Assembly (NCBI GenBank): GCA_947448955.1
Contig: CANFPU010000016.1
Location: forward strand, 1-42,536
Source of the DNA: Burkholderiales bacterium
GTDB taxonomy: Bacteria > Pseudomonadota > Gammaproteobacteria > Burkholderiales > Burkholderiaceae_C
DNA length: 42,536 nucleotides
Direction: 5' to 3'
Part shown: positions 1 through 42,536 of the stretch, piece after piece
How the letters are laid out: every line of letters starts with the position of its first letter
Position numbering within the stretch: position 1 is the first letter of the stretch
Made by a program: the position numbers and the translations under genes
The notes under the pieces: model-generated
Told to the model about the DNA's origin: nothing
The model's input: the letters and a program-made list of their open reading frames with translations, nothing else
The model's database searches: none

Positions 1-87
1 ATTTCGCTGCTGGTGATCGCCATCGCCTGGGGCGTCAGCGCAGGCTTGAACCGCCGCAACCGCCGCAACCGACCCTCCAGCCGGTGA
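1..87 (+). CDS. C-terminal end of a membrane protein (5' end outside the window)
   Basis: An open frame enters from the left edge and stops with TGA at 85-87, giving 28 residues. It begins with a hydrophobic stretch (ISLLVIAIAWGVSAG) and ends in a basic tail of Asn-Arg-Arg repeats encoded by a tandem 9-mer CGCCGCAAC. A last membrane helix followed by a positive cytoplasmic tail is the usual end of a permease or other polytopic protein. Because a hydantoin-racemase-family gene follows, a transporter for a related compound is possible, but nothing visible identifies the family. Confidence 0.5.
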   Translation: MSLLVIAIAWGVSAGLNRRNRRNRPSSR

Positions 88-195
88 GCAAGCGATGAGA
101 CCATCCTCGCGCCGCCCTCAGTGTCCTCGGCGTTTCAACACGCATCAGACGCTGCCGGCGCAGATCGACCGGCTTCCAGACCCACGCATCGAACC

Positions 196-978
196 ATGAC
201 CCTCGAGCTACTCTCGACGCCTGCGCACCCTGTGCAGCGGCTGCTGATCCTCAACCCCAACACCTCGGCTTCGGTCAGCGCCCGGCTGCAGGCCCATGCA
301 CAGGCGCTGCTGGCCGAGCGCGGCAATTCGGCGGTCAGTGTGAGCCTGCTGACCGCCAGCTTGGGCGCCAGCTACATCGCCAGCGAAGCCAGTTTCGCGA
401 TTGCCGGCCACGCAGCCCTCGACGCCTGGGCGCGACATGCTGCGGCCGGCGGCCAGGCAGATGCAGTGCTGCTAGGCTGCTTCGGCGACCCGGGAGTCTG
501 GGCGCTGCGCGAGGCCACGGGCTTGCCGGTGATCGGCCTCGCCGAGGCTGCAATGCGCAGCGCAGCGCGGATGGGCCGGTTTGCCATCGTCACCGGCGGC
601 ACCGCCTGGGTGCCGATGCTCGAACGCCTGGCACGGACGCTGGGCTTGGCGCAGGCCTTGGCAGGCGTGCATGCCGTAGCGCCCAGTGGCGCAGCGCTAG
701 CGGCCGACCCAGACGCGGCGCTGGCGCTGCTCCGGGACGCCTGCCGCCAGGCCTCGCGGGGTGCAGACGCGGTGATCCTTGGCGGCGCCGGGCTGGCGGG
801 TTACGCGAAATCGCTGGCGGGATCGATGAACTTGCCGCTGATCGACAGCGCTAGCGCCGGTATCGCGTGGCTGCTCGACGAGCCGCTGGCCGATCTGCGT
901 TCACCGGCCGCTACCGGTGAGGCGCCCGGCTGGCAAGGGCTGGCCCCGGCCCTTCAGCAATGGCTAACCCCCGGCTGA
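196..978 (+). CDS. Asp/Glu/hydantoin racemase family protein lacking the second catalytic cysteine
   Basis: The product is 260 residues from ATG 196. The frame is open from GTG 121, but the family signature NPNTS starts soon after ATG 196, so the shorter form is preferred. Family members racemise hydantoins, aspartate or glutamate with two opposed cysteines, and relatives with one cysteine are decarboxylases or isomerases. The first cysteine is present (C95, in CFGDPGVWALREATGLPVIG), as is the conserved AEAAM stretch. The second site, normally in a GCAG/GCTG motif, reads GGAG with Gly197. The enzyme may therefore not be a two-base racemase; an arylmalonate-decarboxylase-like or other one-cysteine reaction is possible. 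The gene follows a partial membrane protein gene and is convergent with the DUF167 gene. Confidence 0.8.
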   Translation: MTLELLSTPAHPVQRLLILNPNTSASVSARLQAHAQALLAERGNSAVSVSLLTASLGASYIASEASFAIAGHAALDAWARHAAAGGQADAVLLGCFGDPGVWALREATGLPVIGLAEAAMRSAARMGRFAIVTGGTAWVPMLERLARTLGLAQALAGVHAVAPSGAALAADPDAALALLRDACRQASRGADAVILGGAGLAGYAKSLAGSMNLPLIDSASAGIAWLLDEPLADLRSPAATGEAPGWQGLAPALQQWLTPG

Positions 979-1008
979 CCCCCAGCTGAGACGAGCCTCT
1001 GGCGCGGC

Positions 1009-1320
1009 TCAACCCGCCCATCTCAACGTGGCCAGCCAGGCCGCGACCCGCGCCTCGGGCAGGTCGATCTGCACCTGCTTGCGACGCGAGGTGTCGCCGC
1101 GCAGCAAGGACACCGCACGCTTCGGGCAACCCAGCTCGCTGGCCAGCCAACCCAGCAGTTGAGCGTTGGCCTTGCCGTCGACAGGCGGCGCGGCCAGTCG
1201 CACCCGCAACGCGCCGTCGTGCAGGCCGTCAGCGGCAGTGTGACGGGCATTCGGCGAGACACTGACCTCAAGCCGACAACCGCCCGGTCGCGCAGCCAAA
1301 CACGGCCAGGGCTCGATCAC
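1009..1320 (-). CDS. DUF167/YggU family protein
   Basis: The product is 103 residues and starts at GTG 1320. The stretch LRVRLAAPPVDGKAN, followed by LLGWLASELGCPKRAVSLLRGDTSRRKQVQI, is the hallmark of the small alpha/beta DUF167 (UPF0235) family, whose function is not established. The length is normal for the family. The gene begins 18 nt after the topB stop on the same strand, so it is probably co-transcribed with topB. Its 3' end faces the racemase-like gene, with about 30 nt between them. Confidence 0.88.
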   Translation of the reverse strand: MIEPWPCLAARPGGCRLEVSVSPNARHTAADGLHDGALRVRLAAPPVDGKANAQLLGWLASELGCPKRAVSLLRGDTSRRKQVQIDLPEARVAAWLATLRWAG

Positions 1321-1338
1321 CGCGCGCGGGTCGGCAGC

Positions 1339-4128
1339 TCAGCGTGCTGCCGATTTCTTTCGTGCAGTCACTTTTTTCGCAGCCACTTTTTTGGCTGCGG
1401 CGGCATCGCTGCTCGCAGCCGGCGCAGCGCCCTTGCCATCGGCCGCTGCTGCCCTGGGCGCGAACTCGAATCCCACCTTGCCCTCTTTCTCGTCCCACAC
1501 CAGCATCGCCTTGAACTTGCGCTTGGTACGGTTCGACACAAACCCATCGAGCAAATCGGTCTTGCCAATGGCCAACAGCTTGGTCACCTGCTCATGCGAG
1601 ATGGGCTGTGTCAGGATGATCTTGCCGGTCTTGAAGTCGCATGTCACCGGTGCGCTGACAGCATGCTGGCAGGCGTAGTTGGCACCATGCTCATAGACAT
1701 GGGCTTTGCATTTGGGACACACGCCCATTGACGGCTGGCCCGAAAAATCGATCTCCACGGCCTCGCCATCGGCGCCCTTCGCATCGTCGCCGAAGTCGAA
1801 CTCAAGCTTCCAGTTCTTGATCTCGTCGTCGCGCACCAATTTCAACTCGGCGCTGAAAGGCCAGCCCGCCTTGGAGCGAAAACCCTCCAGCGGCCCGATC
1901 TTGTGGTCGCACAAAAAAGCCTCGACCTCGAGCAATTCGAAGCTGCGGCCGGCAGGGATCTTGGTGATTGAAAATCCGCAGCCCCCGGCGCTTTCGCTGC
2001 CGCTGGCAGCGCTCAAGCTCGCGCCCTCGACACCGATGCAGGTGAAGCGCCGATAGTTCTCCTTGACCACGCCACCGCAATTTGGGCAAGGCGCTGCCAG
2101 CGTCGCGTAATCGCCCGGAATGGTGTCGCGGTCATACTCCTTGGCCTTGCGCACGATGCGCTCGGCCATCGCCGCGATGTCGGTCATGAATGCCTGGCGC
2201 GACAGCCGGCCCTGCTCCATCTCGGCGAGTTGGTGCTCCCAATTGCCGGTCAGATCCGGCCGGGTCAGGTCTTCGACATCCAGGCCACGCAACAAGGTCA
2301 TCAGCTGAAAAGCCTTGGCTGTGGGGCAAAGTTCACGGCCCTCGCGCAGGATGTATTTCTCGGCGATCAGTCCCTCGATCACCTGGGCCCGCGTGGCAGG
2401 CGTGCCGAGACCTTTTTCGGCCATCGCTTCGCGCAGTTCGTCATCGTCAATCAGCTTGCCCGCACCTTCCATCGCGCTGAGCAGGGTCGCCTCGGTGTAG
2501 CGCGCAGGCGGTTTGGTCTTGAGCGCGTTGACGGCCACATGCTCGTTGACCACCGCCTCGTTGGGGCTGACCGGCACCAGGTTGGCATCCTCGTCCTGGG
2601 CTTCCTTGCCGTAGACCGCGAGCCAACCTGGATTGACCAGTACCTTGCCGTTGGTCTGGAAGTGGTGGCCTTCGACCTGCGTGATGCGGGTCGTGACCAT
2701 GAACTCTGCCGAGGGGTAGAACACCGCGATGAAGCGCTTGACCACCAGGTCGTAGAGCTTGGCCTCGATCTCGGTCAGGCTCTTGGGTGCGAGCAGGGTC
2801 GGGATGATCGCGAAGTGGTCCGACACCTTGGTGTTGTCGAAGACACGCTTGGTCGGCTTGATGTAACCATCTTTCAAGCCCTTGCGCGCATGCTGAGCGA
2901 GCTCGCGCAACGGCCCGGGCAGGTCTTCGCCGGCGATCATCTCGAAGGTCTGCTTGACGGTGGCCACATAGTCCTCCGGCAGCGCACGCGAGTCGGTCCG
3001 CGGGTAGGTCAGGACCTTGTGCTTCTCGTACAGCGCCTGGGCCAGTCCGAGCGTGGTCTTGGCTGAGAAGCCGAAACGGCTGTTGGCCTCGCGCTGCAGC
3101 GTGGTCAAGTCGTAGAGCAGCGGGCTGGCGGAACTGCTGGGCTTGGCCTCTTCGGTCACGGTGCCGGTCTTGCCCAGCACCGCATTGCGGATCGCCTGGG
3201 CGTCGCGCTCGTTCCACAGTCGGTCAGCGCGACGATCCGGGTCTGGCAGCGCGTCCGCCGCGTCGGCTTGATGCGCGCCCGGGGCCGGGCCCTTCTTGAA
3301 CTTGGGGTCGAACCACTTGCCTTCGTAGCTGCCGGCAGCGGCCTCGGGGTCGCCGGGCCGCCCCAAGGCCCCGACACCCCCTTGGGAGGCGGACCGGGCG
3401 TCGCCCGGGCCTGGGGGCACGATGAAACCGGCCTTGATCTCCCAATAGTCGCGCGAAACATGCTTGCGGATCTTCTCCTCGCGCTCAACCATGATCGACA
3501 GCGTGGGCGTCTGCACCCGGCCCACGGTGGTCAAGAAAAAACCGCCGTCGCGCGAGTTGAAGGCGGTCATCGCCCGCGTGCCGTTGATGCCGACCAGCCA
3601 ATCGGCCTCGCTGCGGCTGCGCGCGGCATCGGCCAGCCCCAGCATCTGTTGGTCGCTGCGCAGGTGGTCGAAGCCGTCGCGAATCGCCTGCGGCGTCATG
3701 CTCTGCAGCCACAGGCGCCGGATCGGCTTGGCCAGCGGGGTCTTGAGATTGTCCGCGTACTGCACGATCAGCCGAAAGATCAGCTCACCCTCTCGGCCCG
3801 CGTCACAAGCGTTGACCAGCGCGGTCACATCCTTGCGCTTGACCAGGCGCACCAGGGCGGCCAAGCGGCTCTTGGCCTTGTCGATCGGCGCCAGGTCAAA
3901 GTGCAGTGGCACCACCGGCAGGTTGGCGAAACTCCACTTGCCGCGCTTGACGTCGTACTCGTCCGGCGCCTTGATTTCCACCAGATGGCCGACCGCAGAG
4001 CTCACGACATAGCGCTCGTTCTCGAAATGGTCTTCGTGTTTCTCGAACTTGCCAGCCGACGGCGTCAGCGCGCGGACGATGTCCTGTGCCACGCTGGGCT
4101 TCTCGGCAATGATGAGAGTCTTGCTCAT
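1339..4128 (-). CDS. topB: DNA topoisomerase III (type IA)
   Basis: The product is 929 residues from ATG 4128, where the Toprim domain begins at once (SKTLIIAEKPSVAQ). Type IA enzymes pass one DNA strand through a transient break and, as Topo III, decatenate replication and recombination intermediates. The Toprim acidic motif DAGREGE lies at 109-115 and the catalytic tyrosine is Y375 in TYPRTDSR. Two C-terminal zinc-ribbon regions start at C681 (CPNC) and C804 (CPKC). The last 35 residues form a Lys/Ala-rich tail resembling histone H1, probably a DNA-binding tail. Two insertions stand out: a Gly/Pro-rich one at about 237-265 over a palindromic DNA element, and one that widens a cysteine pair to C697-x19-C717. 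The frame stays open upstream to 4308, but that part overlaps the divergent promoter region. Confidence 0.95.
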   Translation of the reverse strand: MSKTLIIAEKPSVAQDIVRALTPSAGKFEKHEDHFENERYVVSSAVGHLVEIKAPDEYDVKRGKWSFANLPVVPLHFDLAPIDKAKSRLAALVRLVKRKDVTALVNACDAGREGELIFRLIVQYADNLKTPLAKPIRRLWLQSMTPQAIRDGFDHLRSDQQMLGLADAARSRSEADWLVGINGTRAMTAFNSRDGGFFLTTVGRVQTPTLSIMVEREEKIRKHVSRDYWEIKAGFIVPPGPGDARSASQGGVGALGRPGDPEAAAGSYEGKWFDPKFKKGPAPGAHQADAADALPDPDRRADRLWNERDAQAIRNAVLGKTGTVTEEAKPSSSASPLLYDLTTLQREANSRFGFSAKTTLGLAQALYEKHKVLTYPRTDSRALPEDYVATVKQTFEMIAGEDLPGPLRELAQHARKGLKDGYIKPTKRVFDNTKVSDHFAIIPTLLAPKSLTEIEAKLYDLVVKRFIAVFYPSAEFMVTTRITQVEGHHFQTNGKVLVNPGWLAVYGKEAQDEDANLVPVSPNEAVVNEHVAVNALKTKPPARYTEATLLSAMEGAGKLIDDDELREAMAEKGLGTPATRAQVIEGLIAEKYILREGRELCPTAKAFQLMTLLRGLDVEDLTRPDLTGNWEHQLAEMEQGRLSRQAFMTDIAAMAERIVRKAKEYDRDTIPGDYATLAAPCPNCGGVVKENYRRFTCIGVEGASLSAASGSESAGGCGFSITKIPAGRSFELLEVEAFLCDHKIGPLEGFRSKAGWPFSAELKLVRDDEIKNWKLEFDFGDDAKGADGEAVEIDFSGQPSMGVCPKCKAHVYEHGANYACQHAVSAPVTCDFKTGKIILTQPISHEQVTKLLAIGKTDLLDGFVSNRTKRKFKAMLVWDEKEGKVGFEFAPRAAAADGKGAAPAASSDAAAAKKVAAKKVTARKKSAAR
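3362..3408. repeat. Palindromic element embedded in the topB reading frame
   Basis: Two inverted repeats lie side by side: CCCAAGG (3362-3368) with CCTTGGG (3380-3386), and CCGGGCG (3394-3400) with CGCCCGG (3402-3408). They lie in the stretch coding for the Gly/Pro/Ala-rich insertion of TopB (about residues 237-265), which has no counterpart in the TopB proteins I recall. The composition and twin-palindrome layout resemble small intergenic repeats of related genomes. Whether this is a mobile repeat read in frame is inference. Confidence 0.55.
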
Positions 4129-4145
4129 GTGTTTGATCGAATCCT

Positions 4146-4175
4146 TTGGGGCGCACTGTAGGGCATGCCTACAAT
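4146..4175 (+). promoter_or_regulatory. Probable promoter of the SET gene, back to back with a topB promoter
   Basis: On the plus strand TTGGGG (4146-4151) lies 18 nt before TACAAT (4170-4175), a good betaproteobacterial -10. On the minus strand TACAGT (4160-4155) could be a topB -10, about 26 nt before the topB start. The near-palindrome GTAGGGCATGCCTAC (4158-4172) touches both -10 elements. The two transcripts would start from overlapping DNA and could exclude each other or share one regulator. Confidence 0.45.
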
Positions 4176-4241
4176 CCGCCACTGTTCTCGCGCGCGCTCG
4201 CACAGGTGTGCATGCACGCGCCCATGGAACCACTTTACCCA

Positions 4242-4796
4242 ATGAAAGCCGCCGTGCCAGCCACCGCCCGCAAGTCTGCCGTCGCCGCGGCCAACACCGC
4301 CAAGGCAAGCAAGACGGTCACCAGCCACCCAAGCCGCAAGCTGCAGGTGCGCAAAAGCGGGGTTCATGGCAAGGGCGTCTTTGCGCTAAAGCCCATCCGC
4401 AAGGGCGAGAACTTCATTGAATACACCGGCGAGGTCATCACCTGGGCGGAGGCGCTGCGGCGCCATCCCCATGACCCGAGCCAGCCCGATCACACCTTCT
4501 ACTTTCACCTGGACGAAGAGCTGGTGATCGACGGCAAGGTCGGCGGCAACGACTCGATGTGGATCAACCACTCCTGCGCACCCAACTGCGAGGCCGAGGA
4601 CGAGACAGGTCGGGTTTACCTGCTAGCGCTGCGCGACATCGCCGTCGGCGAGGAAATCTTCTTCGACTACGGCTTGGTCATCGAAGAGCGCCATACCCCG
4701 GCGTTGAAGAAGCGCTTTGAATGTCGTTGTGGCGCCAAGAACTGCCGTGGCAGCATGCTCGCGCCCAAGCGCAACCAACGTGCGGCAAAGGCCTGA
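4242..4796 (+). CDS. SET-domain protein lysine methyltransferase
   Basis: The product is 184 residues from ATG 4242. In-frame starts at 4212 and 4224 are also possible, but the frame upstream of about 4180 overlaps the promoter. SET enzymes transfer a methyl group from S-adenosylmethionine to lysine in a protein. The sequence shows the opening VRKSGVHGKGVFALKPIRKGE, the cofactor-binding NHSCAPNC (N109-C116), the FFDYG tyrosine motif, and a post-SET zinc site C161-x-C163-x4-C168. These are complete eukaryote-style SET features. The N-terminal 35 residues are Lys/Ala/Thr-rich, like the tail of the divergently encoded TopB. The substrate is unknown; a basic histone-like protein or TopB itself is a guess. 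The 3' end overlaps the probable birA start. Confidence 0.9.
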   Translation: MKAAVPATARKSAVAAANTAKASKTVTSHPSRKLQVRKSGVHGKGVFALKPIRKGENFIEYTGEVITWAEALRRHPHDPSQPDHTFYFHLDEELVIDGKVGGNDSMWINHSCAPNCEAEDETGRVYLLALRDIAVGEEIFFDYGLVIEERHTPALKKRFECRCGAKNCRGSMLAPKRNQRAAKA

Positions 4797-5682
4797 CGAG
4801 GCGGTCGCAGCCACAGGCGAATGGGCCTGGGCCACCGACATGCTGCGCCAGCAGCTGGGTCCGCTGTTGCCCGGGTTGACAGTCGAGGTGGTCGCGAGCA
4901 TCGGGTCAACCAACACCGAGCTGCTGGCGCGCGCCAAGCGATTTCCAGCAAATATCCAGCCTTGCCTTTTGGTGGCCGAGCAGCAGACTCAAGGCCGTGG
5001 CCGCCAAGGCAAGGGCTGGCAGTCAAGCGCCGGCGCATCGTTGACCTTCTCGCTGGCGCTGGCGCTGGCCCCCGCAGACTGGTCCGGCCTGTCACTGGCG
5101 GTTGGCTTGGCACTGACCGAAGCCCTGGACCCGCCACGCCCTGGACAGTTGTCCCGGCTGGGCATCAAGTGGCCGAATGATCTGCTGCTGCGCGAACTTG
5201 AGGCCGAGCCAGCCATCGGCCGCAAGCTCGGTGGCATCCTGATCGAGACCATACAAATTGGCCAGCAGCGCGTCGCCGTGGTCGGCGTGGGCCTGAACCT
5301 GGTAGCACAGCGTGTCGATGACCCGAGCTGGGGCTATGGATGCTTGCAGGAGCTAGACCCTGATCTGAGCGCCACGAAGGCGCTGGCACGGGTGGCAGAG
5401 CCGCTGGTGCGCGCTTTGCAAGACTTCGAGCGCTCAGGTTTTGCACCGCTGCGCCAGCGCTTCGCCGAGCGCGACCTGTTGGCAGGCCGCGCCGTCACCA
5501 CCACCTTGCCAGATTTGCCGCGCGGCGTGGCCGACGGTGTTGACGACAGCGGCACCCTTTGGCTGCAAGTGGCTGGCAACGCCGGCGACAGCTCGCGCTG
5601 GCCCGTGCGCAGTGGCGAGGTCAGCCTGCGACCTGCGCGCGGTACCCTGCGCAGTGTCGAGACCGAGGAGCGATCGTGCTGA
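4780..5682 (+). CDS. birA: Biotin--[acetyl-CoA-carboxylase] ligase
   Basis: The product is about 300 residues from GTG 4780, which overlaps the end of the SET gene by 17 nt. ATG 4840 is an alternative, but it leaves little before the conserved ligase core. The enzyme makes biotinyl-AMP and attaches biotin to the carrier subunit of acetyl-CoA carboxylase. Visible motifs are GRGRQGKGW (72-80), which binds biotin and adenylate, KWPND (130-134) and the lysine in GRKLGGIL (K149). There is no N-terminal winged helix, so this is a monofunctional ligase without the repressor role of the E. coli protein. The stop overlaps the start of the next gene (GTGCTGA). Confidence 0.93.
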   Translation: MRQRPDEAVAATGEWAWATDMLRQQLGPLLPGLTVEVVASIGSTNTELLARAKRFPANIQPCLLVAEQQTQGRGRQGKGWQSSAGASLTFSLALALAPADWSGLSLAVGLALTEALDPPRPGQLSRLGIKWPNDLLLRELEAEPAIGRKLGGILIETIQIGQQRVAVVGVGLNLVAQRVDDPSWGYGCLQELDPDLSATKALARVAEPLVRALQDFERSGFAPLRQRFAERDLLAGRAVTTTLPDLPRGVADGVDDSGTLWLQVAGNAGDSSRWPVRSGEVSLRPARGTLRSVETEERSC

Positions 5683-6488
5683 GAATCGTTGCGATGGTTC
5701 TGTTGCTGGCCAACGCGCTGCTGTTGACGGCCATGTTGCTCGGCGGGTTTGACAGGCTCAGCGACAGCGCGACAGGCGCACAAGCGCAGCGCGAGCCTCA
5801 AAGGTTGCAGCGCCAGGTTGACCCTGGCGCGGTACAAATCCTGCCGCCCCAGGCAGCCAGCGCAGCGCTCATGGCGGCCGCTGCATCGGCAGCCGAAACG
5901 GCGGCCCAAGCTGCCGCGGCGGCCTGCTTGGAAGCCGGACCGTTCAACGATGCCGATGCCGAGGCCGCCGAGCGAACGCTGCGCGATGCCGGCGTGGCGG
6001 CCGGCAGCTGGCAGACCCGCAAGACCGAGGTCAGCGGCGTTTTCATGGTCTACATGGGCCGCTACACAGATCCCGAAACCTTGCAGCGAAAACGCGAAGA
6101 GCTCAAGCGTCGCAAAGTCGAGGCTGAGACCATCAGCGACGCCGCTGACCTGCAGCCGGGCTTGAACCTGGGCCGCTTCGACGACAAGCGCTCAGCCGAC
6201 GCCGCGCTGGCCTCACTGATGAAGCGGGGCGTGACCAGCGCAAAAGTCATCATGTTGCGTCCGGCCCATATCCTGATCAGATTCGGCAGCCCTGACGCTG
6301 CCACCCGCGCGAGGCTGGCCGGCTTGCCGATGCCGGTGGGGCCCGGTTTTGTGAGTTGCGCGTCGCCAGCCAATGTCGGCGCTGCCGCCAACGCAGGCAA
6401 GGCTGGCGCGAACGTCGAGAACACCACCGCCAACCCTGGCTCGCCACCAGCCAAGCAGGCTGCCCCATCGTCTGCCGCCAAACGCTGA
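5676..6488 (+). CDS. Membrane-anchored SPOR-like protein
   Basis: The product is 270 residues from GTG 5676, which overlaps the birA stop by 7 nt and so suggests translational coupling. Residues 4-23 are a hydrophobic anchor (LRIVAMVLLLANALLLTAML), followed by an Ala-rich linker. From C84 (CLEAGPF) to about residue 215 there are two repeats of the SPOR kind (VYMGRYTDPETLQRKREEL and LGRFDDKRSADAALASLMKRG). SPOR domains bind denuded septal peptidoglycan. The C-terminus is a low-complexity Ala/Asn/Pro tail. In relatives a type III pantothenate kinase gene often sits between birA and the SPOR gene; it is absent here. The gene converges on the subtilase gene with a 30-nt gap. Confidence 0.75.
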   Translation: MLRIVAMVLLLANALLLTAMLLGGFDRLSDSATGAQAQREPQRLQRQVDPGAVQILPPQAASAALMAAAASAAETAAQAAAAACLEAGPFNDADAEAAERTLRDAGVAAGSWQTRKTEVSGVFMVYMGRYTDPETLQRKREELKRRKVEAETISDAADLQPGLNLGRFDDKRSADAALASLMKRGVTSAKVIMLRPAHILIRFGSPDAATRARLAGLPMPVGPGFVSCASPANVGAAANAGKAGANVENTTANPGSPPAKQAAPSSAAKR

Positions 6489-6518
6489 AAGAATGCCTGC
6501 GCGTTGTCAGGACACAGG

Positions 6519-9500
6519 TCAGGTGCGGCGCCGCGCCAGCAAGCCGACTGCAGCCGCGAGCCCGATCAACCAGCCAATGCCCAGCGCGCCACCCCCGCCA
6601 GCCGGCGGGCTGCCCATGCCACTCGGTGCATCTGCCGTCGCGCCACTGCCCAGCGCAAAGCGCCGGGTAGGTTCAGCGCCCGACACGGGCCCGGTGTTGG
6701 CGACCGCGGCCGTCAAAGTGGCAGTCGCGCTGGCACTGTTTGAACTGGCGTCGGTCACCGTGAGCGTCAGCCCATAGTCGCCCGCCAGATCGACTGTGAA
6801 GACCGCCATGGCCGCGGTCGAGTCCTTCAACACGGCAACACTGCCGGCAGGTCTAGCATCCAGCGCCCAGACGTGACTCAGCGAGCTGCCCACCACATCG
6901 CCACGCAGCACGGCGACCAGACCGACGTTGGCCGCTGCCGAACTGCCAATGCCGGCCTTCAGTGCCGGAACCTGGCCCGGATTGAGCGGGTCAACGACGA
7001 CCGGCCCGCCACCAGAGGCGTTGAAGAACAACCACTGAGGGCTCGGCGAATCCAGTCCGACGACGCGCTTCAAAACCGCGATCGCATCAGCCAACTCGAT
7101 CTTGCCGTTGCCATCGAAGTCGGCGGCAAACAGCTGATAAGGCGTGACGCTCGGCCCACCACTGTTCAGGTCTAGGCCGACAATCAGTCTGAGGATCGCC
7201 ACCGCATCTTGAAGGTTGATGGCCTGCTGAACAAGTAACGGGTATGCGATCGAAATCGATTGACTGGTGCTGCTGGTGACGCCGGCGCTGTCGGTCACGG
7301 TCAGACTGACCACCACAGTGCCGGCTGAAGTGGTCGCCAAGGTCACAGTCTTGCCCGTGGTCGGGCCTGTGAAATTCGCCAACCCGGCACCGCTGGCGAG
7401 GGTCCATTGGTAGGCCGCGATACTGCGACCTGCGCCCGCCGCCGACGCGCTGGCGTCCAGCGTGATGCTGGCGCCCGCCGAAGCCGGCGTCGCTGACACG
7501 GTGATCAAGGCCGTCGGCGCCGCTACCACCTCGATGGATTGGGTGATGGTGCGAACCCCGCCAGCACTGTCGATGACCGTCAGGCTGACAACCACCGTGC
7601 CCGCTGCGCGGGTCGCCAACACCGCCGTGGCGGCATTGCTCGCCCCGGTGAAACTCGCCGCGGTGGCACCGCTGATGATCGCCCATTGGTAGCCAATGAT
7701 CGTGCGGCCCGCAGCCGCCGATGACGCAAGACCGCTGAGCGAGACCGCTGACCCGGCAGTGGGTATCGCGGCGGACAGCGCAATCGCTGCCGTTGGCGCC
7801 GCTGCGACATTGATCGCCTGCGTGGCGCTGCGAACCGCCCCCGCGCTGTCGGTCACCGTCAGGCTGACCACCACGGTGCCAGCAGCGCTGGTGGCCAGCG
7901 TCGCAAGGTTGGTGTTGGTGGCGCCGCTGAAATTGGCAAGCGCAGCGCCGCTGGCGATGGCCCATTGGTAAGCGACGATCGAGCGCCCAGTGGCGGCGGA
8001 CGAGCCGCTGCCATTCAGACCGAGGGTCGCGCCCGCCGTGGCATTGACACTGGCTGACGCAATCGACGCCACGGGCGCCGCCGCGATATTGACCGACTGT
8101 GTCACCGTTCGCGTGGCGCCCACACTGTCGGTGACCGTCAGGCTGATGACCACCGTGCCGACGGCCGTGGCCGCGAGCGTGACGCTGCTACCGTCAGTCG
8201 CCCCGGTGAAACTTGCCAGCCCGGCACCACTGGCGATGGCCCACTGGAAGCCAGCGATCGTGCGGCCGGCGGTGGCCGATGATGCGCTGCCGTTCAGCGT
8301 GACCGGGTCGCCCACGGTGGCCGCCGCGTTGGCCAGCGAGATGACCGCATTGGGCTGCGAGGGCGAGGCCTGAGCCCGCGCAACCGCCGCCCCCGCATCC
8401 AGCATCCCGGCACCACAGGTCTTGGTGGTGCAGTAACACTCGAGCTGCTCGATAGTGCTGGGCGCTCTGCAGGCCAGCACCGCGGCATCGGCCCCACCGG
8501 TGGTCGGAAACGGCCGCGCCGTGACTTGCAGTGCGGCCTTGACCTGCGCTGAGGTCAGCGTCGGGTCGACCGACAGCATCAGCGCTGCCGTGCCCGCCAC
8601 CAGCGGTGCGGCAAAGCTGGTGCCCACGGTGATGGTGTAGCTGTCGCTGTAGCTATTGGCGCCAGGCGCCGTGGTCCCGGTGTTGCGGGTGGTCAGCAAT
8701 GAATAAAGGCAGGGCGAGCCGCTGGCGGTGTTCACGCAGTTGCCCGCAGGCGCGGCGATCGCGACCTCGGGCCCGATGCTGGAATAACCGACCTTGGTGC
8801 CCGCATGGCGCAAGCCGGCGACCGCAATCGCCCCAGGGCAATTGGCCGGCGTGTTGACGGCCAAACCGGTCTCGTTGCCTGCAGCCACGACGACCGTGAC
8901 GCGGGCTGCCAGCAACTGCGACAGGATGGATTGATAGTCCGGGCCGCAACTGCCGGTCGAGCCCAGGCTCAGGTTGATGACCTGGGCCGGGTGCGGATTG
9001 GATACCGGGTCGCTGCTGAGTCCGGCAGCCCACAGCATCGCGGCCTGGATGTCGGAGTCGTAGCCGCCGCACTTGCCCAGCACCCGCACCGGCAACAGCA
9101 TCACCTTGCGGCCGACGCCGGCCATGCCGATACCGTTGTCGGTGGCCGCGCCGATCAAGCCAGCGGTTTCGGTGCCATGCCAGCTGCTGGCAGAGGACCC
9201 GCCGCAACCCTCCCGCGCCGTGGTCCAGTCGCCAGGATCGCTGGCGTCGGCATCGCGGCCACCACCGTCGGATGCGGTGGAAACATCGCTGACGAAATCG
9301 TAGCCCGGCCACAACTTGCCGACCAGGTCGGGGTGGTCGAAGCGCACGCCGGTGTCGAGCACCGCGACCGTGATCGCAGGCGACCCGAGGGTCAGCGCCC
9401 AGGCTGCCTCCGCATTGATCGCCGAAACCGTGGCGCTGTCGGGCGCCCGCAGGTACCACTGGCCCACCAGCGGGGTGATGCCGGTCTGGTTGGCAGCGTA

Positions 9501-9908
9501 ATACGGATCGTTCGGCACCACCGCATGGATGTGCCGGCGCTGGTCGACCACTGCCCACTCGACGTCGGGCTGGGCCGTCAACCGCGCAGCGAGCTGCGTC
9601 GACGACAAGCCCTTGCCATGCAAGCCCTGGGTATGCGGACCCAGCGGCCGACCGTCGGCCAATGGCAGCGACAGACGTTGGCCCAAAGGACCCGCATGCT
9701 GGGCTCGGCCAGCGGCGATGCCTGATCGCACCAGCGCGCTGCCAGCACGGAACTTGACGATCACGCGCGCGTTGTTGGGGTCCTCTGCGACCGGTGCGCC
9801 GCTACGAGGCGCTGGTCCGCGCTCGCTGAACACGGCACCCGGCAACCACGCGATCAGCAGCAACGCAAGCCAGCGAACAACCCGCTGTTTGATCGTTCTC
9901 GAAGCCAT
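6519..9908 (-). CDS. Secreted subtilisin-like (S8) serine protease with four Ig/PKD-like repeats, a dockerin-like module and a GlyGly-CTERM-like tail
   Basis: The product is 1129 residues from ATG 9908, which has AGAGG 11 nt upstream; a GTG three codons earlier is too close to that site. A basic N-terminus and hydrophobic segment (VVRWLALLLIAWLPGAVF) form a signal peptide, followed by a propeptide. The catalytic triad is D185 (VAVLDTG), H244 (WHGTETAG) and S431 (GTSFAAPLVAG), with oxyanion N345. Four 93-residue beta-sandwich-like repeats cover 518-889. Next come two dockerin-like helices, INLQDAVAILRLIVGL and, after the calcium loop DFDGNGKIE (930-938), LADAIAVLKRVVGL. A further Ig-like region leads to a C-terminal Gly run, hydrophobic helix and RRR. 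That tail matches GlyGly-CTERM signals cut by rhombosortases, so the enzyme is probably processed and exported or surface-released. Its substrate is unknown. Confidence 0.9.
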   Translation of the reverse strand: MASRTIKQRVVRWLALLLIAWLPGAVFSERGPAPRSGAPVAEDPNNARVIVKFRAGSALVRSGIAAGRAQHAGPLGQRLSLPLADGRPLGPHTQGLHGKGLSSTQLAARLTAQPDVEWAVVDQRRHIHAVVPNDPYYAANQTGITPLVGQWYLRAPDSATVSAINAEAAWALTLGSPAITVAVLDTGVRFDHPDLVGKLWPGYDFVSDVSTASDGGGRDADASDPGDWTTAREGCGGSSASSWHGTETAGLIGAATDNGIGMAGVGRKVMLLPVRVLGKCGGYDSDIQAAMLWAAGLSSDPVSNPHPAQVINLSLGSTGSCGPDYQSILSQLLAARVTVVVAAGNETGLAVNTPANCPGAIAVAGLRHAGTKVGYSSIGPEVAIAAPAGNCVNTASGSPCLYSLLTTRNTGTTAPGANSYSDSYTITVGTSFAAPLVAGTAALMLSVDPTLTSAQVKAALQVTARPFPTTGGADAAVLACRAPSTIEQLECYCTTKTCGAGMLDAGAAVARAQASPSQPNAVISLANAAATVGDPVTLNGSASSATAGRTIAGFQWAIASGAGLASFTGATDGSSVTLAATAVGTVVISLTVTDSVGATRTVTQSVNIAAAPVASIASASVNATAGATLGLNGSGSSAATGRSIVAYQWAIASGAALANFSGATNTNLATLATSAAGTVVVSLTVTDSAGAVRSATQAINVAAAPTAAIALSAAIPTAGSAVSLSGLASSAAAGRTIIGYQWAIISGATAASFTGASNAATAVLATRAAGTVVVSLTVIDSAGGVRTITQSIEVVAAPTALITVSATPASAGASITLDASASAAGAGRSIAAYQWTLASGAGLANFTGPTTGKTVTLATTSAGTVVVSLTVTDSAGVTSSTSQSISIAYPLLVQQAINLQDAVAILRLIVGLDLNSGGPSVTPYQLFAADFDGNGKIELADAIAVLKRVVGLDSPSPQWLFFNASGGGPVVVDPLNPGQVPALKAGIGSSAAANVGLVAVLRGDVVGSSLSHVWALDARPAGSVAVLKDSTAAMAVFTVDLAGDYGLTLTVTDASSNSASATATLTAAVANTGPVSGAEPTRRFALGSGATADAPSGMGSPPAGGGGALGIGWLIGLAAAVGLLARRRT
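7242..8357 (-). repeat. Four tandem 279-nt repeats within the subtilase gene
   Basis: Landmark sequences around CCATTGG recur at 7404, 7683, 7962 and 8241, exactly 279 nt apart each time. Units run 8357-8079, 8078-7800, 7799-7521 and 7520-7242 and encode 93 residues each. The first unit (8357-8079) has diverged most at the landmark (CCACTGG). Each encodes a VSLTVTDSAG-like strand and a YQWAIASGA core, typical of Ig/PKD-like folds. The even length and similarity imply recent duplication or ongoing homogenisation. Confidence 0.85.
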
Positions 9909-9930
9909 TGCCAGCACACCCTCTTGAGGA

Positions 9931-9975
9931 CCGGGGCAGCCCCCGGCAATGACCGAATGCTATGCCGGCATTGCC
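9931..9975. other. Inverted repeats between gap and the subtilase gene
   Basis: CCGGGG (9931-9936) pairs with CCCCGG (9941-9946) over a 4-nt loop, and GGCAATG (9945-9951) pairs with CATTGCC (9969-9975) around the palindrome ATGCCGGCAT. The two hairpins overlap and are mutually exclusive. They lie just after the gap stop on the minus strand. There is no T-run, so a standard intrinsic terminator is unlikely; an RNA 3' structure protecting the gap message is possible. Confidence 0.35.
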
Positions 9976-9982
9976 AAGATGA

Positions 9983-13064
<3,082 letters not shown>

Positions 13065-13116
13065 GCGCTGCGCCCTGAGGCGTTGGAAGTGAATCGGTCG
13101 GGCGGCAAAACCAAAT

Positions 13117-13122
13117 ATTTTA
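13117..13122 (-). promoter_or_regulatory. Possible -10 element of tkt
   Basis: On the minus strand TAAAAT lies in an unusually AT-rich patch (13112-13123) of otherwise GC-rich DNA, about 52 nt before the tkt start. The -35 region is weak (TCGGCC at 17-nt spacing). The rest of 13065-13257, between tkt and the divergent hemerythrin gene, shows no other clear signal. Confidence 0.3.
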
Positions 13123-13257
13123 ACGACTGCAGGCGCTGCGGCCGACCCGCTAGGCCGAGGGGATTGAACGGCAGCGAGGCGTTGGTCTTGATCTTGCGCA
13201 AGAGCAAATCGACCGGTCCGCGCCACGCTCTGGTCGTCTTCACTCAAGGCCCCGACC

Positions 13258-13833
13258 ATGCGACACCTCGCGCTGAGCGTGATCCAAGACGAACACCAAG
13301 CCCTCGCTGCAATGCTGCGCTCGATGAGCCTGCTGGTGGCCCAGGCCCATCGCGAACAGCATCTGCCCGACTTCGGCGTGCTGCGGGCGATGCTGTTCTA
13401 CGTCGATGAGTTTCCTGAAAAGCAACACCATCCCAAGGAAAGCGCCCTGTTGTTTCCGCGCCTGCGCCTGCGTTGCCCGCCACTCGGTGTCACGCTCGAT
13501 CGGCTTGACGCCGACCACGCGCATGGCGAGGCCTCGATCCGCTTGCTGGAACATGCGCTGCTGGCCTACGAGGTGCTGGGTGAACCACGTCGGCAAGCCT
13601 TCGTCGAGGCCATGGACCGCTATGTCAACGCTTACCTCAGCCACATGGCCATCGAGGAAGGCGAGGTGCTGCCCGCCGCGCGAACACATCTCAGCGAAGC
13701 CGATTGGTTGGCGCTCGACGAGGCTTTCGGCGCCAACTGCGATCCACTCGCTGGGCATGCAGCGGATGATGTGTACCGGCCGCTGTTCCGAAAGATCGTG
13801 ATGAGTGCCCCGGCGCCGATAGGCTTGGGCTGA
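13258..13833 (+). CDS. Hemerythrin/HHE cation-binding domain protein
   Basis: The product is 191 residues from ATG 13258. It is a predicted four-helix bundle with hemerythrin-type ligands: H13, H57-x3-E61, H87/H89 and H129-x4-E134. Such HHE proteins bind a diiron centre and handle oxygen, nitric oxide or iron stress; which applies here cannot be read from the sequence. There is no signal peptide or membrane segment, so it should be cytoplasmic. It is divergent from tkt and lies 42 nt before murU, which has its own probable promoter. Confidence 0.85.
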   Translation: MRHLALSVIQDEHQALAAMLRSMSLLVAQAHREQHLPDFGVLRAMLFYVDEFPEKQHHPKESALLFPRLRLRCPPLGVTLDRLDADHAHGEASIRLLEHALLAYEVLGEPRRQAFVEAMDRYVNAYLSHMAIEEGEVLPAARTHLSEADWLALDEAFGANCDPLAGHAADDVYRPLFRKIVMSAPAPIGLG

Positions 13834-13863
13834 GGCAATGCCTGGGCAGCGGGCGGCGCGGCC

Positions 13864-13869
13864 TAAACT
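13864..13869 (+). promoter_or_regulatory. Probable -10 element of murU (leaderless transcript)
   Basis: TAAACT in the context GCCTAAACTC ends 6 nt before ATG 13876. A start of transcription about 7 nt downstream of the -10 would fall on the start codon, giving an mRNA without a 5' leader. There is no Shine-Dalgarno sequence in front of the gene, which fits. The -35 region is weak. Confidence 0.4.
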
Positions 13870-13875
13870 CGCGTG

Positions 13876-14601
13876 ATGCCGCCGCTACCCCAGCTCAAAG
13901 CCCTGATCCTGGCCGCGGGTCGGGGCGAGCGCATGCGCCCGCTCAGTGACCAGACCCCAAAGCCATTGCTGACGGTCGGCGGCAAGCCGATCATCGAGTG
14001 GCATCTGCTGGCGCTTGCAGCCGCGGGTGTGCGCGAGGTGGTGATCAACACCGCCTGGCTCGAGCAACAGTTTCCCGCTGCGCTGGGCGATGGCAGCCGC
14101 TGGGGACTGAGGCTGCATTACTCGATGGAAGACCGCGACCACGGCGGTGCGCTCGAGACCGCAGGCGGCATCCGCAAAGCGCTGCCGCTGCTGGGCGACT
14201 GCTTCTGGCTGGTCTCTGGCGACATTGTTGCGCCCGGCTTCGGCTTCGATGCCGGCCAGGCGCAGCGCTTTGCCCACGGCACCGACGATGCCCACCTATG
14301 GTTGGTGGCCAACCCTGATTTCAACGTTGGCGGAGACTTTGCACTGGACGGCGACCGGGTACGACGTCCGGACACGCCCTTGCCCAGGCCCATGACTTAC
14401 GCCAACTTGGCGCTGGTCCGGGGATCGCTGGTGGCTGGCCTAAGCTATGGCGAGCGTGCCGCGCTGGGACCCCTGCTATTCGCCAGCGCGCAGGCGGGTC
14501 GGCTCGGTGGCGAACAACTGGCAGGCCCATGGCACAACCTGGGCACGCCGAGCCAGCTCACTGCACTCGACGCCGCCTGGCCTGTGGCGGTCGGCCCTTG
14601 A
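13876..14601 (+). CDS. murU: Sugar nucleotidyltransferase, likely N-acetylmuramate 1-phosphate uridylyltransferase
   Basis: The product is 241 residues from ATG 13876; an in-frame GTG at 13873 is the alternative. The N-terminal signature LILAAGRGERMRPLSDQTPKPLL is that of nucleotidyltransferases that activate sugar 1-phosphates, followed by GGKPIIEWHL, GGALETAGGI and the metal-binding VSGDIVAP. Its short length and lack of a C-terminal domain fit MurU, which makes UDP-MurNAc in cell-wall recycling. MurU is normally encoded next to the MurNAc/GlcNAc kinase AmgK; that kinase is not adjacent here, so the exact sugar is less certain than the reaction type. Confidence 0.8.
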   Translation: MPPLPQLKALILAAGRGERMRPLSDQTPKPLLTVGGKPIIEWHLLALAAAGVREVVINTAWLEQQFPAALGDGSRWGLRLHYSMEDRDHGGALETAGGIRKALPLLGDCFWLVSGDIVAPGFGFDAGQAQRFAHGTDDAHLWLVANPDFNVGGDFALDGDRVRRPDTPLPRPMTYANLALVRGSLVAGLSYGERAALGPLLFASAQAGRLGGEQLAGPWHNLGTPSQLTALDAAWPVAVGP

Positions 14602-14643
14602 GGCCTGACCTGCAGGCTCAAAAATTCACAAGAGGATTTGGAG

Positions 14644-15867
14644 TTGACCCAAGCTGGCACAAGCCCCTGGAAGATTGCGGTGATCGGTGCCGGCCCAGCC
14701 GGCTTGGCGCTGGCACTGCAAGCCAACCGGTTGCTGCCCAACGCTGACATATCGCTGTTTGATGCCCGCCCGGCCAGCCAGGATATCTCGGGCGATCCGC
14801 GAACGCTGGCACTGGCACTGGGCAGTGTGCAGACCCTGCGGCGACTGGGCACCTGGCCCACCGAGGCCGCAGAACCGATCACCGAGGTACTGGTTTCTCA
14901 GGCACCACCGACCCTGGACTTGCCCTGGGGTCCTGGGATGGTGCACTTGCGGGCCGAGGATGAGGGCGTGAGCATGCTGGGTGCGGTGCTGAGCTACGGC
15001 GCGCTGGTCGATTGCCTGCAAAAGGCCTGGCAGGCCGCCGAAATGCGCTCGCCGCAACGACTGCACAGCCGTTTTGGCCAGCCGGTGGCCGAGGTGCGCC
15101 AGCTCGCCGGCGATGCCGGCGTCGAGGTCGATGCCGGCATCGCCGAGCGCTTCGACCTGGCGGTGGTGGCGGAAGGCGGTGTGTTTGCCGATCAGGCTCG
15201 CAAAGCCGTGACCCACGACTATCGACAAACCGCGTGGGTCGGCACGGTCACGCTCGCTGGCGCCACGCCAGGGCTGGCAATCGAGCGCTTCACCCGCGAG
15301 GGTCCCCTGGCGCTGTTGCCGCTGCGTGCTGCGGCCGATGGCGGAGCCCGGGCCGCGATGGTCTGGTGCGTGACCAGCGCTCAGGGCACAGACCCAGACA
15401 TGGTGGCGGGCCTGACAGACGCCCAACGCATCGCAGTGCTGAACCAGCTGCTGCCCGAACAAGCCGGGCAGGTGTTGACGATCTCGCCGCTCAAGCGCTT
15501 TGCGCTCGGCCTGAACGCCGAACGTACGCTGGTTGACGGCGCGATTGTTCGCATCGGCAACGCCGCGCAAACCCTTCATCCGGTCGCCGGGCAGGGTTTG
15601 AACCTGGGATTGCGCGACGCGGCCGAACTGGTGCAGGCGCTGCGCCACGCCCAACCTGCGGGCCTGGGCGCACTGCTGCGAAGGCTAGATTGGGCGCGCG
15701 GACCGGACCGCTGGGGCATGATCGCCGCCACCGACTTCCTGGCCCGTAGTTTCACCTGGCGCTGGCCAGGATTGCCGGCGGCCCGAGGCTTGGGGCTGGC
15801 AGCGTTACAGGCGATGCCGGCGCTGAAATCGGCGGTGGCGCGGCAGATGATGTTCGGTCGCCGCTAA
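14644..15867 (+). CDS. FAD-dependent hydroxylase of the UbiH/UbiF/VisC/COQ6 family
   Basis: The product is 407 residues. I chose TTG 14644 because AGAGGA (14631-14636) lies 7 nt before it; TTG 14638 would leave only 1 nt of spacing. The Rossmann motif VIGAGPAGLALAL binds FAD, GDPRTLALALGS fits the family, and VRIGNAAQTLHPVAGQGLNLGLRDA is its diagnostic C-terminal motif. These enzymes hydroxylate the ring of ubiquinone precursors. Which ring carbon is modified cannot be decided by eye. The gene follows murU by 42 nt. Confidence 0.9.
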   Translation: MTQAGTSPWKIAVIGAGPAGLALALQANRLLPNADISLFDARPASQDISGDPRTLALALGSVQTLRRLGTWPTEAAEPITEVLVSQAPPTLDLPWGPGMVHLRAEDEGVSMLGAVLSYGALVDCLQKAWQAAEMRSPQRLHSRFGQPVAEVRQLAGDAGVEVDAGIAERFDLAVVAEGGVFADQARKAVTHDYRQTAWVGTVTLAGATPGLAIERFTREGPLALLPLRAAADGGARAAMVWCVTSAQGTDPDMVAGLTDAQRIAVLNQLLPEQAGQVLTISPLKRFALGLNAERTLVDGAIVRIGNAAQTLHPVAGQGLNLGLRDAAELVQALRHAQPAGLGALLRRLDWARGPDRWGMIAATDFLARSFTWRWPGLPAARGLGLAALQAMPALKSAVARQMMFGRR

Positions 15868-15880
15868 GCGGACGGTCCGC
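15868..15880. repeat. Short perfect dyad after the UbiH-family gene
   Basis: GCGGAC (15868-15873) and GTCCGC (15875-15880) are inverted around a single base immediately after the TAA stop. There is no T-run. It may be a weak terminator on either strand or chance. Confidence 0.25.
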
Positions 15881-15944
15881 AGAGCCATTCATTCGTGCTG
15901 TGGTTGAGGCCCAGCACTGGCTCGGTCACACGCGCTGGCCGAAT

Positions 15945-16178
15945 TCAACCGGGCGACAACGATTTAGCAATGCGCCGCAAAGCTGCGGCGTCGAGCAGCT
16001 TGGCGCCAGACTGGGTCTCGCAGATCACCGCCAATCGTTCCACGATGCCGGCCGCAAACCGATGTGCCGCAGCCAAGGTCTCCTCGTCGCTGTCATAGGT
16101 GTCATAAGCCTCAACGGCCACACCGCTGTCATTGGCGATGGCCTTGATGTCAATCTTGGTATTGGGTGCTGTGGCCAT
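15945..16178 (-). CDS. Small hypothetical acidic protein
   Basis: The product is 77 residues from ATG 16178, preceded by a good ribosome-binding site (AGGAG, 6 nt spacing on the minus strand). It is predicted soluble and mostly helical, with an acidic patch (AYDTYDSDEET) and a C-terminal helix (KLLDAAALRRIAKSL). I do not recognise the family. It converges with the UbiH-family gene and is divergent from the DUF3047 gene. The strong ribosome-binding site and its position between convergent and divergent neighbours support a real gene. Confidence 0.6.
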   Translation of the reverse strand: MATAPNTKIDIKAIANDSGVAVEAYDTYDSDEETLAAAHRFAAGIVERLAVICETQSGAKLLDAAALRRIAKSLSPG

Positions 16179-16303
16179 GGAGAGCTCCTGCTGATGGTTG
16201 CCGGCATCGACTCTACAGGCTTTGCCCTCGAACGGCAGCGGCGTCAAACGAAACCGGCCGCGCCGATGTCAAGATCGAAACGCAAGTTTCGGCACAACCC
16301 ACC

Positions 16304-17149
16304 ATGCCTTTCAACGCCGATCAAGATCGGTGCCTGGTCACGGACATCCTGTTGAAAACCACCTCACCTGCCGGTTGCCCCAGCGGCGCGCTGATCGACC
16401 GTCGCCGTTGCTGCTTGGCTGCGTTCGCCGGGCTCGCCGGCGTGGCGGGTTTGGGCGGCTGCACCCATTGGGTCAAGCGCCCACGAGACTTGCGAGTTGC
16501 AGACGTTGCGCGGTTCTCGACGGCGCGCGGGCAGCATGGGCTGCCCGAGGGCTGGTACGAACAGGTGATGCGCCGAGACCTCCCCGCCACGCGCTACCGG
16601 ATCGTCGACAAGGAGGGTCGGCGGGTCCTGCATGCGGTGGCTGATCGATCCACATCGGGTCTGCGCTGCGATGTCGACATCGATCCCAAAGTGACGCCCT
16701 GGCTGGAATGGGATTGGCGGGTCGACCAACTCGTCGCCCAAGCGACCGTGGCCAGCGACGAGCTCGACGACTGCCCGGCACGGGTGGCCGTGGCCTTCGA
16801 CGGCGACCTCTCGACGCTGACGCTGCGCGAGATGTTGTTTCGAGAGCAGGTTGCGCTGTTCACCGGACATGATCTGCCTTTTGCCACGTTGATGTATGTC
16901 TGGGACGGCCAGGCAGCGCCCGAGAGCGTGTTCGGCTATCTCCGCAGCGGGCGAATCCGCTACCTGGTGGTCGAGAGCGGCGCGACGCATACCGGTCGAT
17001 GGCAACGCTACCGGCGCAACGTCGGTGAGGACTACCGGCGAGTCTTCGGGGGCGAGCCGGGCAGCATCCTCAGCGTCGGCTTGCTCACCGACAGCGATGA
17101 CCTCAAGTCCCACAGCGAAGCTTGGTACGGCGACCTGAAGTTCAGCTGA
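16304..17149 (+). CDS. DUF3047 family lipoprotein
   Basis: The product is 281 residues from ATG 16304. After a polar N-terminus, DRRRCCLAAFAGLAGVAGLGGC forms a signal ending in a lipobox with the lipidated cysteine at C53, and the RRR before the hydrophobic stretch could act as a Tat signal. The body contains LEWDWRVDQL, DDCPARVAVAFDGD and LMYVWDGQAAPE, which I recognise as the DUF3047 pattern, a family of unknown function. It should sit in the periplasm, anchored to a membrane. It converges on yhdP with a 42-nt gap. Confidence 0.75.
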   Translation: MPFNADQDRCLVTDILLKTTSPAGCPSGALIDRRRCCLAAFAGLAGVAGLGGCTHWVKRPRDLRVADVARFSTARGQHGLPEGWYEQVMRRDLPATRYRIVDKEGRRVLHAVADRSTSGLRCDVDIDPKVTPWLEWDWRVDQLVAQATVASDELDDCPARVAVAFDGDLSTLTLREMLFREQVALFTGHDLPFATLMYVWDGQAAPESVFGYLRSGRIRYLVVESGATHTGRWQRYRRNVGEDYRRVFGGEPGSILSVGLLTDSDDLKSHSEAWYGDLKFS

Positions 17150-17191
17150 AGTCCTGGTGTCGAAGCTTCGCGAGCCCCCAAGCCGCAGGGA

Positions 17192-20100
17192 TCAGGGCCT
17201 GACTGCGGACGATGCCGGGTCTGCGGCCACCGCCGGCAACGGCTCCAGCAGCTTGCGCTCCACCCGCTCGACCAGGGGCGCGTCCCAGCCGCCGCTGATG
17301 CGGAACTCGCGCGCGCTGAGCTGGCGCAGCGGTTCGCGCAGCAACCACTGCCCGACAAACGCACCCAGTGCCACCGCCGGGTTGACCGCGGCATAGGCCA
17401 GTGAAGCACTGGCGGTGTTGAGCTCAGGGAGCGCCAACACATGCAGGCTCTGGGTTTCGCGGGCAATGTCGGCGCTGCCTTCGGCCAGCACCACAGCCTG
17501 CAGGCTGCGCAGCCGCAGGTTGTCGGTGTATGCCACGCCCTGGCTGATGCGCAGGTCGGCCGTGATGTGGTCGAAAGCCAGACCGTCCTGAAACACATCG
17601 CGGAAGTCCAGTAGCAAGCGGCGCGGCAAGGCCTGCAGGCTCAGCACACCCAGCAGCCTGGCGGCGCCCGCATCGACCTTGAGGAACTGCGCGTTGTCGA
17701 TCGTTAGGGCCAGCTTGCCGCCCAAACTGGGCAGGTCCGGCGCCAGCGGCGAGCCGTCCCAATTGAGCATGCCCGTGATCTGACCTTTGCCGCCTTTGAG
17801 CGCGAGCCCTAGGCCCAATCGCTGGAAAAGCGAGCCGCCATCGTCGATGTCGAGCTTGAAGTCGAGCGCCATACGGCGCGCTGAGCCTGCCGCTGGGGCC
17901 TGCCACTGGCCACTGGCGGTCAGGCGCGCATCAGGGTTGCCCAACTGCAAGCGGTTCAAACGCCATTCGCCCGAGCTCCCGGTCTGAGCTCCCGGCAATC
18001 GGTTGACAGCCTCGACCGCCAGCTTGCCGAGCTTGTGGCCTCGCAGCTCAAAGTCATCGATCTCGATGTCGAGCGCAGGCACGCTGCTGGGCGCTTGTTC
18101 GAGCAGGCCGACCACCGAGTCGCTGACCCGGTCGGCGTCCGCCGGCTGCAGCGACAGGTGAGACAGGCGCGCCTTGATGCGTCCGGCAGCGCCAAAGCTT
18201 CGGGGTTCACGGTATTCGAGGCTGCCGGCGGTCTGGTCGGCCGTGCCCTGAATCCGCCAGCCCTCCTCGCCCGGCTTGCTCAATCGCTGCAGGTCCAGCG
18301 TGACACCACTGAGCCTGCGACCGCCGATGTGCAGTTCGGCGGTCTTGAGCTGCACACTTTGCGGCACCCATCCTCCGGCTTCGAAGGTCAGCGCCGCGTC
18401 GCCTGGCCAGGCCTGCGCGCGCCAGGCGTCGAGGTCTAGTCGCGGCAGCGTCAACACGGCGCGCCCCCCTGCCACCGGTTCGGGTAGCACGTTGTCATAA
18501 GCCATCGCGCTGCGCAGCACGCGGGTCGCGCCCTGGCTGCGCTCGAGAACCGCACTGGCCTGCAGCGGACCCAACTCAAACCGCAGCCAGTCACGCTGGG
18601 CGCCAACACGCGGCCCCTCCTGCCAGGTGCTGCCCACGCGCAGCGCGAGCTTGCCGTCGGCGGTCTTGCCCAGCGGTGCTGGCAAGTCAATCGCCATGCC
18701 ACTCAACAGGCTCGACAGCTGCCATTCCGTCCGCCCGTTTTGCAGCCCGAGCAGCGCTCGGTAGGCGGTCTGGCCTTGCAGTCGCTGGGCCCATGGCGTG
18801 GCCGCACCGAGCTCGGGCGTCCGTCGCAAACCCTCAGCGCTGGCCTGGCCTGCGATCGAGAAGCGCAGGCTACCGTCGGCTTGGCTGCCACCGTCGAACT
18901 GCGCCTCGCCGCCGACCAGTTCGGTGCGCAGTCCGATGACTTGCACGCTCTTTTGCGTGGCCTCGACCCGACCACGTGCGTTGGGCAGCAGTGGCAGGTC
19001 GGGCCGCAGGCGCAGGTCATTGCCTGTCAATTGCAGCACCGCATTCACCTGGGTATCGGCGGGCCGGGCGAGCGGGATGTTCAAACCCAGCTTGAGCTCG
19101 GCATGACCGCTGACGCTGGCCTGGCCCAGTGTGTCGCCAGTCCAGGCACTGAGCGGCGTGGTGTTGAGGTAGCGCAGCAAATCGGGCAACGGGCCGCGAG
19201 CCTGACCTTGAATCTCGAGCATTGAATTCGCCGACAGCTCTCGAATTCGGCCTTGCACCTCGGCCAGTTCCAGCCCCCACAGCTTGCCGCGAGCTTGCCG
19301 AAACTGCATCGAATTTCGATCGAACACCAACTCGCCGCTGACGCCCGAGAACGCTGGCCAGGGCGTTTCCCAGGCCGCTTGCTGACCCACCGCGAGCACC
19401 GACGGCACGGGCGCAAGCGTCAGGTCCTGCACCTGGCCGGCGATCTGGAACTCGCCGTCGCGGCGGTTGACATAGGGAAAATCCCATAAATCGCCCTTGA
19501 CCCGATAGCTCACTTTGCGGAGCTCACCGCCTTGAACTGCGCGCTGAACCCAGGAACGGGTCTGCGCATCGATGCCCAATGGCAGATAGCGGGCCACACG
19601 GTTGGCCCGGCCTTCAGACAGCGTGCCGCTCAATTCGAGCAGGCCCGGCAGCCTGCCGCCTTTGCCAAAACCAGTGCCAGCGCCGCTACGCCAAGTCGCA
19701 TTGAGCGCTCCGCGTGCATCGTCGCTGTCGAAACGGGCATTGAGCAGCTTGAGTTCGATCCGCGGCGCAGTCTGGCCGACCACCGGCGCCACGGCGCCTT
19801 TGCCCGCCAGCTTGGTGTCGGCCTTCACCGGATCGATGCGCCAGACCAGCTGGCTGGAGAAGTGCGTCAAGCCCACGCTGGCCTGCTCGAACACCCCGGG
19901 CAGCTCGATCGCACCATCACGCAATCTGAGGTCGGCCTGGCCGCCGGCCTCGCTGGCACTGATGTCCAGGTCGGCGCCATGCCATCCAGGGCGCCCGATG
20001 CCGCCGGGCTCGGGCGAGGAGGCCGCAGCAATGGCCAAGCCTTGCACCTGGGCCCGAACGCTGTAGCGCACCGGGGCGTCGAGCGGGCCATCCCAGCGCG

Positions 20101-21382
20101 CCTGCAGCGCCTGCACCCTGCCTTCAGGGTTGAGTTGTTGCAGCAGGCTGCGCAGCGAAGTGCCGATCGGCAGACGCTCGGCCAGGCTGGCCAGTGCGGC
20201 CAAATCCAGCCGGTCGGCCTTGAATTCGCCGCCGGTCACCGGATGGTGGACTGCGCCCGAGTCCAGCTTCATGGCCTGGGTTTGGTGCCATTGCAATGCG
20301 AGCTGGCTCGGCGCCCAGGCCTGGCCGTCGGCGGTGGCAAATGACAAACGATCAATCGACAGCTTCACGCCGCTGCTCGAGCGCTCCGCGACAAAACGCC
20401 CGCCGAGCTCGGCAAAGGCCAGCGGCGCCAGATCCCCCGCCAGCCGCACCGACACCTGGCGCAGCGCCACATCCATGGTCAGCGCTTGCGGCAGGCCCTG
20501 GTCCCAGTCCACCCAAGCCCGCAGCGCGGCCTCGCCTTGTTGCAGATCCACTGGCAAATCGACATGGTGACGCAGACCATTGACATCGACCCGCGGCAAG
20601 TCGGCGTACAGCGTGCCCTTCCATTGCTGCCAATCTCCGGCGCGCGCCAACAAAGGGCCGCGAACCTGAGCCCGCAGACTCAGACGCTGACCCCAGTCTG
20701 CCGGCGGCGTGGCATCCAGCCTGAGTTCGTGACGTCGCCCGTGGTTGCGCACCACCAGCATCACGTCGGCCAACTGCAAGGGGGGTGCCGCACGCTGTTC
20801 ATCAACCCAGCGCAACAAGCCGCCGCGCACGATCACTTCATGCTGCTCAAAAAACCAGTCGGCCGCAGCACTGCCATCCAATGCAGCATCGGTCGATGCC
20901 ACATCCAGCCCGGCCACATGCCAATGCCCCTGGCCATCGCGACGCACCTCAAGCCGAGCGTCCTCGATCAGCAATTGCTCGAAGCGAAGGCTCAAGCCCA
21001 TCAAGGACGGCACCGAAAGCGCGGCTGAGACCTGTGGCAACCGCAAAGCCTCGCGACCCCGCCCATCGCGCAGCACCACATCGCGCAGCACAAAAGACGG
21101 CACCCAACCCGAGCTGTGCACCGCGATCTGGCCGATTTGCACAGGATGCCCGAGCGCGCGACCCGCCTGCGCCTCGATCATCGGGCGCCATTCGTCCAGA
21201 CGGGGCAGAATCAGCCAGTGAAGGGTCAGCCAGGCCAAAATCAGAGCGGTCCATCCCGCCACCAGCAGTCCCAGCGCCAGACGCAAAGAAATGCGCCAGG
21301 AGGAACGCCAAAACCGGTGCCGGTCAGACCAGACCGGCCCAGTGGTGCGGCGCACAGCAGCGACGATGGACGAAAGGGGCAT
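17192..21382 (-). CDS. yhdP: YhdP family AsmA-like envelope protein
   Basis: The product is 1396 residues from ATG 21382; the frame is open upstream to 21490 but runs into the divergent glnE start. A single N-terminal membrane helix (about 31-59) is followed by a very long periplasmic region rich in beta strands, and the C-terminal AsmA-like/DUF3971 region contains DFRDVFQDGLAFDHI and ALPELNTASASLAYAAVNPA. YhdP and other AsmA-like proteins form hydrophobic-groove bridges that carry phospholipids from the inner to the outer membrane. The length is slightly above the E. coli protein (about 1266). The gene is divergent from glnE with a 100-nt shared upstream region. Confidence 0.9.
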   Translation of the reverse strand: MPLSSIVAAVRRTTGPVWSDRHRFWRSSWRISLRLALGLLVAGWTALILAWLTLHWLILPRLDEWRPMIEAQAGRALGHPVQIGQIAVHSSGWVPSFVLRDVVLRDGRGREALRLPQVSAALSVPSLMGLSLRFEQLLIEDARLEVRRDGQGHWHVAGLDVASTDAALDGSAAADWFFEQHEVIVRGGLLRWVDEQRAAPPLQLADVMLVVRNHGRRHELRLDATPPADWGQRLSLRAQVRGPLLARAGDWQQWKGTLYADLPRVDVNGLRHHVDLPVDLQQGEAALRAWVDWDQGLPQALTMDVALRQVSVRLAGDLAPLAFAELGGRFVAERSSSGVKLSIDRLSFATADGQAWAPSQLALQWHQTQAMKLDSGAVHHPVTGGEFKADRLDLAALASLAERLPIGTSLRSLLQQLNPEGRVQALQARWDGPLDAPVRYSVRAQVQGLAIAAASSPEPGGIGRPGWHGADLDISASEAGGQADLRLRDGAIELPGVFEQASVGLTHFSSQLVWRIDPVKADTKLAGKGAVAPVVGQTAPRIELKLLNARFDSDDARGALNATWRSGAGTGFGKGGRLPGLLELSGTLSEGRANRVARYLPLGIDAQTRSWVQRAVQGGELRKVSYRVKGDLWDFPYVNRRDGEFQIAGQVQDLTLAPVPSVLAVGQQAAWETPWPAFSGVSGELVFDRNSMQFRQARGKLWGLELAEVQGRIRELSANSMLEIQGQARGPLPDLLRYLNTTPLSAWTGDTLGQASVSGHAELKLGLNIPLARPADTQVNAVLQLTGNDLRLRPDLPLLPNARGRVEATQKSVQVIGLRTELVGGEAQFDGGSQADGSLRFSIAGQASAEGLRRTPELGAATPWAQRLQGQTAYRALLGLQNGRTEWQLSSLLSGMAIDLPAPLGKTADGKLALRVGSTWQEGPRVGAQRDWLRFELGPLQASAVLERSQGATRVLRSAMAYDNVLPEPVAGGRAVLTLPRLDLDAWRAQAWPGDAALTFEAGGWVPQSVQLKTAELHIGGRRLSGVTLDLQRLSKPGEEGWRIQGTADQTAGSLEYREPRSFGAAGRIKARLSHLSLQPADADRVSDSVVGLLEQAPSSVPALDIEIDDFELRGHKLGKLAVEAVNRLPGAQTGSSGEWRLNRLQLGNPDARLTASGQWQAPAAGSARRMALDFKLDIDDGGSLFQRLGLGLALKGGKGQITGMLNWDGSPLAPDLPSLGGKLALTIDNAQFLKVDAGAARLLGVLSLQALPRRLLLDFRDVFQDGLAFDHITADLRISQGVAYTDNLRLRSLQAVVLAEGSADIARETQSLHVLALPELNTASASLAYAAVNPAVALGAFVGQWLLREPLRQLSAREFRISGGWDAPLVERVERKLLEPLPAVAADPASSAVRP

Positions 21383-21482
21383 GGATGAGGCGCAGTGACC
21401 GACCGGCAAGACATGAGATCGACGGGCACGGAGTCGCCGATAAGCAGGATAGCGGCGCCCCAATCTAGCACGGCGCCAGCGC

Positions 21483-24248
21483 ATGACCATGCCCTCAGCC
21501 CCGCAGAAGCCAGAGCCATCCGGCGCCAGCGCCGACCACAGCCGGTTCGTCCAGCGGGTGCGCCGGCGCTACGCCGCCGAGCTGCCGCTGTTGCCGCCCG
21601 GCCTGCCCGATGCGTCCACGCTGACTGACCTGGCCCAGCAGCTTCAGGCCCAGGGCCGGCCGCTGGCCTCGGCCTTGAGGGTACTACGGCAACTCGTGCT
21701 TGAACGTCTGACGGTGCTCGATATAGAGCATTCCGCGACGCTGGATCAGGTCACCAGCACGATGACGCTGCTGGCCGAGGTGACGCTGGAAATTGCGTTG
21801 GTCGCCGCCCGCGCCGATGAAGATGCACGCTGCGGACCGCCTTTGGATGCGAAAGGCCAGCTGATCGACTTCTGGATCATCGGCATGGGCAAGCTCGGCG
21901 CACGTGAGTTGAACGTGTCCTCCGACATCGACCTGATCTACGTCTATGAAGACGATGGCCAGACCGCCGGCGTACCGCCCGGCACTGCCCAATCCAGCGT
22001 CAGCGCCCACGAATACTTCAGTGGCGTGGCCAAGCGCCTGTATGCGCTGGTCGGGGACACGACTGACGACGGTTTCGTGTTCCGCGTTGATTTAGCACTG
22101 CGTCCGAACGGCAACTCAGGTCCGCCGGTGGTCAGCTTGGCGATGCTGGAGGAATATTTCCTGGTGCAGGGCCGCGAGTGGGAGCGCTTCGCCTGGCTCA
22201 AAAGCCGGGTGATCGCGCCGCACGCCGCCGTGGCTTCAGGCCGGGCGCTGCCGCTGCGGGCGTTGGTCACGGCCTTCGTTTACCGACGCTACCTGGACTA
22301 TGGCATCTTCGAGAGTCTGCGTCAGTTGCATCGCAAGATTCGCGAAGAGGCTCAACGCCGAGCGGCAGGTCGACCGGAGCGCGCCAATGACGTCAAGCTC
22401 TCGCGCGGCGGTATCCGCGAGATCGAGTTCATCGTCCAGTTGCTGCTGGTGGTGCGTGGTGGACAGTTCCCCGAGATCCGCACCCGATCCACGCTGACCA
22501 GCCTACAGCGTTTGTCGGGACGCGGGCTGATGAAGCCCGAAACCGCGCTGAAGCTGGCCGAGGCCTATGACTTTCTGCGTCGGGTCGAGCACCGGATCCA
22601 GTATTTAGACGACCAACAGACCCATTTGCTGCCGACCGCCGATGCCGATTTGGCATGGATCGCGCGCTCGCTAGGAATGAGTGGCCGGGCGTCAGCTTGC
22701 AAGTTGCTGGACCGGCTGTGTCAGATCCGCGAATTGGTGGCCACCGAGTTCGATGCCCTGTTGCACGATGGCCAATCTCCCGCGAACCAAGCGCGCAATG
22801 GCTGCAAGCAATGCGGCGCGATGCCATTGGCCATCGACAGCGACGCGCTGGTCGACAAGTTACCGCTCGCGCTGGCTGAGCGGGTGCGGGTCTTGCGCGC
22901 CCACCCGAGGGTGCAGAACCTTCGCGACGAAGCCAGGCTGCGCCTGGGCAAGCTGGTCGAGCGTGCGGCAGCCTGCCTGGCAGACAGCGGCTGCACCGAG
23001 GCGGCCGCGCTGCGCTTCATCGACTGGCTCGAACCTTTGCTGCGCCGCGACAGCTACATCGCGCTGCTGGTAGAACGACCAGAGGTGATGCGCAGATTGC
23101 TGCGCCTGCTGGGCCTCGCGCGCTGGCCGATGCAGTACTTGATGCGTCACCCGGGCGTGATCGACGAGCTGGCCGACCCCAGGCTACTGCATCAGCGCTT
23201 CGACCCCGTCGAGTACCCCCGAAACCTCGACGAGCGCCATTTCGCCTGGCGACGAGCTGGCGAGGACCACGAGGATGCGCTGCTCGACACGCTGCGCCAC
23301 GCCCACCATGCCGAGGTCTTTCGCACCTTGGTCCGTGATGTCGAAGGCCTGCTAACGGTCGAACAAGTGGCTGACGACTTGTCGGCCTTGGCCGATGCAA
23401 CACTGGACTGCACGTTGCGCTGGGCTTGGCCGCGACTGCGCCAGCACCACCGAGAGCAACCACAATTTGCCGTCATCGCGTATGGCAAGCTCGGCGGCAA
23501 AGAACTGGGCTATGGCAGCGATCTGGATGTGGTCTTCCTTTATGACGATGCCGACGAGCCCGATCCCGAAAGGGCACAGGAGGTGTATGGCCACTTCGTC
23601 CGCAAAATCATCGCCTGGCTGACACTGCGCACCGCCGCAGGCGAGCTGTTCGACATCGACACCGCGTTGCGCCCGAACGGCAATTCAGGCTTGCTGGTCA
23701 CGTCAATCAGCGCATTTGAACGCTACCAGGTCGGCCGCGGCAGCAACACCGCCTGGACATGGGAACACCAGGCCCTGACTCGGGCCCGGTTTTGCGCGGG
23801 CTCGCCAGACTTGGGCCTGCGCTTCGACGCCGTCAGGCGCCAGGTGCTGGCGGCGCCACGCGATGCGGCGGCCTTGAAACGCGAAGTTCTCGAGATGCGC
23901 GCCAAGGTGCGCGCAGCGCGACCGATCAAGCCCGGCCGGTACGATGTCAAACACAGCCCGGGCGGCATGATGGATGCGGAGTTCGCGGTGCAGGCACTGG
24001 TTTTGGCAGAGGCTGCAACGCACCCCAGCTTGCTCGCCAACGCCGGTAATATCGCGCTGCTGCAACGCACCGAAGCGCAAGGACTGCTGCCGGCCGGCAT
24101 CGGCGAGGCTGCGGCGACGGCCTACCGTGAGCTGCGTCGGGCACAGCACGGCGCAAGGCTCGACGAACGACCGACACAGTTCGATCCCGAGCTTCTGGCG
24201 AACGAACGCGACGCGGTGCTGGCCTTGTGGCGCGCGGTTTTCGGCTGA
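21483..24248 (+). CDS. glnE: Bifunctional glutamine synthetase adenylyltransferase/adenylyl-removing enzyme
   Basis: The product is 921 residues from ATG 21483. The enzyme adds AMP to, or removes it from, glutamine synthetase according to the nitrogen signal relayed by PII. Two nucleotidyltransferase domains are visible. The N-terminal deadenylylating one has GMGKLGARELNVSSDIDL (134-151; D148 and D150), and the C-terminal adenylylating one has YGKLGGKELGYGSDLD (667-682; D680 and D682). Both metal-binding pairs are intact. The length is close to the family norm of about 940. The rhombosortase-like gene starts 9 nt after the stop. Confidence 0.97.
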   Translation: MTMPSAPQKPEPSGASADHSRFVQRVRRRYAAELPLLPPGLPDASTLTDLAQQLQAQGRPLASALRVLRQLVLERLTVLDIEHSATLDQVTSTMTLLAEVTLEIALVAARADEDARCGPPLDAKGQLIDFWIIGMGKLGARELNVSSDIDLIYVYEDDGQTAGVPPGTAQSSVSAHEYFSGVAKRLYALVGDTTDDGFVFRVDLALRPNGNSGPPVVSLAMLEEYFLVQGREWERFAWLKSRVIAPHAAVASGRALPLRALVTAFVYRRYLDYGIFESLRQLHRKIREEAQRRAAGRPERANDVKLSRGGIREIEFIVQLLLVVRGGQFPEIRTRSTLTSLQRLSGRGLMKPETALKLAEAYDFLRRVEHRIQYLDDQQTHLLPTADADLAWIARSLGMSGRASACKLLDRLCQIRELVATEFDALLHDGQSPANQARNGCKQCGAMPLAIDSDALVDKLPLALAERVRVLRAHPRVQNLRDEARLRLGKLVERAAACLADSGCTEAAALRFIDWLEPLLRRDSYIALLVERPEVMRRLLRLLGLARWPMQYLMRHPGVIDELADPRLLHQRFDPVEYPRNLDERHFAWRRAGEDHEDALLDTLRHAHHAEVFRTLVRDVEGLLTVEQVADDLSALADATLDCTLRWAWPRLRQHHREQPQFAVIAYGKLGGKELGYGSDLDVVFLYDDADEPDPERAQEVYGHFVRKIIAWLTLRTAAGELFDIDTALRPNGNSGLLVTSISAFERYQVGRGSNTAWTWEHQALTRARFCAGSPDLGLRFDAVRRQVLAAPRDAAALKREVLEMRAKVRAARPIKPGRYDVKHSPGGMMDAEFAVQALVLAEAATHPSLLANAGNIALLQRTEAQGLLPAGIGEAAATAYRELRRAQHGARLDERPTQFDPELLANERDAVLALWRAVFG

Positions 24249-24256
24249 AGGCTGCG

Positions 24257-24850
24257 GTGCTCAAACGGCCCAGTTTGGCCTGGTGGCGCTTGAGCGCGCT
24301 GGCAGCAGTCGGTGCATTGGCAGCGCTGGCCATCGACCCCGCCCGATTGCGTTGGCAGCCCGAACTCGCAGGGACGGAGCCTTGGCGTTGCATCACTGCC
24401 GCCTGGGTTCACTGGAGTGGCCTGCACCTGGCGGCCAACTTGCTCGGGACAACGCTGGTCGCCGCCCTCGGTACGGTGGCGGGTTGCGGCCGGCGCGCCA
24501 CGCTGGCCTGGGCGATGGCCTGGCCGATCAGCCACCTGGCACTGCTGCTTCAGCCCGAGCTCAACAGCTACGGGGGCCTGTCGGGCCTGCTGCATGCGGG
24601 TGTCGCGGTGGCCGGCTGGCAACTGCTGCGCGGTGAGCGCGGCCAGCGCCAAGCCGTCGGGGCGGCGATGCTGGTCGGGCTGGCGCTCAAGATGATGCTC
24701 GAAGCACCTTGGGAAGGCCCGCTGCGAACCGTCTCCGGCTGGGACATCGCGATCGCCCCGATGGCCCACGCCAGCGGCAGCGCCGCCGGCTTGCTGTGCG
24801 CGCTGGCCTGCGGTGTGGGCAAGCCAGCGGGCGGCAGAATGGCTGGTTAG
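24257..24850 (+). CDS. rrtA: Rhombosortase-like rhomboid intramembrane serine protease
   Basis: The product is 197 residues from GTG 24257, with GAAGG (24247-24251) 5 nt upstream; an earlier GTG at 24227 overlaps glnE and lacks such a site. It is a compact polytopic membrane protein. The catalytic serine is S109 in YGGLSGLLH and the histidine is H171 in MAHASGSAAG. The W50-V-H52...H57...N61 element (WVHWSGLHLAANLLG) precedes them as in rhomboids. This minimal form with GLSG-LLH matches rhombosortase, which cleaves GlyGly-CTERM tails of secreted proteins. The subtilase at 6519-9908 carries such a tail. It sits directly after glnE and may share its transcript. Confidence 0.85.
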   Translation: MLKRPSLAWWRLSALAAVGALAALAIDPARLRWQPELAGTEPWRCITAAWVHWSGLHLAANLLGTTLVAALGTVAGCGRRATLAWAMAWPISHLALLLQPELNSYGGLSGLLHAGVAVAGWQLLRGERGQRQAVGAAMLVGLALKMMLEAPWEGPLRTVSGWDIAIAPMAHASGSAAGLLCALACGVGKPAGGRMAG

Positions 24851-24860
24851 CATCGACCCC

Positions 24861-25760
24861 ATGGCTGAGCGAAGAACAAACCTCGACGGCGTGGCGGTTG
24901 CCACCTTGCTGCTGTGCTGTGCGCTATGGGGGCTGAACCACGTGGCGACCAAACTCACGCTGAACAGCGTGCCACCGCTGATCCAGGCCGCCGTCCGATC
25001 CCTCGGTGCAGCACTGTTGGTCGCGCTGTGGGCCCGCTTGCGTGGGCTGTCACTGTCGCCGCGCAATGGCACGCTGGGCGCCGGGCTACTGGCCGGCATA
25101 CTGTTCGGACTGGAGTTCGGCTGCATCTTTGTGGGCCTGCAGTTCACCAGCGCCTCGCGAATGGTCGTGTTCATCTACGCAGCACCCTTCGTGGTCGCGC
25201 TGGGCATGCCGCTGGTGGCCAAGACCGAACGGCCGGGCCTGTTGCAGTTGCTGGGCTTGGCAGCGGCGCTGTGCGGCGTTGCCTGGGCTTTTGCTGAAGG
25301 ATTGACGGGCGGCGGCGACCGCCAGTGGCTAGGCGATGCCTTGGGCGTGGCCGCAGCGCTGCTATGGGGCGGTACGACGTTGGTGATCCGCGGCAGCCGC
25401 CTGGCCAGTGCATCGCCTGAACAGACCTTGTTCTACCAGCTCGGCGTGTCGGGGCTGCTGCTTTTCGCAGCCTCGCTGGCCTTGGGGGAGGTCTGGCCTG
25501 CACCGGGCGCACTGGGCGCACAGCCACTGCTGCTGATGGCTTTCCAGACCGTGATCGTGACTTTCGTCAGCTACTTGCTGTGGTTCTGGTTGGTGCGTCA
25601 CTACCCGGCGACCCAGGTTTCGTCGTTCACGATGCTAACACCACTGTTCGGCCTGCTGGCGGGCGTGCTGCTGCTCAGCGAGCCGCTTACGCTACGGCTG
25701 GCGGTAGCCTGCGGCGCGGTGATTGCGGGCATCGCGCTGGTCAACCGACCGCAGCGCTGA
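24861..25760 (+). CDS. DMT superfamily (EamA) transporter
   Basis: The product is 299 residues from ATG 24861, 10 nt after the preceding stop. It has about ten hydrophobic segments arranged as two EamA halves; the first half opens with CCALWGLNHVATKLTLNSVPP and the second with AAALLWGGTTLVIRGSRL. The C-terminal half ends SSFTMLTPLFGLLAGVLLLSEPLT, typical of the family. DMT exporters move amino acids or other small metabolites across the inner membrane; the substrate cannot be inferred from the sequence. Confidence 0.92.
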   Translation: MAERRTNLDGVAVATLLLCCALWGLNHVATKLTLNSVPPLIQAAVRSLGAALLVALWARLRGLSLSPRNGTLGAGLLAGILFGLEFGCIFVGLQFTSASRMVVFIYAAPFVVALGMPLVAKTERPGLLQLLGLAAALCGVAWAFAEGLTGGGDRQWLGDALGVAAALLWGGTTLVIRGSRLASASPEQTLFYQLGVSGLLLFAASLALGEVWPAPGALGAQPLLLMAFQTVIVTFVSYLLWFWLVRHYPATQVSSFTMLTPLFGLLAGVLLLSEPLTLRLAVACGAVIAGIALVNRPQR

Positions 25761-25803
25761 GGCGCTGTCACTTGGGCGTCCGGCCCCTGGTCGCTCGCTG
25801 GCC

Positions 25804-25834
25804 TAGACTCATCCCGGTCAACCCACTTGAGGAG
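25804..25834 (+). promoter_or_regulatory. Promoter -10 and strong ribosome-binding site of the GST gene
   Basis: TAGACT (25804-25809) lies in GCCTAGACTC, the same context as the murU -10. GAGGAG (25829-25834) lies 7 nt before ATG 25842 and fixes that start over the longer open frame beginning at 25827. Confidence 0.4.
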
Positions 25835-25841
25835 TCCTCCC

Positions 25842-26501
25842 ATGATCACGCTCTGCGGCTTCAGCGTTTCCAACTACTACAACAAGGTCAAGCTGGCCTT
25901 GCTGGAAAAAGGCATTCCGTTCCAGGAGGAGTTGGTGATGACTGGCTCTAGCGCCGAGTCCGTGCTCAGCGCGACGCCGCTGGGCAAGGTGCCGTTCATC
26001 CGCACCGAGCAGGGCGTGCTGTGCGAGAGCCAGGTGATCAACGACTACCTGGAAGCAGCCTATCCTGCGCAGCCCTTGGTCCCAGCCGACCCGTTTGCCG
26101 CTGCGAAGGTTCGCGAGCTGTGCACCTTCATCGAAATGCACCTTGAGTTGGTCGCTCGCGAGTTGTACAAGCAAGCGTTCTTTGGGGGCACGGTCAGCGA
26201 AGATACCCAGGACCGGGTGCGCAAACAGCTCGCCAAGAGCATCCCCGCTTTCAAGCGCCTGGCCAAGTTCGGACCCTACATCGCCGGCGACAGCTTCACG
26301 CTGGCCGACTGCGCCGCCTATGTGAGTCTGCCGCTGGTGGCGCTGGCCACCAAGAAGGTGCTGGGCGAGGATCTGCTCGCCGCCGCCGGCATCGACTGGA
26401 AATCCTACGCCGCTGTGGTCGGCGCTCGCCCACATGCGCAGAAGGTTGATGCCGACAAGAAGGCCGACGCCGCTCGCATGGCGGCCGCCAAGCCGGCCTG
26501 A
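25842..26501 (+). CDS. Glutathione S-transferase family protein
   Basis: The product is 219 residues from ATG 25842, chosen for its strong GAGGAG site. The N-terminal thioredoxin-like domain reads ITLCGFSVSNYYNKVKLALLEKGIPF, followed by TPLGKVPFI and the glutathione-gamma-glutamyl motif CESQVINDYLE. The C-terminal helical domain contains FGPYIAGDSFTLADCAAYVSLPL, the usual N-capping/hydrophobic staple region. GSTs conjugate or reduce substrates with glutathione in the cytoplasm. The specific substrate is unknown. It converges with the ferritin-like gene after 19 nt. Confidence 0.92.
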   Translation: MITLCGFSVSNYYNKVKLALLEKGIPFQEELVMTGSSAESVLSATPLGKVPFIRTEQGVLCESQVINDYLEAAYPAQPLVPADPFAAAKVRELCTFIEMHLELVARELYKQAFFGGTVSEDTQDRVRKQLAKSIPAFKRLAKFGPYIAGDSFTLADCAAYVSLPLVALATKKVLGEDLLAAAGIDWKSYAAVVGARPHAQKVDADKKADAARMAAAKPA

Positions 26502-26520
26502 CCCGGAAGACGCTGCGCGC

Positions 26521-27387
26521 TCAGGCGGGTTGGGCGCCGGTATCCCGCGCCAGCGCCGCGAGCCGCAGCGTCACTTCCTTGCGGTAGCGGTTGAGCTCCT
26601 GCACGCTGGCAAAGCTACGCTCCATCAGCAGGCTCATGTTGTGCAGGATGCGGTCGACGACCTTGCTCTCCCAGACGCTGTCGAACTGAATCTGCTGGTC
26701 CAGCCAATGTTCAAGCCAAGCGGGGTCGGGTAGCCGACTCTGCACCGTGTCGCGCGGAAACAGCGACTGATTGACATGCAAATTGGTCGGGTGCAACGCC
26801 TGCGCGGTGCGCCGGGCACTGCCCATCAACACGCCAACCTTGGCGAACGCGGCGCGCGCCTCGTCCCCAAACTTTGTCAGCGCACGCTTCATGTACCGAA
26901 GGTAGGCGCCGCCGTGGCGAGCCTCGTCGCGCGCCAGGGTTTCGTAGATCTGGCGGATCACCGGTTCGGTGTGCCATTCGGCGGCACGCCGATACCAGTG
27001 GTTCAGACGGATCTCACCACAAAAATGCAGCATCAAGGTCTCTAGCGCGGGCGCCGGATCAAACTCAAAACGAACCTCGTGCAGTTCAGCTTCGGTGGGT
27101 ACCAATTCGGGGCGAAAGCGGCGCAGGTATTCCATCAACACCAGCGAGTGCTTCTGCTCCTCAAAGAACCACACACTCATGAAAGCCGAAAAATCGCTGT
27201 CATCGCGGTTGTCGCGAAGGAACATCTCGGTGGCCGGCAGCGCCGCCCACTCAGTGATGGCGTTCATCTTGATGGTCTGAGCCTGCGCCTCGCTCAGCTG
27301 GCTGTTGTCGAAGCTGGCCCAAGCGATGTCGCTGTCCATGTTCCAACGCACGGCTTCGAGCTGCTTGAAAAGTTCGGGGTAAAGCAT
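26521..27387 (-). CDS. Ferritin-like diiron protein
   Basis: The product is 288 residues from ATG 27387. It carries a full set of class-II diiron ligands on a helical scaffold: E46, E77-x2-H80 (FFEEQKH), E125 (or E116), and E155-x2-H158 (RDEARH). That pattern is shared by ferritin-like oxidases, ribonucleotide-reductase R2 and acyl-ACP desaturase-like proteins. Length and pattern fit a large ferritin-like oxidase rather than a storage ferritin. There is no signal peptide. The reaction is unknown; fatty-acyl or aromatic oxidation are options. It lies downstream of corA on the same strand but is separated from it by a repeat-rich gap. Confidence 0.75.
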   Translation of the reverse strand: MLYPELFKQLEAVRWNMDSDIAWASFDNSQLSEAQAQTIKMNAITEWAALPATEMFLRDNRDDSDFSAFMSVWFFEEQKHSLVLMEYLRRFRPELVPTEAELHEVRFEFDPAPALETLMLHFCGEIRLNHWYRRAAEWHTEPVIRQIYETLARDEARHGGAYLRYMKRALTKFGDEARAAFAKVGVLMGSARRTAQALHPTNLHVNQSLFPRDTVQSRLPDPAWLEHWLDQQIQFDSVWESKVVDRILHNMSLLMERSFASVQELNRYRKEVTLRLAALARDTGAQPA

Positions 27388-27526
27388 CGCTGTCTTTCGT
27401 GAATCGATGGCGGGATTCTAGGCCGCGTCCCTGTGCGCACGGCTCGTCATGGACATTGGCAGAGAGCCGCCGGCCGTGCAAACTGACCGAGCCTGAATCG
27501 CGGGTGGCGTTGGCCTGGATGGGCAG

Positions 27527-27629
27527 ACAGGACGCAGATCCTGCTTCCTCCAGGTCTGCCTCACGGGCTTGCCCGCTGGTAGGCGGGCAGAGCCTTCGGC
27601 TGGCTGAGGACAGGACGCAGATCCTGTCC
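27527..27629. repeat. Repeat cluster between corA and the ferritin-like gene
   Basis: ACAGGACGCAGATCCTG occurs twice in direct orientation (27527-27543 and 27610-27626). The second copy extends into a perfect hairpin, GGACAGGA (27608-27615) with TCCTGTCC (27622-27629) and a 6-nt loop. Between the copies TGCCCGC (27570-27576) pairs with GCGGGCA (27583-27589), also over 6 nt. No T-run follows on the minus strand. The cluster lies just past the corA stop and may be an intergenic repeat family or a structured 3' end for corA. Confidence 0.7.
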
Positions 27630-27640
27630 CCAGTCCAGCC

Positions 27641-28603
27641 TCAGCGCAACCAGCCCTTGCGGCGGAAATAGATGAACGGTGCCGCCACAGAAGCCACCAT
27701 CAGCGCCAGCGCGAACGGGTAGCCCCAAGGCTGGTCAAGCTCGGGCATGGACTTGAAGTTCATGCCATAAATGCTGGCGATCAATGTGGGGGGTAGCAGC
27801 GCCACGCTGGCCACCGAGAAAATCTTGATGACCTTGTTCTGGTTGATGTTGATGAAACCGACCGTGGCGTCCATCAGGAAGTTGATCTTGTCGAACACAA
27901 AGGCGGTGTGCGAATCGAGCGAATCGATGTCGCGCAAGATCTGCCTGGCCTCCTCGAACTGCTCAGCACTCAGCATACGGCTTCGCATCATGAAACTCAC
28001 CGCCCGCCGGGTGTCCATCACGTTGCGACGGATGCGGCCATTGAGGTCTTCCTCTTTGGCAATCGCGCCCAGCGCCGCACCGGCGGCTTCGTCATCCACC
28101 TCCTGCTTGAGCACCCTGGCGCTGACCCTTTCCAGGCTGTCGTAAATCCCCTCAAGCGCATCCGCCGAGTACTCCGCATCGGCGTCGTAGAGCTTGAGCA
28201 GCACATCCTTGGCGTCACCAATCATCGCGGGAATGCGGCGCGCCCGCAGCCGTAACAAACGGAATACCGGCAGGTCTTCGCCATGGACCGAGAACAACAC
28301 GCCGTCCTTGAGAATGAAGGCCACCCGAACGTTGCGCGGGGTCACATCATCATCGATCAGGAAGTCGGAGCGTATGTGCAGTTCGCCGTTGTCTTCCTCA
28401 TAGAAGCGCGCCGACTCCTCCAGATCGTCGTCGACGATGTCGTCTGGAATCAGCAGACCGAATCGCGCCGCGATCCAGCCTTTTTCGACGGCCAAAGGAG
28501 ACTCGAGGTCAACCCATACCGGCCGCGCTTCGATCAGCATCGCGGGGTTGTCGATCTCTTGCTGCACCAGCCGGCCTTGAACCAGCGTGAAGACATTGAG
28601 CAT
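27641..28603 (-). CDS. corA: CorA-type magnesium/cobalt transporter
   Basis: The product is 320 residues from ATG 28603. A long soluble N-terminal domain precedes two C-terminal membrane helices (about 262-279 and 294-314). The selectivity motif G280-M281-N282 (IYGMNFKSMPEL) ends the first helix, and the basic end FRRKGWLR follows the second. CorA pentamers admit Mg(2+) passively, gated by cytoplasmic Mg(2+). The acidic stretch DDIVDDDLEESARFYEEDNGE near the N-terminus may take part in metal sensing. Length matches the family. Confidence 0.96.
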   Translation of the reverse strand: MLNVFTLVQGRLVQQEIDNPAMLIEARPVWVDLESPLAVEKGWIAARFGLLIPDDIVDDDLEESARFYEEDNGELHIRSDFLIDDDVTPRNVRVAFILKDGVLFSVHGEDLPVFRLLRLRARRIPAMIGDAKDVLLKLYDADAEYSADALEGIYDSLERVSARVLKQEVDDEAAGAALGAIAKEEDLNGRIRRNVMDTRRAVSFMMRSRMLSAEQFEEARQILRDIDSLDSHTAFVFDKINFLMDATVGFININQNKVIKIFSVASVALLPPTLIASIYGMNFKSMPELDQPWGYPFALALMVASVAAPFIYFRRKGWLR

Positions 28604-28682
28604 GAGGAGTTCCAGGGCTGGGCGAAAACCCGCTGAGGGCTACCCAAAATGATCCGGGGAATAAGGGCCTGCAAACCGCCTC

Positions 28683-28729
28683 ACCCCAGATCCAGCCTGG
28701 CGTGGACGGTCACCGAGGGTGACTGGGGT
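28683..28729. promoter_or_regulatory. Nested inverted repeats upstream of corA
   Basis: An inner dyad, GTCACC (28709-28714) and GGTGAC (28718-28723), surrounds GAG. An outer pair, ACCCCAG (28683-28689) and CTGGGGT (28723-28729), flanks it. It lies between the receiver gene stop and the corA start, both on the minus strand, so it could end the receiver transcript or regulate corA. The same hexamers recur inverted upstream of hpf (30181-30198). The rest of 28604-28805 has an AT-rich patch near 28760-28790 but no clear promoter. Confidence 0.4.
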
Positions 28730-28805
28730 CCAATGCGTTGCTCCAGAAAAACGAGATCTCTATTATCTCACCGGCAATCTAGACAAAAGGGCGAAACCGA
28801 CCCCG

Positions 28806-29177
28806 TCAGCCGCGCGGCAGCAGCCGCTCGATGGACTCGATCAACTGCAGCGGGCTGAATGGCTTGGCAAGATAAGCATCGGCGCCAGCCTTGGTGCCGG
28901 CCTCAAAGTCTTGAAGCTGGCTGCGAGCCGAGAGCAACACGACCTTGGTCTGCCGCAGCGCGGGATCGGCACGAACGAGGGCACAGACCGCCAATCCATC
29001 CAATTCGCCCGGCATCATCACATCCAGCAGGATCAGGTCGGGCGCGATCTCGATCGCCTTGCGCAGACCCTCAACCCCATTGACGGCCTCGTGGAGGTCG
29101 TAATCCTCGAATTCGAGGGTCATGCGGATCAGCTTGCGGATGTCCGCCTGGTCTTCGACGATCAGCAATCGTTTCAT
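28806..29177 (-). CDS. Single-domain response regulator (receiver only)
   Basis: The product is 123 residues from ATG 29177; the frame is open upstream, but the receiver fold starts here (KRLLIVEDQADIRKLI). The acidic pocket is E8-D9, the phosphoacceptor D52 (LLDVMMPG), the switch serine S83 and the lysine K105 (LAKPFSP). There is no output domain, so it acts by protein contact like CheY, in a phosphorelay, or as a phosphate sink. No histidine kinase lies nearby. It follows the HTH-receiver gene on the same strand with a 115-nt gap, probably in one unit. Confidence 0.93.
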   Translation of the reverse strand: MKRLLIVEDQADIRKLIRMTLEFEDYDLHEAVNGVEGLRKAIEIAPDLILLDVMMPGELDGLAVCALVRADPALRQTKVVLLSARSQLQDFEAGTKAGADAYLAKPFSPLQLIESIERLLPRG

Positions 29178-29292
29178 CGCCGAAGCTCCGGAGGGTTCAT
29201 TGCTGACGCCATCTGTCGCTTGCCATCCCGGTGATCCAGCGCCACACCACCCAACATTGCCAGACACGGATCACAAGGCCCTGCGCGGTGCG

Positions 29293-29919
29293 CTAGGTGA
29301 CAGGCGCCAGTGAGGTCGTGAGTCCTCGCATCAATGACGCCAACTCGTCGAAGGGCAAAGGCTTGCGAAACACCCTCACGCCGTCGGGTAGACCCCCACG
29401 GCGCCCGATTTCCTCAGTCGTCAGCGCCGTGACCACCACAATCTCCATGTCATCGCAGGCCGACGCGACCGTGCGTAACGAGGCGATCATCTTGAAGCCA
29501 TCCATGCCAGGCATGTTGAGGTCGGTCATCAGCAGATCAGGACGTTGCTGCCCGATCAGCAGCAAGGCCTCGAAACCACTGGCTGCTGGGGTGACGATCA
29601 CCGGCAACTCCCAGCTGTCGATCATCATGACGAACAACCTCAGCAACTCGGGCTCGTCCTCGACCACCATCACCCGAAGCCGCGCATCAACCTGCGCCAA
29701 GGCGGGCTGGTGGGTCGAATCGTCTGACAGCGCCATTCGCCGCTGACCCATCAAACGCTCGACCGCTTGGCGCGAAATCCGCCGATGGCCGCCCGCCGTC
29801 TTCCAGGCCGGCAGAACGCCCGCTTCGACCCATAGCTGAACCGTGCGCAAGGCCACCCCCAATCGCTCAGCAGCTTCACGGGTCGACAACACATCGTCAT
29901 TCGTCGCGCTTTTTCTCAT
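29293..29919 (-). CDS. HTH-receiver fusion regulator (MerR/excisionase-type DNA-binding domain at the N-terminus)
   Basis: The product is 208 residues from ATG 29919. Residues 10-56 (VLSTREAAERLGVALRTVQL onward, then GGHRRISRQAVERL) form a winged HTH of the MerR/BldC/excisionase type. After a linker a receiver domain follows at about 82-200, with E87-D88-E89, phosphoacceptor D133 (MTDLNMPGMDG), T164 and K186 (FRKPLPF). Most response regulators have the receiver first, so this order is reversed. Phosphorylation probably alters DNA binding, perhaps through dimerisation. No partner kinase is encoded nearby. Confidence 0.92.
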   Translation of the reverse strand: MRKSATNDDVLSTREAAERLGVALRTVQLWVEAGVLPAWKTAGGHRRISRQAVERLMGQRRMALSDDSTHQPALAQVDARLRVMVVEDEPELLRLFVMMIDSWELPVIVTPAASGFEALLLIGQQRPDLLMTDLNMPGMDGFKMIASLRTVASACDDMEIVVVTALTTEEIGRRGGLPDGVRVFRKPLPFDELASLMRGLTTSLAPVT

Positions 29920-30302
29920 GCTGCTGCGAAAACCTGTGTCCCTGTGTAGAAAGCGCTGGCGACTCAGCCTGCGTCGCAGACTGAAAAAGTCACCAATCGC
30001 TCGAAAATCAAGCCCAGACTCGAAACCCCGAACCGCAGATGCACTCTACCGTGTTTGCGCAGCGCTGGGTCGAGCCCGGAAGCCCTGTTGAAAATGACAG
30101 CATGGTGCGGCCATCAGTAGCCCGTCAGGATCCGGCAGCACCGGCACGCAGTCCGGCAATCATCGCGTTGACAAAGATAAGGTGACGCACTTGTCACCAG
30201 CCCGAAAACAGGTGCACACTGGACCCGGGCGATGAGCCAGGCTACGGCGGCAAACCGTCGCGATTCGCCCAGTTTCCGACAACCTCATGAAAGGAAGATC
30301 CG
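29920..30302. other. 383-nt intergenic region between the HTH-receiver gene and hpf
   Basis: I see no convincing gene here. It is the shared upstream region of two divergent genes. It contains a perfect TTGACA hexamer (30168-30173) directly followed by the dyad at 30181-30198, and the Shine-Dalgarno AAAGGAAG of hpf near 30289-30296. A canonical -10 at the right distance from TTGACA is not visible. I found no sigma-54 type GG/GC element that I would trust. The composition is less GC-rich than the neighbouring genes. Confidence 0.6.
30181..30198. promoter_or_regulatory. Operator-like dyad upstream of hpf
   Basis: GGTGAC (30181-30186) and GTCACC (30193-30198) are perfect inverted arms around GCACTT. 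The dyad starts 8 nt after a TTGACA hexamer and about 105 nt before the hpf start. It looks like a binding site for a dimeric regulator. The neighbouring HTH-receiver protein is a candidate by position only. Confidence 0.4.
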
Positions 30303-30644
30303 ATGAACCTGACGATCAGCGGACACCATCTGGAAGTGACACCGGCGCTGCGCGAGTACGTGCTCAGCAAACTGGAGCGGGTCACCAGGCATTTTGATCA
30401 GGTGGTCGACATCAGCGTTCTGTTGACAGTCGAGAAACTCAAGGAGAAGGAGCGACGGCAGAAGGCCGAAGTGACACTCCATGTCAAGGGAAAGGACATT
30501 TTTGTCGAGCAATCTCACGAAGACCTCTACGCCGCCATCGATCAACTGATGGACAAGCTTGATCGCCAAGTCTGCCGCCACAAGGACAAGTTGCAGGACC
30601 ATCACCACGCGGCGGCCAAGCGCCTGGATACCGATCTGGTCTGA
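30303..30644 (+). CDS. hpf: Ribosome hibernation-promoting factor
   Basis: The product is 113 residues from ATG 30303, with AAAGGAAG close upstream. The sequence [31 protein letters not shown] and the later [28 protein letters not shown] are typical. It is the short form, which with RMF inactivates ribosomes as 100S dimers in stationary phase. The C-terminus has a His-rich patch (DHHHAAAKR). In many proteobacteria rpoN lies just upstream; here the neighbour is the divergent HTH-receiver gene. An intrinsic terminator follows. Confidence 0.96.
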
Positions 30645-30660
30645 AGCCGGTGGCACAGCG

Positions 30661-30687
30661 CGGCCCCCAAGAGGGGCCGTTTTCTTT
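30661..30687 (+). terminator. Intrinsic terminator after hpf
   Basis: CGGCCCC (30661-30667) pairs perfectly with GGGGCCG (30673-30679) over a 5-nt loop and is followed by TTTTCTTT (30680-30687). It sits 16 nt after the hpf stop, so hpf and ptsN are at least partly separate transcripts. Confidence 0.85.
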
Positions 30688-30746
30688 GATTGCGAGCGCC
30701 GCTACTGAGGCATCGTGGCAACAGCTGGACGATCACCTGCTTGCTT

Positions 30747-30777
30747 GCATTGCGCTGCAGCAATGCGTTTCTATAAT
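30747..30777 (+). promoter_or_regulatory. ptsN promoter with overlapping operator-like dyad
   Basis: A perfect TATAAT (30772-30777) lies 65 nt before the ptsN start. The -35 region (TTGCGC at 16-nt spacing) is covered by a perfect dyad, GCATTGC (30747-30753) and GCAATGC (30760-30766), with a 6-nt centre. A repressor bound there would block the promoter. Confidence 0.6.
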
Positions 30778-30842
30778 CATTTTTCTGTCACATGACCCGT
30801 TGTTGCGGCCTCTCAGAAGCGGCAAGCAAGCGGGGGAACGTC

Positions 30843-31313
30843 ATGAACCGTCTCACTGCCATTTTGCCCGTCGCCAATGTGTTGGTTGGCATCGAAGCCA
30901 CCAGCAAAAAGCGTGTGTTCGAGCACGCCGGCATGTTGTTCGAAAACCACCACGCGATTGCCCGGGCCACGATCACCGACAACCTTTTTGCCCGCGAGCG
31001 ATTGGGCTCGACGGGCCTCGGTCACGGCGTTGCGATCCCGCATGGCCGCATCAAAGGCCTGAAGAATCCTTTGGCGGCGGTGATGCGGGTTGCGCAGCCC
31101 ATTCCCTTTGACGCACCCGATGACGAACCGGTCAGCTTGCTGATCTTTCTGCTGGTGCCGGAGGCGGCCACCCAGCGACACCTTGAGATACTGTCCGAGA
31201 TCGCCGAAATGCTGTCAGACCGCGACTTGCGCGAACGACTCAAAGTGGCAGAGGACGCATCGACGCTGCACCAGCTGATCGCCGATTGGGCGCCCCTGAA
31301 GTCGGCCGCATGA
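30843..31313 (+). CDS. ptsN: PTS IIA-like nitrogen regulatory protein
   Basis: The product is 156 residues from ATG 30843, which has GGGGGAA upstream. IIA-Ntr accepts phosphate from NPr/HPr on a histidine, here H67 in [11 protein letters not shown], and regulates rather than transports: potassium transport, nitrogen and carbon balance. [33 protein letters not shown] is characteristic. It lies between hpf and hprK, the conserved order in beta- and other proteobacteria, and has its own strong promoter. Confidence 0.96.
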
Positions 31314-31344
31314 GCGCAGCCGCTGGCAGCGCGACGGGCCGCCG

Positions 31345-32295
31345 ATGAAACCAACATCGATCAGCGCCGAGGCGCTTTTCGAGGCCCACCGCGAGCTGCT
31401 GCGCTGGGAGTGGATTGCCGGTCACGCGCATCCTGAGCGGCGCTTCGACGAAGCGGCTGTTCGAGATGCCCAATCTGCCGCCGACTTGGTGGGCTACCTG
31501 AACTACATCCACCCCTACCGGGTCCAAATCGTCGGCCGGCGCGAGGTGGCCTACCTTTCTCACTCGACGCCAGAAGACCAAGAACGCAGGATCTCGCGCA
31601 TCGTCACCCTTGAGCCACCCGTGCTGATCGCTGCCGATGGCGTAACCCCCCCCGTGCGCTTGGTCGCCATGTGCGATCGCGCTGAGATTCCGTTGTTTGT
31701 CACCGCCGACTCTGCCGGCCACGTGATCGACATCGTGCGAACCTATCTGGCGCAATTGTTCGCCGACCGCCTGACCCGCCACGGTGTGTTCATGGACATC
31801 CTCGGCCTTGGCGTGTTGCTGACCGGCGAGTCAGGCTTGGGAAAGAGCGAGTTAGGGCTGGAGCTGATCTCGCGCGGCCACGGTTTGGTCGCCGACGACG
31901 CAGTGGATTTCTACAAGATCTCCCAAAGCGCGCTCGAGGGTCGCTGTCCGGACCTGCTGCTCAACCTGCTGGAGGTGCGCGGCATCGGCCTGCTTGACAT
32001 CCGGGCAATTTTCGGCGAGACCGCGGTGCGACGAAAGATGCGGCTCAAGCTGATCGTCCATCTGGTGCGCAAGGAAACGATGGAGCGCGAGTTCGAACGC
32101 CTGCCCTATGAGCCGCTTTACGAGGACATCATGGGCATCCCGGTGCGCAAGGCGGTGATCACCGTGGATGCCGGTCGCAACTTGGCCGTGTTGGTCGAAG
32201 CGGCCGTGCGCAACACCATCCTGCAGCTGCGCGGCATCGACACCTACCAGGAATTCATCGAGCGCCACCAACGGGCCATGCAGCGCGGCGAGTAA
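31345..32295 (+). CDS. hprK: HPr kinase/phosphorylase
   Basis: The product is 316 residues from ATG 31345, 31 nt after ptsN. It phosphorylates or dephosphorylates a serine of HPr. The Walker A motif GESGLGKS is at residues 161-168, followed by [21 protein letters not shown] and the C-terminal signature [20 protein letters not shown]. Together with PtsN it forms the regulatory PTS branch typical of Burkholderiales, in which no sugar transport is implied. The HPr and EI genes are not in the window. Confidence 0.96.
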
Positions 32296-32325
32296 GCTGG
32301 CTCGGCCGTCAGCCGCCTCAAGCTG

Positions 32326-32754
32326 CTATTTACCGCGGCGCTCGCAATCAGGCTTGATGCAAACCGCGTAAAGTGACAGCGCGTGATCCTGCAGGTCAAA
32401 CCCGCGCGCCGCCGCCACCGCGCGCTGACGTTGTTCAATCTCCCCGTCAAAAAACTCTTCGACCCGGCCGCAAGTTAGGCAGACCAGATGGTCGTGGTGC
32501 TGACCTTCGTTCAATTCGAACACCGATTTGCCCGACTCGAAGTGGCTGCGAGACAGCAGACCCGCCTGCTCAAACTGCATCAGCACCCGGTAGACCGTGG
32601 CCAGCCCGACATCGGCGCCCTCCTGCAACAAGGCCTTGAACACGTCCTCGGCCGTCATGTGTCGCTGCACGGTGCGCTGGAAGACTTCGAGGACCTTGAT
32701 GCGCGGCAGCGTGGCCTTCAAGCCGCTGCTCTTGAGTTCGTCGGCATGCGTCAT
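32326..32754 (-). CDS. fur: Ferric uptake regulator
   Basis: The product is 142 residues from ATG 32754. The N-terminal winged helix (LKATLPRIKVLEVF to DVGLATVYRVLMQFEQAGLL) is followed by a metal-binding half with HHDH (86-89), C92-x2-C95 (VCLTCG) and C132-x4-C137. Fur dimers with Fe(2+) repress iron-uptake genes. The gene is divergent from bamE, the usual order in betaproteobacteria. It converges with hprK after 30 nt. Confidence 0.96.
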   Translation of the reverse strand: MTHADELKSSGLKATLPRIKVLEVFQRTVQRHMTAEDVFKALLQEGADVGLATVYRVLMQFEQAGLLSRSHFESGKSVFELNEGQHHDHLVCLTCGRVEEFFDGEIEQRQRAVAAARGFDLQDHALSLYAVCIKPDCERRGK

Positions 32755-32788
32755 GGCGGGTCCGGCAGGTCGCGGCAGGGTGGATGGC

Positions 32789-32794
32789 TAGAAT
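32789..32794 (+). promoter_or_regulatory. Possible -10 element of bamE
   Basis: TAGAAT (five of six consensus bases) lies 64 nt before the bamE start, in the 104-nt region shared with fur. The -35 region is weak, and I see no convincing Fur box. Confidence 0.3.
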
Positions 32795-32858
32795 TGTCGG
32801 ATGATATCCAGCTGCGCGGCGTACGACCTGTGCCACCGCAGTCCCCATCTCACACCGC

Positions 32859-33428
32859 ATGGCAGGCCAATTGACAATCCACCCCGTTGCTCGCTGCGCT
32901 GGCTCCCTGACGCTGCTGCTGCTGATGGTCGGCTGTTCGTCACTGCCCTCGATGCCTTCACTGCCATCCCTGACAGCAGGCGGTGATCTGCTAGGGTTCA
33001 TCAAACCCTACCGAATGGACATCGTGCAGGGCAATGTCGTCACGCGCGAGCAAGCCGCGATCGTCAAACCTGGCATGTCCAGGGCACAGGTTCGCGACAT
33101 CCTCGGCTCACCGATGCTGACCGATGTGTTCCACGCTGATCGTTGGGACTATGTGTTCACGATCAGGCGTCCGGGGACCGAACCACAGCGCCGAGCCCTC
33201 GTTGCACTGTTCAAAGGCGACAAATTGGAGCGGCTGGATGCACCTGACCTGCCCAGCGAGCAGGAGTTCGTGGCCTCGATCAGCCGCACACGACCCCGGG
33301 TTACAGCGCCGCTGCTTGAACTCACGCCCGAACAGAAGCAGGCGCTGCCGCCACCGCCCAAACCTGCCGCTGAACCGGTGCTGCCGATGGGTGCCGTGCG
33401 CAGCTACCCACCTCTAGAACCATCATGA
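32859..33428 (+). CDS. bamE: Outer membrane protein assembly factor BamE (SmpA/OmlA) lipoprotein
   Basis: The product is 189 residues from ATG 32859. The signal peptide ends in a lipobox with lipidated C26 (LLMVGC). The BamE fold is seen in [20 protein letters not shown], then [29 protein letters not shown]. BamE helps the BAM complex insert beta-barrel proteins into the outer membrane. The C-terminus has a Pro-rich extension beyond the core. The stop overlaps the dapB start by 4 nt (ATGA). Confidence 0.95.
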
Positions 33429-34237
33429 GCGACAGCCGCCTGCGCATCGCGATTGCCGGCGCCTCCGGCCGGATGGGCCGCATGCTGATCGACGCTGTGC
33501 TGGCCGCACCCGACTGCCTGCTGGCTGGCGCGCTCGACATCGCCGACAGCCCGGCTTTGGGTCAAGACGCCGGCGCGTTCGCTGGCCGCAATACCGGCGT
33601 GACGATCACCAGCGACCTGCGCCAAGGCCTGGCCCAGGCCCAACTGCTGATCGACTTCACACGCCCCGAAGGCACGCTGGCGCACCTGGCCGTCTGCCGC
33701 GCACTCGGCGTCAAGGCGGTGATCGGCACCACGGGCTTCACGCCAGCCCAGAAGGCCGAGATCACCGAGCATGCCGGCCAGATTGCACTGATGATGGCGC
33801 CCAACATGAGCGTCGGCGTCAACGTGATGCTCAAACTGCTCGACCAAGCCGCGCGTGCACTGAACACCGGTTACGACATCGAGGTGATCGAGGCACATCA
33901 CCGGCACAAGGTGGATGCGCCCAGCGGCACTGCGCTGCAGATCGGTGAGGTGCTGGCGCATGCGCTGGGCCGCGACTTGAAGAATTGCGCGGTCTATGCC
34001 CGCCACGGCGTGACCGGCGAGCGCGACCCGTCGAGCATCGGCTTTGCCACCATTCGTGGCGGTGACATCGTCGGCGACCACACCGTGTTGTTCGCCGGCA
34101 CCGGCGAGCGCATCGAGATCAGCCACAAGAGCTCCAGCCGGGCCACTTATGCCCAAGGGAGCCTGCGGGCCGCGCGCTTCCTGGCCAGCCGAGACCGTGG
34201 GCTGTTCGACATGAACGACGTGCTCGGATTGGCGTGA
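33425..34237 (+). CDS. dapB: 4-hydroxy-tetrahydrodipicolinate reductase
   Basis: The product is 270 residues from ATG 33425. It reduces the dihydrodipicolinate precursor in the diaminopimelate/lysine pathway, supplying cell-wall peptide. The nucleotide-binding start is [16 protein letters not shown], with [20 protein letters not shown], and the catalytic signature [16 protein letters not shown]. The length is normal. It overlaps bamE by 4 nt and exbB by 1 nt, indicating coupled translation. Confidence 0.97.
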
Positions 34238-34899
34238 TGGGGGGCTTGGCCGCGTTTTGGGCCGAAAGCGACGCGATCGGCCGCCTGGTGGTGGCGCTGC
34301 TGCTGGCGATGTCGGTCAGCGCTTGGGTACTGATCGTTTGGAAAGGCTGGGTCTTGCTGCGCACGAGACGCGACATCGCCCGTGCCGTGCCGGCATTCTG
34401 GGCCGCAGACACGCTGGCGGCGGGCAGTGCCAGGCTGCTCGCACTGGATCGTGAGCAGGTGCTGCTACCCTTGCTGCGGGCCAGTACCACGACCGATGAA
34501 GCTGGCACGCTGGCCAGTCGTGCGAGTGGGGCATCGCAGCTGACGCGGCGCCTGCGCGATGCGCTCCACCAGAGCCTGGCACACCTGCAGTTCGGACAAG
34601 TGCTGTTGGCTTCGATCGGCAGCACCTCGCCCTTTATTGGCCTGTTCGGCACCGTCTGGGGCATCTACCACGCACTGCTGAGCATTTCGTCGGCCGGCAC
34701 GATCACCATCGACAAAGTGGCCGGTCCGGTCGGCGAGGCGCTGATCATGACGGCTGCCGGGCTGGCGGTGGCGATTCCCGCGGTACTGGCCTACAACCTG
34801 TTCGGCAAGTGGGTCGCCGCCTGCGAGGCTGAGCTTGAAGGCTTCGCCCACGACCTGCGCGAGATGACGCTAGACGCGCCCATTCCATCGGAGCCCTGA
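34237..34899 (+). CDS. exbB: MotA/TolQ/ExbB-type proton channel protein
   Basis: The product is 220 residues from ATG 34237 (TGATG overlap with dapB); GTG 34234 is one codon earlier. It has an N-terminal membrane helix (LVVALLLAMSVSAWVLIVW), a cytoplasmic loop, and two helices from LLASIGSTSPFIGLFGTVWG and GEALIMTAAGLAVAIPAVLAYN, the ExbB/TolQ signature. With ExbD it uses the proton gradient to energise TonB-like or Tol-type work at the outer membrane. No tonB is adjacent. ExbB versus TolQ cannot be settled from one copy. Confidence 0.9.
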   Translation: MGGLAAFWAESDAIGRLVVALLLAMSVSAWVLIVWKGWVLLRTRRDIARAVPAFWAADTLAAGSARLLALDREQVLLPLLRASTTTDEAGTLASRASGASQLTRRLRDALHQSLAHLQFGQVLLASIGSTSPFIGLFGTVWGIYHALLSISSAGTITIDKVAGPVGEALIMTAAGLAVAIPAVLAYNLFGKWVAACEAELEGFAHDLREMTLDAPIPSEP

Positions 34900-34902
34900 A
34901 AC

Positions 34903-35355
34903 ATGGCCTTCGGCAGACTGCAGCGCTCAGGCCCTTCGCAACCTATGAGTGACATCAACATGACGCCGTTGATCGACGTGATGCTGGTGCTGCTGGTGAT
35001 TTTCATCATCACCGCCCCACTGATGAGCAACAGCCTGCGCCTTGACCTGCCCAACGCTGCCGGCGCGCAGGCCGGTAGCGCAGCGCAGTTCGTCAGTGTG
35101 GCCGTCGACGCGCAAGGTCAGTTGTTCTGGGGTGACGAGCCACTGACCGATGCGGCGCTGACCCCCCGGGTTCGCGAAACGGCCGCACGCAACCCGGCCA
35201 CCGAGCTGCAACTGCGCGCCGACAAGAGCGTGCCCTATGGCCGCATCGCCGAGTTGATCGGGCTGGTGCAGGCGGGCGGGCTGTCACGCATCGGGTTCGT
35301 CACCGAAACGACCGCTGAAATGTCCGGTTACCGGCCCGCGGGCCCGCCCAAGTAG
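34903..35355 (+). CDS. exbD: ExbD/TolR family protein
   Basis: The product is 150 residues from ATG 34903, 3 nt after exbB. A short cytoplasmic N-terminus with [24 protein letters not shown] forms the single membrane helix, carrying the conserved proton-path Asp in LIDVML. The periplasmic domain follows, with [32 protein letters not shown]. It is the partner of the preceding channel protein. Confidence 0.93.
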
Positions 35356-35371
35356 CGCAGCACCCCCCTCC

Positions 35372-35377
35372 TACAAT
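35372..35377 (+). promoter_or_regulatory. Probable -10 element of leuS (leaderless transcript)
   Basis: TACAAT in CCTACAATCG ends 7 nt before ATG 35385, so transcription would begin at the start codon. There is no Shine-Dalgarno sequence before leuS. The -35 is poor. Confidence 0.4.
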
Positions 35378-35384
35378 CGGCGCG

Positions 35385-38135
35385 ATGAACGAGAAATACG
35401 CTCCTGCCGAACTTGAAATCGCCGCCCACAGTCACTGGGCGCAGCCGCTGTGGCATGGCCACGAGGCCTACCGCGTCACGGAAGACCCCCGCGACAAGCT
35501 CGGCAATCTCAAGCCGAAGTACTACGCCTGCTCCATGCTGCCTTACCCGAGCGGCAAGCTGCACATGGGCCATGTGCGCAACTACACGATCAACGACATG
35601 CTGGCACGCCAGCTGCGCATGAAGGGCTTCAACGTCCTGATGCCGATGGGCTGGGACGCCTTCGGTCTGCCTGCCGAGAACGCGGCCATGAAAAACGGTG
35701 TGCCGCCGGCCCAATGGACCTACGACAACATCGCCCACATGAAGGCCCAGATGCAGGCCATGGGCCTGGCCATCGACTGGTCGCGCGAAGTCGCGACCTG
35801 TACGCCGGCGTATTACCGATGGAACCAATGGTTGTTCCTGCGAATGCTCGAAAAAGGCATCGCTGAGCGCCGCACCCAGGTCGTGAACTGGGACCCGGTC
35901 GACCAGACCGTGCTGGCCAACGAGCAGGTGATCGACGGCAAGGGTTGGCGTTCCGGCGCGGTGATCGAAAAGCGTGAAATTCCAGGCTACTACCTCAAAA
36001 TCACGCAGTACGCCGAGGAACTGCTGTCGGCTGTGAACAACCCCGCCGACGCCAACTACCTCGCAGGCTGGCCCGAGCGTGTGCGCTTGATGCAGGAAAA
36101 CTGGATCGGCAAGAGCGAGGGTGTGCGCTTCGCGTTCCCGCACCAGATCACCGATGGCGCCGGGACGACGATCAGCGAAGGCCGGCTGTGGGTGTTCACC
36201 ACCCGCGCGGACACCATCATGGGCGTGACCTTCTGCGCCGTGGCGCCCGAGCACCCGCTGGCGCTGCACGCCGCTGCCTCGCAGCCCAAAGTGGCGGCCT
36301 TTATCGCCGAATGCCAGGGCGGGGGCAGCACCGAGGCCGAGTTGGCCACCCAGGAGAAAAAAGGCGTGCCCACCGGCTTGACGGTCAACCACCCGCTGAC
36401 CGGCGCGGCGGTCGAGGTCTGGGTCGGAAACTACGTGCTGATGAGCTATGGCGATGGCGCAGTGATGGGCGTGCCGGCGCACGACGAGCGCGATTTCGCC
36501 TTTGCCAAGAAGTACGGACTGGCCATCCTGCCGGTGGTCGCTGTCGAAGGCGAAGCGTTTTCCACCGAGACCTGGGTCGACAGCTACGCCGACAAGCAGC
36601 GCGGACGTTGTGTCAACTCGGGGCCTGGTTTCGAATTCCTCGACGGTCTGGCCTTCAAGCCCGCGGTGGCGAAAGTGGCTGAGTTGCTGGCCGAAAAGGG
36701 CCTCGGCGAGAAGAAGACGACTTGGCGGCTACGCGACTGGGGCGTCAGCCGCCAGCGCTACTGGGGCACGCCGATCCCCATCATCCACTGCGATGGCAGC
36801 GAGGGTCCAGGGGGCTCGACCCCAGGATGCGGCGCAGTGCCGGTGCCCGACAAAGACCTGCCGGTGGTACTGCCCGAAGACTGCATCCCCGACGGCAGTG
36901 GCAACCCGCTGAACAAGCGCGCCGACTTTCTCAACGTCGCTTGCCCGCGCTGCGGCAAACCGGGGCGACGCGAGACCGACACGATGGACACCTTCGTCGA
37001 CAGCTCGTGGTACTTCATGCGCTACTGCGACCCAAGCAACGCGCAAGCGATGGTGGCCGATGGCACGAAGTACTGGATGCCCGCCACCGGGTCCCCGGCC
37101 GGTGGGCCCGGGATGGACCAGTACATCGGCGGCATCGAGCATGCGATCCTGCATTTGCTCTACGCCCGTTTCTGGACCAAGGTGATGCGCGACCTCGGAC
37201 TGGTCAGCGTCAGCGAGCCCTTCACCAAGCTGCTGACACAAGGCATGGTGCTCAACCACATTTACAGCCGGCGTGGCACAACCGGCGGCATCGACTACTT
37301 CTGGCCCGCCGACGTGGTCGACCAACGCGACGAGTCAGGCAAGATCACCGGGGCGCGCCTCAAGCGAGATGGCTCGCTGGTCGACTACGAGGGCGTGGGC
37401 ACCATGTCCAAGTCCAAGAACAACGGGGTCGACCCGCAGGCCCTGATCGACCAGTACGGCGCCGACACCGCGCGGCTGTTCGTGATGTTCGCCTCACCGC
37501 CCGAGCAGACCTTGGAATGGAATGACGCCGGCGTCGAAGGCGCCCACCGCTTTCTGAAGCGGGTCTGGGGTTTCGGCGTCAAGCACGCCGACCTGCTGCA
37601 AGCCGCTGGCCCGCTACCGGCCAAACTACGCCAAGAAGCGAAGGGCCTGCGCCGCGAGGTGCATCTGGTGCTGCGCCAAGTGAGCTACGACTACGAGCGC
37701 ATGCAGTACAACACCGTGGTGTCGGGAGCCATGAAGCTGCTCAACGCCCTGGAGGGCTTCAAGCCCGATGGCAGCGCAGGCGATGGCGCGGTATTGCACG
37801 AGGGCTTCTCGGTGCTGCTGCGCAGTCTCTATCCGGCCTGTCCGCACATCACGCACAACCTGTGGGCCGGGCTGGGCTACGCCGACGCACTTGGTGACCT
37901 GCTCGACGCCCCCTGGCCGGTGGTCGACGAGTCTGCACTGCTGCGCGACGAGATCGAACTGGTGTTGCAGATCAGCGGCAAGATGCGCGGCGCCCTGATG
38001 GTGCCGGCGGCCGCCGACAAGGCGGTCATCGAGGCCGCCGCGCTGGCGTCGCCCGAATTTGCCAAGTTCTCCGAGGGCAAGCCGGCCAAGAAGGTGATCG
38101 TGGTGCCAGGCCGGCTCGTCAACGTGGTGGTCTGA
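35385..38135 (+). CDS. leuS: Leucyl-tRNA synthetase
   Basis: The product is 916 residues from ATG 35385. It charges tRNA-Leu and edits mischarged products. HIGH is HMGH (60-63), and the KMSKS loop reads TMSKSK (T673-K678), with the key second lysine kept. The cysteine knuckle, usually CxxC, is stretched to C469-x12-C482 by a Gly/Ser/Pro insertion, while the second knuckle (CPRCG) is normal. The length exceeds the E. coli enzyme (860). It starts 29 nt after exbD and is followed closely by lptE. Confidence 0.97.
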
Positions 38136-38144
38136 TCGACAGCC

Positions 38145-38693
38145 ATGCCGAACCGAAGGTCGAACAGGCCATGCGTCCTTGTGCGACGCCGAGGCTTGGG
38201 CGCGCTCGCGGCTATGGGCTGGCTGACCTGGCTGACGGGTTGCGGCTTCGAGCTGCGCCGCACACCGCCGCTGCCTTTCACTCGCATTGCACTGACAGGC
38301 TTTGCCGCCCGCTCGCCGCTAGGCGCGGAATTGCGAAGCCGGCTGGGTGATTTGGCGGTGGCCAGTCCGGCGCAGGCCGAGGTGGTGTTGCAGGTGCTGA
38401 TCGACCGGCGCGAAAAAGGCGTGGTGGCGTCGACGGCGGCGGGCCAGGTGCGTGAGCTGCAGCTGCGGGTCAGGTTCGAATTCAGCCTCAGCACACCAGG
38501 CGGCCGCGAGCTGATCCCCGCCACCGAATTGTTGCTGTCACGCGACTTGAGCTACAGCGAAAGTTTCGCGCTGGCCAAGGCGCAGGAAGAGGCTGAAATC
38601 TACGCGGCGATGCAGACCGACATCGTGCAACAACTGCTGCGCAGACTGGCACGGGACAACGGGTCGGCCGCCGCCAGCGCGCCAGAACGCTGA
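38145..38693 (+). CDS. lptE: LPS-assembly lipoprotein LptE
   Basis: The product is 182 residues from ATG 38145, 9 nt after leuS. A basic N-terminus and hydrophobic segment end in the lipobox LTGC (C33), followed by GFELRRTPPLPF, the usual start of mature LptE. LptE plugs the LptD barrel and helps place lipopolysaccharide in the outer leaflet. The C-terminal helix (EAEIYAAMQTDIVQQLLRRL) fits. The order leuS-lptE-holA is conserved across proteobacteria. Confidence 0.93.
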   Translation: MPNRRSNRPCVLVRRRGLGALAAMGWLTWLTGCGFELRRTPPLPFTRIALTGFAARSPLGAELRSRLGDLAVASPAQAEVVLQVLIDRREKGVVASTAAGQVRELQLRVRFEFSLSTPGGRELIPATELLLSRDLSYSESFALAKAQEEAEIYAAMQTDIVQQLLRRLARDNGSAAASAPER

Positions 38694-38699
38694 ACCGCC

Positions 38700-39800
38700 A
38701 TGCAGTTGCGCGCCGATCAACTCAAGACCCAGCTGGCCCGCGGCCTGCAGCGGGTCTACACCATCCATGGCGACGAGCCGCTGCTGGCACAGGAGGCCGG
38801 TGACGCGGTCCGCGCTGCCGCGCGCGCCGCCGGCCATACCGAACGCCAGGTCTTCACCGTCAGCGGCGCGCATTTCGACTGGTCTAGCCTGGCTGGTGCG
38901 GCACAGGCGATGAGCTTGTTCGGCGAACGACAGCTCGTGGAAATCCGAATCCCCAGCGGCAAACCGGGCAAGGATGGGTCCGAGGCCTTGCAGCGCTACT
39001 GCAGTCATCTCTCCGATGAGGTGCTCACGCTGGTGCACTGCCCCAAGCTCGACCGCCAGCAGCAGCAAGCGGCCTGGTTCGGCGCACTGGACCAAGCGGG
39101 CGTGACGATCAAGGTCGAACCGGTTGAGCGCCGCGCCCTGCCCGGCTGGATCGCTCAACGCCTCGCAGGTCAAGGCCAGCGAGTGGCCGAGGGCGAACCG
39201 GGCCAGCAGACACTGGCGTTTTTCGCCGACCGTGTCGAAGGCAATTTGCTGGCAGCGCACCAGGAGCTGCAGAAGCTCGCACTCCTCTACCCTGCCGGTG
39301 AGCTGGACTTCGAGCAGGTCGAGGCAGCGGTCCTGAACGTTGCACGCTACGACGTCTTCAAGCTCGGCGAAGCGGTGATGGCCGGCCAGACCGTTCGCGT
39401 CTTGCGCATGCTGGACGGCCTGCACGCCGAGGGCGAGGCCGCGGTGCTGGTGCACTGGAGTCTGGCTGAGGACATCCGCAACCTCAAGCGCGTCAAGGAC
39501 GCCATGGCCCAAGGTCGGCCGCTGCCCATGGCGCTGCGCGAAAACCGGGTCTGGGGCCAGAAGGAGCGGTTGTTCGAACGCGTGCTGCCGCTGCTGACCC
39601 CCGAGCAGCTCAACCAGCTGGTGCAAGCCGCCAGCATCTGCGACGGCGTGATCAAGGGGCTCAAGCACCCGCTGTGGCCACTAGAACCCTGGCTGGCCCT
39701 GACTCGCCTGGCATTGCTGATGGTGCAGGCCGTCACCCCAGGCCAACGCGGCGGGGCGGCGTCAGCCGGTCTGGCGCTGCAAGTGCTGGAGCCTCGCTAG
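38700..39800 (+). CDS. holA: DNA polymerase III delta subunit
   Basis: The product is 366 residues from ATG 38700, 6 nt after lptE. Delta opens the beta sliding clamp within the clamp loader. It starts MQLRADQLKTQLARGLQRVYTIHGDEPLL, the family opening; the clamp-contact region MSLFGERQLVEIRIP and the AAA+-like VEGNLLAAHQELQKLALLYP follow. Length is slightly above E. coli (343). It ends the bamE-to-holA series and converges on ghrA with 22 nt between. Confidence 0.95.
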   Translation: MQLRADQLKTQLARGLQRVYTIHGDEPLLAQEAGDAVRAAARAAGHTERQVFTVSGAHFDWSSLAGAAQAMSLFGERQLVEIRIPSGKPGKDGSEALQRYCSHLSDEVLTLVHCPKLDRQQQQAAWFGALDQAGVTIKVEPVERRALPGWIAQRLAGQGQRVAEGEPGQQTLAFFADRVEGNLLAAHQELQKLALLYPAGELDFEQVEAAVLNVARYDVFKLGEAVMAGQTVRVLRMLDGLHAEGEAAVLVHWSLAEDIRNLKRVKDAMAQGRPLPMALRENRVWGQKERLFERVLPLLTPEQLNQLVQAASICDGVIKGLKHPLWPLEPWLALTRLALLMVQAVTPGQRGGAASAGLALQVLEPR

Positions 39801-39822
39801 GCTGGGCGCGTCCAGATCGGGT

Positions 39823-40776
39823 TCAGTAGCCGGCGTCGCGTTCCACGAGGTGCTGCAAAGGCAGCCCAGCGGCCAACGCTTCGATGTTGCGCGCCACAAC
39901 GGCTGCCGCACTGCGCGCGTCGGTCATCGCTGCAGCGTGCGGCAACACGGTCACCTGGGGATGCAGCCAGAAAGCGTGATCGACCGGCAAGGGCTCGACC
40001 TGGAATACGTCGAGCACGGCATGGCCGATCTGGCCGCTGGCCAACGCCATCAGCAGATCGGCCTCAACCAGGTGGGCGCCACGCGCCAGATTCACCAGGC
40101 CGGCACCATGCGGCAGCAGGGCCAGCAGGTCGGCATCGATCAAGCTGCGGGTATCTGGCGTCAGTGGCAGCAGATTGATCAAGATACGGGTTTGCGCCAG
40201 CGCGTCGGCCAGCGCCGGCGCGCCGCTCAGCACCCGAACGCCCGCCACCAATTCGACATTGGCGGCATCGGCCGCGCCACGCCGCCAAGCGCTGACAGGA
40301 TAGCCTTGTTGCGCCAACCGGGCTGCCACCGCACGTCCCATCTGACCAAAACCCAACACCAGTACCGGCAACTCGTCGGCGCGGCGCTGACCATGGACTT
40401 GCCAGCGCGACGCCCGCTGGTGGCGGGCGTATTCGAAGAATCCGCGCTGCAAGGCCAGCGTCGCCCACAGCGCGGTCTCTGCCATTGCCGAGTTCATTGC
40501 CGGGTCGACCATGCGCGCCAAGGGTACCCCCACGGGCAAGGTCGGGTCGCCCAGCAAACGGTCGACACCGGCCCACAGCGACTGGATCAGCCGCAATCCC
40601 GGCAGGTCTGACAAACTGCCAGGCGGGGGGTTGGCGACGATCGCCACGTCTAGGCTGGCATCCGCCACCTCGCCGCGGTCCAGATACAAGCTGTGTTCTG
40701 GCAAGGCCAGGCGCAACGCCGCAGCCCAGTCGCTGCGCTCTGCGGGCTCGAGCTCGCCGACCAAAAGCAGGTTCAT
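39823..40776 (-). CDS. ghrA: Glyoxylate/hydroxypyruvate reductase A-like dehydrogenase
   Basis: The product is 317 residues from ATG 40776. It belongs to the D-2-hydroxyacid dehydrogenases. The nucleotide motif [16 protein letters not shown] is clear, with the catalytic Arg in NLARGAHL, Glu in DVFQVEPLP and His in LPHAAAMTD. The GhrA subgroup reduces glyoxylate and hydroxypyruvate with NADPH. An Arg pair after the second strand (SAWRRG) fits NADP use. It overlaps pncC by 4 nt and is the last gene of the thiL series. Confidence 0.9.
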
Positions 40777-41276
40777 GTCGACGCTCTCAGCTGCCGATCA
40801 AGCAAGCCTTGCAGCGCACAAACCACGGTGGCCTGGCGCACGGCGGCCCGGTCGCCGGCAAAGCGCTGAAGCAGCGCGTCGGTCTCGACTCCACCGTCGG
40901 CCGCCCGCCAGGCCCAAGCCAACCAAACCGTGCCCACAGGCTTGGCCGCGCTACCGCCGCCCGGTCCGGCCACGCCGGTCACCGCCACCGCCAAATCGGC
41001 CAGCGATCGCGACAGCGCGCCGCCAGCCATCGATCGCGCCACCGGCTCACTGACAGCGCCGTGGCTGGCAATCACTGCTGCGTCCACGCCCAGCATTTCG
41101 GCCTTGGCCTCGTTGCTATAGGTGACAAAGCCACGATCGAACCAGTCGCTAGACCCGGCCAATTCGGTGCAGGCGCCGGCAATCAAGCCGCCGGTGCAGC
41201 TCTCGGCAGTGGCGATGCGCAAGCCGCGCGCGCGCAACGCGTCCGCGAGCACCGCGACCAAGCGATCCAGGCTCAT
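40773..41276 (-). CDS. pncC: Nicotinamide-nucleotide amidohydrolase (CinA C-terminal domain protein)
   Basis: The product is 167 residues from ATG 41276. It is the stand-alone CinA C-terminal domain that deamidates nicotinamide mononucleotide to recycle NAD. The active-site motif [10 protein letters not shown], then [25 protein letters not shown] and [10 protein letters not shown] are intact. The N-terminal CinA domain is absent, as is usual in this form. It overlaps pgpA and ghrA by 4 nt each. Confidence 0.95.
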
Positions 41277-41833
41277 CCAAACCCCCTACGCCAGAAAGCG
41301 ATCACGAGCAAGGTACACAGCGCAGCCACCAGATCGTCGAACAAGATGCCGAACCCCTGTCGCCAACCGATGGTCTGGCCCGGCACAAGTTTGAAGCGCC
41401 GGTCAGCCCAGCCCACCGGTCCCGGCTTCGCGGCATCGAAGAAGCGGAACAGCACAAATGCGACCGTCTGGCCCCAGAGCCCAGTCGGCATCACCAGCCA
41501 CAACACCAGCCAGAACGCCACGATCTCGTCCCAGACGATCACACCCGGGTCCGCTTGGCCCAGGTTCTGGGCGCAGCGGGTGCAGGCCCAAAAGCCCCCT
41601 AGCAGCGACCCTGTGATCACCCAGCCCCAGGGCAAGTCAGCGCGCCAGGCATCGGCCACCACGAACGAAGCCCAGGCCCACAGCGTTCCCACCGTGCCCG
41701 GCGCGCGCGGCGACAGCCCGCTGCCAAAGCCAAGCGCAATCCAGTGTGCCGGGTGGCCGATCATGAAGCGCGCGCTGGCGCGGCGCGGCGCGGCGCGCCG
41801 GAGGTCGGGTTGGTGAAGGCTTGCGGGATCCAT
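41273..41833 (-). CDS. pgpA: Phosphatidylglycerophosphatase A
   Basis: The product is 186 residues from ATG 41833, 2 nt after thiL. ATG 41764 ([14 protein letters not shown]) is an alternative that would drop a basic N-terminal extension. It dephosphorylates phosphatidylglycerol phosphate in the inner membrane. [31 protein letters not shown] and [17 protein letters not shown] are the family motifs, and there are several membrane helices. The order thiL-pgpA-pncC is widely conserved. Confidence 0.95.
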
Positions 41834-41835
41834 GC

Positions 41836-42536
41836 TCAGACGCTGAAATGATCGAAGCCGCGCAGCGCCAGGGTCAGCTCGCAGCCTCGTGCATCGAGCA
41901 GTCGCAGACCTGGCGCGGCCTCGATACTGCCGATCCGGCGCAACGCGACGCCGGTTCCTGCTGCCACCGATCGCAAGGATGACTCCGCGGCCACCGGTGC
42001 GGTGAACAACAACTCATAGTCGTCACCTCCGGCCAAAGCGAATTCGAGTTGCCGCGCGCGCGGCTGGCGCCCAAGCACCGGACTGATCGGCAAGGTCTCG
42101 ACCTCTATCGCTGCACCGACGCCGGAGCGGCACAGCACCTGGCCCAGGTCGCCGACCAGACCGTCACTGAGGTCGATCGCCGCACTGGCCAGGCCGCGCA
42201 GGCCCAATCCGAGCGCCACGCGGGGCTGCGGCATCTCCATCGCCAGCCGCACCGCGTCAAAGTCCTCGGCCCCGACGTTCAGCTGACCGCGGAACACCTC
42301 GAGCGCCAGGCGCGCATCGCCCAGACCGCCGCCAATGGCGTGGCTGACCCACAGCGCGTCGCCGGGACGCGCGCCGTCGCGGCGCAAGGCTTGGCCGGGC
42401 GGCACCTCGCCGAATACGGTCAAGCAAAGATTGAGCGGCCCGGCGGTGGTGTCACCACCCACCAGTTCAATGCCGTGGCGATCGGCCAGTTCGAACAGAC
42501 CCTGGGCCAAACCCGCGAGGAACACCTCGTCGGCAC
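41836..42536 (-). CDS. thiL: Thiamine-monophosphate kinase, C-terminal part (5' end outside the window)
   Basis: The frame runs to the right edge, so about 233 residues of a roughly 320-residue protein are seen. It phosphorylates thiamine monophosphate to the diphosphate cofactor. GGDTTAGP, WVSHAIGGGLGDARLAL, AIDLSDGLVGDLGQVL and GGDDYELLFTAP are typical. The N-terminal ATP-binding motif is missing only because of the window edge. It is the first visible gene of the thiL-pgpA-pncC-ghrA series, all closely spaced or overlapping. Confidence 0.94.
   Translation of the reverse strand, partial: ADEVFLAGLAQGLFELADRHGIELVGGDTTAGPLNLCLTVFGEVPPGQALRRDGARPGDALWVSHAIGGGLGDARLALEVFRGQLNVGAEDFDAVRLAMEMPQPRVALGLGLRGLASAAIDLSDGLVGDLGQVLCRSGVGAAIEVETLPISPVLGRQPRARQLEFALAGGDDYELLFTAPVAAESSLRSVAAGTGVALRRIGSIEAAPGLRLLDARGCELTLALRGFDHFSV

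Follow-up and report, generated by a model that had tools for sequence, protein, structure and literature searches.

A rhombosortase and a subtilase with a variant GlyGly-CTERM tail as a probable enzyme–substrate pair in a Burkholderiales bacterium

The 42,536-nucleotide stretch of DNA analysed here (hereafter the window; contig CANFPU010000016.1 of the Burkholderiales bacterium assembly GCA_947448955.1) very likely carries enzyme and substrate of a rhombosortase/GlyGly-CTERM system, with a single target as far as the assembly shows. The enzyme is a rhombosortase encoded after glnE; the substrate would be a secreted subtilase, encoded nearby, whose C-terminal tail the rhombosortase very probably trims. 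The most likely reading is that of a dedicated rhombosortase–substrate pair that places the subtilase on the cell surface, cleavage being a prediction. The system itself is already known, and what differs here is a tail form that is missed by the curated model.

The rhombosortase gene (24257–24850, plus strand) begins 8 bases past the stop codon of glnE (21483–24248, plus strand; NF008292, 900 bits, cut-off 487), its conserved upstream neighbour, and is followed by an EamA transporter gene (24813–25760, plus strand; PF00892, 114 bits) that is probably an incidental neighbour. The open reading frame has a GTG start, with an alternative GTG upstream at 24227 giving 207 amino acids, and encodes a 197-residue protein with six transmembrane helices. 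S109 lies within YGGLSGLLH and H171 within MAHASG; these two are the catalytic residues, and H113, four positions from the serine, is the rhombosortase-type residue, His rather than Tyr or Phe. The protein scores 93.8 bits against the rhombosortase model TIGR03902 (curated cut-off 84; 93.6 bits in the genome search) and 28.4 bits against Pfam Rhomboid (cut-off 22.6). In an alignment of this protein with 52 relatives, each of the 53 rows matches TIGR03902 (E ≤ 0.001), and W43, R44, H52, H57, G107, S109, G110, H113, H171 and G174 are invariant throughout, with N61 present in 52 rows. The AlphaFold model (pLDDT 94.0, pTM 0.90) adopts the six-helix rhomboid fold, with helices at residues 7–25, 55–75, 79–98, 109–126 (beginning at S109), 130–149 and 168–184 (containing H171) and a short helix at 44–50. 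A preliminary description of this DNA had proposed a polytopic protein of the rhombosortase type, with these two motifs, after glnE, and each of those points holds. In a PF01694 search of its own assembly (4.54 Mb in 324 contigs, 95.16% complete, 6.47% contamination), the gene is the sole rhomboid found, and no GlpG was found. A second TIGR03902 match in this genome, on contig C146 (21.4 bits), was set aside as a Cons_hypoth698 protein (PF03601, 220 bits) that the PF01694 search did not find.

The probable substrate is a secreted subtilase of the S8 family (6519–9917, minus strand), recognized from its open reading frame, Pfam matches and sequence reading. Its catalytic domain (8517–9377, minus strand; PF00082, 157 bits) contains Asp185, His244 and Ser431, which sit in what we take to be the subtilase motifs. 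By eye and by hydrophobicity, the N terminus is a signal-peptide-like stretch with a basic start and a hydrophobic core (9822–9908, minus strand). The protein also has PKD repeats (K319L-like in Pfam), a dockerin-like stretch (7065–7223, minus strand) that at 12.3 bits lies below the Pfam cut-off of 22.9, and a GlyGly-CTERM-type tail (GG tail; 6522–6611, minus strand). The C-terminal end reads PAGGGGALGIGWLIGLAAAVGLLARRRT, that is, GGGG, a hydrophobic stretch and RRRT, with no Cys among the last 40 residues. Further hydrophobic stretches lie inside the domains, the strongest of all (2.17) being that of the tail. The ending in a Gly run, a hydrophobic helix and RRR is thus as first described, on the minus strand, the strand having been left unstated. 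In a separate observation, residues of about 806–1115 share 40–62% identity, in parts of the dockerin-like and following region, with five proteins of the same genome (C263:2050-4242, C53:1987-5073 and proteins on C154, C39 and C49). The five, which include a member of glycosyl hydrolase family 10 (PF00331, 292 bits), all lack a GG tail.

The tail has the GlyGly-CTERM features as described in PMC3237569, namely a Gly-rich stretch without Cys, a hydrophobic helix and a basic extreme C terminus in a protein with a signal-peptide-like start. The GlyGly-CTERM model TIGR03501 nevertheless gave no match to the whole subtilase or to its last 35 or last 64 residues, and it gave 7.5 bits against a cut-off of 15.5 for the isolated 30-residue tail. 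MYXO-CTERM (TIGR03901) scored 9.8 bits on the isolated tail, nominally above TIGR03501 and below its own cut-off of 20; no PEP-CTERM model was listed for the tail, which has no PEP motif. The preliminary assignment to GlyGly-CTERM therefore stands for the layout and the lack of Cys and falls short of the curated cut-off, and the MYXO- or PEP-CTERM match that it had named as contrary evidence did not appear above cut-off. What places the tail is its likeness to those of relatives. The tails of 32 subtilases of the family align as SxGGGGAxGxxWLLxLxxA...RxRR. A profile of all 32 recovers the window tail at E 2.1e-10, and a profile built from the 31 others scores it at 39.5 bits, or 30.2 bits within the whole protein. 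No shuffled tail reached 39.5 bits, either among 2,000 full shuffles (best 12.4) or among 2,000 in which GGGG was kept (best 17.3). Leave-one-out scores across the 32 tails range from 9.8 to 55.2, and two tails are weak because they score 9.8 and 16.9. At E ≤ 10, MYXO-CTERM matches 27 of the 32 and GlyGly-CTERM 14. In a TIGR03501 search of 120 genomes of the family at E ≤ 1, the GG-tailed subtilases over the cut-off were four (G043, G062, G108 and G119). The curated test would wrongly reject the window tail.

With the family profile at E ≤ 0.1, the genome of the window contains one GG tail of this type. Two TIGR03501 matches elsewhere in that genome were rejected: the one on C148 is internal to a 460-residue protein of cytochrome-b561 type (PF01292), well away from the end, and the one on C116 is at the start of a 120-residue frame. 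The genome also encodes a type II secretion cluster (GspD 568, GspE 674, GspF 453, GspG 183, GspK 225 and GspL 135 bits, all over cut-off) and, as a second C-terminal sorting system, an exosortase (C54:12160-12870; 241 bits, cut-off 105.55).

We analysed the co-distribution of enzyme and tail in 120 genomes drawn from the family, among which the sole genome of the same genus (G011) has the rhombosortase. A TIGR03902 match over cut-off occurs in 47 genomes, and 15 with lower scores (57.7–82.2 bits; G037 at 44) were kept by motif or position, giving 62 rhombosortase-positive genomes. G039 (68.3 bits), G054, G068, G097, G099, G103 and G109 were left out because of a GlpG-like GASGxxF motif, as were G009 (50.8 bits, SAAVW), G020 (22.9 bits) and G110 (20.5 bits). 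The catalytic Ser is present in 60 of the 61 positives read (all except G076), G015 being the exception, and the residue at +4 is His in 56 of them, Tyr in G022, G069, G071 and G083, and Met in G082. Sixty genomes were scored tail-positive, either by a profile match at E ≤ 1e-3 or by a GG tail seen on direct reading, together with G071 and G040, whose tails were found only by looking beside their rhombosortases. Both components occur in 57 genomes, the rhombosortase only in 5, the tail only in 3 and neither in 55 (Fisher p 4e-24, shared ancestry ignored); if G071 and G040 are instead taken to lack the tail, the counts become 55/7/3/55. With three genomes lacking a glnE match omitted, the same counts are 15/3/1/52 in 71 distant genomes (glnE under 67% identity; p 1.4e-11, shared ancestry ignored) and 42/2/1/1 in 46 near genomes (p 0.13, shared ancestry ignored). 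Thirteen weaker profile matches (E 0.003–0.1) in rhombosortase-negative genomes were read; 11 either lie away from the C terminus or run open; of the two C-terminal ones, that in G068 is preceded by VPEP, which we take to be a PEP-CTERM motif, and that in G018 by Pro-rich sequence lacking a Gly run.

A census of subtilase C termini, with one explicit rule applied to 108 places (five partial matches in the window's own genome and a contig-edge fragment in G115 excluded), found 62 with a GG tail, 32 without and 2 open in rhombosortase-positive genomes, and 2, 7 and 3, respectively, in negative ones. By genome, 49 of 54 positives pass the rule, and G052, G067, G074, G100 and G116 have profile matches at E 2.6e-5 or better. 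The GG tail is thus a property of particular subtilases, not of subtilases at large. One subtilase copy in G100 (C112) has several in-frame stops; a GG tail and the rhombosortase are still present in that genome.

The discordant genomes are few. Among those with the tail only (G043, G104 and G109), a contig end cuts glnE before the expected place of the rhombosortase in G043 and G109, and G104 (76% complete) has no glnE match. Those with the rhombosortase only are G015, G079, G083, G094 and G102. Of these, G083 and G102 are incomplete assemblies (85% and 65%), and in G094 the end of gapA lies 144 nt from a contig edge. G015, a single-contig genome in which no GG tail was found, has a rhombosortase-like gene after glnE (C1:277579-278031) that reads SYGLAGAVH, without the catalytic Ser, and from its sequence appears to be decaying or repurposed. 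In G079, also a single contig without a tail, D and Q replace H52 and H57. GG tails also occur on open reading frames outside the subtilase search (L193 in G005:C17; L192 in G091:C1:4214700-4217700; L005 in G071; L198 in G040), two of them beside rhombosortases, so other targets probably exist in some relatives.

The two genes occupy separate conserved sites. The rhombosortase lies within 600 nt after glnE in 46 of 62 genomes; in a genome scan queried with an alignment of 12 rhombosortases, 73 named loci out of 80 had 600 nt or more of upstream sequence, and the rhombosortase there follows glnE within 400 nt in 72 and at 423 nt in the remaining one. One locus from that scan (L217), on a contig labelled as a Bordetella parapertussis metagenome-assembled genome, encodes a rhombosortase 85% identical to that of the window; the label is probably wrong. 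The subtilase follows the glyceraldehyde-3-phosphate dehydrogenase gene gapA (9983–11002, minus strand, in the window; conserved upstream neighbour by family comparison); in 37 of 54 genomes the two share a strand and are no more than 3.5 kb apart. This count starts from 61 subtilase genomes with G027, G048, G082, G100, G103, G112 and G115 excluded, includes G046 via a second copy, and covers gapA matches merely 48–50% identical in G046, G060, G096 and G098. In the window the two genes are about 14.3 kb apart, so the separation of about 14 kb given in the preliminary description was right. Proximity is no evidence for the pairing, because glnE and gapA, where both are on one contig, lie within 100 kb of each other in most genomes of either kind (27 of 32 that have a rhombosortase and 17 of 22 that do not); the spacing is ordinary housekeeping synteny, with or without the pair. 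The pairing proposed in that description is instead supported by the co-occurrence, by the adjacency of subtilase and rhombosortase in four genomes (G032, G047, G051 and G063; 133–351 nt between match ends, in differing orientations) and by G103, the one near-group genome with neither rhombosortase nor tail. At the gapA site of G103 there is directly an open reading frame, then biotin-ligase and SET-domain genes, two families also encoded past the subtilase in the window; at its glnE site a cytidylyltransferase-type gene is followed by a ferritin/desaturase-type gene resembling window positions 26521–27387. Searches of these sites by tblastn found no subtilase, no match to any of 27 rhombosortases and no EamA gene. 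The loss at the glnE site is not gene-precise, since the EamA neighbour was not found there either, and the remaining rhomboid of G103 is GlpG-like (GASGGLF). A SPOR-protein reading of the window gene that comes after the subtilase (5559–6488) was rejected, as it has no Pfam match and no clear match to the G103 gene there.

Could the two genes merely share a genome, the rhombosortase serving other, unseen targets and the subtilase tail being an uncut, plain membrane anchor? We consider this unlikely. The ordinary synteny between glnE and gapA and the presence of more than one GG tail in several relatives fit such a view; the single tail in the window's own genome, the absence of both genes from G103, their adjacency in four genomes and the damaged rhombosortases of the two tail-less single-contig genomes, G015 and G079, count against it. 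It is still less probable that another sorting enzyme handles the tail, whether the exosortase on C54, which far exceeds its cut-off, or a myxosortase, whose MYXO-CTERM model matches more of the family tails than GlyGly-CTERM does at E ≤ 10. The tail has neither a PEP motif nor a PEP-CTERM match, lacks the Cys for MYXO-type processing, and tracks the rhombosortase in its presence.

Least probable of all is a housekeeping function for the 197-residue protein as an ordinary rhomboid of the GlpG type. The fold is shared and the similarity to GlpG is distant: all 20 Foldseek matches among solved structures at E ≤ 0.001 are GlpG chains (TM-score 0.50–0.64), and as the sole rhomboid found in the assembly the protein might also cover such roles. 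Against this, the GlpG models score it at 24.4 bits (TIGR04239, cut-off 250) and 22.5 bits (cut-off 335), so that the higher score in GlpG-type families that the preliminary description had envisaged as contrary evidence did not occur. Moreover, its SGLLH differs from the GASGxxF of eight GlpG-like hits in the family, and its type is missing from 58 of the 120 genomes.

The dedicated-pair reading draws on a known pathway. In V. cholerae, rhombosortase cuts VesB so that the second Gly of its motif becomes exposed and receives a glycerophosphoethanolamine group ahead of type II export (PMC6219818); later work places the rhombosortase cut within the transmembrane domain, with GlpG cutting elsewhere (PMC11389362). 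By analogy with VesB, from which we infer cleavage, C-terminal modification, export and surface location alike, the rhombosortase of the window would cut the GG tail of the subtilase, the new C terminus would be modified in the same way before type II export, and the exported protease would end up on the cell surface. If no GlpG gene has been missed by the assembly, there would be no competing cut. VesB itself is trypsin-like and not a subtilase. The Vibrio RssP/VesB system likewise combines a GG-tailed protease substrate with type II secretion, but Vibrio has six GG-tailed proteins and GlpG, whereas the genome here has one tail and no GlpG was found (PMC6219818, PMC11389362, PMC13393428). MYXO-CTERM and its myxosortase MrtX share a similar tripartite tail and type II secretion; the Cys invariant in that motif (PMC3237569, PMC11980579) is required there and lacking here, and MrtX is a CPBP protease (PMC11980579). 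A known betaproteobacterial protease resembles the subtilase in being a protease with a variant GG tail, yet the model of that tail gave no match to the window subtilase at E ≤ 10 and matches 3 of the 32 family tails. The closest precedent is the rhombosortase/GlyGly-CTERM system of Haft and Varghese (2011), with an enzyme over cut-off, His at +4 from Ser and a tripartite, Cys-less tail ending a secreted S8 protease; the window tail differs in falling below the TIGR03501 cut-off (PMC3237569). In that paper, the entries for Leptothrix cholodnii and Methylibium petroleiphilum show a single target and a rhombosortase marked 'distant', which resembles the arrangement seen here in target number and gene separation; the paper does not mention glnE, and its sections covered here do not describe the two gene sites (PMC3237569). 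Among the literature matches listed, it is the only paper on a rhombosortase/subtilase pair.

For the family, we favour with moderate confidence a reading in which the rhombosortase mainly serves one dedicated partner, a subtilase whose tail has a distinct form, SxGGGGAxGxxWLLxLxxA; the two genes occupy different conserved locations, behind glnE and behind gapA, respectively; they are present, lost and decaying together and escape the curated tail model; and the genome of the window, in which no GlpG was found, is a natural one-enzyme, one-substrate rhomboid system. Just a handful of this subtilase's tails across the 120 sampled genomes score above the cut-off of the standard GlyGly-CTERM model, so target counts in surveys that use it come out too low, and such rhombosortases seem to lack a partner. 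A tail profile like the one built here would close that gap, and environmental relatives of Rubrivivax probably offer a one-to-one rhomboid–substrate pair.
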